A stretch of 64,000 nt of DNA from Candidatus Poribacteria bacterium (GCA_022822005.1 JAJECO010000008.1:124001-188000), one strand, 5' to 3'; positions 1-64,000 are shown, counted from the stretch's first letter. Program-made: numbers and translations. Notes: a model not told the origin generated them from the sequence alone.

Positions 1-669
1 ATGTATGATCAGGACACGCATTACAACAATCCGTCAATTGTTCCAAGAGAGCGGATAGACATCGGCACCAGTCTGGGCAATCGGGGCAACTCGCCGGAGG
101 ATTTCTTTTCACACGCTGTAGAAACTCACACCCTCTTTGAAACGCTGTTCGACGGATACGATAATCCGGTTACGACGCTCTATGAAAATCTTGCCCGTCT
201 GGCACCCGGTAAGCGCGTTGTGACCGCTTATGAACCTGACGGTCGGCGCTATGGACCTGCGATTTTCCGGATCCACTATGGTGGTATCTCTTACAGTCCC
301 CACTTCGATTCGGTCAGATGGCGGGAGAATCGTGTTAATTATGAGGTGTATCGTTTTGAACATCAGTTAGCTGGGATACTCTGCTTCCAGAATTCAGAAA
401 TTGAGGGTGAAACGGCACAATCCATTCTTCATCGCTGCCTGTGGCAGCCAGAAATTGCTCACCACATCACAGATAACACCTTCCATCAGTACGCGGCAGA
501 GAACAAGGTCGAAAACACTCAGGTCGATTTAGAGGTCGGCGATCTCTACTTTTTCAATACCCGCTGTATCCACGAAGTCCCCGGCATCAAAGGCAAGTCC
601 CCACGCACTGTTCTCGCTATCTTTATCGGGTATTCGCCAGATGATGGTGAGGTGTTTGTTTGGGCATGA
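1..669 (+). CDS. 2-oxoglutarate/Fe(II) oxygenase-like protein (5' end may lie upstream of the window)
   Basis: 222-aa ORF from base 1; HFD (HxD-like, 'YSPHFDSVRW') and distal 'TRCIHEVPGIKGKSPRTVLAIFIGY' resemble 2OG-Fe(II) oxygenase metal/2OG ligands. Confidence 0.6.
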   Translation: MYDQDTHYNNPSIVPRERIDIGTSLGNRGNSPEDFFSHAVETHTLFETLFDGYDNPVTTLYENLARLAPGKRVVTAYEPDGRRYGPAIFRIHYGGISYSPHFDSVRWRENRVNYEVYRFEHQLAGILCFQNSEIEGETAQSILHRCLWQPEIAHHITDNTFHQYAAENKVENTQVDLEVGDLYFFNTRCIHEVPGIKGKSPRTVLAIFIGYSPDDGEVFVWA

Positions 670-816
670 AGGTTCATCAGTGCATTAGTTCATTAACTCA
701 TTGTATCAGTGATAGTGGCATAGGTTGGCAAACATAGAGAACACATATCCGCGGCACCTACTGTACAGAGAAAAACAGATGAGTTGGTCTTTTATCATGG
801 AACACGGAGGGAAGTA

Positions 817-1866
817 ATGGTACGGATTGGAATTATCGGGATAGGGTTCATGGGAATGATTCATTATTACGGGGCGAAGAAGGTCTCCGGCGGGGAAGTT
901 GTCGCCATCTGTACGCGGGATCAGAAAAAGTTGGACGGCGATTGGACGGGCATTCAGGGAAACTTTGGTCCGCGTGGCGGGAACGAAGATCTTTCACACC
1001 TTCGGAAATATAACCAGATCGAGGATCTGCTCGCAGACCCCGATATTGACATGGTGAACATCTGCCTCCCAACGTTTATGCACCAATCGGTCAGCATTGC
1101 TGCGCTCAAAGCGGGGAAGCATGTTCTGGTCGAGAAACCGATTGAGATTCGGCTTGACGCTGCAAATGAGGTGGTGCAGGTCGGTGTGGAAAGTGGGCTA
1201 CAGTTCATGGTGGCACATGTCCTGCCGTTTTTCGCAGAATTCGCTTATGCGAAGCAGGTGGTTGAAAGCGGGGAATATGGGCGGCTACTCGGCGGACATC
1301 TTAAGCGGGTGATCTCTCAACCGACATGGACGCGTGATTTCGCGGATATAGAGAAGAGCGGGGGCCCGGGGATTGACCTACATATCCACGATACGCATTT
1401 TATTCAGCTGCTCTGTGGTGTCCCCGACGCGGTGTTCTCACAGGGTAAACTCGCCGCCGGTAATTTTGTCGAATACCTGACGACGCAGTATATCTACAAC
1501 GACAAGGATCTCTCAATTAGTTGCTCATCGGGGGCGGTATCTCAGCAGGGGCGGGCATTTTCGCACGGTTTCGAGCTTTATCTGGAAAAGGCAACGCTGT
1601 TGTATGATTTCGCAACGCTTGGCGGTGAACCTATCACCTCAACCCCGTTGACGCTGCTGACTGATGATAAGAAGGTTCACGAAGTCGATTTGGGTGAGGT
1701 GGATCCCGTTGATGCGTTTACGGGTGAGATTCAGCACGCTGTTGATGCTATCAATAGCGGGAGCGAACCAACCGCCCTATCAGGCGTTGGCGCGAGGGAT
1801 GCGCTGCTGCTCTGTTATAAGGAAGCGGAATCGGTCAGGACAGGGGAGATTGTGCCGATTTCTTGA
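817..1866 (+). CDS. Gfo/Idh/MocA family oxidoreductase
   Basis: N-terminal Rossmann 'RIGIIGIGFMGMIHYYGAKK', 'HVLVEKPIEIRLDAANE' signature; ATG at 817 preceded by ggaggg (ORF-track start 784 is probably too far upstream). Confidence 0.9.
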   Translation: MVRIGIIGIGFMGMIHYYGAKKVSGGEVVAICTRDQKKLDGDWTGIQGNFGPRGGNEDLSHLRKYNQIEDLLADPDIDMVNICLPTFMHQSVSIAALKAGKHVLVEKPIEIRLDAANEVVQVGVESGLQFMVAHVLPFFAEFAYAKQVVESGEYGRLLGGHLKRVISQPTWTRDFADIEKSGGPGIDLHIHDTHFIQLLCGVPDAVFSQGKLAAGNFVEYLTTQYIYNDKDLSISCSSGAVSQQGRAFSHGFELYLEKATLLYDFATLGGEPITSTPLTLLTDDKKVHEVDLGEVDPVDAFTGEIQHAVDAINSGSEPTALSGVGARDALLLCYKEAESVRTGEIVPIS

Positions 1867-1873
1867 GACAAGA

Positions 1874-2989
1874 TTAGCACAGTGCTTCACCTGTGTCCCC
1901 ATCAAAGATGTGAAGCCGTTCAGGTACGCAGGTCATCCACAACGTCGCTTCGATACTAACTTCAAACGCCATCCCAACTCTGGATTTTAAGATAATATCG
2001 TCGCCCGCCTCGTCTTTGCCCAGCGTTAGATCCACAATGGTTTCCGCACCGAGGGGTTCGAAGCTATAAACTTCTACGGGGATATTTTCTGGGGAACGGT
2101 CAGTGCTGACAAGCAGATCCTCCGGATGCACACCGAGGATCAGATTCCGATCTCCCCCGGACGCGATTAAGGTCTGGGCAATCCTTTTGTCCTTGACCGG
2201 CATCCGATGCCCTCCAATTAGATCCAGATAGACCATCTCCCCAGCAGTCGCAAGTTGACAGGGAATCAGGTTCATGCTTGGATTGCCGATGAAACTGGCG
2301 ACGAACAGATTCGCTGGGCGATCATATATCTCCGTCGGTGTGCCGACCTGTTGAACCCGTCCTGCTTCCAGCACAGCGACACGATCCGCCATCGACATCG
2401 CCTCAATCTGATCATGGGTAACGTATAGGGTTGTGGTTTCCAGTTGACGCTGCCGCCACTTAATCTCTGCTCGCATCTCCGTGCGGAGCTTGGCATCCAG
2501 ATTCGAGATTGGCTCGTCCATCAGGAAGATTTGGGGTCGCCGCACCATTGCCCTGCCGAGCCCAACCCGTTGTGTTTCGCCGCCGCTGAGTTGGTTCGGT
2601 TTGCGCTGTAGGAGGTGATCGATGTGCAGCATTGACGCAATTTCCGTGACGCGGCTACTAATCTCGTCCTCTGATAAGCCACGCGGGTGTAGCGGGAATG
2701 CCATATTTTCGTAGACAGTTAGGTGGGGGTATAGGATATGCGCTTGAAATACAAAAGCGACATCCCGTTCAGCGGGTGTGAGGTGGTTAATCTGTTGATT
2801 ATCGAGGTAGATTGCGCCGTTTTCGGGTAGGTCTAATCCGGCGATACAGCGGAGGGTGGTGGTTTTGCCTGCTCCGGTCTGACCGAGCAGGACGAAGAAT
2901 TCTTGATCGTGGATTTCAAGATTGATCCCGTCAAGCGCGACGATGTCATCGAAACGCTTGGTGAGATTTTCAAGTGTAACGGTTGGCAT
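1874..2989 (-). CDS. Carbohydrate ABC transporter ATP-binding protein (MalK/UgpC type)
   Basis: Walker A 'GQTGAGKTTTLR', signature 'LSGGETQRVGLGRA', Walker B 'IFLMDEPISNLD', C-terminal TOBE-like region. Confidence 0.93.
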   Translation of the reverse strand: MPTVTLENLTKRFDDIVALDGINLEIHDQEFFVLLGQTGAGKTTTLRCIAGLDLPENGAIYLDNQQINHLTPAERDVAFVFQAHILYPHLTVYENMAFPLHPRGLSEDEISSRVTEIASMLHIDHLLQRKPNQLSGGETQRVGLGRAMVRRPQIFLMDEPISNLDAKLRTEMRAEIKWRQRQLETTTLYVTHDQIEAMSMADRVAVLEAGRVQQVGTPTEIYDRPANLFVASFIGNPSMNLIPCQLATAGEMVYLDLIGGHRMPVKDKRIAQTLIASGGDRNLILGVHPEDLLVSTDRSPENIPVEVYSFEPLGAETIVDLTLGKDEAGDDIILKSRVGMAFEVSIEATLWMTCVPERLHIFDGDTGEALC

Positions 2990-3017
2990 AAGTGCGACAT
3001 GCTTTCACACGCTAAAG

Positions 3018-3044
3018 CGAGGGGTTTCAAGTTCAAACCCCTCG
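3018..3044. promoter_or_regulatory. Perfect 10-bp inverted repeat (cgaggggttt-caagttc-aaacccctcg) upstream of the ABC ATPase gene
   Basis: Read directly from sequence, 29 bp upstream of the start at 2989; function unknown. Confidence 0.4.
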
Positions 3045-3198
3045 TTATAGCATATGAAACTCTTCTATCAACAGGATCAGCCAAGATACCCAACGTATTG
3101 TCTATCAATTCTTAGCTTATTGAGCCAAGCATATTATTAGACATTGATTGGTATTTGGCTTTTCAACCCTTCAGATTCAGGACGCATCGGCAAGTTCA

Positions 3199-3609
3199 CT
3201 ATTGTGCCATGCCATTGTCGTCGTCGTCATCGTCATTAGCCATGCCGCCCATGCCCATGTCGTCGTCATCGTCGTCATTAGCCATGCCACCCATGCCCAT
3301 GTCGTCGTCATCGTCGTCATTAGCCATGCCACCCATGCCCATGTCGTCGTCATCGTCGTCATTGGCCATGCCGCCCATGCCCATGTCGTCGTCATCGTCG
3401 TCATTAGCCATGCCACCCATGCCCATGTCGTCGTCATCGTCGTCATTAGCCATGCCACCCATGCCGTCCATGCCATCCATGTCGTCGTCATCGTCGTCCA
3501 TCATACCGCCCATCATATCCATCATGGCGGAGTCGCTACAGCTCATGAGACCGACAACACCGACTAAAAGGACGATCAGAGCTATCAGAGACATTTGAAA
3601 TTTTAACAT
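3199..3609 (-). CDS. Met/Asp/Gly-repeat lipoprotein
   Basis: 'MLKFQMSLIALIVLLVGVVGLMSC' signal peptide with lipobox, then repeats of MANDDDDDDMGMGG; RBS aaggag upstream of ATG. Confidence 0.7.
   Translation of the reverse strand: MLKFQMSLIALIVLLVGVVGLMSCSDSAMMDMMGGMMDDDDDDMDGMDGMGGMANDDDDDDMGMGGMANDDDDDDMGMGGMANDDDDDDMGMGGMANDDDDDDMGMGGMANDDDDDDMGMGGMANDDDDDDNGMAQ
3239..3448. repeat. Five 42-nt tandem repeats inside the lipoprotein gene
   Basis: gccatgccRcccatgcccatgtcgtcgtcatcgtcgtcatta, five near-identical full units with degenerate flanking copies. Confidence 0.95.
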
Positions 3610-4020
3610 TGTTAATACTCCTTATTTTAAGATGTGTTCCGCAGCAAACTCTGGAAACTTGTAAGCTACGTCAAAAGGTAATGACAAGATACCGATCTAT
3701 TGGCAGATGGTCGCAATGAATTGCACAACTGGTAAAAGATAGGCACTTGCCAAATTCATATTCTACATAACTTCTCTATGAATATAACATACTTCGCATT
3801 AATGTTCAACAATTTTTTTAACACGCAGATTGACATCTCGATATCTCAAATTCGTAAAACATCGCAATCTGCACTTTTAAAGTATATCAAGATTGGTTCA
3901 ATTTGTCAAATGTCAACAAAACCTATCTTTGGACAACATGCACTTCAAGACCAATCTTTGATACTGGAAACCCCTGACCGATGAATATGTCTCGAAAATT
4001 CAGGTTCAGGGTTGACATTA

Positions 4021-5040
4021 TTATCCCTCGCCATCCATGTCAGATATCGGGAACGCGAAAACACTGTCTACGGCGGCGCCAAGGTGGCAGCCATGACACC
4101 CTTGTTGACCGTCAACTCCATCACCCCCGATTTCAACCGATTCGGCGTTTATATCGACGTACTTATATATCCACCCGTTATGCTCAGCATACATCGGATT
4201 ATCCGTTTTCACCATTATTGCGCGAGATTGGATAGCGGTGTTAGTAGCATCCATGATATCCTTGACGACCGTAGTTCCAACGGGATAAGCGGTCATGCCC
4301 CCATCTTGCAATGCCACAGCCCCGACTTCGTTGATGTAAACGGTGCGGGCGTTCTGACCGTGCGCTCCGCCGCTGAGTATAGGACCAGCAAGCGGATTAC
4401 TCATCCACGAAGTGTACCCTGCTAGGTCCACCGTCATCGTGCCATCGTCGGTCATCATACCATCGTCGGTCATCATACCGTCATCGGGCATCGCGTCGTC
4501 CATAGAGAAATCGACGAAGACACTGTCCACGGGGGCTGCAGCGTGGCAGGCATGACATCCTTCGGCTGCATCTGGGAGCCCATCCCCTTTGACTTGCATA
4601 TAGTCAGCGTTTTCATCGGCGCGGGCATATTTCTTGTATGTCCACCCGTTATGGTCAGCAAACATTGGATCGTCCGTCTTCATCATTGTCGCGATTTTCT
4701 GGACAAACGTGTTCGCGTCGTCCATGATTTCTTTGACAATCGTAGTTCCAGCGGGGAAAGTTGTCACGCTATCATCTTGCGATGCTATAGCCCCTATCTC
4801 GTTGATGTAGACGGTACGGGCACCCTCGCCGTGTACGCCACCGGTGCCCACAGGCTCGGGATAGGTAACACTCAGCCATGAGGCGTAGCCTGTCGGTATC
4901 ATGTCAGCAGTTGGCATCATTTCGCCCGGCATATCATCCTCTGGTGGCGCCGGTGTTAATACTTCCACTAGCTGGTCGCAGGAGATGAAAGCGACACAAC
5001 CAATTAGGAGAGCAATCAGCCCTATTTGAAATTTTAACAT
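4021..5040 (-). CDS. Tandem two-domain cytochrome P460-like di-heme lipoprotein
   Basis: Lipobox signal 'MLKFQIGLIALLIGCVAFISC'; two homologous domains each with YxSW, ARTVYINE.GA, (F/Y)P.GTT.VK(E/D)I, NGW.YK and a C-terminal CHACH/CHGCH (CxxCH) followed by DSVF. Confidence 0.8.
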   Translation of the reverse strand: MLKFQIGLIALLIGCVAFISCDQLVEVLTPAPPEDDMPGEMMPTADMIPTGYASWLSVTYPEPVGTGGVHGEGARTVYINEIGAIASQDDSVTTFPAGTTIVKEIMDDANTFVQKIATMMKTDDPMFADHNGWTYKKYARADENADYMQVKGDGLPDAAEGCHACHAAAPVDSVFVDFSMDDAMPDDGMMTDDGMMTDDGTMTVDLAGYTSWMSNPLAGPILSGGAHGQNARTVYINEVGAVALQDGGMTAYPVGTTVVKDIMDATNTAIQSRAIMVKTDNPMYAEHNGWIYKYVDINAESVEIGGDGVDGQQGCHGCHLGAAVDSVFAFPISDMDGEG

Positions 5041-5435
5041 TGTTCATACTCCTTATCTTAAAGTGTGTTCTGTAACAAACTTTGGAAACTTATACGCTAC
5101 AGGAAAAAATAATGAAGAAAGGCTAATCTATTGGTGCATAAACGCAATAAATTGCGAACCTCCCAGCAAAAAATAAGCACCCGTCAGATTCATATCCCAT
5201 ACAACTTCGTTGTGAATATACCATATTTCGGTTTAACCTTCAACGAGTTTTAGTAAGCAGGCTAAATTTCGTGATTGTAAATTCTACAAACGCTGGAATT
5301 ATTAACCTTTGGTGTTAGCTAGTGAGAAAGTTGTTTCCACATTGTTCAAGTCGCTTTGGATCACGATGTATCGGGGAGTTCATTGGTTTATTAGTTGGTT
5401 CATCCATTCTTCTTGCGTTTCGCCCTGCGGATACA

Positions 5436-5506
5436 CATGTCGCCCCGCTGGGGCTTTAGGGTATCTGTTTATCCGTGTGCTATAAATATGTCGCCCCGCT
5501 GGGGCT
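5436..5506. repeat. Paired-hairpin repeat family D, copy 1 (two catgtcgccccgctggggct units)
   Basis: Units at 5436-5455 and 5487-5506, 51-nt pitch, internal GCCCC-gct-GGGGC palindrome; same layout at 38334 and 63168. Confidence 0.85.
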
Positions 5507-5519
5507 AAATGAAGCGATG

Positions 5520-5582
5520 AACCAATGCTTTTCACGTTTCACGCATCACGTTATCAACAACTGCAAATTAGCACCATTGGTT
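5520..5582. repeat. Short TIR element family C, copy 1 (AACCAATG...CATTGGTT)
   Basis: Inverted relative to the copy at 36260-36329; core gcaaattagc..gttatcaacaactgc / cacgtttcacgcatcacg. Confidence 0.75.
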
Positions 5583-5951
5583 TATTAAGCGCTCGGTTAA
5601 AGACCGAAATGATGATCCCAAATCGCATCAAGGCTGATTCCAACTGACATACCAGTGTGAGATATTAACAGACCTGTATCAAAAAAGCAAGAAAATTTTT
5701 AGAACCTGTTTTAAGAAGCAAAAAATTATCCACAGCGAGCCACATTGGGAGGGAGTGGTTGGGGCTTCCAACCCACCGAACTTTGAAACCAAGCAGTCAA
5801 TAAATCCCCGCTAAATCGTCCGATCCCGATTCTCGTGGATGCTCGACCCAACCTACGGAACTTGCCAAAATCTAACACTTTTTGCGAAATTTTGGACACT
5901 CGTCCCTGAATCGGAAAACGTAAATGAATCAGCAGACGCAGGAAAGTCTTT

Positions 5952-7106
5952 CTATTTTTTTACCGCGCCAAACGTGACGCCGCGCAACAGGTGACCTCGC
6001 ATCAGGAAGGTAAAAATCGCAACGGGTAGGAGGAAGACAAAGGTTGCAGCGGCGATTTTTCCCCAATCGACACCGCTAGATCCGATCGCACTCGTGATTG
6101 AGGGCGGCGCGGTTACCGCCCTGCCCCCGACTTCGGTCAACACAAGGGCAAAGGCAAACTCGTTCCACGCGGTGATTAGACAGAAAACGGCTGTCGCAGC
6201 GATTCCTGTCACAGATTGGGGGAGGACAACCTTCACGAAGGTTTGGAATCGGGTATACCCATCAACAAGGGCGGCATCTTCGTACTCTTTCGGGATTTCG
6301 TCGATGAATCCTTTCATCAGCCAGACCGCGAAGGAGACGTTGAAGGTGGTGTAGAGCAGGATGAGTCCGAGGTGGGTGTCACGCAGTCCGAGTGCGCTGT
6401 ACATTAGGTAGATTGGGATGACAACAACGACAGGAGGCAGCATCCGTGTGCTGAGGATGAAAAAGAGGAGATCCTCCTTGCCTGCGACCTCGAAGCGCGA
6501 GAACGCATAGGCAGACAGTGTGCCAAATCCAACCGCGAGCAGGGTGCTGCCGAATCCGATGATGATACTGTTTAACAGTTGGTGGAAATATTTCGACCCG
6601 CCGTGCGCGAACAGTGTGCAGATGGCAACAATAGCCAATACACTTGCCCCGACGAGGGACAGGCGAACCCGTCTCGCTTCGGTTGATTTTTGGGGAGAAA
6701 TCAGCAGGAAGACGATAATTGTATAAATCGACAGCATCAGGAAATTGTAGTTGATCGTCGTCGCAAGTGCGTAAAGACAGGTTAGAATCAGCAAGCCATT
6801 CCACAGAAATGCAAAACGCCGGGCAAATCCTATGTTTCGGACGGGTAAGAAGCAGGCGAGTATACCAATCAACGCTTCTGCACTGAAGACGTATGTGAGT
6901 CCGGGCACTGCATCGGGCATCAACTTCTGGTAGTGCTCAAGGGTGACCCGAAACAGGAATTGGGGGACCTGCGCAATAATATCAGCCGGTGATTTCAGGG
7001 AGGTTGCGACAATCCAGTAGATTGGGGTGAGGTAAATCAATACTGCCACCACAATTACAGCGAGTGCCACGTAATGCCCAAATCTACTGCGTTCTATCTG
7101 TGCCAT
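5952..7106 (-). CDS. Carbohydrate ABC transporter permease (MalG type) with an extra hydrophobic insertion
   Basis: 'TSLKSPADI', 'LNSIIIGFGSTLLAVGFGTLSAYAFSRF', EAA loop 'EYEDAALVDGYTRFQTFVKVVLP'; 384 aa, about 100 aa longer than typical. Confidence 0.9.
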   Translation of the reverse strand: MAQIERSRFGHYVALAVIVVAVLIYLTPIYWIVATSLKSPADIIAQVPQFLFRVTLEHYQKLMPDAVPGLTYVFSAEALIGILACFLPVRNIGFARRFAFLWNGLLILTCLYALATTINYNFLMLSIYTIIVFLLISPQKSTEARRVRLSLVGASVLAIVAICTLFAHGGSKYFHQLLNSIIIGFGSTLLAVGFGTLSAYAFSRFEVAGKEDLLFFILSTRMLPPVVVVIPIYLMYSALGLRDTHLGLILLYTTFNVSFAVWLMKGFIDEIPKEYEDAALVDGYTRFQTFVKVVLPQSVTGIAATAVFCLITAWNEFAFALVLTEVGGRAVTAPPSITSAIGSSGVDWGKIAAATFVFLLPVAIFTFLMRGHLLRGVTFGAVKK

Positions 7107-7107
7107 G

Positions 7108-8013
7108 TTATGCCTCGCCGCGCACCTTATTCAGATGTTTCACGTAAATGTTGCTCAATGCAACGATGATAATTAGAAGTATGTATGCCATCGCACACGC
7201 CTTGCCGGTATTATAGTTCCGAAAGGCGAGCTTGTACAGATTCATCGAAACGGTTTCCGTTGCTATGCCCGGTCCGCCCTCGCGGGTCAGCACGTAGACG
7301 ATATCGAACATTTTGAAGGCATCCATCGTGCGGAACAGCAGGGCGATTAGTAGTAGGGGAGAAACCAACGGCAGGGTGATCCAACGGAACTTGAACCATT
7401 GAGAGGCACGGTCTACGTCTGCGGCTTCGTAGAGATATTTGGGGATAGCGGACAAACCAGCCAGAGAGATCAGCATCATGAATGGCGACCACATCCATGT
7501 ATCGACAATCACGACAGCGAGCATGGCGATCTTTGGATCCGTCGTCCAGCCGATGGGTCCTCCGAACAGCGGACTCAATAGGTAGTTGACCAACCCTGAA
7601 GCGTCGGACGCAAAGATGAAGCGCCAGAAGAGACCGACGACAACCGGTGAGAGCATCATCGGTAAAAGGATCAGCGTTGTCACAAGCCCCTTATATCGAA
7701 ATTCACGATTGAGGAGCAGCGCCAACCCGAAACCGATGATGAATTGGGTAATGACGGCGAGTACGACAAAGTAAGCGGTGGTCTGGAAGTAGCCCCAGAT
7801 CTCCGGATCGGTGAGCAGCCGCGCGTAGTTCTGGGGGCCGATAAACTTTGCCGGACGGTTCGGCATGGAAGCCTTATAACGATGAAAGCTTAAGTACAAT
7901 GACCATAGCAGCGGGAAGATATTCATCAAGATGAGCAAGATCATGGTGGGCATGATAAACGCCATCTTGATCTGGTAGTCACTGAACCCGCGTGAAAAAC
8001 GTGCGGTCCGCAT
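7108..8013 (-). CDS. Carbohydrate ABC transporter permease (MalF/UgpA type)
   Basis: Polytopic; 'LYEAADVDRASQWFKFRWITLPLVSP' EAA loop; adjacent to the second permease and the SBP gene. Confidence 0.92.
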   Translation of the reverse strand: MRTARFSRGFSDYQIKMAFIMPTMILLILMNIFPLLWSLYLSFHRYKASMPNRPAKFIGPQNYARLLTDPEIWGYFQTTAYFVVLAVITQFIIGFGLALLLNREFRYKGLVTTLILLPMMLSPVVVGLFWRFIFASDASGLVNYLLSPLFGGPIGWTTDPKIAMLAVVIVDTWMWSPFMMLISLAGLSAIPKYLYEAADVDRASQWFKFRWITLPLVSPLLLIALLFRTMDAFKMFDIVYVLTREGGPGIATETVSMNLYKLAFRNYNTGKACAMAYILLIIIVALSNIYVKHLNKVRGEA

Positions 8014-8237
8014 TGCCTCCTCTGTGTAAATGATGCGTAAACAACAAATCTAATACCAATTCTGACAAAGGATAACGCATTGTTGAAACGTGAGGCGACA
8101 GAAGACGGAGGGAGCGAGTATGTGAGGAAGCGTGGGAGTGAGGAAATACTCGCCTCCTCACCACCATGCCTCCTCGTTCCCACAAAACTTGATGCGACAC
8201 AATTATTCAGAAACGGTATAATTTCCCAGTAGCACTA

Positions 8238-9548
8238 TTAGTCGTAGTAGCCTGCGTCCTCAAAGATTGCTTCATGCTTACGCGCAATATCGTCCAACGC
8301 CTCTTTGGCAGATTTGGATCCGATGATAACTTGGTTCCATCCGGTCTGGCACGCTTCCAGAAGTTCGGCGTATTCGGGAACTGCCCAGAAGTCACGCAAG
8401 TACGGAAAGCTGGCGGCAAAGGCTTTGTTGAACGGCGTTGCATTGAGGAACACTTCGGATTGTAGAACCTCTTCATGCGGTGTGAACCCTCCCAACTGTG
8501 CCCATTTTTCCTGCACCGGTTTCTGCATAAACCATTTCAGATACCGCTTTGCGATGTCCTGGTTCTTGGAGTAGGCAGAGATTGACATGCCTTGACCGCC
8601 GATGCTGATGGCGTGTCCCTTGGGACCGGCGGGTGAGACAAAGAAGCCGGTTTTATCGTAGTAGTTGGGGTTCTGATTCGAATCGACCACACCCGGGAAG
8701 AAGGCGAAATAGTCCATCGCCATCGCAACTTTTCCTGCTTTGAACGCATCCAATGTTTCTGCCCAGTAGTAGTTGGGCGCGTCGGGTGGGGAAAACGCTC
8801 TGAGTGATGTGTAATACTCCAGCGCTGCGACAACATCGTCGCTGTTGATATGACCCTCCACCTTATAAGTTTCGGGATCGCCGTAGGAGCCGCCATACGA
8901 CCACATCACCTGTTGAAAGCCCATGGTGATTCCGTCATACTCTTTGCTGTACCACGGCGCGATGCCGTAGAGGTTTGGGGGGCGCGTGAAAAACTCGGCA
9001 ATGTCGCGGAGTTCTTCATAGGTTTTGGGCGGGGCGAGTTCGTAGCCGTATTTTTCTTTGAACTTCGCTTGTTCGTCCGCATCTTCAAAGAGATCTGTGC
9101 GATAGAGGAAACCGTTGGCGTCTACCTCTGCGGGGAGCGCCCAATACTTTCCGCTCCCTTTCGGATATTCGGCAAACGCCTCCATAGCGGTCGCGTAGAT
9201 CGCATCGACATCAATGTTTTCGTTGATCCAGTCGGTCAAATCAACGTAGTGCCCGCCGACGGAGTTTCTGCCGAGCCACTGGCTATCACCGATAACGATA
9301 TCGTACCGATCACTTTTGCCGACGAATGCAGTGAAGACCGAATCTTGGAAATTGGACCAAGAGATTTGAACCAAATCGACCTCAATCCCCGTTTCTGCCG
9401 TAAAATCGTTAGACAGTTCATCAAGATAGTTCGCGGGATCCCATTGTGCCCAAGCAATCGTTAATTTTTCTTGAGCATTTGTTGATGGTGTTGCGATGAT
9501 TAATACAGAGAACATGAGTATCGCAAAATAGCAAGCAAGTTTTTTCAT
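8238..9548 (-). CDS. Extracellular solute-binding protein (family 1, sugar)
   Basis: Signal peptide 'MKKLACYFAILMFSVLIIATPSTNA', 'KLTIAWAQWDPANYLDELSNDFTAETGIEVDLV'; upstream of the permeases. Confidence 0.92.
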   Translation of the reverse strand: MKKLACYFAILMFSVLIIATPSTNAQEKLTIAWAQWDPANYLDELSNDFTAETGIEVDLVQISWSNFQDSVFTAFVGKSDRYDIVIGDSQWLGRNSVGGHYVDLTDWINENIDVDAIYATAMEAFAEYPKGSGKYWALPAEVDANGFLYRTDLFEDADEQAKFKEKYGYELAPPKTYEELRDIAEFFTRPPNLYGIAPWYSKEYDGITMGFQQVMWSYGGSYGDPETYKVEGHINSDDVVAALEYYTSLRAFSPPDAPNYYWAETLDAFKAGKVAMAMDYFAFFPGVVDSNQNPNYYDKTGFFVSPAGPKGHAISIGGQGMSISAYSKNQDIAKRYLKWFMQKPVQEKWAQLGGFTPHEEVLQSEVFLNATPFNKAFAASFPYLRDFWAVPEYAELLEACQTGWNQVIIGSKSAKEALDDIARKHEAIFEDAGYYD

Positions 9549-9661
9549 AATCCTTTCCTTTCTCACGTATTTGTTGAAGCCTGATTGGGTTGAAGATTTG
9601 AAAGATTTAGCGGGTGATTATAGCAAAATGGAAAAAAATTCACAAGCAGTAAATGAAAAAC

Positions 9662-9909
9662 AGGAGTTACCCACTTGAATCCATATGCTGCAATCAAGAT
9701 TCATAACAATTTGTAGTTCGGCGATTCATCGCCGTAGGACACAACTTCCAACGCCCGATGAATCGGGCAACTACAGTAGGGGTAACCCCCCGATAGAGCG
9801 GGAGGCAGGCACTTGTGGTTGCCTTTCCTTAGGCTTGTAGTCGGATGATTCATCGCCTATTTTGACGCGGGTTGAATTGCATTACTACAAACTGAAGTGA
9901 GTAACTCCT
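9662..9909. repeat. TIR element family A, copy 1 (about 248 bp)
   Basis: Ends aggagttacccactt / aagtgagtaactcct; internal gcgattcatcgc and cgatgaatcg hairpin modules shared with copies at 14856 and 53693. Confidence 0.75.
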
Positions 9910-9916
9910 ATCATTT

Positions 9917-10369
9917 TTATCTCCCGCTGTTAGAAACATGCAAGGTGTGAGAACTTCCGACGTTGTAAGGTGCATCGCCAAAGCCATCCCATTCGACTAT
10001 TGATAGTGTCAAGTCTACCCAACCCTCTAGCAAGCCGTAGCGGCTTCCTTGAATAGTTCGTCCTTCCTGCATTTTCTGGGTGTGCACCCAAGATTGTTCA
10101 TAAATTGAGCCATCGACTCTTTCATACCTCTGCGTTTGATTTATCTGCACTTGGATGTCGTAGGGCAGGGGCTCTTTCGCTTCAAGGCGGTATTTTAGAT
10201 CCCACACTTTTACCGAATCTCTTTTACCCGAAGCATAAATAACAGGAATCTCCTCCTCTGTGACAGATGTTTTTTTGATGCTGATGGTGGGGGCACCGGG
10301 GTATTGCTCATTTTCGCATCCGATGATCGCCAACACACCAATGGCTAACAGCATCCATCGAATTGCCAT
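9917..10369 (-). CDS. Hypothetical lipoprotein
   Basis: 'MAIRWMLLAIGVLAIIGCENEQ' lipobox; start at 10369 preceded by gaggac. Confidence 0.6.
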   Translation of the reverse strand: MAIRWMLLAIGVLAIIGCENEQYPGAPTISIKKTSVTEEEIPVIYASGKRDSVKVWDLKYRLEAKEPLPYDIQVQINQTQRYERVDGSIYEQSWVHTQKMQEGRTIQGSRYGLLEGWVDLTLSIVEWDGFGDAPYNVGSSHTLHVSNSGR

Positions 10370-10628
10370 AATTTGTCCTCCATTTTTCCACGCCTGAAAC
10401 CCAATCGGGGCGTGAGTTCGGTCTATTTTTCGAAGGGTATCAATGTCGATTGGCACGGATTGTTCGCAATCACATCGGGTGTACGATGTTAGTTTGGATT
10501 CGACTCAAACGAGGGGCGTATCAGACAAACCAAACCATTTATCAGGTCAAAAACAGTTTATTCCCCCAATACTTACAGCAACAATCGAAGTCTCCCTCTA
10601 TTCAGATGCCACTTGCCTAAGTCCCATA

Positions 10629-12110
10629 TTAAATTTTAACGGCAACTCTATGAGGGAAACTAGGATAGAGTTGCGATATGACCTCTAAAATTTTATCAAC
10701 TAATTCACATGCATCTGGCACTACATCGGGTAACGCACGGAGTGTCTGACGCGGAATACGATGTAACCGATGCAACGGATTGCCGCACGTGTCGAAAACC
10801 GTATCACGAATAGCCCCCCAATTTCCGTGAGTAAATGCAGAGGACCAGTCGTAAAACTGATCGTAAACGTCTTTTACATCTGCTGCTATACTCATTTCCC
10901 GTAAATTTGTATTATTCCAGTGCCCGAGGTTTATATTAAGAAACTCCTGCCATATATCCTCGTTTGCTAGCTGCTCCAATGTTTGCACATTAACATAACT
11001 GGGGGCATCGTCCGACTCATCCAATTTTAAGAATGCTAGCTTTGCCTGCTCTGTACCATAGCCCCTATATGACTGCCAAAGCTCAATATCATCTTTTTTA
11101 GCAAGGTAGGCCAAGGTGATATAGCACTCGGCAATCGTGCGTAGGATTGTTCTCCCACCAATTGAGTAGCAATTCCCAACTCGAAGCAATTCCTGAAGCA
11201 ACTGTAGACAATAGAATCCTATCCCGAAAACTATATCGTGTCGAGCATCAATGCCGCTTGTTTTACGCGTATTATGCGTGTGCTCAACTAAGCAACTATA
11301 TACTTCACCGGGACGTTCCACTGTCGTACCCGGCAAAATGTCTGTCTTCTCAGCACCAACATTAAAAGGATAGCAAGGTGTTTTGGTCAAACACTCGTCC
11401 CAAAATTTGTCCGCCCATGCAAACCGCTCTGTGGTATTTTCACGTAACATTTCCTCTCCACTTATCGCGTTTTCAAGAGCTCGAATGGTTGAGCGGACAG
11501 ATCTAAGATCCCCGTAATTCGGATAATATAGGATACCCTTGATTGCTTCTTGGTCTTGTAACAGCAATTTGTTTTCAATCATAGCACACCTCAATCTCAG
11601 CCAACGACAAGCTGTTGACTCTTGTGACTGATGGTCAAGGGTACACCCAATTGCGATCATAAGCGGTCTCCAATCACCCGCGCTTCTCTCAACACCTAAT
11701 GCTCTTGCCCATGCCTCCCGACCTGGAAGTTCGTCCAGTAACAGAAGGGACGTTAGGATTTGCTTGTGCTCTTCTTGTACAAGAATGATCGACAGCACTT
11801 CATCAAGGCGTTCAGACGGTAATTTCGAGAGCCCGGTGTGCGTAATATCACCGAATTGTTTATCTTCCGGTAGACTGTCAATGTATTTAATAACCAACCG
11901 AAACACGTTTAGCACCTGATTTTGGGGAAAGTGGGTCACAAGAAGAGCTGCCCAGAGCATATCGGGTAATCGGTCATTCATCCACGAGATCGGCTGCATA
12001 TTAGGATATTGGCGCCAAATCGGGACTAATTTTTTACCTTGGCGTTCGTGATCTTGAATCGTAGAATAAGTTTTCCGCCGTTTTTTTGGGCGTTTTCTTT
12101 TTTTGGCCAT
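10629..12110 (-). CDS. DUF5677-like protein
   Basis: Single ORF with Lys/Arg-rich N-terminus 'MAKKRKRPKKRRKT' and 'YSIGGRTILRTIAECYITLAYLAKKDDIELWQSYRGYGTEQAKLA', resembling DUF5677 proteins; start could be 12164. Confidence 0.6.
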   Translation of the reverse strand: MAKKRKRPKKRRKTYSTIQDHERQGKKLVPIWRQYPNMQPISWMNDRLPDMLWAALLVTHFPQNQVLNVFRLVIKYIDSLPEDKQFGDITHTGLSKLPSERLDEVLSIILVQEEHKQILTSLLLLDELPGREAWARALGVERSAGDWRPLMIAIGCTLDHQSQESTACRWLRLRCAMIENKLLLQDQEAIKGILYYPNYGDLRSVRSTIRALENAISGEEMLRENTTERFAWADKFWDECLTKTPCYPFNVGAEKTDILPGTTVERPGEVYSCLVEHTHNTRKTSGIDARHDIVFGIGFYCLQLLQELLRVGNCYSIGGRTILRTIAECYITLAYLAKKDDIELWQSYRGYGTEQAKLAFLKLDESDDAPSYVNVQTLEQLANEDIWQEFLNINLGHWNNTNLREMSIAADVKDVYDQFYDWSSAFTHGNWGAIRDTVFDTCGNPLHRLHRIPRQTLRALPDVVPDACELVDKILEVISQLYPSFPHRVAVKI

Positions 12111-12398
12111 TAGTTTTCTCTCGATCCTAAAAAGCCTTACTGCATGGTAAGCAAAAGACGCCACCTTTTTGACACTTTTGCGTCGGTAGATAGAGCGATC
12201 CCTAAAATCTCAATCCAATTGAGGCATTTATATTGATGGGGGCAGCTTTGCTATACACATTGCGCTCCTCTAGCGCGCAAGGATTGGACGCATTACCGTT
12301 CTATAGACATCATATCGCTCATCCGGAACGCAAGACGGAATTCATCAACTTTAACGGGAAAAAGCGATGGATTTCTAACACATAGCAACTTACGTCAT

Positions 12399-13622
12399 TC
12401 ACAACAAGTCCAAATAGAGATCCTCAGTCAACCGTGCGTTTTGGGTTGCGCAGAACAGTTGCTCTGCCCTCAAACGACACGCCTTCCCCATTTGCCCACG
12501 CTGCTCATCATCCTCGGCAAGCTGCGTAATTGCTGCAGCAAAGGCGTCCGCATCCTCAGCGGGGACGAGGAGTCCTGTTTCCGGTGTTACCAGTTCTTTG
12601 CTTCCGCCGAGCGGTGTGGCAATTACCGGCACACCGGTTGCCATCGCTTCAATGATAGTGCGTGGGCAGGCTTCCGGAATCGTTGAAGCGAGCAGGACAA
12701 CATCGAGGAGGGATAGAATCGCGCCCGTATCTTCCAGAAAGCCGGTGAAGACAACGCGATCTGCTACGCCCAACTCCTCCGCTTGTGCCTTCAGAGAGTC
12801 GATATATTCCGCATCTTTGGGAAAGTAGGGACCGCCTACAACAAGCAGCTGGACAGGGGGCGATGCTTTGAGCTTGGCGGTGGCTTCAATTAAGGTATGA
12901 ATCCCCTTCTCCGGCGTGATGCGCGTTACAATACCGACCAGCAGTGCATCGGGATCGAGGTTGAGATCCGCTCGGAGGGTTTCCACCCCGATTGGATCGG
13001 GATTTCGCTGACGTCCAACCCCGATTAGATCGGGATTTCGCTGACGCTCAACCTGCGATGAGGGCTGAAATGCGGAGAGTTCGACACCGTTATAGATCAA
13101 CGTCTGCTTTGAGGGCGGGGCAAACGTCCATCGTGTGGCTTCGGACACCAGAATCACGCGATCCAGCAGCGCCTCGCAGATCCGATCCAACACGCCATAC
13201 GCGGTGGCGTATCGCTTGTGCATCACGATTGGAACGCCGTAGAGTTTCGCGGCAACCCCACCGATTAGCCCCGCAGCCAGAGAGTTTGCATGGATGAGAT
13301 CGATTTGCTGTTCTTCGAGCACCCGCAAGAGCTGAAATATTACGGTGATATGTTGCAGGTCACGTCCGATGTCGTGGAGTGTGAAACGGCGTGCCTTGTC
13401 GGCCTTATCGTGCTGCTTCGGCAGATTGAGTGGGATGACCGCGTGTCCTGCTTTCCGCGCTGCTGCTGATAGCATACTGTCTCCCAAACAGCCGAGATAC
13501 GATCGAAACCGTGTCGCGTCCAGATGCTTGAGCAGTAACAGCAAGCTGCGCTGACCGCCACCGATGCCGGAGCCACTATCGAGGTACAAGATGTTTCGCT
13601 GGGATTGCACAGTTTCACCCAT
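12399..13622 (-). CDS. Glycosyltransferase family 4 (GT-B) protein
   Basis: 'DSGSGIGGGQRSLLLLLKHL', 'GIVTRITPEKGIHTLIEATAKL', 'PEACPRTIIEAMATGVPVIATPLGGSKELV'. Confidence 0.9.
   Translation of the reverse strand: MGETVQSQRNILYLDSGSGIGGGQRSLLLLLKHLDATRFRSYLGCLGDSMLSAAARKAGHAVIPLNLPKQHDKADKARRFTLHDIGRDLQHITVIFQLLRVLEEQQIDLIHANSLAAGLIGGVAAKLYGVPIVMHKRYATAYGVLDRICEALLDRVILVSEATRWTFAPPSKQTLIYNGVELSAFQPSSQVERQRNPDLIGVGRQRNPDPIGVETLRADLNLDPDALLVGIVTRITPEKGIHTLIEATAKLKASPPVQLLVVGGPYFPKDAEYIDSLKAQAEELGVADRVVFTGFLEDTGAILSLLDVVLLASTIPEACPRTIIEAMATGVPVIATPLGGSKELVTPETGLLVPAEDADAFAAAITQLAEDDEQRGQMGKACRLRAEQLFCATQNARLTEDLYLDLL
12986..13051. repeat. Two 33-nt tandem copies of a dispersed palindromic repeat, in frame within the glycosyltransferase gene
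   Basis: ccccgattRgatcgggatttcgctgacgYYcaa x2, encoding RQRNPDxIGVx twice; near-identical intergenic copy at about 15636-15670. Confidence 0.85.
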
Positions 13623-13716
13623 TCTTCGGACGGGTACGCGGTTAAGCCAAAGACCCTAAGAATATTTAACGCAAGGTCGCAAGGGTGCAAGGGTGCAAAG
13701 CCGCAAAGAAATGATA

Positions 13717-13811
13717 GGGGACTTGCGCAAATTCAGCACACGGGGGTAGATTTTTGATCTTTAACTCCCTAAATCCCCCAACCCCCCTAGCCCCCCTTGT
13801 CAGGGGGGAAA
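13717..13811. repeat. Family A-like element with C-rich core, overlapping the 3' end of tsaE
   Basis: aggggacttgcgcaaattcagcacacgggggtagatttttgat...cccccaacccccctagccccccttgtcagggggg matches 20444-20575. Confidence 0.65.
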
Positions 13812-14308
13812 CTCTTGTGAGTCGGACTGATAGGCAACACTTCAACGGCGCGTGTGGACTCGTCTTCTGCGGTGATTGTGACCTGAATGTGGCTTTCGGG
13901 CAGCAGTTCATCCATCCGATCTCCCCATTCAATGACGCAGATACCATCGCCCTCCAGATAATCTTCCAACCCAAGCGCGACGATATCCTCCAGTCGCTCA
14001 AGCCGATAGAGATCAATGTGGTAGATCGGGATCTTCCCCTCATATTCGTTGATGAGGATGTAGGAGGGGCTATTAACGATCTGGTCCTGATAGACGCCTA
14101 CGCCCTGCGCAATGCCCTGCGTCAGACAGGTTTTTCCCGCTCCCAAATCACCGATAAGTGCGACCACGTCACCGGGCCTAAGTTGGGTCCCAATCTGTAC
14201 ACCGATTTCCTGCGTCTCCTCGGGGCTATGTGTCCTAAAGGCAGATTTCTTGTCCCTTATTGAAAGGTCTGCGGCGCAATTTGCCTCTACAGTTTGCGTC
14301 ATGATCAA
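13787..14308 (-). CDS. tsaE: tRNA threonylcarbamoyladenosine biosynthesis ATPase TsaE
   Basis: 'GDVVALIGDLGAGKTCLTQGIAQGVG', 'VNSPSYILINEYEGKIPIYHIDLYRLE', 'VIEWGDRM'. Confidence 0.93.
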   Translation of the reverse strand: MIMTQTVEANCAADLSIRDKKSAFRTHSPEETQEIGVQIGTQLRPGDVVALIGDLGAGKTCLTQGIAQGVGVYQDQIVNSPSYILINEYEGKIPIYHIDLYRLERLEDIVALGLEDYLEGDGICVIEWGDRMDELLPESHIQVTITAEDESTRAVEVLPISPTHKSFPPDKGG

Positions 14309-14832
14309 TAGTTTTTGTAGCCAACCTCTGCGAGCCGTTCGGCTTTCTCTGCCACACCGTCGCTGAGTTTGACTTTGTAGGCATCGAGTTTCTCACCGAG
14401 TTCAGGGAATTTGAGCGCGAGTATCTGGACAGCGAAAAGTCCTGCGTTGCGTGCGCCGCCGGATCCAATTGCCATTGTCCCGACAGGGATACCGGGTGGC
14501 ATTTGTACGGTGGCATAGAGCGCGTCTACGCCGTTGAGCGGTCCGCCATCGATGGGAACACCGATAACGGGCAGGGTGGTATGTGCGGCGATGACGCCGG
14601 CGAGGTGGGCTGCGCGTCCTGCGCCAGCGATGATGACATGCACACCCCGATCAGTCGCACCGTGTGCGTATTCCATTGTCCGCTCTGGGGAGCGGTGGGC
14701 GGAGGAAATTGTGATTTCAAACGGGATGTCGAATTCCTCTAAGACTTCGGCAGCTTCGCTCATCTTTTCAAGATCAGAGTCACTGCCCATAACAATACTG
14801 ACTAACGGTTTATCTGAGGATACACTGTTCAT
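14305..14832 (-). CDS. purE: N5-carboxyaminoimidazole ribonucleotide mutase
   Basis: 'SIVMGSDSDLEKMSEAAEVLEEF', 'SAHRSPERT', 'IAGAGRAAHLAGVIAAHTTLPVIGVPI', 'MPPGIPVGTMAIG'; 4-nt overlap with tsaE. Confidence 0.96.
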   Translation of the reverse strand: MNSVSSDKPLVSIVMGSDSDLEKMSEAAEVLEEFDIPFEITISSAHRSPERTMEYAHGATDRGVHVIIAGAGRAAHLAGVIAAHTTLPVIGVPIDGGPLNGVDALYATVQMPPGIPVGTMAIGSGGARNAGLFAVQILALKFPELGEKLDAYKVKLSDGVAEKAERLAEVGYKNY

Positions 14833-14855
14833 ATTGATTCGTTCCTTATCTTTAT

Positions 14856-15031
14856 AGGAGTTACGCAGTTCAGTTTGTAGTAGCGCAATTCATTGCGCGT
14901 CCGGACGGGCGATAAATCGCCCTACTACAAACCTGAAACCCTACTGTAGTTGCCCGATTCATCGGGCGTTGGGAACGGCGGCGATTCATCGCCGAACTAC
15001 AGGGATTTGACCATTTAACTGCGTAAGTCCT
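14856..15031. repeat. TIR element family A, copy 2 (about 176 bp)
   Basis: Ends aggagttacgcagtt / aactgcgtaagtcct; reverse complement aligns end to end with 53693-53876. Confidence 0.85.
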
Positions 15032-15038
15032 ATGGTTA

Positions 15039-15578
15039 TTAGTTAGTAAACCCATCAATCACGGCTTTCAGTTTCTGATAGGTGTCCGTGTCGAAGTTGG
15101 ATTCTGTATGAAAGGCGAACTTCCCTTCGGGGTCAATGAGGTAGAGATTCGGTTTTTCCTTCTGCGTGTGGTACAACTGATGGACTTTGCCTTTCCAATC
15201 GAGTAGAAGTGTCACTGGCGGTTTGTTTTTTTTGAGTTGCCGCTTTACAAATCCCTTAGGCACGAATGCCGGGACACTCCGCATATCAGCGACAATATAT
15301 GCGATGATCCGATCGTTCTCCCCATAATCTTTCTGAAAGGCGTGCCCCCACTTATCATCTTCCTTCCGGATTTTTCGATGCCCCATTATCAGAAAGACAG
15401 CCTTACCGCGCATCTTCTTGAGTGCGTGCTCCTGATCCTCGGCATCTTGTAAGGTGAAATCGGGAGCCGGTTCGCCGACTTGGATCGGTTCCTCTGCCCC
15501 CTCTTGATTTGAGGCAATCGAAGCAAGGAGAGATAACCCAATTATTAAGAAACACGAAATATATCGCATCCCCATCAC
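15039..15578 (-). CDS. Secreted thioredoxin-fold (redoxin-like) protein lacking a CxxC motif
   Basis: Signal peptide; 'VGEPAPDFTLQDAEDQEHALKKMRGKAVFLIMGHRKIRKEDD', 'PNLYLIDPEGKFAFHTES'. Confidence 0.65.
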   Translation of the reverse strand: MMGMRYISCFLIIGLSLLASIASNQEGAEEPIQVGEPAPDFTLQDAEDQEHALKKMRGKAVFLIMGHRKIRKEDDKWGHAFQKDYGENDRIIAYIVADMRSVPAFVPKGFVKRQLKKNKPPVTLLLDWKGKVHQLYHTQKEKPNLYLIDPEGKFAFHTESNFDTDTYQKLKAVIDGFTN

Positions 15579-15697
15579 CTCTTTCGCTCATGTTAAGAAA
15601 TTATGCAACAGAAACCGTAGGGGCAGGTTTTGTGCCCCGATAGATCGGGATTTCGCTACACCCAACCTGCCCAAAAAGGCAACCACAAGGGTTGCCC

Positions 15698-16702
15698 CTA
15701 CCTTTTATCTTCAAACAGATTGGGCCACATCGGTCTGACGACGGAATAGTTAGCGGGTGTAATGAGGCGGATTGTGCCAAATTTAGTCTTTGTTAAAACT
15801 CTTCCGTTCGGCAATTCAACATCGAAAGAGAAGGGACGATTGTTGACAGTATCAAGCGCGGCTTGTAACATCGCTTGTCCCCGCTGATAAGGCATCGTGT
15901 CCACTTCAGCATCGTGCTGTTTGGACATAATTTGACGACACGCTTCCTCTCCAGCACCCACCCCAACTGTAACCATCTGATCGGTTAGCTCATGCAGTTG
16001 CACACCGCGCACCGCACCGACTGCGAGGGTGCTATCCGCCGCGATAATCGCTTGGATGTTGCCTGCGTAATTTTTCAGGATGCGATCCGTCAGATCTAAC
16101 GCAACATTTGCGTCAAGAGGAGAAATGCGGGAATGCACCCGAATTTTATCAGAGTACCGGTCTAAAACGGTATAGATTCCGAGCGAGATATTGCGAAAGG
16201 ATTCTGCCCCGGTGGACTCCTCCAGAACGAGCACATTTCCTTTGTAACCGATCTTTTCAAGCGCATATTGAGCAGCTGCTTCCCCCAACTCAGTTTCATT
16301 GACGGCGATATGTCCTCGGACGTTTATGCTGAGTAACAACTGATCCAACGTGATGACGGGAACGTTCTTGTCCTCCGCCTCTTTCAAGATCGGATATGCC
16401 CGTTTCCGATCTACCGCCTTGAATATCAGGGCCTGAATTCCTTCATCAAGCATCCCACGGATCTGTTGCGTTTCCAACGTCCCGATATTCTGCTTGACGC
16501 CAGCATCTCTGACTCCATTCCACACCACTTTGACACCGTGCTCTTTTTCGCCCTCAACCATCGCCTGCTTGATGAGGGTATAGGTAGGTGCCGTTGTTTC
16601 TGGAATGCTGACCCCAATTTTAATCGTTGCAGAATCATCGCCACATCCGGCAAGAACCATTACGAATGGGATAGTTAGGAAAATCCAGCGGAGCCGAGTC
16701 AT
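15698..16702 (-). CDS. Periplasmic sugar-binding lipoprotein (LacI/RbsB-type SBP)
   Basis: 'FVMVLAGCGDD' lipobox; 'IKIGVSIPETTAPTYTLIKQAMVEGEKEHGVKVVW', 'QIRGMLDEGIQALIFKAVDRKRAYPILKEAEDKNVPVITLD'. Confidence 0.85.
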   Translation of the reverse strand: MTRLRWIFLTIPFVMVLAGCGDDSATIKIGVSIPETTAPTYTLIKQAMVEGEKEHGVKVVWNGVRDAGVKQNIGTLETQQIRGMLDEGIQALIFKAVDRKRAYPILKEAEDKNVPVITLDQLLLSINVRGHIAVNETELGEAAAQYALEKIGYKGNVLVLEESTGAESFRNISLGIYTVLDRYSDKIRVHSRISPLDANVALDLTDRILKNYAGNIQAIIAADSTLAVGAVRGVQLHELTDQMVTVGVGAGEEACRQIMSKQHDAEVDTMPYQRGQAMLQAALDTVNNRPFSFDVELPNGRVLTKTKFGTIRLITPANYSVVRPMWPNLFEDKR

Positions 16703-17412
16703 TTTTTTCGTCCAATATGGATAGCGACAATGCCAAGGGTTTTCCGGTAAAATCGGACATCCGTAAGCCCACACTCCTCCATAATCCTCTTGAGCTGTTC
16801 ACAGTCTGGAAACTGCATGACGGAATCCGGCAAGTAACCGTAGGCGTCATCTCTATTCCTTGATATTAGATTTCCGACACACGGCAGGAGGCTCTTGAAG
16901 TAGAAGTAGTATAGGTGGCGAAACAGCGGCGTTGTCGGCTGTGTGAACTCAAGGATAGCGATCCGCCCGCTCGCCACAGCGACTCGACACATTTCGCGGA
17001 TACCGAGCCGGAGATCTGTAACGTTGCGGATACCGAAACCCACCGATACGATATCAAAAGTATTGTCCGAAAATGGTAGTTCGAGTGTATCTGCCTCAAT
17101 TGGGATGAAAGCGTTAGTCCGTCCCTGCTTTTCAACCTTATCCTTGCCAACGGCGAGCATGTCATAAACGAAGTCTGTGCCAATTACAGCGGTATCCCCA
17201 GTTTTGTTAGCATAGGCAAGGGCGAGTTCACCCGTTCCCGTACAGACATCAAGGACTCTGCTCCCGTGCGCCACGTCGCTCATCCGCACTGTGAACTTCC
17301 GCCACGCCCGATCGCGTCGCAGACTCAATAGGGAATTGAGAAAGTCGTACCGCTTCGCAATTGATGAGAAGATTTTACGAACGTAAATTTCCTTGTTCAT
17401 GGGAGCGGACAA
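16699..17412 (-). CDS. ubiE: Demethylmenaquinone/ubiquinone C-methyltransferase UbiE/MenG
   Basis: 'VRKIFSSIAKRYDFLNSLLSL', 'VLDVCTGTGELA', 'FDIVSVGFGIRNVTD', 'LEFTQP'; ATGA overlap with the downstream SBP gene. Confidence 0.93.
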   Translation of the reverse strand: MSAPMNKEIYVRKIFSSIAKRYDFLNSLLSLRRDRAWRKFTVRMSDVAHGSRVLDVCTGTGELALAYANKTGDTAVIGTDFVYDMLAVGKDKVEKQGRTNAFIPIEADTLELPFSDNTFDIVSVGFGIRNVTDLRLGIREMCRVAVASGRIAILEFTQPTTPLFRHLYYFYFKSLLPCVGNLISRNRDDAYGYLPDSVMQFPDCEQLKRIMEECGLTDVRFYRKTLGIVAIHIGRKK

Positions 17413-17451
17413 CTTCTTTCGGGAGGGACTATAGGCGAGTTTAACGCTTTT

Positions 17452-18303
17452 TCAAACCTCAACGACCTGCGTCTGTTGTTCCGGCATGACGTTATGATGT
17501 TCTGCCCATTCGACAAGGGGCCAATGGATGCCGTTCGGTGCGGACCGACCGTCAGTTCCCTCCTCCGCGTCGAGAAGCTGTCTGCCGACGTCATCCAGCT
17601 TATCCAGTAGCGCCGCATCCGGCTGCACCCTGCCATTATAATGTCGAAGATAGTAGTCCTGCTTAACCCAAGAATAGTGGTAGCCGTAAATCACAACCTT
17701 GGCAACCTGGTCGGTGAAGTTGAGGGCAGCGGCGTGATAAAGGCGACTCTCGAATAGGTATGCATCCCCGGCACGTAGGATGGGTTCATCAAATTCCAGA
17801 GGGTCAACTTTGCCCTTGGGGATAGGCAACGGCTCACTGAGGTTGTTGCTTTTACGGACAAACATAGTCGCACCAGAATTGGGCTCATCAAAATCTGTCA
17901 AGCAGTAACCGATCTTCAACCCCACACGGGGCAGCTCCCGATGTCCAAGATCGAGATGGACTCCAACATCGCGGTGCCAGTTGCGGAAGGCAGGCGTTTC
18001 GGGTGCTTGTGGGTGCTTATAAATTAGCGCGGTATTGGTGATATGGATGTTGGGACCGAGCAGTTGAACGATGAGCGGTACAGTGCTTGAGTTCGTAAGG
18101 AGCGATGCGTAGGCATCTTCTTCTTGGACTAGACCGGGACGCCGATGCGCGTAGTAATCTTCGTATTCGAATGATTCCATCAATCGGTCACCGCCTTCGA
18201 TAAGACGATCAACTGTAGCCTGATCCAAGGCTTGAGGCACAATCAGATAGCCGTTTTCGTTAAAGTCTCGTCGTTGTTTTTCAGTAAGTTGAACAAAATC
18301 CAT
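17452..18303 (-). CDS. Phytanoyl-CoA dioxygenase (PhyH) family protein
   Basis: 'FNENGYLIVPQALDQATVDRL', 'WHRDVGVHLD' (HxD), 'AGDAYLFESRLYHAAALNFTDQ'. Confidence 0.9.
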   Translation of the reverse strand: MDFVQLTEKQRRDFNENGYLIVPQALDQATVDRLIEGGDRLMESFEYEDYYAHRRPGLVQEEDAYASLLTNSSTVPLIVQLLGPNIHITNTALIYKHPQAPETPAFRNWHRDVGVHLDLGHRELPRVGLKIGYCLTDFDEPNSGATMFVRKSNNLSEPLPIPKGKVDPLEFDEPILRAGDAYLFESRLYHAAALNFTDQVAKVVIYGYHYSWVKQDYYLRHYNGRVQPDAALLDKLDDVGRQLLDAEEGTDGRSAPNGIHWPLVEWAEHHNVMPEQQTQVVEV

Positions 18304-18335
18304 AGCAGTTGGGTCCCCTAACTCAATTTCTTAGG

Positions 18336-18791
18336 TTACGATGCCTGTTGACCAAATACTTTTGCGAAATCGACTTGAATCTCCTCATTCTCAACAATTC
18401 TGTCATGGAACAATTTTTCTTCTGACGAGGTTGTCACGAATACACTTCTGCTATGCGGCTCTATTGTCCAAACGGCCTTGACCCCTGCTTGAATTAATTG
18501 TGCTGCTTTTCCCAGCAATTCCTCAATAGTCTGACTTGAAGAAATAACTTCAATTGCTAAGACCGGCATCTGTTGAAATTTAGAGACATCACGGAAAAAA
18601 TTGGGGTGTATTTGCTCTTTGGGAAAAATTGAAATATCCGGCGTGAGTCCATTTGCAATATCCAGAGTGAGTTCCGGTAGGGGTTCAACCTTCTCATTCT
18701 GCAGCAACTGACGGAGGATTTGAAGGCAGATATAACTATGATTCAGTGAAGGCATTTCTTCATCCTGTTTATCATTTTCAAGATTTAGCAT
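18336..18791 (-). CDS. Uma2 family (DUF820) endonuclease-like protein
   Basis: 'GLTPDISIFPKEQ', 'PVLAIEVISSSQTIEELLGKAAQLIQAGVKAVWTIEPHSRSVFV'. Confidence 0.85.
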   Translation of the reverse strand: MLNLENDKQDEEMPSLNHSYICLQILRQLLQNEKVEPLPELTLDIANGLTPDISIFPKEQIHPNFFRDVSKFQQMPVLAIEVISSSQTIEELLGKAAQLIQAGVKAVWTIEPHSRSVFVTTSSEEKLFHDRIVENEEIQVDFAKVFGQQAS

Positions 18792-18860
18792 ATCGTTTAT
18801 ACCTCTCGCCTCACTACTCCCGATGGGATCGGGATTTGAAGTTTTTTCCTATGTTTTACA

Positions 18861-19811
18861 CTAAAAGTTTGAAATGAGTGAAAACCGGTGGGCAGCGCCG
18901 AGTTTGCCGTAGGAGACAAAGGCGTAGTCAAGCTGAAATCCTTCAATGCTGAATCCGATTCCGCTGGTGATGCCGGAGGCTGTTCCGAGATCGTTGCCGC
19001 CGAGTCTATATTTGTAACCCGCACGCAGGTGGATGAGCTCGTAGGCGGTGAACGCCGCGCCCACGCCAACGGTGGGGTCATTGTCGCTGGGACGGTTTAC
19101 ATCGGCGGTGAGGGTGAACGCCTCGTCGATCAATCTGTACGCCGCACCGACCTTGATGTTGAGGGGCAGGCTAAAGGATTCCTCAACGAACTTGACCTTG
19201 GCTCCGAGATGTTGGACATTGAATCCGAGAGAGATCGAATTGTTGAGGATAGCGTACAGGCCTCCTATATCAAACGCGACGACCTGGGCACTTTCGGTGT
19301 CAATCTTTTCGCGAACCCATTTGGCGTTGGCACCCAAAGAGAGCGCACCTCCAAATCGACGAGCATAGGAAGCGATTAGGGCAAGATCATAGGGGTGGAA
19401 GTTTTCCGTTTTAACTGGCTCGCCACTCTCATTAATGTCGTATCCTTCAAGCTCGCCATAGGAGAGGTAGATGAGACTCCCGCCGAGTGTGCCCGCGTCT
19501 CCGAGGGGCTGTGCAAAGCCGATGAACTGGTGGTTAATCCCTTCAAACCACTCGTTGTGCATGAGTCCGAGCTGCGGACGCTGCAGTTGGGCAAGTCCCG
19601 CCGGATTCCAGTGTGTCGCATACAGATCATCTGCAACGGCGACCTGGGATTCTCCCATGCCGATGGCTTTCGCCCCAACACCGATCTTCAGGAATGTCAT
19701 CGCCCGCGTTCCGACGTTTTCATGGATGTCAGCACCATTGGCGACCGTCCATGGGCACAGCGCGATTCCGCAGAGTATAAGAAGGCTTAGATATCTATTA
19801 AATCTTGGCAA
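18861..19811 (-). CDS. PorV/PorQ family outer-membrane beta-barrel protein
   Basis: Signal peptide; 'GTRAMTFLKIGVGAKAIGMGESQVAVADDLYATHWNPAGLAQL'. Confidence 0.88.
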   Translation of the reverse strand: MPRFNRYLSLLILCGIALCPWTVANGADIHENVGTRAMTFLKIGVGAKAIGMGESQVAVADDLYATHWNPAGLAQLQRPQLGLMHNEWFEGINHQFIGFAQPLGDAGTLGGSLIYLSYGELEGYDINESGEPVKTENFHPYDLALIASYARRFGGALSLGANAKWVREKIDTESAQVVAFDIGGLYAILNNSISLGFNVQHLGAKVKFVEESFSLPLNIKVGAAYRLIDEAFTLTADVNRPSDNDPTVGVGAAFTAYELIHLRAGYKYRLGGNDLGTASGITSGIGFSIEGFQLDYAFVSYGKLGAAHRFSLISNF

Positions 19812-19957
19812 ACGATTCTCCTGATTGAAGCATAGAAAAAGAGCGATTATACCCTCAAAAAAGTTTGGGGCATTATAGCGAATCGGATTGAGTTTGTCAA
19901 TACAAATCTTGGAACCTCACGCAAGTGGCGTGGGTGAGTGATTCAACCAATGTAGTG

Positions 19958-20332
19958 TTAGGTCGCTTCCGGATCTGCGTCACTATTTTCGAGGGCATCG
20001 TCGGGCAAGCTCGCAAGGTGATCTTCAATAATGCTTTTCGCATCTTGCACCTGATCAGACTGAACAAGAAGCTCGCCCCATTCGGATTCGAGCCGAATGC
20101 CCCCGAGCGCGGAGATCTCGTGCGGATGTACCACCGCATCAATTCCTTCACCCTCCAGCACTCCCTTAATTAGGTTGCCGACAAATTCGTTGGGGATCTC
20201 TTGGATAACCTCCCAATCAATGTACTCAACGGTGTCCTCTGGCAGGCGTTCTGGCTCTAATTCAACTTGACAATCAGCACAGATTAAAACATCTGAGGTA
20301 TATTCAGCGCTGCATTCTGGACAAAATGACAT
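19958..20332 (-). CDS. Zinc-ribbon, DUF2007-like protein
   Basis: 'MSFCPECSAEYTSDVLICADCQVEL' double CxxC; 'GNLIKGVLEGEGIDAVVHPH...GELLVQSDQVQDAKSIIEDHL'; upstream ORF extension is encoded by a repeat. Confidence 0.75.
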   Translation of the reverse strand: MSFCPECSAEYTSDVLICADCQVELEPERLPEDTVEYIDWEVIQEIPNEFVGNLIKGVLEGEGIDAVVHPHEISALGGIRLESEWGELLVQSDQVQDAKSIIEDHLASLPDDALENSDADPEAT

Positions 20333-20355
20333 GGTAGATACCTCCTTCCGTTTAA

Positions 20356-20442
20356 TGATCAATGGCGCTAGTTTGCAAGTGCTGATACGCGTCCCGGTCA
20401 AAGATCAAAAGTGAAACGTGATGCGTAAAACGTGAAAATGGA
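20356..20442. repeat. Family C-related repeat, copy 2
   Basis: caatggcgctagtttgcaagtgctgata...gtgaaacgtgatgcgtaaaacgtgaaaatg, related to 36260-36329. Confidence 0.6.
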
Positions 20443-20443
20443 C

Positions 20444-20575
20444 AGGACTTACACAAATTTAGCACATGGAGGGTAGATTTTTGATTTTTAACCCCCTAAA
20501 TCCCCCAACCCCCCTAGCCCCCCTTGTCAGGGAGGAAACTTGTCAGGGGGCTGATGAACGCGCTGCGTAAGTCCT
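20444..20575. repeat. Family A-like element with C-rich core, 132 bp
   Basis: Ends aggacttacacaaatt / gcgctgcgtaagtcct; core aaccccctaaatcccccaacccccctagcccccc. Confidence 0.75.
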
Positions 20576-20601
20576 AAGTAGTACGCCTTTGTAGATGTGG
20601 C

Positions 20602-21423
20602 TTACTCGCCAAAATTCCAAAGCCGGAGTGCGGTTTTACCCAGCACCCATTCCCGATCTTCGGGCGCGAAGAAGTCCATCTCGTCTCGCACAACGGATAG
20701 GGTTTGCGCATAGGTCGCGTTGGGCAAGCAGACGGGCCAATCCGTGCCCCACATGATGCGCTTGCCGCCGAATGCCTGATAGACTTTTTTGACCAGGTCG
20801 TGAGAATCCTTCCAAGGATATTCGCTATCGGAAGATGACCAGGTGTGGCTAATTTTGACATACACCCGCGGGTATCGCGCCATGTCCAGTAGTAACTGCT
20901 GCTTTTCGGGGTCATCCACTGGCGCGCTTGCCATGTGATCGATAGAGACATCGAGGTCACCGTGCCGGTCTAAGATTGCCGCAAGGTCAGGCATCCGATC
21001 AACGCCAGTCAAAATTAGCATTGGGACACCAAGCTCCTCTGCCCGGCTGAAGATTGGATCCATCAAGGGACCCGTGAACCAATCGTCGGTAGCACTGCCA
21101 GACGGGCTGAGGCGGACACCGTGGATGCCGTGCTCCTCAACCCAGTAACTCAGATGGTCTGGTGCGTCGGGATCCTCTGGGTTCACCCGGCAGACCGCCA
21201 TGAATTTGTCGGGATAATCTTTTATTGCCTTCGCGGCGTAACTGTTGTCCCAGCGATAATGGATGACTTGCACGAGCACTGTTTTTTCAACACCGTTGGC
21301 GTTCATCAGATCCAGTAACATCTCCGGTGTGGCATCATCGGTTGGTGGGGTTGTTGTTTCGGGTGCCCACGGGAATTGTGGGTCATTTTTCCAGACATGG
21401 ACGTGTGGGTCAATAATTCTCAA
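20602..21423 (-). CDS. Amidohydrolase (TIM-barrel metal-dependent hydrolase)
   Basis: 'RIIDPHVHVWKNDPQFPW', 'DVSIDHMASAPVDDPEKQQLLLDMARYPRVYVKIS', 'RIMWGTDWPV'. Confidence 0.92.
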   Translation of the reverse strand: MRIIDPHVHVWKNDPQFPWAPETTTPPTDDATPEMLLDLMNANGVEKTVLVQVIHYRWDNSYAAKAIKDYPDKFMAVCRVNPEDPDAPDHLSYWVEEHGIHGVRLSPSGSATDDWFTGPLMDPIFSRAEELGVPMLILTGVDRMPDLAAILDRHGDLDVSIDHMASAPVDDPEKQQLLLDMARYPRVYVKISHTWSSSDSEYPWKDSHDLVKKVYQAFGGKRIMWGTDWPVCLPNATYAQTLSVVRDEMDFFAPEDREWVLGKTALRLWNFGE

Positions 21424-21718
21424 TTTTGTTTTCCTTTCTACATCGGGGTTTTCGGGACACTCTTAATTGAATGAGGTGTATGTATACGCAGACACCTTAA
21501 ACCTCGTTTTATTGTTAAGGACCTAGATAGAATTTCTCGAACTATCCAGAACAGCTAAGCTGATAGCCGCTCTGCCCGCTGAATTAAAGAAGATGATTTC
21601 TTACACTGGTTCCCCACTAATCATCGAAGTCGGAGAACTGTTAGTAGCTGAAGACAGAACCGCGAAGAGGAGAAAGTCAAAGAGTAACGTGAGGTCATTA
21701 TTGACAAATCTGACGTAC

Positions 21719-22138
21719 TTAACTTGTCCAATCCTCAAGCTGCAATCCGAATCCGAAAATCCGCTGAAAGTCCAAATCAGAAGTCACAAGAATTGCATTG
21801 AGTGTCATAGCAGTAGCAGCTATCCAAAGATCATTATCTGATAATGGTGTCCCCTGTTGTTCTGCCCGAGTTTTCATTTGTGCATAATAATCAGCAGCTT
21901 CTTCCGGTACGGCAAAACACGGCAATCCCGCAAATAGATTGACGATTTGATTCTTCAAAGATTGCCGCCTACGCCCCGTTGGCAGCCTTTCAATGCCAAA
22001 GAGGATTTCACCTGTAACAATCGTGCAGGTAAAAACGTAATCATCGTCATCAGATAAAGAAGCCAAACGGGCGACCACATGGGGTGCGTGTGCCATCAAA
22101 AGGCTGCACGTTGATGTTTCTAAAAGATAGTCCATCAA
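21719..22138 (-). CDS. vapC: PIN-domain toxin (VapC-like)
   Basis: 'YLLETSTCSLLMAHAPHVVARL', 'TGEILFGIERLPTGRRR', 'LSDNDLWIAATAMTLNAILVTSDLDFQRI'. Confidence 0.85.
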   Translation of the reverse strand: MMDYLLETSTCSLLMAHAPHVVARLASLSDDDDYVFTCTIVTGEILFGIERLPTGRRRQSLKNQIVNLFAGLPCFAVPEEAADYYAQMKTRAEQQGTPLSDNDLWIAATAMTLNAILVTSDLDFQRIFGFGLQLEDWTS

Positions 22139-22405
22139 CTATGCCTCTTCCAATTTGTCAAAGGGGGAATCAAATCGCATGGGAATTTCCCCCTCTTTAA
22201 TTGACTGAAGAAGAGCATACGCATCTTCCATTGTCACGTCATGCGATTTGTTGATAGCTTCTAGGACTTGTTTGGGTTGCCCCGTTCGTTTCGGCTTTTG
22301 CGATTTCCAGCTAAGATATTCCAAGTATTGCTTCAGTTCTCCTATCTCAGGGGTTGGTAGCTTTGCAACAGTCTCAAGTACCCACTCTTTTGTTGTCACT
22401 GACAC
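22139..22405 (-). CDS. Putative antitoxin partner of the PIN toxin
   Basis: 88-aa ORF directly abutting the toxin start; 'LPTPEIGELKQYLEYLSWKSQK'. Confidence 0.6.
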   Translation of the reverse strand: MSVTTKEWVLETVAKLPTPEIGELKQYLEYLSWKSQKPKRTGQPKQVLEAINKSHDVTMEDAYALLQSIKEGEIPMRFDSPFDKLEEA

Positions 22406-22514
22406 GATCCTTCTTCCTCCTTTTTAGCAGGCTTTGACTTGCGTCTGAAGTTCCTGTTTACCTCCGATATGATGCAGAATGTCTATTCTATTTACCAATT
22501 GTGCCAGCACCGTG

Positions 22515-22859
22515 CTATACAGGCTCGTATAGGCATGCGTCTAAAATGCTCAGAACCTCGTCGAGCACGGACTGAGAGGCTTTCTTAATAAACTTCACCT
22601 TTCGGTTTGCATAATCGACAGACTTGATCTGTTCAACCATAATAAAACCGGTAAGGGATGATTCGTCGGGAACGGCTACATGGAATGGAATATCTCTCCG
22701 CGTGTTGGTTATTGGACATACCATAGCCAGTCCAGTATGCCTATTAAAGAGCGTGCGGCTGACCACCAATGCGGGACGACGTCCCTGTTGTTCGTGTCCT
22801 GCCTGCGGGTCGAAGGTCAAAGCCACAAAGTCTCCTTTTTGGGGAATATATTGGGACAT
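22515..22859 (-). CDS. mazF: MazF/PemK-type endoribonuclease toxin
   Basis: 'PQKGDFVALTFDPQAGHEQQGRRPALVVSRTLFNRHTGLAMVCPITNTRRDIPFHV'. Confidence 0.93.
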   Translation of the reverse strand: MSQYIPQKGDFVALTFDPQAGHEQQGRRPALVVSRTLFNRHTGLAMVCPITNTRRDIPFHVAVPDESSLTGFIMVEQIKSVDYANRKVKFIKKASQSVLDEVLSILDACLYEPV

Positions 22860-23108
22860 TTACCACACTTCCTTCCCAGCAGCCTCACCCCAGTCCAACT
22901 CTTCGGCATGATGCTTTTGGGGCATCTTCGATACCAATTCCTTCAGATCATACCTGCCCCGTACTTTAGTAACGGGTTCGATTATAATCCGCCCTTTCTG
23001 CACCGAAACATTAACCTCATCACCCACATGGATCTGGACCTCTTGGAGCAGAGCCTTTGTCAACCGAAGCCCTTGGCTATTTCCCCATTTCTGAACTTTA
23101 CTCAACAT
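22860..23108 (-). CDS. mazE: MazE/AbrB-type antitoxin
   Basis: 'MLSKVQKWGNSQGLRLTKALLQEVQIHVGDEVNVSVQKGRIIIEP'; abuts mazF. Confidence 0.92.
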   Translation of the reverse strand: MLSKVQKWGNSQGLRLTKALLQEVQIHVGDEVNVSVQKGRIIIEPVTKVRGRYDLKELVSKMPQKHHAEELDWGEAAGKEVW

Positions 23109-23261
23109 AGCTACCCCTCTCAAAGGTGTTAAATGTATATCCTAAGTATACCCCGAAGGAGGTTGAAAAAGCAAGATTATTGGGATATTCCATCGACCTA
23201 AGCCTATAACAACAGAACTAAAATAAAACAGATCAGGAGAAGCAGGTGACGTCTGTAGCGT

Positions 23262-24461
23262 CTATACACCAAACTCTCCCTTAACCTCGGCGAACATTTT
23301 GACCGCGAAATCGAGGTCTTCGATTGAATGTGCAGCGGAGATTTGGGTCCGGATGCGCGCCGTACCTTGAGGAACGACAGGATAGAAGAAGCCGATTACG
23401 TACACCCCTTTTTCGAGGAGTCGCGCCGCCATCTGTTGCGCCAACCTTGCATCGCCAAGCATAATCGGTACGATGGGGTGGTCCCCGGACGGAATGTCAA
23501 ATCCCACCTCTACCATCTTAGCTCGGAAGTAGCGGGTATTTTCCTCCAACTTGTCCCGTAGCGCAGTGGACGCTGTTATCATCTCAAGCGCTTTCAGGGA
23601 CGCGCTGACGATACTGGGAGCAACGGTATTGGAAAACAGATAGGGGCGCGAGCGTTGGCGCAGCAGATCGATAATTTCACCTCTGCCGGTTGTGAATCCG
23701 CCGCTGGCACCGCCGAGCGCCTTTCCGAGCGTACTGGTGATGATGTCGATTCTGCCAATAACGTCACGGTATTCGTGTGTACCTTTCCCCGCCTTACCCA
23801 TGAACCCCGTTGAGTGGGAATCATCGATCATGACCAACGCATCGTATCTGTCCGCAAGGTCGCAGAGATCCTGTAGGTTGGCGATAGTGCCGTCCATAGA
23901 GAACACACCGTCCGTTGCGATCAGGCGGAAGCGCGAGTCCTGCGCGTCCTTGAGTTTAGCCTCCAGATCACTCATGTCGGAATTCTTGAATCGGAAGCGT
24001 TTTGCTTTGCATAATCGGACCCCATCAATGATGCTTGCGTGATTCAGTTCGTCGCTGAGGATTGCATCCTCCTCAGTCAGGAGTGTCTCAAATAGTCCAG
24101 CGTTTGCGTCGAAACAGGAGGTATAAAGGATTGTGTCCTCCGTGCCGAGGAATTCAGAGATTTTCTTCTCGAGCGTCGTGTGGATCGCTTGGGTCCCGCA
24201 GATAAAACGCACGGACGACAGCCCGTGTCCCCACTGGTCTATGCCCTCCTTTGCTGCTTCGACGATCGCCGGGTGGTTTGACAACCCAAGGTAGTTATTG
24301 GCGCACATATTGAGAACCGTTTCACCGGTCTGGACATTGATGCGCGCCTGCTGTGGGCTGGTGATGATCCGCTCCCTTTTATACAATCCGCTCTCTTCGA
24401 TTTCTCCGAGCAGCGTCTTCAAATGAGATTTCATCCTACCAATCATTCCGTTTCCCTCCAT
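23262..24461 (-). CDS. kbl: Glycine C-acetyltransferase (2-amino-3-ketobutyrate CoA ligase)
   Basis: '[33 protein letters not shown]', '[23 protein letters not shown]', '[19 protein letters not shown]', '[17 protein letters not shown]'. Confidence 0.94.
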
Positions 24462-24482
24462 TTCGATAAATGACCCAATCGC

Positions 24483-25247
24483 CTACATCATCAAATCGCC
24501 GCCGTTGATATCAATAGATGCCCCTGTGATATATGCTGCATCCGTTGCAAGAAAGATTATGAGTTGCGCAACTTCGTCGGGGGTTCCCAATCTGGGAATT
24601 GGAAAACTTTCTTCATAGGCGCGTAATTGCTCAGGGGAACAGTTCTCCCGCGCCATCTCGGTGTCGATTAGCCCGGGGCAGATCGCATTGACGGTGATAC
24701 CGAAAGGCGCGACCTCTTTCGCCATCCCGCGTGTCAAGCCGAGGACACCCGCTTTGGCGGCGGTGTAATGCACACCACCGAGCGTGCTGACGCTTCTCCC
24801 CGCGGATGAAGACATATTGACGATGCGACCAAATTTGTTTTCCTTCATGATCGGCAGTACCGCCTTCGAGCAGAGAAAGCTGCCGTTCAGGTTGACATCA
24901 AGGACCTCGTCCCATTCGGCTTTGGTGACGTTATCAATTCGGGTTGGATAGAGGATGCCCGCATTGTTGACCAGAATATGGACAGTTCCATAGTGTTCGA
25001 TAGCCATTTCGACCATCTTAGCGACTTCGTCCTCTTTCGTGACATCCGTTCTCATCGCCAGCGTGCTGCTGTTAGCGGCGGCATTTATTCTCTCAGCGAC
25101 GTCCATGACTTTTTGCAGATTGATGTCGCTTACGACAACTTTCGCGCCTTCCGTTGCCAGACGACCGGCAATCGCTGCCCCCATCCCCTGGGCGGCGCCG
25201 GTAACAACCGCCACCTGATCCTGAAGTCTCCCTTCGGATTGTCCCAT
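24483..25247 (-). CDS. SDR family oxidoreductase (FabG-like)
   Basis: 'VAVVTGAAQGMGAAIAGRLATEGAKVVVSD', 'VNNAG', 'YTAAKAGVLGLTRGMAKE', 'NAICPGLIDTEM'. Confidence 0.93.
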   Translation of the reverse strand: MGQSEGRLQDQVAVVTGAAQGMGAAIAGRLATEGAKVVVSDINLQKVMDVAERINAAANSSTLAMRTDVTKEDEVAKMVEMAIEHYGTVHILVNNAGILYPTRIDNVTKAEWDEVLDVNLNGSFLCSKAVLPIMKENKFGRIVNMSSSAGRSVSTLGGVHYTAAKAGVLGLTRGMAKEVAPFGITVNAICPGLIDTEMARENCSPEQLRAYEESFPIPRLGTPDEVAQLIIFLATDAAYITGASIDINGGDLMM

Positions 25248-25268
25248 TGCGTATCTCCTCGTATTCTC

Positions 25269-26396
25269 TCACGCGATTTTCATCAGTTTATCGGTTGCTT
25301 TCAGACCTGAACCTGTCAGGATGGAGACTGTAACATCCCCTGCACCGATAATTCCCGATTCCACGAACTTATCAAAGGCTCTGACAATAACAGCAGAGGT
25401 GGGTTCGACATAGATGCCTTTTGAAGCGAGTGCTTTAATCCCGACCTCGATTTCCCCTTCATCAACGGTGGTGACTGCGCCGTTGGTTTCGCGGAGTGCA
25501 CCCATAATGGTATCCCCGCGGATGGGTGCTTCCGATACAATGCCTTCTGCGAGGGTTTCATGGGTCTGGGGCGACCCTTCGATCTGCGACCTGTTTTCGG
25601 AATACGCTTTGTAGACTGGACAGCACGCAGCGGATTGAACCCCGAGTAAACGAGGAATTTTGGTAACAATCCCCTGCGCGTGTAGCTCTCCAAATCCGAT
25701 ATGCAAACCCATATAGACGCTTCCAAACCCGATTGGACAGATGATGTGGTCCGGTGCCTCCCAACCGAGCTGCTCCGCGATCTCGAAGGCGACGGTTTTT
25801 GTCCCCTCTAAAAAGAAAGGATTCCAGTTGTGCGAGGCGTAGTAGATGGTTTCCGCTGCTTCGAGGACCGCCTGCGTCGTCGCAGCGCGATTTCCTTCGA
25901 TCAGTTTTAGCTTTGCACCGTACATTGAGATCTGTGCGAGCTTGCCTTTGGAGGTGGACGCTGGGCAGTAGATTGTACAGTCGATTCCCGCCTTTGCGCT
26001 ATACGCCGCGATTGCTGCCCCCGCGTTCCCCGACGAATCTTCTACAACCTCTTGGACGCCCAGCTCCTTGACTTTGGACAACAGGACAGCAGCCCCTCGG
26101 TCCTTGTACGAACCAGTGGGACAGACAAAATCCAGCTTCAGCCGATGGTCGTGCATCGGGTTATCGAAGGAGACAAGCGGCGTCATCCCCTCACCAAGCG
26201 ATATTATCGACTTCTCGTCGGAAATCGGAAGGGCACCACGATAACGCCAGAGCGTGCTGTCATCCTTGGACATCCGGTCAATTGAAAATACACGCTCTGT
26301 TTTTGTTAGTTGGAGAGGTTGACCGCAATCACATTTGTATCGGAGCCCCTCAATAGGATATGTTGTGTTGCATTGGTCGCAGGTATACTCGATCAT
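25269..26396 (-). CDS. Threonine synthase-like PLP-dependent enzyme
   Basis: N-terminal zinc-ribbon 'YTCDQCNTTYPIEGLRYKCDCG', 'LGEGMTPLV', 'PTGSYKDRGAAVLLSK', 'VVEDSSGNAGAAIAAYSAKAGI'. Confidence 0.85.
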   Translation of the reverse strand: MIEYTCDQCNTTYPIEGLRYKCDCGQPLQLTKTERVFSIDRMSKDDSTLWRYRGALPISDEKSIISLGEGMTPLVSFDNPMHDHRLKLDFVCPTGSYKDRGAAVLLSKVKELGVQEVVEDSSGNAGAAIAAYSAKAGIDCTIYCPASTSKGKLAQISMYGAKLKLIEGNRAATTQAVLEAAETIYYASHNWNPFFLEGTKTVAFEIAEQLGWEAPDHIICPIGFGSVYMGLHIGFGELHAQGIVTKIPRLLGVQSAACCPVYKAYSENRSQIEGSPQTHETLAEGIVSEAPIRGDTIMGALRETNGAVTTVDEGEIEVGIKALASKGIYVEPTSAVIVRAFDKFVESGIIGAGDVTVSILTGSGLKATDKLMKIA

Positions 26397-26489
26397 TTGC
26401 CTTTTCCACGCTGTTAGGTTCAGTTGACGTTTAACAGTCCGTAGGTTGGGTTGAACAGAGATGGTAGATTTTAGAATTACTTCGATACT

Positions 26490-26721
26490 CCCAACCCAAC
26501 AACCCCCTAAATCCCCCTTGTCAGGGGGACTTCATGCGTAACCCCCTAAATCCCGCCCCCGATACATCCCCGATACATCGGGACAAGCGGGACAGGCGGA
26601 ACGGACGCCCGATGAATCCCCGATAAATCGCGATTAAGAAACGGGCAACTACAATAGAGACGCCATCACAAAGTTCGCAGGGAACAACGATCGTTGTTCC
26701 CTACTGAAGTGCGTAAATCCT
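26490..26721. repeat. Composite block of palindromic modules ending in a family A-like terminus
   Basis: ccccctaaatccccc twice, cccgatacatcccc/cgatacatcgggaca, cccgatgaatcccc, terminal ctgaagtgcgtaaatccta. Confidence 0.55.
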
Positions 26722-26728
26722 ACCATAA

Positions 26729-27448
26729 TTAGTCTTTCTTAACGCTATCATCCACGAGCCAATATTTGAGAATGATGTAAATTGCGACAACCCCATCTTT
26801 CCATTTAATTTTTTTGCCTTCGGCGTAGGTACGCGCGTGGTAGCTGATGGGGACTTCGTGGAAGCGCAATTTCCGTTTGGCAATTTTTGCTGTAATCTCT
26901 GGTTCAATCCCAAAACGGTCTGACCGCAGCGGGATTGTCTTCAAGGTTTGTAGGCGAAACGCCTTATAGCAGGTTTCCATGTCTGTCAGCTTGAGGTTTG
27001 TGAATCTGTTACTCAAGAATGTCAGAAATCTGTTGCCTAAAGCATGTTTGGAGTATCGGTCTTGCACTCTCCTCCTTATCAGAAAGCGGGACCCATAAAC
27101 CACGTCTGCATGGCCTTGTAGAATGGGAGTTAATATTAGCTGGAAATCATCTGGATTGTATTCGAGATCCGCATCTTGGATGATGGCGATGTCACCAGAA
27201 GCGACTTCAATCGCCTCGCGGATTGCGGCACCTTTGCCGCGGTTCTTTTTTTGAAAAATGGGTTCAATTTGTTGATAGCTACCGGCTAATTGTTCAATAA
27301 TTTCGGTAGAACCGTCGGTTGACGCATCATCTACAATCACGAGTTGAACGGAATCGACCCCTTTAATTCGCTGTTTGAGTACACGGGCAACAATCTCCGC
27401 AAGTGTTCCACTCTCATTGTAGACTGGCATCAAAACACTTAGCTTCAT
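26729..27448 (-). CDS. Family 2 glycosyltransferase (dolichol/polyprenyl-phosphate mannosyltransferase-like)
   Basis: 'KLSVLMPVYNESGTLAEIVARVL', 'IVDDASTDGSTEIIEQL', 'DIAIIQDADLEYNPDDF', 'VYGSRFL'. Confidence 0.92.
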   Translation of the reverse strand: MKLSVLMPVYNESGTLAEIVARVLKQRIKGVDSVQLVIVDDASTDGSTEIIEQLAGSYQQIEPIFQKKNRGKGAAIREAIEVASGDIAIIQDADLEYNPDDFQLILTPILQGHADVVYGSRFLIRRRVQDRYSKHALGNRFLTFLSNRFTNLKLTDMETCYKAFRLQTLKTIPLRSDRFGIEPEITAKIAKRKLRFHEVPISYHARTYAEGKKIKWKDGVVAIYIILKYWLVDDSVKKD

Positions 27449-27459
27449 ATCTTCCACCA

Positions 27460-29382
27460 CTACCACCAGCTATACACGGAGGAGGTGAGGATGAGGCTCA
27501 AGATGGGCCAGAAGCAGCCCATGACCGCTTCGCCGAGCACCAGACCTACGAAAAAGGGAATAGCGGCGCGATATGCTTTGATGCCGCCGTGCCTGATCAG
27601 CAGCCACTTGGTAATCATTGCGATTGCTACAGGGAACCAGATCATATCTGTTGTTCCGGGTGCAAGACCGATAACGTAGCCTGCCGGGTGAAGTGGACAC
27701 CAAACGAAACGAGCACGCAGAAACATTATACCGAGGTTCACAAAGAAAGCAAATCCGAGGACACCCATTGACAACCAATTGGTTGGCTTGGGATTGACCA
27801 ACCACCCAGAGAGATAGTTATAGGTTCCCGCCCCGCCGGCATGAATCTGTTCGGACCCCGCTGCAACCCCTGTTTTGTAGATTGTATATGGGTACAGGAT
27901 GAGACTGGATTCAATGCCAACGATACTGGCAATGATTAACGCAATGAACATGGTTCGGTTTCTGATGTTGGTTCGTTCTGCCAGCTTGAAGGACTCAAGT
28001 TGGTCGGGTATCGGGTGGGTGCGAAACCCGGCACCACTCATCCAGTTCATCAACGAGAGTATCGTTAAATTCCCCGGTTTTAGGCGTCGTGTCCCGAACA
28101 TAGCGACCATCATGTATTGTGGATTTATGTAGCCAATGGAGTGAATTGGAGGTCCCAACTCCGCCCGCATACGCGCCAATCCGACAACGATTGCGAAGTA
28201 GAGACCGATGAAAACGGCGTAGCCCCAAAGCGACATCCCACCCTTTATGCAGAAAACCATCAACACAAGGAGACAGATAAACAGCGTGGCGACAGCAGCT
28301 CGGTAAGAGATTGGCTCGTTTGCCTCATCATTTGGATCTGGACGGATGACACGCGAGAAGACTTGCAGGAAGTGTCTTCTGCCGGTCCAACAGGTCACGG
28401 CGAGTAAAGCGAACAGGGCACCCGTGCCTTGCTCCCCCAAGAATGGGTATCCGGGAATGCTCCTGATACCTGCCATGCTGCCGAAGACAAGTTGTGCCTT
28501 CCGCAAGAGGTAGAAGAAGGTGCATGAAAAAGAGAGGTCCAAGGGAAGGACAAAAGAGAGACCGATGAGATATGGGTGAAAATAGAAGGAGGTGCTGCCC
28601 ATCGCATTCCACGGTTTCTGTGAAAAACTGAAGACGTTTCTGGTGCGGTCATTAATGGGCAGAGAAGGGAGGATGGGGAAGAAAAATGCGATCCCGTTCC
28701 ACAGGTCAATCCCGAAAGCAAGACCAAAACCGATCCACAGGACACGATTCCTGAAGATGCTTCCAGAGTCGGCTGTGATTTCTAGGGGAATTTGGATAAT
28801 CGGATACGCCAATTTCTCACGGTCAACCCACTGCCTTCTGATGAGCGATGTTAGGCAGAGGAAAATAAGCATCAATGAGAAGATGACGACCGACCATGAT
28901 AGGATGGGCGTCACCCAATAGCGTACGTAGCCGTCCGCAAAGAAATTGACATTTCCCTCGTAGAAATCGTTGACGGTTTTCGGGTCGGAGATGACCAACC
29001 AATCTGGCAAGTGATGGAAAAGTAACGCTGCCCAATCGTTTTCGGGGGTCGCAAAGCGAAAGGCGTAGGGCATCAACCCCATTAAGCGGGGCATCGCGTC
29101 GTGCCCAGAGAAGCAACTTCCCACCGCAAGCATCGCGTAGATAACGAGTAGGTCTTGTTGATTGAGGGCAGACTTTGGTGAGACTTGACGGACAATTATG
29201 TTCAGCCACGTTATCATTAGGACAGCAAACATGACATTGACCGACAGCGAAACAGTTGTCAGATGCGCAGTATGCCATATCATTTCGACATAGGCGATCC
29301 AATAGCTGTTAGCGATGATTAGCAGCACGCCGATCAGCATCGCACGCTTTTTAATTGAGGTTGTCGTATTTGTGTCCTTCAT
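27460..29382 (-). CDS. Large polytopic membrane protein (DUF6784/DUF6785-like)
   Basis: About 640 aa with many hydrophobic segments; 'RAELGPPIHSIGYINPQYMM', 'HPAGYVIGL'; family name assigned from memory of similar proteins. Confidence 0.6.
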   Translation of the reverse strand: MKDTNTTTSIKKRAMLIGVLLIIANSYWIAYVEMIWHTAHLTTVSLSVNVMFAVLMITWLNIIVRQVSPKSALNQQDLLVIYAMLAVGSCFSGHDAMPRLMGLMPYAFRFATPENDWAALLFHHLPDWLVISDPKTVNDFYEGNVNFFADGYVRYWVTPILSWSVVIFSLMLIFLCLTSLIRRQWVDREKLAYPIIQIPLEITADSGSIFRNRVLWIGFGLAFGIDLWNGIAFFFPILPSLPINDRTRNVFSFSQKPWNAMGSTSFYFHPYLIGLSFVLPLDLSFSCTFFYLLRKAQLVFGSMAGIRSIPGYPFLGEQGTGALFALLAVTCWTGRRHFLQVFSRVIRPDPNDEANEPISYRAAVATLFICLLVLMVFCIKGGMSLWGYAVFIGLYFAIVVGLARMRAELGPPIHSIGYINPQYMMVAMFGTRRLKPGNLTILSLMNWMSGAGFRTHPIPDQLESFKLAERTNIRNRTMFIALIIASIVGIESSLILYPYTIYKTGVAAGSEQIHAGGAGTYNYLSGWLVNPKPTNWLSMGVLGFAFFVNLGIMFLRARFVWCPLHPAGYVIGLAPGTTDMIWFPVAIAMITKWLLIRHGGIKAYRAAIPFFVGLVLGEAVMGCFWPILSLILTSSVYSWW

Positions 29383-29423
29383 AACAGGAAATAGGCGAGG
29401 ATTCTGTAGAACATCAGAAAGAA

Positions 29424-29454
29424 GAAAGCCCCACACCGAACGGCGGGGGCTTTC
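29424..29454 (-). terminator. Candidate rho-independent terminator
   Basis: On minus strand GAAAGCCCC-loop-GGGGCTTTC followed by TTCTTTCTG, downstream of the 29503-30264 gene. Confidence 0.55.
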
Positions 29455-29502
29455 AAAAATGTGTTACGAATATAAACGAGTGACTGTAAGAGAGTCGTTG
29501 TA

Positions 29503-30264
29503 TTAACGTTTCTTCAGCATACCCCAGGTGGTAGTCAGCTTATTACCCGGTTCAACAGATCGTCCCTTGAGGCCGGTAACAAATACATTGTCAAACGCAG
29601 CGGTGGCACCCTCTGTGCCCACGCCGACACGACCTCCTTTACTGCCGTTTATATCCTTTCCTTCATAGATTAACTCATCGTCAAGAAACATCTGGATGAA
29701 GAGACCTTGATTCAAAATTTTGATATGTAGGTCATCTCTTCCCAGCTTGTGTTTTGACTCAGTCCCTTTTTTGATGTCGGTAATGCCTCTGACATCTCGA
29801 ATAACAAACGACTCACTGTTCTTCCATCCGATCTCCCACCAAAACTTGATACGGGCTTTTTCATCGGCAAGCCGTCCCTTAACGGGAGCAGGAAGCGTAA
29901 ATGACCGGGCGTCGTCTCTGCCGGGACCGGGCTGCAGATCATCTTTGATCCGCCAGAAGATGCGAACCCCGTTACCGCCCCTTAATTTTCTTGCGGTCAA
30001 CTCAAAGATATATTCGTTCCAAGTATCATCCCAGAAATCATCCGAAACTACAGCGATAGTACGCCCATCAGCTTGCCCCTGTTGGAGCGCGCCTCCCTGT
30101 ACTTCCCACGCGCCTTGTAAAAACGACCATTTTTCCGCGGTACGGTTTGGCTTTGAAAAATTATCCTCAAACAGAACCTGCGCTGTAGCAGGAGAAGCAA
30201 GTAGGATGAGCGCAACCAAGCACGCCCCTACAAAATTACATGGAATTGATAATACTTTCTTCAT
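29503..30264 (-). CDS. Secreted LamG/concanavalin-like protein with C-terminal TTWGxLK motif (paralog 1)
   Basis: Signal peptide; 'VLFEDNFSKPNRTAEKWSFLQGAWEVQGGALQQG...FWRIKDD...FDNVFVTGLKGRSVEPGNKLTTTWGMLKKR'. Confidence 0.7.
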   Translation of the reverse strand: MKKVLSIPCNFVGACLVALILLASPATAQVLFEDNFSKPNRTAEKWSFLQGAWEVQGGALQQGQADGRTIAVVSDDFWDDTWNEYIFELTARKLRGGNGVRIFWRIKDDLQPGPGRDDARSFTLPAPVKGRLADEKARIKFWWEIGWKNSESFVIRDVRGITDIKKGTESKHKLGRDDLHIKILNQGLFIQMFLDDELIYEGKDINGSKGGRVGVGTEGATAAFDNVFVTGLKGRSVEPGNKLTTTWGMLKKR

Positions 30265-30312
30265 ATCCCTCCCTTCTAGGGATAAACGGCTACATACAAC
30301 AACAAAGATTTA

Positions 30313-31119
30313 TTAACGGGTTTTCAGTGAACCCCAGGTGGTTGTTATTTTACCGCCGGGTTGAACACCTTGTCCCTTGAGGTCAGTGATAACAAAGTCA
30401 GAAAATTCGACAGCTGTGGCATGGGTACCGAGAGCGATCCTGCCCCCCTTATTGGCACCATTGATTTCCTTGCCTTCCCAAACCAGTTCATCGTCAAAAA
30501 ACATCTTAAGAAGTATCGCATCATTTTCAATTCTGATGCGATGCTCTTTGTTTTTCGCGAGCTTGTGTTTTGAATCTGTGCCCTTTCTGTCTCTGGCAAG
30601 TCCATTAATATCTCTCACCAGAACAGACGTTTTGGCCTCACGACCCAGATCCCACCAGATTTTAATGCGACCTTTGCCAATATCTCCAAGCCGTCCCTTT
30701 GCACCGGCTGCACCCAAGCAAAACGAACTGTTAAAACCGCCACCACACTCTCTGCCGATCTGTTCTTTCATATCATCTCTGATCCGCCAGAAGATGAGGG
30801 CACCATTGTCGCCTCTGAGTTTCTTTACGGTCACCTCGAAAATATACTGCGTCAGCGCGGTTTCCTTGGCATCAAATTCTTCTGTCCAAGCGGCATCTGA
30901 CAGGTACGCCATTGTGCGATCTACTACCGCACCTTGCGTCAATTTACCGCCTTGAACTTTCCAATCTCCTACGGCGAACACCCAGTTGTTCTTCGATCTC
31001 TCTGCGTTTTTGAAGTTATCCTCAAAAAGGATTTTCGCCGTAGCGGTAGAGGATAAAAAGAGGCTCATCATAGCGCTGGCGAATATGAGGGTGAATAGTA
31101 ATGATAGATTTCTTTTCAT
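30313..31119 (-). CDS. Secreted LamG/concanavalin-like protein with C-terminal TTWGxLK motif (paralog 2)
   Basis: Signal peptide; 'ILFEDNFKNAERSKNNWVFAVGDWKVQGGKLTQG...FFDDELVWEGKEING...GVQPGGKITTTWGSLKTR'. Confidence 0.7.
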   Translation of the reverse strand: MKRNLSLLFTLIFASAMMSLFLSSTATAKILFEDNFKNAERSKNNWVFAVGDWKVQGGKLTQGAVVDRTMAYLSDAAWTEEFDAKETALTQYIFEVTVKKLRGDNGALIFWRIRDDMKEQIGRECGGGFNSSFCLGAAGAKGRLGDIGKGRIKIWWDLGREAKTSVLVRDINGLARDRKGTDSKHKLAKNKEHRIRIENDAILLKMFFDDELVWEGKEINGANKGGRIALGTHATAVEFSDFVITDLKGQGVQPGGKITTTWGSLKTR

Positions 31120-31371
31120 TTTAGCTCCCTCCTTATCTCTATAAAACAACCTGTTCCGAATTTTAGGACATCGTAAGTACAGTGTTAAATTACTTCAGTT
31201 TTGACGGATTATAAGAAACACCGAAGTCTTTGTATTGAATCTTTCCCGATGCTTAAACTTTCGCTTTTGGATAACAGTTCGTGATACCTCGGTGTAAGCA
31301 TCATGGTCAAAAGCATTAACGCAAACACCGTCGAAATCACATCTGTCTGTATCCAACAAGAGATAAAAATA

Positions 31372-31407
31372 AAGCGTGATACACTGATTTAACAGCGCAT
31401 CACGCTT
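31372..31407 (-). terminator. Rho-independent terminator
   Basis: Minus strand AAGCGTGAT-18 nt-ATCACGCTT followed by TTATTTTTATC, downstream of the 31426-32385 gene. Confidence 0.7.
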
Positions 31408-31425
31408 CATGTTTGGACTATGCGA

Positions 31426-32385
31426 TTACAGTCCTTGTCTTGCATTCAGCTTAATATTGCCCCACGTCTGCGGGAGCTTATCTTTCGGGCTGACAGCGCG
31501 CACACCGATGAACTGGAGATCACCGTAGATACAGACATTGTTGTCATTCTCAAAGGATGACGCCCAAGAGATAGAACCTTCACGACTCTCGCCTGCGGCT
31601 TCATGGTCATTCATCGTGGAGTCAAATCCGACGACGACTCCATCTTCGAATTCCGCGGGCTTGATGGTCGATATGGTCATTCCCTCTTTATAGTCAAGGT
31701 GAACTTCCATGATCATGCCATCACCGGTCTGGGTAGCCGCTGAATTTGCCGTACAATCTTCATCGAAGACGTGGACATCACCGAGAACAGCGTTCTGCCC
31801 ATGGTTCCACCAGCACGCAGGTTCGGAGGTGCCGCCGCCGGTCCACGGTTTAATCCGCCACCAGTGATCGCCGGGCTGCGGTTTACAGCAGTCAACTCCT
31901 GAGAGTTCCCGGTCATCATTTCCCCTGGGTGTCCGGCACGCGTTGTGCTCGAAGTCGAACTCAAGCCATAGCTCAGAAGTGTGCGGTGCGGTGGGCCCGC
32001 CTTTGTTCTTTGCCTCGCCGCTATTGATATCAGTGGGCAAATTCGCGTCCTTGATTACGCCAACGTAGTAAAGACGCTCCTCGTCAAAGAGAAATCCAAA
32101 GTCGTTACTCAGATCATCAGCATCATCAATCGTGCCTCGACTCACTCGGTTTGGTGAGGTTTCCTCAAATAGGAACCAATCTGGAACGCGTTCGACATCC
32201 ATGTGCATGTCGGCAGCCTGATACTCAGCCCAGTGTTCCTGAAACTCGTCATCAACCTTGCCATCGAGTTCAGGTGGCTTTTGTGCGAAGAAGGCTTTTG
32301 CCTTACCGCCCGAATGAGCAAAAACAAATGTTGCAGAAAATAGCATTATTAACGCCATCGTGAATAGAATAGCGTACCTAAACAT
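31426..32385 (-). CDS. Secreted CBM9-like (sugar-binding) protein with C-terminal TWGxIK motif
   Basis: Signal peptide 'MFRYAILFTMALIMLFSATFVFA'; 'AQKPPELDGKVDDEFQEHWAEYQAADM'; ends 'VSPKDKLPQTWGNIKLNARQGL'. Confidence 0.65.
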   Translation of the reverse strand: MFRYAILFTMALIMLFSATFVFAHSGGKAKAFFAQKPPELDGKVDDEFQEHWAEYQAADMHMDVERVPDWFLFEETSPNRVSRGTIDDADDLSNDFGFLFDEERLYYVGVIKDANLPTDINSGEAKNKGGPTAPHTSELWLEFDFEHNACRTPRGNDDRELSGVDCCKPQPGDHWWRIKPWTGGGTSEPACWWNHGQNAVLGDVHVFDEDCTANSAATQTGDGMIMEVHLDYKEGMTISTIKPAEFEDGVVVGFDSTMNDHEAAGESREGSISWASSFENDNNVCIYGDLQFIGVRAVSPKDKLPQTWGNIKLNARQGL

Positions 32386-32606
32386 GGTTTTATCTCCTCC
32401 AATTTTAAGTAAATTGATAAAACGATGGGTCAGACCCATCTGAATTTGCGCAATTTATTGCGCTGTTAAACAACTCGATTTTAATTTTTCAGACGCGATA
32501 CAACGGAATTGACACTGTACCTCGCCTGTTGACGCGCCGTTGAACAGATATTTATAGCGCGCTCACACTTTTTCAAAGCGGTCTATCCCCCTCATACTAA
32601 CATGGG

Positions 32607-33416
32607 CTACTGCCCCGCTTTCAGCTCACCCCAAACCGTTGCCAATTTACCTTTCGCTTCAACGGAGAAGGGATTCCCTTCAGGTGTCGTAACAAACACA
32701 TCATCTACCGTTATCTTGCCATTAACGGTGCCAAAACCGATACGACCTTCGCCCCCGATGTTGAGATCCTTTTTTCCTAAGGCCTCAAGGTCAACAATAG
32801 CTTCACCAAAATTTCCTGCAGCCACTGCTCCTGGTTGATCGCTGAGGTACAACTTATAATACTTTGCCGAGTTTTCGACTTTGACATAATAGTCTTCGCC
32901 GGCACCGATCTTTGTTTTGGTTTCGGTGATTTCAAATGCCTTGATAATAGTTCGCACATCACGTTGGACGACTGCACCACCCTGGTTGAACCACCAATAG
33001 ATCACGTGACGACGACCACTCTCTTGCATCTGTTTGGGCAAACTTCCGGCGGGAGAAAAGTTACCGCCCTGTGAACCATCACTGTGAAACCGCCAGAAGA
33101 TGGCTGGTTCAGAACCGGCCGAAATGCGGATTTTTGCGTAAAGCCAATAATCAACCCATTCTGGATCCCAGTGGTCATCGGCCACTATGATTAGGCTTTT
33201 GTCACCCGATGTATTTCTCAATTCTCCGCCTTGAATGTTCCATTTACCGAGGGCGACATGCCATTTACCTGAACCGTCTAATTTTCCACCCCTGAAATTA
33301 TCCTCAAATAGGATCTCTATGGCTTGAACGAAACTCGGTGCGATGATCGAGAAACCTGCCAGAACTGCAATTGCCACAAACAGGGATAGTCTGGGCAAAC
33401 TGTTAGTTTTGTTCAC
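32607..33416 (-). CDS. Secreted LamG/concanavalin-like protein with C-terminal VWGxLK motif (paralog 3)
   Basis: Signal peptide; 'ILFEDNFRGGKLDGSGKWHVALGKWNIQGGELRN...GRIGFGTVNGKITVDDVFVTTPEGNPFSVEAKGKLATVWGELKAGQ'. Confidence 0.7.
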   Translation of the reverse strand: MNKTNSLPRLSLFVAIAVLAGFSIIAPSFVQAIEILFEDNFRGGKLDGSGKWHVALGKWNIQGGELRNTSGDKSLIIVADDHWDPEWVDYWLYAKIRISAGSEPAIFWRFHSDGSQGGNFSPAGSLPKQMQESGRRHVIYWWFNQGGAVVQRDVRTIIKAFEITETKTKIGAGEDYYVKVENSAKYYKLYLSDQPGAVAAGNFGEAIVDLEALGKKDLNIGGEGRIGFGTVNGKITVDDVFVTTPEGNPFSVEAKGKLATVWGELKAGQ

Positions 33417-33584
33417 GGCTAATTCTCCTTTCCAGTCTCGATTGTGATAAAAACGTCAATTACAATGCGAAGATGTAATATTCTATTAACAGAGATGCAA
33501 TATTTTATTACACATCCCATTGTCTGTCAACAAAAAAAATCCTACGTCGAAAAAAAGAGGATAAGACAAGCTATGGACTATTTC

Positions 33585-34595
33585 TCAGTCTTTTTTCCTA
33601 AATTCTTCGACCGCTTTTGTTGCTTCTAGCGTATCGACTTCCAATAATGCTTCGAGCGCATGGTAACGGACGCCCTTATGCTCGTCTTCCAACGCCTTCA
33701 CCAACACAGGTATGACACCTTGAGCGGAATTTGCCACGCCGCCCAGCGCCGTAGCGGCTTCTTCGCGAATATGCCATTCTTTCGTTTGCAATGCGTCTAT
33801 CAACATCGAGATTGCCTCTTCAACCGGCTCACCGATTTTCCCCAACGCAATGGCAGCGGAGAGGGCAATCTTCTCATCCCCATCCTCCAAGAGTTGTGTT
33901 AATGTCGGCACAGCTGCTTGCGCTGACTTACCAATCTGTCCCAATGCGCCGATAGCGTAGCGGCGTACCCCTTTATCTTCGTCTCCCAATGCCGTTATCA
34001 ATTCTGGCACAGCTGCTTGTGCCGGCTTACCAATCCGTCCAAGTGCTTCGGCGGTCCGACGACGTACCCCCTTATCCTCGTCTTGCAGCGCAACTATTAG
34101 TGTCGGCACAGCTTTGTGCGCCGATTCACCAAGTTTACCCAGCGCTGCCGCAACTTTGGAACGAGCCCGCGGATCTTTATCCTTTAGCGCTGCTATCAGT
34201 GCGGGAACGACATCTTGCGTATGATTTCGGCCAAGCTTCCCCAATATTTCGGCGACCTTGGCACGAACCGTAACATCTTCATCCTGCAATGCTGCTATCA
34301 ACGCGGGAATGGCACCTGTAGCCGGTTTTCCCATTGTGCCCAGTGCCATTGCGGTATATCGACGCACATGTTTATCTTCGTCCTTTAGTGCTTTTACTAA
34401 TAACGGCAGCACTTCTTCTGCATGCCCCTTGCTCGTCCGAACCAATTCCTCGGCAGCAGCGCGGCGGACGACGGGGTTCTCGTCACTGAGTTGTATTTCA
34501 TAAATATCCGCGCTGTGCCCGCTAGAGTCAAACGGTATCACCATCAGAACGACAAAGAACAGAAAGACAGAAAATAACAGTATTCTTGATTTCAT
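33585..34595 (-). CDS. Secreted/periplasmic HEAT-repeat protein
   Basis: Signal peptide; repeats of AVPxLIxALxDEDKGVRRxxAEALGxIGKxAQA at about 33-aa pitch. Confidence 0.9.
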   Translation of the reverse strand: MKSRILLFSVFLFFVVLMVIPFDSSGHSADIYEIQLSDENPVVRRAAAEELVRTSKGHAEEVLPLLVKALKDEDKHVRRYTAMALGTMGKPATGAIPALIAALQDEDVTVRAKVAEILGKLGRNHTQDVVPALIAALKDKDPRARSKVAAALGKLGESAHKAVPTLIVALQDEDKGVRRRTAEALGRIGKPAQAAVPELITALGDEDKGVRRYAIGALGQIGKSAQAAVPTLTQLLEDGDEKIALSAAIALGKIGEPVEEAISMLIDALQTKEWHIREEAATALGGVANSAQGVIPVLVKALEDEHKGVRYHALEALLEVDTLEATKAVEEFRKKD

Positions 34596-34933
34596 TTTTT
34601 TTAGTTTCTCCTGAATATGTTTACTGTGAATTTCTATGCAAAGATGTTATATAGCTAACACTTTCCAGATATAAACAGCCGGACTATAGCGCAATTTCGG
34701 ACTGATTGAATAGCGACTCCCGCGCAATGTGCGAGTGCTCTGTCAAGTAAATTATGATAAGTCACTCCCTGATCAGCTCCGACTTCGCCGAGAGTCCAAG
34801 ACCCCGATAAATCCCCCGATAGGATCGGGGCAGGCCCGATGAATCCCCGATACATCGGGACAGGCGGGACTCCGACAAGCCGAGAGCAGGTCCCGATTCT
34901 CGGGATTCACGGAACGGAACAGGCGGGATTCAA

Positions 34934-35134
34934 AGCAACTTGGATAGCCATATCCAAGCCCGATTTGCGGCGGTGTTGTGGATTTGTCAATCCACAACGA
35001 GCAGGACCATTAGCATTTATCTGACAGTGTACTAGGTCTCTTGTGCAGTGGATTTGTCAATCCACTGTGAGCAGCGGTGGCTCGGTTTAGCTCCGATCCG
35101 TCCAGTTTATAACATTGCATATAATTAGCAACTT
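34934..35134. repeat. Repeat family B, copy 1 (long form)
   Basis: cttggatagccatatccaag hairpin, two gtggatttgtcaatccac-type hairpins, ctcggtttagctc.., terminal ataattagcaactt. Confidence 0.75.
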
Positions 35135-35157
35135 AAATTGTCGCATCTACATATGCC

Positions 35158-36219
35158 TTACGCTTTCCAAAACACTGGAACACCGAGTTCACCCGCCAAA
35201 TCCGCCAGTCCTCCCAAATGATCTTGATGTAGCGGCAGTCCGTTTTGGCTCCACTCTGCGTGTTTCATCGCCTCCAACTCGCCGGGGAAGTAGACCTGAT
35301 CGAACCCATCGGCAGGGGGACTCGACCGAAGTTTATGAATCTCCCGATCGATCTCCTCCGTGAACTCGTCAAGCGGCACAAAGCTATCGATGTTGATTGC
35401 GTAGTAGAACAGCCCTGACCCCTGTTTGTCGAGCGGAACATCGTCCGCATGGTTGACGGTTGCAATCATACCTGAGAGGGGACCTGCCAAGGCGTCTACC
35501 GCCAGTGCGAGGGCGTACCCCTTCGCGCCGCCCATCGGCAAGAGGACGTGCGCTTCGTTGGGGTCGTCGGTTTCGTTGCCATCCTTGTCCAATACCCAAC
35601 CTGAGGTTAACCTGTCTCCGTATAGCCGCCGCGTACCAACCCTGCCCCATGCTGAAACACCGCACGCCATATCAAGAAGAATTGGAGGTTCTGTTTTCGC
35701 GGGGATGGCATAAGAGAATGGATTGTTCCCGACAACGCGCGTCTTCCCGCCAAAGGGTGCGACCCCTGGACCGCTGGTCGATGTGCTGAACCCAATCATA
35801 CCGTGTTTGAGGGCAAGCATCGCGGTAGCGCTCGCAGCACCAAAGTGATTGGTGGCAAACGCACCGACTGCAGCGATACCGGCGACCTTCGCCTTTTCAA
35901 TCGCTAATTCCATTGAGAATTTACCCGCTACATGTCCCAAGCAACGATCACCGTTGACACGTGCAAACGCGGGACCTTCGCGGACAATCGTGAGATTCGG
36001 GGTGGGATTGATTCTGCCCCCCAGAATGCCCCGGACGTAACCCGCGAGCGCACGCGTTCCGTGGGAATGAATGCCGTGCAGATCTGTCTCCACTTGAAGA
36101 TGCGCGACCGCATCGGCATCCGCTTTCGGCACACCCGCTTTTTGGTACAATTGACTGGCAAATCCTTTTAATTCATCAGCATTAACAACAATATCTTGAT
36201 CAGTAGGTTCAAATTTCAT
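35158..36219 (-). CDS. Malate/lactate/ureidoglycolate dehydrogenase (Ldh2/MDG2 type)
   Basis: 'LYQKAGVPKADADAVAHLQVETDLHGIHSHG', 'GFSTSTSGPGVAPFGGKTRVVGNNPFSYAIPAK', 'LPMGGAKGYALALAVDALAG'. Confidence 0.93.
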   Translation of the reverse strand: MKFEPTDQDIVVNADELKGFASQLYQKAGVPKADADAVAHLQVETDLHGIHSHGTRALAGYVRGILGGRINPTPNLTIVREGPAFARVNGDRCLGHVAGKFSMELAIEKAKVAGIAAVGAFATNHFGAASATAMLALKHGMIGFSTSTSGPGVAPFGGKTRVVGNNPFSYAIPAKTEPPILLDMACGVSAWGRVGTRRLYGDRLTSGWVLDKDGNETDDPNEAHVLLPMGGAKGYALALAVDALAGPLSGMIATVNHADDVPLDKQGSGLFYYAINIDSFVPLDEFTEEIDREIHKLRSSPPADGFDQVYFPGELEAMKHAEWSQNGLPLHQDHLGGLADLAGELGVPVFWKA

Positions 36220-36259
36220 TTTGACACCTCGCAAGATTATGTGACATGTGGTGCATAAT

Positions 36260-36329
36260 AACCAATCGCGCTAGTTTGCAGCTGTTGATAACGTGAAACG
36301 TGATGCGTGAAACGTAAAAATCATTGGTT
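36260..36329. repeat. Short TIR element family C, copy 3 (AACCAAT...ATTGGTT)
   Basis: aaccaatcgcgctagtttgcagctgttgataacgtgaaacgtgatgcgtgaaacgtaaaaatcattggtt; reverse complement of 5520-5582 type. Confidence 0.75.
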
Positions 36330-36352
36330 CAGCAGTTCATTTTCTTCCTACC

Positions 36353-37180
36353 CTACTCTCCAAATTTCCACACCTTCAGCGCTGCTTTACTGAATAACCA
36401 TTCCTTGTCTGAATCTGTGAGGAAGTCCAGATGCGTACTGAACATTTCCAGCGCAGGCAGATACCCAACCCCTTTCAGCACACCCGGAAAGTTGGTGCCC
36501 CACATCAACCGTTCCGGTCCGAAGGCATCGTATAGACGACGAAACGTCGGGAATGTATCCTCGTGCGGGTATGGCAGCTTCGATTTATGGGATTGGGGCG
36601 TTAATTTCACATAGACCTTCGGATACCGTGCCATATTGAGCACGTTGCTAAGCAGCGGATATGGTGGATCTTCGTCCGTGGGTGCACCGCCGATATGGTC
36701 CAGTACAACGGGGACATTTGGGAAACGGGCGATAATGGGTTCGACAGCGGGCAGGTGGGTTGCAGGACCGTACACAATGAAGCAGACCCCCAAATCCTCA
36801 GCGCGTCGCCATATCGGGTCTTGATCGGGTGCCGCCCATTCTGCGGGATCGTCTGCCCGTGCCAAGTGTATCCTAAGTCCGCCGAATTTATCCTCCCGAA
36901 CCAGCCGTTCAAGCTGATCGGGCGCATCAGGCGCATGGCGATCTACTAACCCGATTGCAGCGTACCTGTCCGGGAAACGTCGAAGACATTCCGCTACATA
37001 TCGGTTGTCAAAGCGATAATAGATTGGCTGCACGATAACGGCTTTATCTACCCCTGCCGCATCCATTGTATCGTTCAGCAACTCGACCGGTGCTCCCTCA
37101 TCCGCCGCCTTGCTACCGTCAGCAAACGGATAACGCGAAAAATCCTCACTCCAAACGTGCAAATGCGTGTCAATAATCAT
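36353..37180 (-). CDS. Amidohydrolase, paralogous to 20602-21423
   Basis: 'MIIDTHLHVWSEDFSRYPF', 'VVLDHIGGAPTDEDPPYPLLSNVLNMARYPKVYVKLT', 'RLMWGTNFP'. Confidence 0.9.
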   Translation of the reverse strand: MIIDTHLHVWSEDFSRYPFADGSKAADEGAPVELLNDTMDAAGVDKAVIVQPIYYRFDNRYVAECLRRFPDRYAAIGLVDRHAPDAPDQLERLVREDKFGGLRIHLARADDPAEWAAPDQDPIWRRAEDLGVCFIVYGPATHLPAVEPIIARFPNVPVVLDHIGGAPTDEDPPYPLLSNVLNMARYPKVYVKLTPQSHKSKLPYPHEDTFPTFRRLYDAFGPERLMWGTNFPGVLKGVGYLPALEMFSTHLDFLTDSDKEWLFSKAALKVWKFGE

Positions 37181-37206
37181 ATATTTCTTCCTAAAATAGC
37201 CTATGT

Positions 37207-37345
37207 TGGTAGTGCTAAACCTGCTCGGCTTGGATAGGCATATCCAAGCCATCTTTGCGCGTGTGCAGTGGATTTGTCAATCCACTGCGAGCCGTGTTGA
37301 CTCGATTTAGCTTTCATTCCCCCGGTTTGTAACGTGATAGATCTA
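37207..37345. repeat. Repeat family B, copy 2
   Basis: ctcggcttggataggcatatccaagcc..gtgcagtggatttgtcaatccactgcgagc..ctcgatttagct. Confidence 0.8.
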
Positions 37346-37410
37346 AAAAAATACAAGGGTTGGTAGTGAACGGAGATCTCCGTTCCTTATGTAAAACGTC
37401 AACACACTCT

Positions 37411-38229
37411 CTAGTAGTCAGCGAGCAATTCCCGCAGATGTTTGGTCGCCAGTCTGAGACATTCGTCCGTGTCGTATTTATTGCGGTCACCGCCTTCGAA
37501 TACTATAGACATATTGCCGTTAAAGCCTACCGCTTTCAGGATTTTCAGGATTCGCCCGTAATCGAGCCATTCTTCCTTGCCGCTGTCGATTTTATAAATC
37601 TTAGCGCGGACGTAGGTCGCGTGTGGGGCAGTCGGTTCCAGGTAGTCTTTATAGAGGTCTACGTTCGGATCAAACTCACCGCGTGGGTGAGATCCTACGG
37701 CATTCAACCACTGACCGGTATCCATAATAAAGGTAAAGTTCTCGCGGTCAGTTTCCCGCAGGATGCGTAAAACCTGATCCGCGGTCATCGCAAAGCTGCC
37801 GTTGTTGTGGTTCTGCAATCCCAAAAAGACGCCTTTTTCCGCGGCATAATCGGAGAGTTCTTGGAACCGAGCAATCATCGGAGCCCACAAGGCTTCTTGT
37901 TCTTCCACAGTGTCTGGCCACTTATATCTTGCGAACACGCGAATCATTTGCGCTGAGAGGAAGGATGCCAAGTCGATATCCGCCTTGCCACGCTCGACTG
38001 CGTCGTGCATCTCTTCCTCTGGTCCAACATAGCTACCGGATCCCAGATAACCGATAGGCAAACCGTGTTTCAAGCATAGGATTTTTATACGGCGGAGAAA
38101 ATCGGGATCTCTGGGCAACCCCGATAGATGGAAGTCGATGACATCCAATTCCAATTCGTGTGCAAACTGGATGTGGCTAAGAAATACTGCCTCATCCGTG
38201 GCACGCGCCATCACCCCGAGTTTAATCAT
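37411..38229 (-). CDS. Sugar phosphate isomerase/epimerase (xylose isomerase-like TIM barrel)
   Basis: 'LDVIDFHLSGLPRDPDFLRRIKILCLKHGLPIGYLG', 'VFLGLQNHNNGSFAMTADQVLRIL', 'MDTGQWLNA'. Confidence 0.88.
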   Translation of the reverse strand: MIKLGVMARATDEAVFLSHIQFAHELELDVIDFHLSGLPRDPDFLRRIKILCLKHGLPIGYLGSGSYVGPEEEMHDAVERGKADIDLASFLSAQMIRVFARYKWPDTVEEQEALWAPMIARFQELSDYAAEKGVFLGLQNHNNGSFAMTADQVLRILRETDRENFTFIMDTGQWLNAVGSHPRGEFDPNVDLYKDYLEPTAPHATYVRAKIYKIDSGKEEWLDYGRILKILKAVGFNGNMSIVFEGGDRNKYDTDECLRLATKHLRELLADY

Positions 38230-38333
38230 TGTTGCGGTTCCTTTCCTCTGAACCTCTGCTTATTTCCTGCCTACAACTCATAATCGATACTTTCGTTACT
38301 TGAGAAACGCCAAAGCGGTTCGAACAGATATCA

Positions 38334-38403
38334 CATGTCGCCCCTCTGGGGCTTGAGAGAAAGGGGCATCACTCAACTATAAACATGTCGCCCCTCCGGG
38401 GCT
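38334..38403. repeat. Paired-hairpin repeat family D, copy 2
   Basis: catgtcgcccctctggggct at 38334 and catgtcgcccctccggggct at 38384, 50-nt pitch, spacer contains ctataaa. Confidence 0.85.
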
Positions 38404-38596
38404 AAACCAATCAATGAACCTTTCTTCGTCCCGTTCAGAGGATCCCGAAGTATTGGGACTTTCAGGAATCAGGTATTCCACAACTGAAAACCCTTAAAAT
38501 CCCGATGACGCAACGGGACCAAGCAGCCCGAATATCCTTCAGATAACAATTACGAGCACCTCTACTGGTTGGCTAACGGTATTTCTACCGGGCGGC

Positions 38597-39781
38597 TTAC
38601 CATCCCTTCCAACTCCCATCCGCATGTCGGTATTGTCGATAAGGAAGCGGCTCATACGGCAGGTCATTTAGATCGGACTCCTTCACCGAAATCCCTAACC
38701 CCGGCTCGTCTGAAACATTGACGTGCCCATCCTCTATCCTCCAATCATGTTCGACACAGCGATCGAACAGTGACAGTCGGCTGCTGCTCTCCTGAATGAG
38801 AAAGTTGTTCATGACCGCATCGGCGTGGAGGGTCGCAGCATAACAGAGGGGACCACCGGCATTATGTGGTGCCATGAGCATCTGTTCCGCCGCCGCCAAT
38901 TTGGCGATATCGACCAGTGTGGTAACGCCAAAGCAGTGCGTGACATCCGGCTGCAGAACCGCACACGCCCGATTGTCGATTAATGGTTTGAAGTCGGCAA
39001 TAGTGAACAACTTTTCGCCGGTCGCAATGGGAATCGGGCTTTTCCGCGTGACCTCCATCAGTGCTTCAAGTGACCCGACCTTGACCGGTTCCTCCAAGAA
39101 TAGCGGCTTGAACGGTGCAACACGTCGAGCGAACTCGACGCTTAACTCCGGGATCGGGCTGCCGTGTGCATCCAGCAGGATGTCAAAACCGTCTCCCACC
39201 GCCTCGCGCGCTGCCGCCACACACCCTGTTGAGTGGTCAACCGCTTCTTCATCCATGGGCCAGGTGCGGCTTTCCAGCGGGTTACTTTTGACCCCAGCGT
39301 ATCCCAGCGCCTTGACCTCCTGTGCGGCTTCCGCCGCTTCCTCTGGTGTAGAGAATAGATTCCCGCCACAGTAGACACGAATCCGGTCGCGCCGTTTGCC
39401 ACCCAAAATAGTATGTACCGGCGCACCCCACGCTTTACCGGCAATGTCGTACAGGGCGGCGTTAATCGCCGCGATGGCTGTGCCAAATACGGGACCGCCC
39501 TTCCACGGGAGGCGGTTCGTGATATCCTCAGTCAGTGCGACGACAGGGAGCGGATCCTGATCGATCAGGAGACTTGACCATTCGTGCAGCGTCGCCTCGA
39601 CCGACGGTGTTAACCATTCGCCGCTGCCCTCACCCCAACCGTCGATTCCGGCATCGGTCTCAATCTTCAGGAATAGCCACGGTTTAGAGAGGCTGCCCAA
39701 CAGTTCACCGGTGTGTGGATCGCGAACTGGATCGCCCATGGGAACGTTAAATTTGTAGGTTTTGATGCCTCTAATCTTCAT
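38597..39781 (-). CDS. Mandelate racemase/enolase superfamily dehydratase (galactonate dehydratase-like)
   Basis: 'GWGEGSGEW', 'ALYDIAGKAWGAPVHTILGGKRRDRIRVYCG', 'DILLDAHGSP', 'FLEEPV', 'ATGEKLF'. Confidence 0.92.
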   Translation of the reverse strand: MKIRGIKTYKFNVPMGDPVRDPHTGELLGSLSKPWLFLKIETDAGIDGWGEGSGEWLTPSVEATLHEWSSLLIDQDPLPVVALTEDITNRLPWKGGPVFGTAIAAINAALYDIAGKAWGAPVHTILGGKRRDRIRVYCGGNLFSTPEEAAEAAQEVKALGYAGVKSNPLESRTWPMDEEAVDHSTGCVAAAREAVGDGFDILLDAHGSPIPELSVEFARRVAPFKPLFLEEPVKVGSLEALMEVTRKSPIPIATGEKLFTIADFKPLIDNRACAVLQPDVTHCFGVTTLVDIAKLAAAEQMLMAPHNAGGPLCYAATLHADAVMNNFLIQESSSRLSLFDRCVEHDWRIEDGHVNVSDEPGLGISVKESDLNDLPYEPLPYRQYRHADGSWKGW

Positions 39782-40015
39782 ATATTTCTTGTCCCTGCTC
39801 AACGCAGAAGGATTGCGATCGAACGTGAAAAGATCAAGACAGATACGCTTGACCATCTGGTCACACCTTTGGAAAATTGTAGCAGAAAGTCAGAACGTGG
39901 TCAATATCAAAGTCCGAGAATCGACACGGACACCTCCATATTTCACAGGATTAGATTCAAAAACAGATCGAAGATAGGTTATACTATCTGTAACTATTGG
40001 ATATAGGAGGAAGAT

Positions 40016-41029
40016 ATGAGGATTTGTTCTTATGCGCGGTTGGATGAACGGGATGACTATCTGCGATTCCTAAAACAGTATGGCGTTGACGATGTGGTGC
40101 TCAGTTCTACTTCCCACCCCGACGCCGTCCAACGATTTTCAATCGAGAACAGCACTAAACCGGGCGCACACTGGGATTTTCTCGACCTTGTAATGGTCCG
40201 TAAGCGTTGCGAGGATGCGGGATTAAGGGTCATTGGGATCGAGAATCCGCTGCCATCGTGCTGTTACGACCAAGCTATGTTGGGGCTGCCGGGACGCGAT
40301 CAGCAAATTGAGAATGTGATTATCACCATCCGCAATATGGGCAGGGCGGGTATTCCGGTCTACGGCTACCACTGGATGGTCAACCAACCGGGCGTGACGC
40401 GGAACTCATGGCGCACGTCGCTAACGACCCCGGGGCGTGGTGGTTCACAGGTCAGCAGTTTTGACATGGAAATTGCACAGCACTCGCCTCTGTTCCGTGG
40501 TCGGGAATACACCGATGAAGAGATGTGGGGGAACTACGAGTATTTCATCCAAGCAGTTCTTCCGGAGGCGGAAGCAGCGGGTGTGCGTCTGGCACTCCAC
40601 CCCGACGATCCGCCGTTGGAAAAACTGGGCGGTATCCCACGTCTGTTCCACGATTTCGATGGCTTTAAACGGGGGATGGATATCGCCAACAACAGTCAGG
40701 CGAGCGGTCTCAACTTTTGTCTTGGCAACTGGACAGCGATGGGCACCGACATCCTCGCTGCGATCCGTCATTTTGGAGAACGCGGACAGATCGTCTACGG
40801 ACACGCTCAAGGCGTTCAAGGCACAGTACCGCAATTCCAAGAATGCTTCTTAGATGAGGCGGATTGCGATTTTCTCGCTGTACTACAAGCCTTCAAAGCG
40901 GTTGGGTTTGATAGTGTACTACTTCCCGGTCACTGTCCCCACACGGTCTACGAGAACGAGATTGGTGGACAGGGTTTTGTCTACGCGGTTGGATATCTAA
41001 AAGGACTGCTGAAAGCAGTTGGATGTTAG
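40016..41029 (+). CDS. uxuA: Mannonate dehydratase family protein
   Basis: 'IPVYGYHWMVNQ', 'AGVRLALHPDDPPLEKLGGIPRLFHDFDGFKRGMDIANN', 'LNFCLGNWTAMG', 'LLPGHCPH'. Confidence 0.88.
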   Translation: MRICSYARLDERDDYLRFLKQYGVDDVVLSSTSHPDAVQRFSIENSTKPGAHWDFLDLVMVRKRCEDAGLRVIGIENPLPSCCYDQAMLGLPGRDQQIENVIITIRNMGRAGIPVYGYHWMVNQPGVTRNSWRTSLTTPGRGGSQVSSFDMEIAQHSPLFRGREYTDEEMWGNYEYFIQAVLPEAEAAGVRLALHPDDPPLEKLGGIPRLFHDFDGFKRGMDIANNSQASGLNFCLGNWTAMGTDILAAIRHFGERGQIVYGHAQGVQGTVPQFQECFLDEADCDFLAVLQAFKAVGFDSVLLPGHCPHTVYENEIGGQGFVYAVGYLKGLLKAVGC

Positions 41030-41037
41030 GGGGAAGG

Positions 41038-41937
41038 ATGCAGTATCGACGATTTGGTAAAACAGATTGGCAGGTCAGTGAGATTGGCTTGGGTGGTTCG
41101 TGGTTTTACGGACGACCAGAGTTTGGACTAAAACCGTTTTCTTACGGTGCCCGTATTGTCGAACGAGCCTTGGAACTGGGGATCAATTACTTTGACACAG
41201 CACCGCTTTACGGTCAGGGGCGTAGCGAGGAGGTGTTAGGCGCTGCCCTGAAAGGTGTGACCGAACCTTACTATCTCGCGACCAAGGTAGGCTATTACCC
41301 GGAACCGTTTGATTATACACGAGATACAGTCTGGCGCGGATTTGAGGCAAGCCTAAAGCGTCTACAACGGGACAAGGTTGACCTGCTGCAGATCCACGAG
41401 GCAGAGCAGGCGGGCAGAGAGGGCATTTTTGGGGCTGGTAGGACGCTGGAAACTCTCTTGGAAATTCGGGAGCAAGGATTGACCCAGCATATCGGCCTGA
41501 CCGGTTCGGACCTGGCGTTGATGCGAGATGTGCTCAAAGAGTCGGACGCTTTTGTTTCGGTGATCACCTTCTGCAAGTATGATCTACTCACGCAGGAAGC
41601 GAAGGACATTCTGGTGCCTACCGCAGCGGAGCGCGATGTTGCTGTAATCACTGCCTCGCCGCTCCACGCGGGACTTTTGGGATCAAAGCGGGAACTGTGG
41701 ATGGAGAATGGGCGGTTTGCCGATCTCTATGATACGTTGGAACAGGTGGAAGCTCTGCTCGCAGATCAACCCGAAGATATTACCCATACTGCCCTGCGCT
41801 ATCTCCTCTCAGATCCACGTGTGTCTATTCTACTATCGGGAGTGGCATCGATTGAGGAGTTGGAGACGTCGGTTTCGATAGCCGACGGGCACTATCTGCC
41901 AGCGGAGCTTATTGCGCAGATTGAAGCAATTGAATGA
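41038..41937 (+). CDS. Aldo/keto reductase
   Basis: 'MQYRRFGKTDWQVSEIGLGG', 'GINYFDTAPLYGQGRSEEVLGAAL', 'DLLQIHEAE', 'LRYLLSDPRVSILLSGVAS'. Confidence 0.94.
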   Translation: MQYRRFGKTDWQVSEIGLGGSWFYGRPEFGLKPFSYGARIVERALELGINYFDTAPLYGQGRSEEVLGAALKGVTEPYYLATKVGYYPEPFDYTRDTVWRGFEASLKRLQRDKVDLLQIHEAEQAGREGIFGAGRTLETLLEIREQGLTQHIGLTGSDLALMRDVLKESDAFVSVITFCKYDLLTQEAKDILVPTAAERDVAVITASPLHAGLLGSKRELWMENGRFADLYDTLEQVEALLADQPEDITHTALRYLLSDPRVSILLSGVASIEELETSVSIADGHYLPAELIAQIEAIE

Positions 41938-42121
41938 ATATGCACAGATGTTTAGGATTTTTGTTTATTCTTTAACACAATCTTAACACTTTTCTTCGCA
42001 GATCTGTGCTATCATATATATATATTAGCAAGGAGCTACGGACGCCCTGTATTCAACTCAGGGAGTTATGTGCGGAACTCAAGGATAGGAACCTTCGCGC
42101 CGGAATTGAAGGGGGATATGG

Positions 42122-42739
42122 ATGAAGATAAAGTTTATCGGCATTTTCCTGTTAGCCCTACTGTTGATCCTGGGATTGCTCCAGATTGAAGCAATTGGAA
42201 ACTTAAATCCAATCTTCCACTCTATCGCCGTATCGGTCCGTCAAATGGTGGATTGGGTGTTGGCTGCATATTCGCCAAACATGATTATTTTGAGAGGCGA
42301 ACCGGAGTTACTCAATGTTGACACAGTGCAGGATTACTTTCCAAACTATGTGCAGAAATCGACAACCCCGCAGCACAATAAAGCAGATGCAACATGGAAT
42401 GAACAGGCAGGTGTGAAGGGTTCAATGTGGGATCTTTCAGGAGAAGATTTCAGCAATACGTCGCAGATCTCTCCGACAGAGGAGTCAGCAAGTAGGAGAT
42501 TGCAACTTTTACAAGAAATCACCGAGCCAGCGGACCCGGTGACCGATCTTTTTCCCGAGACTGAGTGGTATGACGGAGTTGACTTGGATGCGTACGACTT
42601 CACAGAGCTACTGACAACGGAGGAGCCAAAGGACGGAGTTCAACCAACTGACACATTGGATTCAGATGTTGTCCAACCCCTGCTTAACGAGATAAAATCA
42701 CAGATAGATCAGAAATTAAAGTCAGAAGATCTGAGGTAA
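42122..42739 (+). CDS. Hypothetical membrane-anchored acidic protein
   Basis: 205-aa ORF with RBS (aagggggat), N-terminal TM segment 'FIGIFLLALLLILGLLQ', acidic tail; no family recognised. Confidence 0.5.
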   Translation: MKIKFIGIFLLALLLILGLLQIEAIGNLNPIFHSIAVSVRQMVDWVLAAYSPNMIILRGEPELLNVDTVQDYFPNYVQKSTTPQHNKADATWNEQAGVKGSMWDLSGEDFSNTSQISPTEESASRRLQLLQEITEPADPVTDLFPETEWYDGVDLDAYDFTELLTTEEPKDGVQPTDTLDSDVVQPLLNEIKSQIDQKLKSEDLR

Positions 42740-42814
42740 CATAGGAAGAGTGTAGATAGTTCGGACAATTTTTCAGGCATACCAAGCCACGTGAAATTTG
42801 TCGTTAGATGAACC

Positions 42815-44272
42815 TTGACTTTTCCCAACAGATCGGTTATCCTCTTGGAGCAGGGAGGAGACATTTTGACCGGTTTTTTTACCAATTTAGAAAAACAGTG
42901 GCAGCTTTGTAAATCGGGTCCTCTTTATAACTTAAAGGGGACTTTCTATTTTTATTTGGGTTTTGGCGTCCTATTGCTGTGGATTTCTGGCTGTAATTTC
43001 CCCGGCGGCCAAAACCGTGACATCCCACAAATTCAACTTACCATACAGAACACCCTACCAATCAAGCGCGTCAATGTGCCAATTGTGTTGTCGCTCGCCG
43101 AATTGAAAGCGGTTGCCTCCAACTTTTCATTTAACGCCTATCTGGTCGTCTCAGGGCAGGCACCCGTCGAAGTCGAAATTCCGAGCCAAGCCGATGATAC
43201 AAATTACGATGGCCACAGAGACGCGTTAGTCTTTTTCGTAGACCTTGAACCACAAGAGACCAAGAGCGTCAGGATCCGGTATGCCCCTGATAACGAGATA
43301 TCGGTCACGCTTGGATTCACTCCGCGGACACGAGCGGGGATATTCCCGGAGTTAGGGGGATTTGCCGTGCTGGAATCAGAGTGGGCTGTCTACCTTCTCC
43401 ATCCTAACGGCTCAATCGATAGCTACGGCAAGAAAACCAAAGGGCTATTCCTTGACCAGTTCGTCCGGCAGCGCAGGACTCCGTCAGCTTCCGATGAGGA
43501 GATTTTGACGCCACTGTTCACAGCAGAAGCGGCGAGCAACGGGCCCGGATTCGGGCTTTGGGATACGGAAACGGGGACGCTAATATCTCCTGAAGATCAG
43601 AGGGATTATGTGCGGATTGTCGCTGATGGACCGATGAGATCCGTCGTGCAGCGGATTATACCCGATTGGGTCTTGTCGTCAGGCAGAACGGTTTCTCTCA
43701 CGTCAACCTATTCGATTTATGCCGGACATCAATGGACAGAACATCATATCCAGACTCAAGGGTTAGGAGACGGGCATCGCATAGCGATCCGCCTGCCGGA
43801 CCGAGGAGTCGCCCCGGTCAGAAATGAGAAAGATGGCTGGGTATGGAGTTGGGAAACGGAGGCGCAAACCGACCGTGAGATGGGGTTTGGTGTTATCTAC
43901 CCGGCAGATGGGTTCGAGACGTTCTTAGGATCAGAGGCGGGAAACACTATATTAATGAAGCCTGATCAGCATGATGAAGTTTACTACCGATTTGCCACCG
44001 CTTTGGGAGTAGAAGAAGAGGTTGAAACCGCGACACAGGGAATGGTTGACAGCGTAGAGCGTCGAGACCAATCACCCCCCGATGAAAAAGAGGTTGGAGT
44101 AGCGACGCAGCAAACGGTTGACGGCATAGAGCGTCCAAACGAATCACCGCCCGCTAAAAAAGAGGTTGGAATAGCAACACAGGAAGCCTTTGAGAAGTAC
44201 GTTCAGGCGATGGCGACGGAAATCCAAACACCGCCGGTGATTCAATTCACACCACAAGAAACGAAGGAGTAA
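42815..44272 (+). CDS. DUF4861-like secreted protein/lipoprotein with C-terminal tandem repeat
   Basis: 'LLLWISGCNF' lipobox-like; 'IQLTIQNTLPIKRVNVPIVLSLAELK' resembles the DUF4861 start; TTG start, possibly at 42866 after ggaggag. Confidence 0.6.
   Translation: MTFPNRSVILLEQGGDILTGFFTNLEKQWQLCKSGPLYNLKGTFYFYLGFGVLLLWISGCNFPGGQNRDIPQIQLTIQNTLPIKRVNVPIVLSLAELKAVASNFSFNAYLVVSGQAPVEVEIPSQADDTNYDGHRDALVFFVDLEPQETKSVRIRYAPDNEISVTLGFTPRTRAGIFPELGGFAVLESEWAVYLLHPNGSIDSYGKKTKGLFLDQFVRQRRTPSASDEEILTPLFTAEAASNGPGFGLWDTETGTLISPEDQRDYVRIVADGPMRSVVQRIIPDWVLSSGRTVSLTSTYSIYAGHQWTEHHIQTQGLGDGHRIAIRLPDRGVAPVRNEKDGWVWSWETEAQTDREMGFGVIYPADGFETFLGSEAGNTILMKPDQHDEVYYRFATALGVEEEVETATQGMVDSVERRDQSPPDEKEVGVATQQTVDGIERPNESPPAKKEVGIATQEAFEKYVQAMATEIQTPPVIQFTPQETKE
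44018..44185. repeat. 72-nt in-frame tandem repeat (about 2.3 copies)
   Basis: Units 44018-44089, 44090-44161 and partial 44162-44185; encode EVxxATQxxVDxxERxxxSPPxxK. Confidence 0.9.
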
Positions 44273-44291
44273 AGCCGAAAGGAGTTAAACC

Positions 44292-44891
44292 GTGTTCAAT
44301 AAGGAGGAATGCTTAGACATTATCGCGAAGCACCGCACAGACGAGGTTGTCGTTGCAACGATGGGGGTTACTGTGCCTTGGGGACAGATTTCAGACCATC
44401 CGCTCGACTATGCATCTGTCGGTAGTGCGATGGGCCACGCAGCGGACTTCGGATTGGGAATTGCACTGGCAAGACCGGACAAGAAGGTGCTCGTCCTCAA
44501 CGGAGATGGTAGCATGTTGATGTGTTTAGGAACATTAGCAACAGTAACCGCGTTGCAGAAACCGGCGCAGAATTTCTATCTCTTTGTATGCGAAAATGGC
44601 TCGTACGAGGTAACGGGGAATCAACCCATTCCGGGCGGACAGAATTTCAGTTTTACGACCATTGCACGCGGCGCAGGATTCGAGAAGTTCCATGAATTCG
44701 AGGATGCCGCATCATTAGATGAATCGCTGTCATCGATTTTAGCGGAGGCAGGACCGACCCTCATCAATCTCAAACTTGCCCTTGCCAATGAACCTCCACC
44801 GAGTCGAAGTGCGGAACACGCTGTGCGTTTCTTGCGTCCGACACTCGCAGGATCTACGCACGAATTGCGACAGGCGTTAGAGACAGAGTAA
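44292..44891 (+). CDS. Thiamine pyrophosphate-binding protein (sulfopyruvate decarboxylase beta-like TPP domain)
   Basis: GTG start; 'GSAMGHAADFGLGIALARPDKKVLVLNGDGSMLMCLGTLATVTAL'; pyrimidine-binding half absent. Confidence 0.8.
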   Translation: MFNKEECLDIIAKHRTDEVVVATMGVTVPWGQISDHPLDYASVGSAMGHAADFGLGIALARPDKKVLVLNGDGSMLMCLGTLATVTALQKPAQNFYLFVCENGSYEVTGNQPIPGGQNFSFTTIARGAGFEKFHEFEDAASLDESLSSILAEAGPTLINLKLALANEPPPSRSAEHAVRFLRPTLAGSTHELRQALETE

Positions 44892-44941
44892 CTTAGCGAC
44901 AGGCGTCGCCGGGTAGGCGGCCCCGATGCGCACCAGGATAT

Positions 44942-46141
44942 CTACTGTTTCAATTCATCGGTGTTATTTCGGATCTTGTGAAACGCCTCCAAGATGTGCT
45001 CCATATCGTCCACACCGCCTAAGAACAGTGCGTGGGTAAGGCTGCAAACCTCTTCTGCATAAACCCGCTCCGCATTGGGGCAATATACCTTACTGTAATC
45101 GATCTCCTCTTCATAGAGCGAGCCCTTTCGTGCGCTGCCAAGCTGGTCGAAGAAGTCCATGTCGGCGAAGGGACCTTCTTGGTAGATAGGTTGACCGTGC
45201 GCACCCACGCCACCCGGTACGCCTTCTGCATTGAGAGCCTCCAAAAATCGGCTCCTTGGAACGCCCTCGAACTCGTCCGGGATGTATCGAAAATCCCAAT
45301 AGTAGAAGCACCATCGCGTGACACGGTCATCCCGCGGAATCGGATCAACCCCCTTGATCGCTTTCATCCCTGCAACGAGGTGGGCGGTGTTTTGTTCCCG
45401 CGTCTCGACCTGCGCATCCAACCGTTCCAGTTGACATAGCAGCAGCGCGGCTTGGAGGTTAGTCATCCGCATGTTGAGATTCGCGAAACGAGCGGCGTTT
45501 TCCGCAAGCTCTTGGTCATTCGTGAGCACCATACCGCCCTCTCCGCAGGTGAGCGTTTTCCCAATTTGGAAGCTAAATGTGCCCAGATGACCGATTGAAC
45601 CAACCCCCTTACCTCGCCACTGTGAGCCGTGTGCGTGTGCACAATCCTCAATGACCCGAAGACCATGCCTGTCGGCAATCTCCATGATGGCATCCATATC
45701 CGCCGGATACCCGCCGTTGTGGACGGGAATGATGGCTTTCGTCCGGGGCGTTATGGCAGCTTCAACCGCTTCGGGGCTGATATTATAAGTGAGCGGGTCA
45801 ATATCAACCATGACCGGCACTGCGTTGACCAGTACCACCGACGTAGCTGTAGCGACAAAAGTCAATGCCGGAACGATAACCTCATCCCCCGCGTTCACAC
45901 CCGCGGCTTTTAAGACGCATTGTAGTGCGACTGTGCCATTTGCCAAAGGAACGGCGTACTTGGCATCCTGGTAGGCTGCGAACGCTTCGCCCACTTCGGC
46001 AACTTTGTCACGGCAATTCCATTCTCCGCTGTGCAGGACCTCCAAAAGCGCCTTTTCTTCGCTCTCGCCAAAGATGGGCCACCTTTTTCCCAGCGTGCTT
46101 TTGACGACCGGTTCTCCTCCATTCAACGCCAGCACTCCCAT
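44942..46141 (-). CDS. DegT/DnrJ/EryC1/StrS family aminotransferase
   Basis: 'YAVPLANGTVALQCVLKAAGVNAGDEVIVPALTFVATATSVV', 'VIEDCAHAHGSQWRGKGVGSIGHLGTFSFQIGKTLTCGEGGMV'. Confidence 0.95.
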   Translation of the reverse strand: MGVLALNGGEPVVKSTLGKRWPIFGESEEKALLEVLHSGEWNCRDKVAEVGEAFAAYQDAKYAVPLANGTVALQCVLKAAGVNAGDEVIVPALTFVATATSVVLVNAVPVMVDIDPLTYNISPEAVEAAITPRTKAIIPVHNGGYPADMDAIMEIADRHGLRVIEDCAHAHGSQWRGKGVGSIGHLGTFSFQIGKTLTCGEGGMVLTNDQELAENAARFANLNMRMTNLQAALLLCQLERLDAQVETREQNTAHLVAGMKAIKGVDPIPRDDRVTRWCFYYWDFRYIPDEFEGVPRSRFLEALNAEGVPGGVGAHGQPIYQEGPFADMDFFDQLGSARKGSLYEEEIDYSKVYCPNAERVYAEEVCSLTHALFLGGVDDMEHILEAFHKIRNNTDELKQ

Positions 46142-46168
46142 ATAAGTCCTCCGATTCCACGTTTGTTG

Positions 46169-47362
46169 TTATTTTCTTTGGATTTCTCCATCCAGATTTC
46201 TCTCCAGCCGATTCCCTTCCAGTTTCACCCGCTTTGCCTTCGTCCCAATCACGACGCCGAAGCGTTGCGTTGGATCGCCGATCTCCGACTGATTGCCGAT
46301 CTCGTTGTCGACAATCATTGTGTCGTTGGTCTCGCCATCAATGTAGATACCGCTGCCCTCTCCGTTCGTGCCGTTGTTGTAGATTTTGTTGCCTTCCAGC
46401 CGATTTCGATGGCCGCCCGTGTACTCCGGCTCGTTTCGGAAGTAGACACCGTGGTTCACATTGCCAACCACCGTATTGCCGCGCAGGAGGTTATCCGAAT
46501 CTTTATGACCGATAGAAATTCCATATCTACCGTTGCCCCGAAGCTCATTTCCTTCAAAAGTCCCGTGACGCACTCGCCAGCAGAGGAATAGACCATCGTC
46601 ACTATTTTCGCAAGCGGTGTTGTTCCGTATGGTTGGACGCTGTGAGCCGCTGCCGGGGTGGAAGCCCAAGCCTGCGTTACGATGGGAGGCGCAATTTTCG
46701 ATCGAGATGTCGTTGCTTTGTTGGAAACTGAATCCGTCGCCGTTATAGTCGTGGACGGTACAACTATGGATGTATGAATTGTTGACACGAAAAAAGAAAA
46801 TGCCGGCACCGCGACAGCCGTTCAGGTGCGCGTTGTTCGCTCGATTTCCATCAACCGTTATACCTTCGATGCGTATATTTTCGGCATAATAGCTACTGAT
46901 GAGCGGGAACGTGTTTTTGGCGAGCGCGTTATTCTGCACCATACAGTCGGCTTGAAGCGGACTATTGATGATAAAGGTGTTCTCATCCACGCGAGCGACA
47001 ATCGTTCCGACCGTGGTATGAAAGCCGCCGGAACGATCGTCTTGCACAGTTACACCCATCCCGACTTTAAACCCTGAACTATCTTCAACCGTGATCTGTT
47101 CTTCGCCGTAATCGCCATCCGTAGCCAACCGGGAGATATGTCCGCTCCCTTTGCGCAAGATTGTGCCTTTTCCCGCGCCAATCACCGTGACATTGCTGCG
47201 CAGGTGCAGTGAATCCTCCATCTCATAGATCCCGGCACCAATATATACAGTCCCACCGCCCAATCCTGAGATATAGTCCACCGCCGCCTGCAATACGTAA
47301 TTATCTGAGCCGACAATGTCCGCGTTTTCAACGCCAACGGTAATTGTTACACCTTTCTTCAT
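46169..47362 (-). CDS. Right-handed parallel beta-helix protein without apparent signal peptide
   Basis: 'AVDYISGLGGGTVYIGAGIYEMEDSLHLRSNVTVIGAGKGTIL' followed by NxIxxN-type coils. Confidence 0.88.
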   Translation of the reverse strand: MKKGVTITVGVENADIVGSDNYVLQAAVDYISGLGGGTVYIGAGIYEMEDSLHLRSNVTVIGAGKGTILRKGSGHISRLATDGDYGEEQITVEDSSGFKVGMGVTVQDDRSGGFHTTVGTIVARVDENTFIINSPLQADCMVQNNALAKNTFPLISSYYAENIRIEGITVDGNRANNAHLNGCRGAGIFFFRVNNSYIHSCTVHDYNGDGFSFQQSNDISIENCASHRNAGLGFHPGSGSQRPTIRNNTACENSDDGLFLCWRVRHGTFEGNELRGNGRYGISIGHKDSDNLLRGNTVVGNVNHGVYFRNEPEYTGGHRNRLEGNKIYNNGTNGEGSGIYIDGETNDTMIVDNEIGNQSEIGDPTQRFGVVIGTKAKRVKLEGNRLERNLDGEIQRK

Positions 47363-47413
47363 AATTACCCCTCAATGCCCAACGATGACACTAGGATTAA
47401 GCAGCGAAAGAAC

Positions 47414-48451
47414 TTACTGACACAGATGCACTTTGATCGCGCCGGAGCGTTTGTCGGCAGAAATCCTGAATGCTTCAACAACGTCCTCCAATGGATAGCG
47501 ATGGGTTACCAGTTTGGTCGCATCGACCTTGCCGGACGAGATGAGCTCGATCGCTGCATCGAAATCGGTGTCCATGCCGGTGAAACCGTAGCAGTTTGAG
47601 CCAATGACGCTTGCCTCCGACCAGACGATGCGGCTCAGATCCACTTCCAGTGGCTCAAAGTATCCACCCACCAACACAACTGTCCCGTGGCGTCGGACGA
47701 TGCTCATCGCATCATTAAAATTTGGCCCGGTCCCAACGCTCTCAATCACAGCGTCCATCCCCAAACCACTCGTCAAGTCATCGACATATTCTTTGAGATC
47801 CATGTCACCGATGGTAACCACATGGTCAGCCCCCAACTCCTTTGCCAGTTGAGCTTGCTGATCGTACTTGACGGTGATTAAGGTTTCTTTGGCACCTGCA
47901 GCGACCGCCGCTGCCAATGCAAACTGTCCGATGGTTCCACCACCAATGATTGCCACCCGGTCCTGATAGGTTGCCTTCGATAGCCCAACAGCGCGATAGG
48001 AGACGGCAAGCGGCTCGACCAAAGCCCCCTCCTCAAAAGTCATGCTTTCCGGTAGCTTAAAGAGCCCTGAGATATGGGCATTTGTGTACTCCGCGAAGCC
48101 GCCGTGTGCATTGTGTGAAATCCATTGGCGTTCCGAACAGTGATTGTAATACCCCTTTCGACAGTGGAGGCAGCGTCCGCAGTGCGAGAAAAACTCGATG
48201 GCGACCTTATCACCCGGCTGGAGTTCTGTAACCCCTTCACCTAGTTCGATGACAGTGCCACAGGTTTCGTGACCGGCGGCATTGGTATGCGATTGATCCC
48301 ATTCACCAAAATAGCTATGCAGGTCGCTGCCACAGATTCCGGTTTGTTTGGTATCGATCCCAACGTATCCCGGCGCGGGAGGCGTGTATTCTACCTCTTG
48401 GATACCAATCTGCTCAATGCCTGTGTAAATCGCGGCTTTCATTGTAGTCAT
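47414..48451 (-). CDS. Zinc-dependent medium-chain dehydrogenase (butanediol/sorbitol/threonine DH-like)
   Basis: 'QTGICGSDLHSYFGEW', 'GHETCGTVIELGEGVTELQPGDKVA', 'CGRCLHCRKGYYNHC', 'AIIGGGTIGQ'. Confidence 0.92.
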   Translation of the reverse strand: MTTMKAAIYTGIEQIGIQEVEYTPPAPGYVGIDTKQTGICGSDLHSYFGEWDQSHTNAAGHETCGTVIELGEGVTELQPGDKVAIEFFSHCGRCLHCRKGYYNHCSERQWISHNAHGGFAEYTNAHISGLFKLPESMTFEEGALVEPLAVSYRAVGLSKATYQDRVAIIGGGTIGQFALAAAVAAGAKETLITVKYDQQAQLAKELGADHVVTIGDMDLKEYVDDLTSGLGMDAVIESVGTGPNFNDAMSIVRRHGTVVLVGGYFEPLEVDLSRIVWSEASVIGSNCYGFTGMDTDFDAAIELISSGKVDATKLVTHRYPLEDVVEAFRISADKRSGAIKVHLCQ

Positions 48452-48464
48452 GGCAATTTCTCCT

Positions 48465-49823
48465 TTAGCGTTTTATATCATACTGCCGCATTTTGCGATG
48501 TAGGTTTGTGCGTTCAATGCCAAGCTGCTTAGCAGTTTCGGTGATATTCCAGTCGTTCGTCTCCAAGCAGTTTCGGATAAAGCGGTGCTCAAATTCGTTT
48601 TTTGCCTCTCTAAGTGGTGTCTCTGTATCGATCTGAGATGGATCAACGCTACGATTGAGTTCCGGAGGTAAGTCGCCAACTTCAATGGTTTCACGGGGAC
48701 ACAAGATGACAAGCCGTTCTACCATGTTGCGAAGTTCTCGAACATTGCCGGGCCAGCTATACCCGTTCAGCACCTTCAGCACGTTTTCGTGTATCGTCAT
48801 ATTCGGTTTCTGATTTTCTCCGCAGAAGCGAGACAAAAAATGCTCGATCAGCAGAGGGAGATCTGTAACCCGCTCGCGCAAAGGCAGCATATGGAGAGGC
48901 ACGACATTTAATCGGTAGTAGAGATCTTCGCGAAAATTGTCGCTCTGAATTTCTTCTTGCAAGTCTTTGTTCGTCGCAGAAACGACACGCACATCAACAT
49001 GAATCGTTTGCCCGCCGCCGACCCGCTCAAATTCTTGTTCCTCAAGAACACGGAGCACCTTCGCCTGCGTCGATGGGCTCATATCGGCAATTTCGTCGAG
49101 AAAGATTGTGCCGCCATCAGCCTGCTCAAATTTTCCAAGTCGCCGGGCTAGTGCACCGGTGAATGCGCCACGTTCATGACCGAACAGTTCGGATTCAATG
49201 AGATCTTGGGGGATAGCTGCACAATTCACTTTGACAAAAGCGGCTTTATGACGTGGACTGAGTTGGTGAATGGCGTAGGCAACCAACTCCTTCCCGGTTC
49301 CGCTTTCGCCGGTAATGAGGACGCGTCCATTGGTTGGGGCAACCTGTCGAATTTTTGTCAAAATTTCTTGGATTTGCTGGCTAGTGCCAATAATCGGGCG
49401 CTCAAAATCGCCGCTTTCCTCTGCTATTCGTGTGTTCCTGCGCTCAACTTTCTGGATAACTTCTGCCACTTTGTTTAGTATAATATGGAGTGAAAGCGGC
49501 TTTCCCAAGAAGTCAAGTGCCCCCATGCTCCCAGCCTCCAACGCGAGTTCAAATGTGCCGTGGCCGGTGATCATGATGACTTCGGTGTCGGGGGATATCT
49601 GCTTAATCCGTCGCAGTGTCTCAAGCCCGTCAAATCCGCCGGGCATCAAGATGTCCAGAAACACCAAGTCGATCTGCTCACTTGCAACACAGCGAATACC
49701 GGCTTCACCATTAGGAGCAGTTAGGGCGTTGTATCCCTCATCCTGCAGAATATCTTGTAGCGATTCACAAATACTGGCTTCATCGTCAATGATTAATATG
49801 TTTGGCTTAAACTGTTGTGTCAT
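48465..49823 (-). CDS. Sigma-54-dependent response regulator (NtrC family: REC-AAA+-Fis)
   Basis: 'NILIIDDEASICESLQDIL' REC, 'GESGTGKELVAYAIH', 'GHERGAFTGA', 'DGGTIFLDEIADMS', C-terminal Fis HTH 'TAKQLGIERTNLHRKMRQ'. Confidence 0.97.
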   Translation of the reverse strand: MTQQFKPNILIIDDEASICESLQDILQDEGYNALTAPNGEAGIRCVASEQIDLVFLDILMPGGFDGLETLRRIKQISPDTEVIMITGHGTFELALEAGSMGALDFLGKPLSLHIILNKVAEVIQKVERRNTRIAEESGDFERPIIGTSQQIQEILTKIRQVAPTNGRVLITGESGTGKELVAYAIHQLSPRHKAAFVKVNCAAIPQDLIESELFGHERGAFTGALARRLGKFEQADGGTIFLDEIADMSPSTQAKVLRVLEEQEFERVGGGQTIHVDVRVVSATNKDLQEEIQSDNFREDLYYRLNVVPLHMLPLRERVTDLPLLIEHFLSRFCGENQKPNMTIHENVLKVLNGYSWPGNVRELRNMVERLVILCPRETIEVGDLPPELNRSVDPSQIDTETPLREAKNEFEHRFIRNCLETNDWNITETAKQLGIERTNLHRKMRQYDIKR

Positions 49824-50240
49824 GACATAAACTCAAGATATCCTCTTTACCTTTAATAGACAACACCGGTATACTGTAAGGAATAATGGAAATCGGACAA
49901 AATTTTCGGAACTTGGGACACTTTTCAGCGAGTTACCTGGAAACCAAATCGCGATTGAGTCCGTTGGGTTAGTAGTGAAGCCTATTGTCGCTCCATTGGT
50001 CGAAATGCGGAGATTTTCCTATTTGGTGTGGCTCCGGTTCCTGAATATCGCCAGCGGTCCACCGACTTCGCAATTTCTTCCGCAGGAAAACGTTGAAGTG
50101 CTACCGCTGTTGCAAAGAGAAAATCGCGTTAGAGGCACGTTTGCTTTCTACTCGGATTTAGTATCGACCAAAAAAATCTATTATTTCTGTCTTAAATGGT
50201 CCTGTATTCGGGTAAACCTCTGGAATTTTGGCACGTCTTT

Positions 50241-50258
50241 ATGCTATCATAGCATAAT
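50241..50258. promoter_or_regulatory. Inverted repeat TATGCTA-tca-TAGCATA overlapping an extended -10-like TGCTATCAT
   Basis: Read directly from the 49.8-50.5 kb intergenic region; promoter role is inferred. Confidence 0.35.
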
Positions 50259-50495
50259 TGGGCGCGCCAATCCAACGGAATTGCAGAAGATATCCCCCAG
50301 TTTAATTGGCTTAGGATTCAGGGGAAATCGCCTCACCTTCACCACCAACCAATCCTCTCTTGTGCACGCTCAACCGTATCATAGAGGCACCCTGGTAGCG
50401 CTTCAAACCATTTTCGGAATAGCATAGCCAAAAACAACGAATCTGTCAACGAAATGGTGAAGTGTTGATGTACAATCCACGTTACTTTTTTACTT

Positions 50496-51761
50496 ATGTC
50501 GAGAATACGCACACAATTATTCATCTGTAGTTTAATCAGTATCTTACTTCCTGTATCTGTGTCATTTGCAGCCAGAACCTATGATGTAAGTTATTCTTGG
50601 GGGAGGAAGCAGCAGAACGCGAAAGTATACGCCGATAAGGTTAAGCAGGCGTTGGGACCGACTATCGCGAAGCGGATCAAAGTCGTGAATCGTAGAGGTC
50701 GGTACGGTGTGATCTATGATCGGAACGGCAGTTATGATGAGGTTCTTCAGGAGGCAGCACACCATGCGCAATTGCTTCATCAGGCAGGTGTAACGAAAAA
50801 AAGAGGGCATGAAGCAGCGCACCCAATTCCGAATCGAGATTACTCTGCCCGCCCGAGGACTACACCGAGCAATCCAACTCCTGCACTGCAAAGACCGACC
50901 CCGCTGCAATTCGACATCACCCTGGATTCCAACCTTGAAGCGGAGATTGATCGATACATCAAGGGGTTGCGGTTCAAAGGCGTTCTTGCAAACACAGACC
51001 AAACCAGCTTTGTCGTCTACGATGTGACTAAGCAGAAAAAGGTAGTTTCAATCAATGAAGACCAAACCATGATGGCGGCTTCGTTAATCAAGAACTTTAT
51101 AATGCTCGCTTACTTCCACGAAGTAAAATATAAACGGCTTGAGCATACCAACAAGAATCGCCGCCAGCTCCGCTTGATGATTCAAAAAAGCGCGAATACA
51201 TCGACCAACTATTTTATCAGACTGCTTGGCGGTCCGAGTGGTGTGGAGCGCATCTTAAAATGGAACTATCCCTATTTCAAGAAGACTCGCATCGTTGAAT
51301 ATATTCCCGCTGGCGGTAGAACTTACCGTAATATGACCTCGGCACACGAACTGAATGTGTTCTACAACCAGTTGTGGCTGGGGAACCTGCCGTATTCAAA
51401 CAAGATGAAATATTATCTGGGCCTTCCGAACGGCGATCGTATGCACGATAAAACATGCATTCCGTCAAATGTCCGTGTATACCACAAAACCGGGACGGTC
51501 TATGGCTTGGTTGGCGATAGTGGCATTTTGGCAATCATTGATTCGCAGGGTAAACAGCGGGCTTATATCTTTACTGGCCTGATCGAGGATAGGACCAAAA
51601 CCAGCAATCGCAACCGCTCTGAGGCTTTTTGGTCATGGGTGGGACGCCGCTCGGATACATTGCGGCGCGTATCGGAAGCGGTTTACGAGTACATCTACGA
51701 GGTCCATTACGGCGGGCAATTTGACTGTCGTCGCCATGCAGGGCAGCACTTGAAGCGCTGA
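50496..51761 (+). CDS. Class A beta-lactamase-related serine hydrolase
   Basis: Signal peptide; 'MMAASLIKNFIML' (SxxK), 'IQKSANTSTNYFIRLLGG' (SxN), 'VYHKTGTVYGLVGDSGIL' (KTG). Confidence 0.87.
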   Translation: MSRIRTQLFICSLISILLPVSVSFAARTYDVSYSWGRKQQNAKVYADKVKQALGPTIAKRIKVVNRRGRYGVIYDRNGSYDEVLQEAAHHAQLLHQAGVTKKRGHEAAHPIPNRDYSARPRTTPSNPTPALQRPTPLQFDITLDSNLEAEIDRYIKGLRFKGVLANTDQTSFVVYDVTKQKKVVSINEDQTMMAASLIKNFIMLAYFHEVKYKRLEHTNKNRRQLRLMIQKSANTSTNYFIRLLGGPSGVERILKWNYPYFKKTRIVEYIPAGGRTYRNMTSAHELNVFYNQLWLGNLPYSNKMKYYLGLPNGDRMHDKTCIPSNVRVYHKTGTVYGLVGDSGILAIIDSQGKQRAYIFTGLIEDRTKTSNRNRSEAFWSWVGRRSDTLRRVSEAVYEYIYEVHYGGQFDCRRHAGQHLKR

Positions 51762-51800
51762 TCGCAGAAACGCTTCCATGTTGGCGGGACAATACTACCT

Positions 51801-52565
51801 CTATGACCGCTTGAAAGCGTCCAAGCCTGCGCGGGCTGCCTGTAGAAGCAAGTAGTAATCGGGACCGTAGCCCAGAACAGTGAAACCTTGCGCTTGTCGC
51901 CTCTGCAATCCTTCCGGTGTGCTCTCTCCGAACCCGATGGCAACATCGCCCCTGCGACCAACCTCTAAGGCGCGTTCAATGACGGCATCTGTCTCTGGAT
52001 GTGGCATGTGAAGCGGGTTCAGCCCCATTGACAGGCACAGATCCCACATACCGATATATAGCACATCGACCCCAGGCACAGCCCCGATCTCCGCCAAGTT
52101 TTCCACAGCCTCTTTGGTCTCAATGAGCAAGAAGACAAGAATATTGTCATTCGCCCGGTTGAAATAGTCTTCATTGTCAACCGTGTATTGCGAGGCGCGC
52201 AACGGTCCCCAGCCCCGCCTGCCTTGCGGTGGGTAGCGGGTGGCATTGACGATAGCCTGTGCCTCATCAGCAGTTTTTACCATCGGCACAAGAATTCCCA
52301 TGCCGCCGATGTCCAACGCCCTTTGGATGAAGACCGGATCGGCAGAGGGGATGCGGACGATGGGGACGGCTTCGGTTCCGTTGATCGCCATGAGCATGTG
52401 CTCAATCTGGGCGGTATCGAGTGCGTTGTGTTCCGTTTCGATAACCAGCCAATCATATCCGGCATGTGCCAAGAGTTCGGCAAGGTTTGGACTGCCCAAC
52501 CCCATGAAGCAACCGATAGTCGGCTCGCCAGCACGGACCTTTTCTCGGACCCAATTCGTTCTCAT
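51801..52565 (-). CDS. HpcH/HpaI family aldolase
   Basis: 'GEPTIGCFMGLGSPNLAELLAHAGYDWLVIETEHNALD', 'RIPSADPVFIQRALDIGGMGILVPMVKTADEAQAIV', 'LYIGMWDLCLSMG'. Confidence 0.93.
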   Translation of the reverse strand: MRTNWVREKVRAGEPTIGCFMGLGSPNLAELLAHAGYDWLVIETEHNALDTAQIEHMLMAINGTEAVPIVRIPSADPVFIQRALDIGGMGILVPMVKTADEAQAIVNATRYPPQGRRGWGPLRASQYTVDNEDYFNRANDNILVFLLIETKEAVENLAEIGAVPGVDVLYIGMWDLCLSMGLNPLHMPHPETDAVIERALEVGRRGDVAIGFGESTPEGLQRRQAQGFTVLGYGPDYYLLLQAARAGLDAFKRS

Positions 52566-52582
52566 TTTGATAATGCTCCGTT

Positions 52583-53440
52583 TTAGATATCCGGGTAATT
52601 CAGCGGCATTCCCGTCTTGCCCAAGTCGTAGTGTGTGATATGCCAACGTCCCAAGTTTGCGCTGAGAAATAGATCGAGGTTCTGACCACAGAAGGCGATA
52701 TTTGTCGGGGCAGCAATGGCTGTGCCTTCGTAATCTTCCGCCAGCACGTCGAGCTGTCCGTCCGGCGTTAGCCGGTAGATTCGATCGGGACGGTAGCAGG
52801 AGATGTACAGGTTCCCTTCGGTGTCGAACGCCAATCCGTCCGGCACGGTCTCTGGCAGGTGAACTAACGTCTCAACAGCCCCAGCGCTGCCATCGGCTTT
52901 GATTTCGACGCGGTCAACACGCGGTGGATTGAGACTCATGGCAACATAGAGATATGCGCCGGCGGCGTCCAATGCCACGCCGTTAGGAAACTGCGCTAAA
53001 CTGCGAGACCAGACCTCGCCCTTCCCGCCCGGGGCTACCCGAAAGATGCAACCGTTATCCTCTTTCCAGCCACCGGAGTGAGATACATACAGATTGCCGT
53101 GGCGATCAAATACGGGATAGTTGGCTGCTTCGAACGATTGCTCATCGCTACCATCGCAGTAGACGCTCACCGTTCCGTCTGGTTCAATCCGTTTAACACC
53201 GCCACTGCAAACGTAGAGACGGTGCTTTGCATCTTGGGCGATACCTCCCACGAATCCGCCGGTATTAGCGAACTCTTCAAATTCCTTTTGATCAACATCG
53301 ATCCGGTATATCTGTCCTAATTCGCCGCCGGCATACGCAAAACCGTCGCAGCCCCAACTGATACATTCGGGGTGATCCAATCCACCGGTAAAACCGCCAA
53401 TCAAAACAGAGACCTGTGTTTCAGTATCAAGGAGTGCCAT
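52583..53440 (-). CDS. SMP-30/gluconolactonase family protein
   Basis: 'LDHPECISWGCDGFAYAGGELGQIYRI', 'FPNGVALDAAGAYLYVAMS', 'VPDGLAFDTEGNLYISCY'. Confidence 0.92.
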   Translation of the reverse strand: MALLDTETQVSVLIGGFTGGLDHPECISWGCDGFAYAGGELGQIYRIDVDQKEFEEFANTGGFVGGIAQDAKHRLYVCSGGVKRIEPDGTVSVYCDGSDEQSFEAANYPVFDRHGNLYVSHSGGWKEDNGCIFRVAPGGKGEVWSRSLAQFPNGVALDAAGAYLYVAMSLNPPRVDRVEIKADGSAGAVETLVHLPETVPDGLAFDTEGNLYISCYRPDRIYRLTPDGQLDVLAEDYEGTAIAAPTNIAFCGQNLDLFLSANLGRWHITHYDLGKTGMPLNYPDI

Positions 53441-53692
53441 AGCTTGTTTCCTCCGAAGATAAGTGCATATAGATATATGTCAAATGGAGTCCGCTTGCCA
53501 TTATATTCACTTGAGCAGAAATGTCAACGAAAAACAGTTGGTAGTATCAATTCACAGAGGCAACGCAGTATGCATTTCTTAGAGTGTATTTGGTCCGCCC
53601 TCAATTCGTATGTCTCTACTGGATATACGCTTGACTTTACGTCAAGCAGATGGCAAAATAGATAGCGTGTATTAAAGCTATTTTTCACTCAT

Positions 53693-53876
53693 AGGACTTA
53701 CGCAGTTGAAGGCGCGAAGCCTTGTAGTTCGGAAATTCATCGCCGCTCCACACAACGGTTGGAGTCCCGATCTATCGGGACAACTACAGTCAATCGGTAG
53801 GTTTGTAGTCGGGCGATTTATCGCCCGTCCGACGCGCAATGAATTGCGCTACTACAAACTGAAGTGCGTAAGTCCT
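53693..53876. repeat. TIR element family A, copy 3 (184 bp)
   Basis: Ends aggacttacgcagtt / aagtgcgtaagtcct; aligns with the reverse complement of 14856-15031. Confidence 0.88.
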
Positions 53877-53909
53877 AACTCAATAGAAAAATTAGAAAGG
53901 GAAACAGAT

Positions 53910-54635
53910 ATGGCACGGAAGAAGATACTTATCACAGGCGCGGCGGGCAAAATTGGACGGGTGCTGAGAGACGGGCTGAAAGATGATTACGATTTGCGAC
54001 TCCTCTACCACAGGACCGTTCTACCGGCAGCACCGGGGGAAGAGGTTTTTGTGGCGAGCATCAAGGATCTCGATAAAATGGTAGAGGTGGTAGACGGTGT
54101 GGATTCGGTCGTTCACATGGCAGGCGACCCTGAAGTTGGTGCATCGTTTGAATCGGTCTATGAGAACAACATCTTAGGCACCTATTGTATCTACGAGGCA
54201 GCCCGGCGAACTGGCGTACCTCAAGTTATTTTTGCCAGCACGAACCATGTGACCGGCTACTACGAAATAGATGGCATCTATACCAAGCCGGAAATGCCGG
54301 TGCGACCGGATAGCCATTACGGTGCCAGCAAAGCTTACGGCGAGGCGTTGGGCAGATACTATGTCGACGCATTTGGGTTGTCGGTGCACTGTTTGCGAAT
54401 TGGCACATTCCAACCGGTGGAGTCAGTGCAGAACCGCACAAGCGATCGGATTCTGTCCACTTGGTTGAGCCATCGGGATATGGTTCAGTTAACCAAACGG
54501 AGTATTGAGGCAGCGTCGGTGAAGTTCGGTATCTACTACGGTATATCGAATAATACGCGCGCCTACTGGGACACCGAGAGCGCACGGAAAGAGATCGGTT
54601 ACGACCCCGAAGACAACGCAGAGGATTATGCCTAA
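53910..54635 (+). CDS. NAD-dependent epimerase/dehydratase family protein (uronate dehydrogenase-like)
   Basis: 'KKILITGAAGKIGRVLRDGLKDDYDLRLLYH', 'VVHMAGDPEVGASFESVYENNILGTYCIYEAARR', 'YGASKAYGEALGRYY'; the first 68 aa of the ORF-track version derive from the upstream repeat. Confidence 0.88.
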   Translation: MARKKILITGAAGKIGRVLRDGLKDDYDLRLLYHRTVLPAAPGEEVFVASIKDLDKMVEVVDGVDSVVHMAGDPEVGASFESVYENNILGTYCIYEAARRTGVPQVIFASTNHVTGYYEIDGIYTKPEMPVRPDSHYGASKAYGEALGRYYVDAFGLSVHCLRIGTFQPVESVQNRTSDRILSTWLSHRDMVQLTKRSIEAASVKFGIYYGISNNTRAYWDTESARKEIGYDPEDNAEDYA

Positions 54636-55357
54636 ACCTCGTTTGAAGATAGAATTGTCGTTATGACGTCTTGGGTGTCGCTCAGATCATCAAAGAGAAC
54701 ATCCGGTTGATGCGGTGTTAGTTCCGCGCGAGAATATTGGCCGGTAGCCACGGCGATGGCATAGGCTCCAGCGTGACGCGCGCACTCAATATCACGGGGT
54801 GTATCCCCAATAATCACGACATCTTTCCCGGTGAACCTCACACCCGTTTTCTCAAAAGCACGAGACGCAGCGATAGCGGGCAACGCATTACGGGAGCGCG
54901 CGTCATCCCCAAATGCACCCAACTGGAAAAAGGGGTTCAGGTTAAAGACGTCCAGCTTCGCAGCCGCCCCGCCCTTGTTGTTGCCGGTCAAGAGCCCGGG
55001 TAAACATGCTTTGTGATCTGCTACCGCTGAAATCAGTTCCTGTACGCCGTCCAACAAGATTACGTTTGCGCCTGCGGCCTTGCAGCCTTCCCTCAAGAGT
55101 TCCGCGATGCGGTCGAAAATATCGGGCAGTAGTTGTTGGACGGTGTTTTCGGGAAGAACGCCTTCCAAGATATCATGCACAATCTGTGTGTCCATCCCTC
55201 CCGACATCCGTACCCGTCCAAGTTTAGGGGTCGGATTGTTACCGAACATCCCCTTTTCATGACAAATTTCCTCAATTGCTCGGTAGAGAGACCTGCCTCC
55301 AATTCCGCCTGTACTCAGTATAGTACCATCGATATCAAATAAAACCAGTTTCCTCAT
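54632..55357 (-). CDS. HAD family hydrolase (phosphoglycolate phosphatase-like)
   Basis: 'LVLFDIDGTILSTGG', 'LPGLLTGNNKGGAAAKL', 'VVIIGDTPRDIECARHAGAYAIAVATG'. Confidence 0.92.
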   Translation of the reverse strand: MRKLVLFDIDGTILSTGGIGGRSLYRAIEEICHEKGMFGNNPTPKLGRVRMSGGMDTQIVHDILEGVLPENTVQQLLPDIFDRIAELLREGCKAAGANVILLDGVQELISAVADHKACLPGLLTGNNKGGAAAKLDVFNLNPFFQLGAFGDDARSRNALPAIAASRAFEKTGVRFTGKDVVIIGDTPRDIECARHAGAYAIAVATGQYSRAELTPHQPDVLFDDLSDTQDVITTILSSNEV

Positions 55358-55407
55358 CTATTATTTTTTCCTCAGTCTGTTTGACCACCTGTTTCGCACA
55401 TTTCGGG

Positions 55408-56112
55408 TTAGAGGTTAGTATCATTTCCTTTATAAATCCGTTCACCGCGCACCAGAATCCGCTTCGGATTTTCAAGAGAAAGTTCATCAAGGGTATGATA
55501 TCCGAGTGTCATACTCATGCGGGTACCATCCGTCTTATTCGTGCCAGCGGAGTGAATCATCATGCTGTCAATGGCAAGCAAGCCACCGGCAGTCATGGGA
55601 ACGGGAACCACTTGGCCCAAAGCGATTTGATGCACAAGTTCACCGTCATTCAGATTCACGAAATCCGGCAATATGTGCGACCCCGGCACCACATGGGTGC
55701 ATCCGTTTTCCAGATTGGTATCCTCAAGGTAAGCCAATACCGTTACAATGGTGCGCGACCAATGTCTCACATCACGATGTAATTCTAACGAGGCGGTCGA
55801 ATCGCGGTCACGCAGATATACGTGGTTGTGTCGATTACGCACGAATTCGATATTGGGACCTAATATCGACTCCAACGGGTTAAGAATTTCGTCGCATACA
55901 ATTGTCTCACGAAAGACGCCGCCACGCCCCCACAGGTCGGAGATACGAGTCACGTTTCCATCTCTATTACGCGCAACCGGTTCGACCTCCTCCCGAATGT
56001 CATTTAATGCCGTCGCTTTCAGTGCAGCGACAAGGTCATCGTCTAACCGTGTCGGTAGCTTGACGAAGCCGTTATGTCGAAAAAGTTGCACCTCTTGAGG
56101 TGTGAGTGCCAT
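55408..56112 (-). CDS. Phytanoyl-CoA dioxygenase (PhyH) family protein
   Basis: 'FRHNGFVKLPTRLDDDLVAALK', 'LELHRDVRHWS' (HxD), 'GGLLAIDSMMIHSAGTNKTDGTRMSMTLGYH'. Confidence 0.88.
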   Translation of the reverse strand: MALTPQEVQLFRHNGFVKLPTRLDDDLVAALKATALNDIREEVEPVARNRDGNVTRISDLWGRGGVFRETIVCDEILNPLESILGPNIEFVRNRHNHVYLRDRDSTASLELHRDVRHWSRTIVTVLAYLEDTNLENGCTHVVPGSHILPDFVNLNDGELVHQIALGQVVPVPMTAGGLLAIDSMMIHSAGTNKTDGTRMSMTLGYHTLDELSLENPKRILVRGERIYKGNDTNL

Positions 56113-56178
56113 AGACGTCTCTCCCTGTTTCTGTTTTACACTTGTTCCCGTCCCTCGGTTCTATCAACCACAGTCAAT

Positions 56179-57831
56179 CTACACAGGCTTAAAATCGCTG
56201 CCGGGACCAGATGAGCCTCTCTCGCGGTTCGTCATAAACTCAAGCAACACCGGAAGACCTTCATCCTCAGTCACACGTCGAGCGCGTTGGAACGCTGGAA
56301 TAATCTCGGCGGGATTTTCAATCCGCTCCCCACGACCGCCCATCGCTCGCGCGAGATCCGCGTAATCGCTGCCGAGATTGCTGATCTGATATTCCGCTTC
56401 GGCAACGCCCCGCGCTTCACCCGCCATACCACCGTTGTTAAACAGCACAGTGATAATAGGAATCCTTTCTCGAACGGCGGTTTCAAAATCCAGCCCGACC
56501 ATGCCGAACGCTGTATCACCTGTAACGTAGGTGCAGACTTTTTCCGGTTTCGCCAGTTTGGCTCCGATGATGAGTCCCAAGCCGGTGCCGAGCGCGTGAG
56601 ATCTGCCCCAACCGATAAAGCTGCGCGGTCCGGCGGAGCGATAGAAACTGATCATCCGTTCACGGGGGCTGCCCGCGTCATGGGTTACAATTGCGTCTTC
56701 CGGGGGAATCGCTTGCATCATATCCCAGATCACACGAAACGGGGTGATGGGGATTTCATCGCTTGCGAGTTTGGGCATCCAGTCGCTGAGCCACTCTGCG
56801 TTGATGGATGCGATTTTTGAAGCCACATCGTCCGTTGACCGCGCCTGATTCCCTGTAATGTCCTTGCAAGCCTCCAACAGTTGGCTGAGGACCAGTTTGG
56901 CATCTCCGACGATGGGGTAGTCCACATCGAGGTCTTTCTGAACGTCAACCGGATCATTTGTGGCGTGGATCATTGTCTTGCCCGGCGGCAGTCGCATCGC
57001 CATGACGTGGTCGGTGAAGCTGCAGCCTATCCCACATATCAGATCGGCTGCGTGCAGGAAATGATGAAGTGCCTTCGACATTGAGCCTGTCGCACAGCCC
57101 AACGCGAGTGGGTGTGATTCTGGGAACGCGCTCTTTCCCATCAGCGTCGTCAGAACGGGTGCAGCCAAGAACTCGGAAAGTTCGCGCAATTCCTCGGTCG
57201 CTTCCGCGTACAGAACTCCCTGACCCGCAAGAATGACTGGGCGTTCGGCACTACAGAGCGCTTTGGCAGCCGCCTCGACATCTCTCGGATCGCCTTGGGA
57301 TTTGACAGGTTTTACATGGGAGATGTCCGCATCGAAATCATCCACGTCGTGCATTGCGACGTCCGCTGGAATTTCGACCATCACGGGTCCGGGTCTGCCC
57401 TGCCGCAACGCCGCCAGAGAACGACGCATTACCCCACGTAGGCGGTCTGTAGAGGTTACTACCTCCACCCGCTTGGTGATGGCGGCATAGCTAACCTCCG
57501 ACCGAAACAGCGGCGAAACCCCTTGGCGATCAACTGGATGTCCGAGGGGTAGTAGAAGCATTGGAACTGAGTCGGAAAAAGCGGTAGCGACACCGGAGAA
57601 ACTGTTTTCGGTCCCCGGACCGTACTGCATAGCGAAGACGCCGGGACAGGCTCCGTTTGTCACCCTTGAATACCCATCTGCAATATGAACCCCGACCCGC
57701 TCTTGTCGGCAGATAATTGGCCGGATGCCCGCTTGGGCAGCGGCTTCAATCATTGATGTTGTGGGAAAACAACTCAGGTAGTCGATTCCTTGCGCTTTTA
57801 GCGTTCTCGCGATTGCGTCTATCGTTTTCAT
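56179..57831 (-). CDS. Thiamine pyrophosphate-requiring enzyme (acetolactate synthase-like)
   Basis: 'CRQERVGVHIADGYSRVTNG', 'GPGTENSFSGVATAFSDSVPMLLLPLG', 'GDTAFGMVGLDFETAVRERIPIITVLFNNGG'. Confidence 0.92.
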   Translation of the reverse strand: MKTIDAIARTLKAQGIDYLSCFPTTSMIEAAAQAGIRPIICRQERVGVHIADGYSRVTNGACPGVFAMQYGPGTENSFSGVATAFSDSVPMLLLPLGHPVDRQGVSPLFRSEVSYAAITKRVEVVTSTDRLRGVMRRSLAALRQGRPGPVMVEIPADVAMHDVDDFDADISHVKPVKSQGDPRDVEAAAKALCSAERPVILAGQGVLYAEATEELRELSEFLAAPVLTTLMGKSAFPESHPLALGCATGSMSKALHHFLHAADLICGIGCSFTDHVMAMRLPPGKTMIHATNDPVDVQKDLDVDYPIVGDAKLVLSQLLEACKDITGNQARSTDDVASKIASINAEWLSDWMPKLASDEIPITPFRVIWDMMQAIPPEDAIVTHDAGSPRERMISFYRSAGPRSFIGWGRSHALGTGLGLIIGAKLAKPEKVCTYVTGDTAFGMVGLDFETAVRERIPIITVLFNNGGMAGEARGVAEAEYQISNLGSDYADLARAMGGRGERIENPAEIIPAFQRARRVTEDEGLPVLLEFMTNRERGSSGPGSDFKPV

Positions 57832-57875
57832 GCCAACCCCTCCCGTTGAACCATGATGTTAGATACTTATGACAC

Positions 57876-58029
57876 AAGTTGCTAGCCGTCAACCTCGCTC
57901 GGCTTGGATAGACATATCCAAGCCCTCCTCGCACGTGTGCAGTGGATTTGCCAATCCACTGCGAGCAATAAATAACTCGATTTAGTTCTCGTTCCCTTGT
58001 TCTGTGACATTTCACATAACTAGCAAATT
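57876..58029. repeat. Repeat family B, copy 3 (about 154 bp, imperfect terminal inverted repeats)
   Basis: aagttgctag...aactagcaaatt ends; ctcggcttggatagacatatccaagcc and gtggatttgccaatccac hairpins. Confidence 0.8.
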
Positions 58030-58124
58030 GGGTTACTTATAGCTGTATAGTCCTAGAACACACTCCCATTTCATCGTGACATAGTTCTGTTACACCGTCA
58101 AGGAGAAAAGCGTTTGAACCTGTC

Positions 58125-59309
58125 CTATCCACGTTGGAGGCTCCACGGCTTCGCCATGATTTGCTCCATGCCCTCCTCATCCAACGTAATCCCCAACCCC
58201 GGACCGTCCGGCACCGGCACACAGCCCTCATCATCAAGAACAAACGGTTCTTTGAAGTACCCTTTGCCGATTAAGGTGCGGGAACCGTCGCGTGTGTCGT
58301 TCACTTCGTTGTGCTCTTGCACGAGGAAGTTAGGCGTGCAGGCATCCAGTTGGATTGAGGCTGCCAGAGCGAGCGGACTCAGGGGACAGTGCAACGCTAG
58401 CTTGGCGTAGGCGGCTTCGCCCATAACCGCAATTTTACGGCATTCCGTGATACCGCCTGCGTGGCAGATGTCGGGCTGCAACACAGACAACAGACCGCGG
58501 GACAGCGCGTCAAAGAAGATCCATTTGCCCATCCAACGCTCACCGGCAGCGATTGGGGCGTTTGTATGTTCGACAATCTGAGCGAGCACGTCCACCCGCT
58601 CAACAGGCATCGGTTCTTCGATAAAAAGTGGTCGATGTGGCTCAAGCACTTCGATGAGTTGTTTACCGATTGCTGGGTGCGGGTTATGAATGTCTACCGC
58701 TACATCGGCGTCTGGACCCGCTCCTTCACATACGGCGGCGAATTTTTCCCCAAACTGTTCCACCTGTGAAGTGATTGGTAGCCCATCTCCCGGACCGAAG
58801 TGAACTTTTAGACATCGGAAGCCCCACTCTTCGGTCAGCACCCGCGCTGCTTCCCTATAGGCCTCCGGTGAGTCGGGTATCAGTGACGTTTGCGGCGGTG
58901 TTCCGGCGCGGTATGGGTCTCCGGGTTCCACGCACCAAGGGAGCCCTCCTCCGGTCGCGTGATACATACGAATCCGGTCATGGCACGCACCACCGAGCAT
59001 CTTGTGGATAGGCAGGCCCGCGGCTTTGCCCGCCAAGTCCCACAGCGCGATGTCGATCCCACTGATCGCGCTCATTTTGATAGGTCCGCCCACATAGCCT
59101 TCGCCGTACATCAGATGCCACAGTTCTTCGACGCGGCACGGATCTTTTCCAATCAGCAATGGTTCCAGTCGCTTGACTTCGGCGATGACGGTTTCTGAAT
59201 GGTTTTCGAGGTGGGGTTCGCCCAGCCCGGTTAGCTCGGTGTCGGTATGAATCCGCAACCAAACCCAACTCGGTGGGACTCGCAGAATCTCAAATTCAGT
59301 GATTTTCAT
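58125..59309 (-). CDS. Mandelate racemase/enolase superfamily dehydratase
   Basis: 'GLGEPHLENHSETVIAEVKRLEPLLIGKDP', 'ALWDLAGKAAGLPIHKMLGG', 'VAVDIHNPH', 'FIEEPMP', 'AAGERWMGKW', 'LQPDICHAGGITECRKIA'. Confidence 0.93.
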   Translation of the reverse strand: MKITEFEILRVPPSWVWLRIHTDTELTGLGEPHLENHSETVIAEVKRLEPLLIGKDPCRVEELWHLMYGEGYVGGPIKMSAISGIDIALWDLAGKAAGLPIHKMLGGACHDRIRMYHATGGGLPWCVEPGDPYRAGTPPQTSLIPDSPEAYREAARVLTEEWGFRCLKVHFGPGDGLPITSQVEQFGEKFAAVCEGAGPDADVAVDIHNPHPAIGKQLIEVLEPHRPLFIEEPMPVERVDVLAQIVEHTNAPIAAGERWMGKWIFFDALSRGLLSVLQPDICHAGGITECRKIAVMGEAAYAKLALHCPLSPLALAASIQLDACTPNFLVQEHNEVNDTRDGSRTLIGKGYFKEPFVLDDEGCVPVPDGPGLGITLDEEGMEQIMAKPWSLQRG

Positions 59310-59443
59310 AACACTCCCTCATGCTGTAAATACCTTTGACAAATATAGATTAACACGTTACCATACTACCCAAATTAGCTAATAGAAAACTACACTCAAA
59401 AAGAAACGAACCCTACAGAAGTCCAAAAGAATTAAGGTGCACT

Positions 59444-60385
59444 ATGAGCCCTAAAGATCTATCCCAATATGCCTTTGAATATGGACACCATTTCTTTAAG
59501 CATTCTCTGATTATTCATGCAGACTGCTTTGAGTGGCTGGAACATCTCCCCGAAGAAAGTTTACATGCTATCGTAACAGATCCGCCGTATGGGGTAAAAG
59601 AATATGATTTCGACCAACTTGAAAAACGGATGAATGGAAATGGCGGTATTTGGCGTATTCCACCCGCTTTCGATGGGCATCAACGTTCGCCTTTGCCTCG
59701 ATTTACTGCCTTGAACTACGCAGAACGCGGTCGTATGCAGGACTACTTTTCTCAATGGGCTAAACTCGCCTTAAGGATATTACGCCCCGGGGGACATGTC
59801 TTTCTGGCTTCAAATACCTTTCTCTCTCAAATTGTCTTTACGTCTATTATCGACGCCGGCTTTGAATTTCGCAGTCAGATTGTCCGGTTAGTTAAAACAT
59901 TACGAGGTGGTGACAGACCCAAGAACGCGGAGAAAGAATTCCCTGACGTTTGTACGCTGCCGAGGGGCTGCTATGAACCGTGGGGTATTTTTCGCAAACC
60001 CATTCCAAGTGGAATGAGAGTCAGCGATTGTCTGAAAGTATTCCAAACGGGTGGGCTGCGCCGCAAACCAAACGGGAACCCTCCTGAAGATGTCATCGAA
60101 AGTGAACGCACTCCACAAAACGAACGGAACATTGCCAATCATCCAAGCCTGAAACCCCAGTCTTTCCTCCGTCAAATCGTTTACGCCTCTCTGCCGCTCG
60201 GTGAAGGTATTATCGTAGATCCATTTATGGGTTCGGGTTCTACAGTTGCGGCTGCTGAAGCGATTGGTTATGCGTGTGTTGGCCTTGAACGTTACGAAGA
60301 GTATTACACCATGAGCCAGCAGGCAATCCCCAAATTATCTCAATTATCAACAAAAGACGCCCAATTAAGCCTGTCATTCACCTAA
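59444..60385 (+). CDS. DNA methyltransferase (N4-cytosine/N6-adenine type, DPPY and FMGSG motifs)
   Basis: 'IVTDPPYGVKEYDFDQLEKR' and C-terminal 'IIVDPFMGSGSTVAAAEAIGYACVGLE'; motif order fits a beta-class amino-MTase. Confidence 0.92.
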   Translation: MSPKDLSQYAFEYGHHFFKHSLIIHADCFEWLEHLPEESLHAIVTDPPYGVKEYDFDQLEKRMNGNGGIWRIPPAFDGHQRSPLPRFTALNYAERGRMQDYFSQWAKLALRILRPGGHVFLASNTFLSQIVFTSIIDAGFEFRSQIVRLVKTLRGGDRPKNAEKEFPDVCTLPRGCYEPWGIFRKPIPSGMRVSDCLKVFQTGGLRRKPNGNPPEDVIESERTPQNERNIANHPSLKPQSFLRQIVYASLPLGEGIIVDPFMGSGSTVAAAEAIGYACVGLERYEEYYTMSQQAIPKLSQLSTKDAQLSLSFT

Positions 60386-61012
60386 TTGGTATACCCAGTT
60401 CGCTCTCATTTTCTGTGTGCCGTTTCGGTTTACGCTCGCAGTAATTGTCCGTCGGCTCGCCGCTGATCTGCCTGAAAAATTCCAATCCTCTTTTTCTAGC
60501 TTAGCAGCGTACACCCCTTTGAACTGAAATGGTCTCGGAGCAATTTCCCTTTGCACATCACTAACAGTATTACTGTCAAAGTGAAAGACCATAAGCCAGG
60601 TCGCTTCCGGGTTATGCCCTTGCCAACCGCTTGCATGACGGGATGCCTTAATTTCAACACCCTCATTCGAATATTGAATCGCATTGTTGGAAAACATCCC
60701 ATTGGGCACTAAATCCGGATGTCCATTGTGATATTGATTCTTCACCAAACTGGAGCAGTACTTTGGGATACTGATGTTCGCGAATTCACCAACGATGCTG
60801 CTGAAATTCGATGGCATGAGAAAACTTTCGAGCCGGGGTATCCCCTTTTCATGGAGTTGTTGATTGATGAAGCCCAAGAAACCGATGAAGTCATTCATTG
60901 CCTGACGTATATGCTCTATTGTCAAGCCGTAAGGGAGCACACAATTTGGGTTAAAACAATCAGGACTTATCGGGTTAGGAATACAGGCTGAAACTTCTTT
61001 ATCGTTAGCCAT
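60374..61012 (-). CDS. Putative type II restriction endonuclease (PD-(D/E)xK-like), convergent with the MTase
   Basis: 'HPDLVPNGMFSNNAIQYSNEGVEIKASR' = PD-X19-ExK; 12-nt tail-to-tail overlap with the MTase gene. Confidence 0.65.
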   Translation of the reverse strand: MANDKEVSACIPNPISPDCFNPNCVLPYGLTIEHIRQAMNDFIGFLGFINQQLHEKGIPRLESFLMPSNFSSIVGEFANISIPKYCSSLVKNQYHNGHPDLVPNGMFSNNAIQYSNEGVEIKASRHASGWQGHNPEATWLMVFHFDSNTVSDVQREIAPRPFQFKGVYAAKLEKEDWNFSGRSAASRRTITASVNRNGTQKMRANWVYQLGE

Positions 61013-61025
61013 AGGTCAGATCGTT

Positions 61026-62141
61026 TTAGTGGGCAACAGAGCCATCGGCATGGAAACTTCCGGTGATTTGTCTCGATTGGTAAGGGAATTTCGCCAGCTT
61101 TTCCTCGTTGAGATCCAATCCGATACCGGGTCTATCCGGTACGATTACATACCCGCCGTCACGTTCAAGGGGATGATCCACAATTTCGTTGAAGGCGTCA
61201 GCACCGGTGTGACTCTCGTGCGCGAAGAAGTTGGGGATGGCGGCATCGAGTTGGACAAATGCGGCGAGGTTGACTGGACTGCCCATCAGGTGTGGGAAAA
61301 TGCCTACAAAGGAGGCTTCGGCGAGTGCCGCAATCTTTTTACAGTGCGTGATACCGCCAGCCAATGAAACATCGGGACGGATGAGGCTGACTGTCTTTTT
61401 GTCGATAAGCTCTTTGAATTGCTGAATGTTGTAAAAACGCTCGCCGGTCGCAATCGGGATGTGGACGTGCTGTGCGACGTATTCCAACGCTTCGATACTC
61501 TGCGGCGCGATAGGGTCCTCATAGTACAGGATGCGGAAAGGGGCAAGCTCACCGGCGAGGATGATTGCCTCATCCGGTGTTAGGTTTCGATGGATTTCAA
61601 GCCCTATATCAATACCGTCCCCGACTGCTTCCCGGATAGTTCGTACGATTTCTACAGCGGTTGTAATCGCTTGGGTTGAAGTGCCTTTCTCCCAATCCGA
61701 GAAAAATGGGGTTGTTCGGAGCGAGATGTACCCTTCCTCGACATTTTGGATAGCGCTCTCTGCCCGTTCATCCAACGTGTCTCCACCGACATTGTTGAAG
61801 ACCTTGACCTTATCCCGACACTTCCCGCCGAGCAACTGATAGACCGGCAGGTTGACTGACTTCCCTAAGATGTCCCATAGCGCAACATCAATGGCACTCA
61901 CTGCCGCGCTGATGGCAGCCCCCATGAAGTGGGAATTTCTCGATACCACCTGAAAGTGATGTTCGATATGGGCGGGATCTTTGCCGACATAGTATTCGCT
62001 TAGTTCAAGTATGGTTTGATACACAGTTTTGTGATGCGCCCATAATCCGGCTTCACCGGTGCCGACAATCCCCTCGTCGGTGTAGACCCGAACCAGAAGG
62101 AACCCATCAACCAGAAACGGTGTTACTCTCTCAATTTTCAT
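61026..62141 (-). CDS. Mandelate racemase/enolase superfamily dehydratase
   Basis: 'GTGEAGLWAHHKTVYQTILELSEYYVGKDP', 'ALWDILGKSVNLPVYQLLGGKCRDKVKVFNN', 'YYEDPIAPQ', 'ATGERFY', 'RPDVSLAGGITHCKKIA'. Confidence 0.93.
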   Translation of the reverse strand: MKIERVTPFLVDGFLLVRVYTDEGIVGTGEAGLWAHHKTVYQTILELSEYYVGKDPAHIEHHFQVVSRNSHFMGAAISAAVSAIDVALWDILGKSVNLPVYQLLGGKCRDKVKVFNNVGGDTLDERAESAIQNVEEGYISLRTTPFFSDWEKGTSTQAITTAVEIVRTIREAVGDGIDIGLEIHRNLTPDEAIILAGELAPFRILYYEDPIAPQSIEALEYVAQHVHIPIATGERFYNIQQFKELIDKKTVSLIRPDVSLAGGITHCKKIAALAEASFVGIFPHLMGSPVNLAAFVQLDAAIPNFFAHESHTGADAFNEIVDHPLERDGGYVIVPDRPGIGLDLNEEKLAKFPYQSRQITGSFHADGSVAH

Positions 62142-62194
62142 TTCACAACCTTTCTCTCACTCTGTCTTGGCTCATGTTAAGCAATCGTGCAACA

Positions 62195-62226
62195 GAAACC
62201 GAGTTTTCAAGAAAAAACTCCGTTTC
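62195..62226 (-). terminator. Possible terminator hairpin (AAACGGAGTTTT...AAAACTCGGTTT)
   Basis: Hairpin downstream of the 62248-63057 gene on minus strand; weak U-tract. Confidence 0.35.
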
Positions 62227-62247
62227 TCTAACGACTCTCCTCCCAGT

Positions 62248-63057
62248 TTAGCTTTTCGACGCTTCGACGATTTCATTGGTGGCAGTTCTGGCATCGCTAT
62301 AACCGTTAATAAGGGCAGTTACATCGTGGCAGCAGTTTAGCCAGCGAGTCCCTTTTTCGACTACGGTACGCATCGGCTCGCCCGGATCGACCGCCGTGCC
62401 CATTGCCTTCCCGTGTGCGCGACATGCCTCACCCACTTTGTCGAAAGCCTCAAGAACAATCTCCTGAGTAACTGGGTGTCCGGGTTCGCGTTCCACGCCG
62501 TAGCTGTGTGCGAGATCGCCGGGTCCTACAAACAACAGATCAATTCCCTCAACTGCGGCGATGGCTTCAACATCGTCCACGCCTTCCTTGTCTTCAATCA
62601 TCACGCCGAGTAGTGTGTTTTCGTTGGCTTGGTCCAAGAACTGGTTGCGTTCAAGCGTACCGAATTGGGAATCCCTGCCGCCGCCCATGCCGCGCAGGCC
62701 GAGGGGGCGGAACTTTGCCATGCGGACCAACTGACGCGCCTCATCTGCACTTCTGCAATGGGGCCAAACCAAACCACCGGCACCTACTTCCAACGTTTTC
62801 ATGACCTGATTGTAGGGACCGTGAGGGATACGAACGATGACATCGAGATCGACCGTTCGTGCAGCCAAAATCATATTGGAGAGTCCATCTAAATTGAGAT
62901 GGCTATGCTCCATATCTATCCATACGCAGCTGTATCCCGCCAGCGCAAGCACCTCTACGACGATTGGGTGGGAAACCCGATTAATCTCTGGAACGGCAAT
63001 AGTTTCACCCCTGAGAAGCGCAGCTTTTGTATGGTTAACCTTGTATTGATTTGTCAT
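62248..63057 (-). CDS. HpcH/HpaI family aldolase
   Basis: 'ALAGYSCVWIDMEHSHLNLDGLSNMILAAR', 'VRIPHGPYNQVMKTLEVGAGGLVWPHCRSADEARQLV', 'LFVGPGDLAHSYG'. Confidence 0.93.
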   Translation of the reverse strand: MTNQYKVNHTKAALLRGETIAVPEINRVSHPIVVEVLALAGYSCVWIDMEHSHLNLDGLSNMILAARTVDLDVIVRIPHGPYNQVMKTLEVGAGGLVWPHCRSADEARQLVRMAKFRPLGLRGMGGGRDSQFGTLERNQFLDQANENTLLGVMIEDKEGVDDVEAIAAVEGIDLLFVGPGDLAHSYGVEREPGHPVTQEIVLEAFDKVGEACRAHGKAMGTAVDPGEPMRTVVEKGTRWLNCCHDVTALINGYSDARTATNEIVEASKS

Positions 63058-63167
63058 CTGAATTCCCTATCCTTAACGGTTGCGCTATCACCAGTATTAG
63101 CATAACGCAAGTTCATAAACGACCCGTAGATCGAGCTCGATTTCTGGTGCCTCCCCCAATCAACGCA

Positions 63168-63238
63168 CATGTCGCCCCGCTGGGGCTTGAGGGAATTGGT
63201 TTGCCGACGTTCTATAAACATGCCGCCCCGCTGGGGCT
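63168..63238. repeat. Paired-hairpin repeat family D, copy 3
   Basis: catgtcgccccgctggggct at 63168 and catgccgccccgctggggct at 63219, 51-nt pitch, spacer with ctataaa. Confidence 0.85.
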
Positions 63239-63340
63239 TTGGATTCTGGTGACCTGTTCCTGCTATGTGCATAGCGTTCCGGCTCCATGAGATTGGAGCT
63301 CAAGACTGGAACAAGATTCTGTGCTGAGTGCGATTTTGGT

Positions 63341-64000
63341 TTAGGAGGTAGCAACTGCGTCTGGAAACTGCGGTAGCACCTCGTTGCCGAACCGTTCAAT
63401 ATCTCGCCGGATTGCGCTCGGGGGGATTGCCAACGCGCCAGCACCTATTGTCACACGCTCTAACCCGGGCAACCTCCCTTGGATCGCCGAAATCTTTTCG
63501 AAGACATGGTCCGGTGGTCCGCATATCCATCCACCGCCCTCGACCAGATCGCAGACGGTAGGAAGCCCAGCCAGTGGTGCTTTTTCGGGATCGAAGGTCG
63601 CTCGAATCTGTTCTTCTGTGAGTGTAGGCATTCTTCCCAATGGCGCCAACACCTTGAGTTGTTCTTCAAACCAGACGGAGGCCTCCTGAATTGCCTGCTC
63701 CTCGGTCTCAGCGATATGCACTTGTAGCACGAGTGCCAGATCCTCACCAAGTTCTATGTCGCGCCCAGCGCGTGCGTGTGCTTCTTTCCAGCTCGTGGCA
63801 ATATCATCAACTCGTGGACCTCCGGGGACGACGCCCTTGATACCGTGTTTGACCATAAAATCGATACCTCGTGGGCTCGCACTGAAGATGGGCTGCCAAC
63901 ACTCCACGGGCAGATTAGAGGGACGAGGCACGAGCGTTATCTCCTCCAACTCCTGCCCTCTGTTGAGAACCCTTGCGGGCAGGTCGTAGTGCTCCCCGCG
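63341..64000 (-). CDS. LLM-class flavin-dependent oxidoreductase (5' truncated by the window end)
   Basis: Frame stays open to base 64000 ('RGEHYDLPARVLNRGQELEEITLVPRPSNLPVECWQPIFSASPRGIDFMVKHGIKG'); 'SWKEAHARAGRDI'. Confidence 0.85.
   Translation of the reverse strand, partial: RGEHYDLPARVLNRGQELEEITLVPRPSNLPVECWQPIFSASPRGIDFMVKHGIKGVVPGGPRVDDIATSWKEAHARAGRDIELGEDLALVLQVHIAETEEQAIQEASVWFEEQLKVLAPLGRMPTLTEEQIRATFDPEKAPLAGLPTVCDLVEGGGWICGPPDHVFEKISAIQGRLPGLERVTIGAGALAIPPSAIRRDIERFGNEVLPQFPDAVATS

Follow-up and report, generated by a model that had tools for sequence, protein, structure and literature searches.

Results

The window, by which we mean the whole stretch of 64,000 nucleotides of a Candidatus Poribacteria genome that was analysed, holds four neighbouring open reading frames on the minus strand, all of which (4/4) encode a signal-peptide-like N-terminus and a nearly identical C-terminus, hereafter the WG tail; on both points the original prediction was borne out, the C-termini being as it had quoted them. 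Protein 1 (29503..30264, 253 aa) joins its signal peptide to a weak lectin/GH59_C-like body, the GH59_C lectin Pfam match (E=0.0024) lying below the cut-off, and ends in SVEPGNKLTTTWGMLKKR (29506..29559; strict motif at G000:C93:153512-153541, profile E=5.3e-9). Protein 2 (30313..31149, 278 aa), 47% identical to protein 1, has a signal peptide, a weak 3-keto-disaccharide-hydrolase-like body and the tail GVQPGGKITTTWGSLKTR (30316..30369; strict motif, profile E=1.4e-7). Protein 3 (31426..32385, 319 aa) ends in AVSPKDKLPQTWGNIKLNARQGL (31429..31497; strict motif, profile E=5.6e-8). Its full open frame spans 31426-32439, within which the ATG at 32385, the start given earlier, is the likelier one, and its body is CBM9-like, as had also been claimed, with CBM9_1 scoring 28.7 bits against a Pfam cut-off of 23.4. 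Protein 4 (32607..33416, 269 aa), which carries SVEAKGKLATVWGELKAGQ (32610..32666; strict motif, profile E=1.1e-9), has no Pfam match and is a remote paralogue of proteins 1 and 2. The earlier description of proteins 1, 2 and 4 as LamG-like paralogues stands as to paralogy; LamG was a guess at the fold class with no Pfam result behind the name, the proteins matching 3-keto-disaccharide hydrolase/lectin-like Pfam profiles below the cut-off or none at all.

A membrane protein of ~640-660 aa (27460-29436, minus strand) adjoins the cluster, and an exported HEAT-like-repeat protein that lacks the tail lies upstream of it (33585-34595, minus strand). Membrane proteins that look similar to the former by eye occur near the SprA gene described below (L252:214-2151 and L256:4649-6568), possibly by coincidence.

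The consensus of the tail is [AS]-V-x-P-x-x-K-L-[AT]-T-x-W-G-x-[IL]-K, usually followed by three residues, for a total of ~20. Searched as DNA in the 6.0 Mb source genome (G000), the strict pattern K[LIMF]xxxWGx[LIM]K gave 34 matches against 0 for the reversed pattern; a looser initial pattern matched as often as its control and was uninformative. All 34 strict matches, 30 outside the window and the window's own four, lie in open frames 2-12 residues ahead of the stop. A profile of 21 positions, made from source-genome tails, had 85 matches in that genome at E<=10 and 46 at E<=0.001. Among 75 further tailed proteins the Trp was present in 75, V(-10) in 74 and K(+4) in 73. Position is equally constrained: every profile match at E<0.01 (448/448) lay no more than 11 residues from the C-terminus and none was internal, in a count over 5209 ORFs from 248 fetched loci and the window, where loci had been selected for the tail and internal matches would have been counted. 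K(+4) stood exactly 3 aa before the C-terminus in 195/293 tailed proteins, which indicates that register to the C-terminus matters. By alignment the tail is polar and has neither the Cys nor the Gly-Gly of transpeptidase substrates, and no model in Pfam or, for the 14 tailed proteins searched there, in NCBIfam matches it.

The original prediction had proposed a motif search of the source genome and its relatives, and a profile to be compared across folds; both found the tail widely, the profile in all Poribacteria genomes examined (85/85) with 18 to at least 104 copies each, 104 being close to the scoring limit for many genomes, and on unrelated bodies. A scan of ~85,000 species genomes with a stricter pattern that included the stop codon, for which fewer than one chance match is expected by our estimate, placed 79 of the 80 loci among the matches listed in Candidatus Poribacteria. 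The lone listed outsider is a 6.2 kb contig assigned to "Peregrinibacteria" (JACPXZ010000020.1), whose tailed gene encodes a LamG protein ~37% identical to poribacterial ones and is the sole match in a 1.1 Mb bin. We considered horizontal spread to Peregrinibacteria and rejected it in view of the single match, the small contig and the poribacteria-like LamG; the contig is probably misbinned, a contamination of the public bin. The tail is therefore phylum-wide in Poribacteria and practically absent elsewhere among the matches listed. We found no earlier description of it in the open-access literature and, as far as that literature shows, it is undescribed, although C-terminal sorting signals as a kind are already known.

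Carriers of the tail are overwhelmingly predicted to be exported. A signal peptide was found in 178/181 tailed ORFs (~98%) and, by the same crude criterion, in 141/491 untagged neighbours (29%), and only 2/181 carriers had a hydrophobic segment beyond residue 60. Lipobox matches, also by a crude criterion, numbered 18 among 295 carriers and look like chance Cys residues near the signal peptide. Far from being confined to proteins with full-length homology, the tail occurs on 28 BLAST body clusters among 295 distinct tailed proteins, several small clusters of which may be remotely related, and on at least seven Pfam families above cut-off (Laminin_G_3, PD40, Kelch, DUF4960, 3keto-disac_hyd, CBM9_1 and F5_F8_type_C), so that its bodies include LamG, TolB/PD40 and Kelch propellers, CBM9, F5/8C and others. 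The modularity claimed from the four window proteins thus extends to the wider set. In one region of the source genome, PD40/TolB-like propeller paralogues with WG tails form an extended array (L081 and L082, G000:C41:14000-40343).

The tail is more conserved than the bodies that bear it. In 1431 LamG pairs identity was 30% for the body and 63% for the tail, the tail being the more conserved in 98% of pairs, and for CBM9 family pairs the values were 27% and 63%. All 22 distinct CBM9 homologues of protein 3 that were compared have kept the tail, down to ~26-28% identity. At the invariant residues all synonymous codons are in use (six for Leu, four for Thr and four for Gly, for example), which means that the peptide is the conserved entity.

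An AlphaFold2 model of one LamG carrier (54 sequences, mean pLDDT 85) closes with a strand at 203-211 and a helix at 217-225; the tail, residues 231-247, lies beyond both and is the sole segment with pLDDT <50. In this model the tail is a flexible segment external to the LamG fold, contrary to the concern that it might simply be the last strand of the LamG/CBM fold. For window protein 1, modelled from 7 sequences, confidence was poor throughout and lowest at the tail, too poor for use. The hydrophobic moment of the tail peaks at 160 degrees (0.55, against 0.31 for shuffled sequences) with no helical signal at 100 degrees, which suggests that the tail is more likely a strand than a helix when bound. 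A helical peptide of the encapsulation type was rejected on the same grounds, the helix that AlphaFold draws for the tail of the LamG carrier being of low confidence.

For comparison with the tail profile we built a profile of the type IX secretion system (T9SS) type A C-terminal domain (CTD). The two signals never occurred together on one protein among 450 tailed and 18 CTD proteins in the loci. They do occur on homologous bodies. Within the source genome, a PD40 propeller with a type A CTD (L101:1538-2968, contig C57) is 43% identical over 225 aa (E=2e-50) to one with a WG tail (L081:15904-16875, contig C41). In a second family two CTD proteins, L306 and L304, match the tailed L071 at 33% over 229 aa (E=1e-30) and 31% over 229 aa, respectively, and a third, weaker pair of bodies (L313 and L096) shares 28% over 163 aa. 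Judged by this homology, in at least two families of bodies the C-terminal signal can be of either kind, WG tail or type A CTD.

Kamke et al. reported TIGR04183 domains in Poribacteria in 2014 and saw no structural secretion genes (PMC3909097). We find a single-copy SprA/Sov-like protein of ~2200 aa (TIGR04189) in 82/83 genomes and in 0/14 controls, with matches mostly below the equivalog cut-off; the one in the source genome (L252:7870-14382 on contig C44, 2170 aa, single copy) matches at E=1.5e-43. The presence of this translocon-like protein in nearly all genomes reopens the 2014 statement. Type A CTDs were present in 83/83 genomes. PorV/PorQ-family proteins exceeded the cut-off in 21/21 genomes, with 14-24 in each and 16 in the source genome, and PorU-like C25 peptidases were found in 21/21 genomes at E ~1e-86, yet below the family cut-off. 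A search of nine genomes for the motor protein GldM, run without a positive control, found none. One PorV/PorQ-family outer membrane protein is encoded in the window itself (18861..19811, minus strand, 316 aa; NF033709 E=4.4e-65, G000:C93:142864-143709) and is a candidate type IX shuttle, whose action on the tail is only putative. By coordinates, no tailed genes are evident beside PorV or SprA genes. On the window's contig, a PorU-like C25 peptidase ORF of ~2080 aa (G000:C93:226172-231471) is directly followed by a PorV-family gene, and a similar CTD-PorV gene pair lies at C58:181387-182892; such adjacent pairs suggest dedicated shuttle-cargo pairs.

Discussion

Our results favor the view, to which we give a probability of roughly 60%, that the WG tail acts as a modular recognition or sorting signal at the C-terminus, read by an envelope receptor that delivers or anchors the proteins, most likely by way of a divergent T9SS. 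The best evidence for equivalent roles of tail and CTD is their alternation on homologous bodies; this exchange does not prove that the same machine is used. The sorting or anchoring function proposed originally is to that extent supported; the preference for sorting over docking remains an inference, strengthened by the exchange. The carriers, given their predicted signal peptides, would cross the inner membrane by Sec, after which an envelope receptor would read the flexible tail and the protein would be delivered to, or anchored at, the outer membrane or the surface of the cell. We take the phylum's divergent type IX system, with its SprA-like translocon and many PorV-family shuttles, to be the likeliest route, in which the tail would complement the type A CTD as a second signal of miniature size. 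One translocon is known to serve several signal families via specialised shuttles (PMC12618676, PMC10202324), and type A CTDs have a near-invariant Lys, close to their C-terminus, that is important (PMC10994853). We regard the T9SS as the leading route because a translocon and many shuttles are present, because specialised shuttles are known (PMC12618676) and because the Lys offers a parallel (PMC10994853). The surface destination, the T9SS route and the identity of the receptor are all inferences, and the co-occurrence of tail and SprA cannot discriminate since both are near-universal in the phylum. More tentatively, the tail could form a fourth class of T9SS signal, a foldless peptide of ~20 residues read by SprA and a PorV-family shuttle and employed throughout Poribacteria next to the classical CTD; known T9SS signals are folded and at least 100 aa long (PMC12618676, PMC10202324). 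Sorting may also be two-layered, another route operating first and the tail later.

The main rival, which we consider unlikely, is that the tail is a docking peptide with no role in transport, binding a periplasmic or surface scaffold in the manner of a dockerin and so assembling carbohydrate-binding proteins. Many of the bodies are indeed lectin or carbohydrate-binding folds, and a flexible, strand-like amphipathic tail outside the fold is as found in binding by strand addition. However, TolB and Kelch propellers are not obvious clients of a scaffold, and the replacement of the tail by type IX CTDs on homologous bodies fits equivalent sorting better than docking.

Less probable still is that the tail addresses proteins to a secretion or anchoring enzyme of its own, as yet unrecognised, specific to Poribacteria and unrelated to the T9SS. 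In favour of this, the tail is confined to Poribacteria among the matches listed, whereas the T9SS is not, and tail and type A CTD have no similarity and never share a protein in the loci. No candidate enzyme was found, though, and the tail has none of the features of a transpeptidase substrate, be it a membrane helix, a Cys or a Gly-Gly. That the tail is merely the last strand of a LamG/CBM fold, or a relic of common descent of its carriers, is a reading that the four window proteins alone would permit, three being paralogues, but it is highly improbable given 28 body clusters, a tail that lies beyond the last LamG strand and helix at pLDDT <50, and its persistence while bodies diverge. It is equally improbable that a DNA or RNA element is being conserved at the ends of genes, with its translation incidental: the tail does adjoin the stop codon, but its invariant residues use every synonymous codon.

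Poribacteria are an uncultured, sponge-associated phylum that is dominant in many sponges. With dozens to over 100 exported carriers in each genome, the tail would, if our preferred reading of it as a sorting signal holds, define the proteins that are displayed or secreted towards the animal host, and offer a simple sequence rule for listing them. Should the tail prove to be a fourth class of type IX signal, a minimal peptide would suffice as an address for a T9SS translocon. A length of 20 residues would also make the signal practical for use in fusion experiments.

Short common C-termini led to the discovery of the sortase, exosortase, rhombosortase and myxosortase systems. PEP-CTERM, GlyGly-CTERM and LPXTG resemble the WG tail in having been recognised as such C-termini on unrelated exported proteins, but they consist of a motif, a membrane helix and a basic cluster, whereas the WG tail is soluble and stands at the very end. 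Nearest in distribution is MYXO-CTERM/myxosortase (TIGR03901), whose C-terminal tag is universal in its phylum and is borne by dozens of exported proteins in each genome (PMC11980579); this tag has an invariant Cys motif, a transmembrane helix and an Arg cluster, and the WG tail has none of the three. Lacking a membrane helix, the tail is not PEP-CTERM, LPXTG or MYXO-CTERM, and it fits neither the profile nor the fold of the type A CTD, in agreement with the original statement that the motif is unlike T9SS CTDs, PEP-CTERM and LPXTG. The type A CTD (TIGR04183/PF18962) is a folded, seven-strand Ig-like domain of about 70-100 aa, and the type B and type C CTDs, at about 100-235 aa, are set apart by their described length, whereas the WG tail has ~20 aa, is unfolded in the model and shows no sequence similarity to the type A domain. 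With T9SS substrates in general the carriers share a Sec signal peptide (178/181) and a conserved C-terminal signal, in genomes that encode a SprA/Sov-like translocon and the PorV family. With the type A CTD in particular the tail has in common that, as a C-terminal signal, it occurs on many unrelated bodies of Sec-exported proteins in the same genomes, that the two swap on homologous bodies, and that its K(+4) recalls the Lys near the C-terminus of the CTD (PMC10994853).
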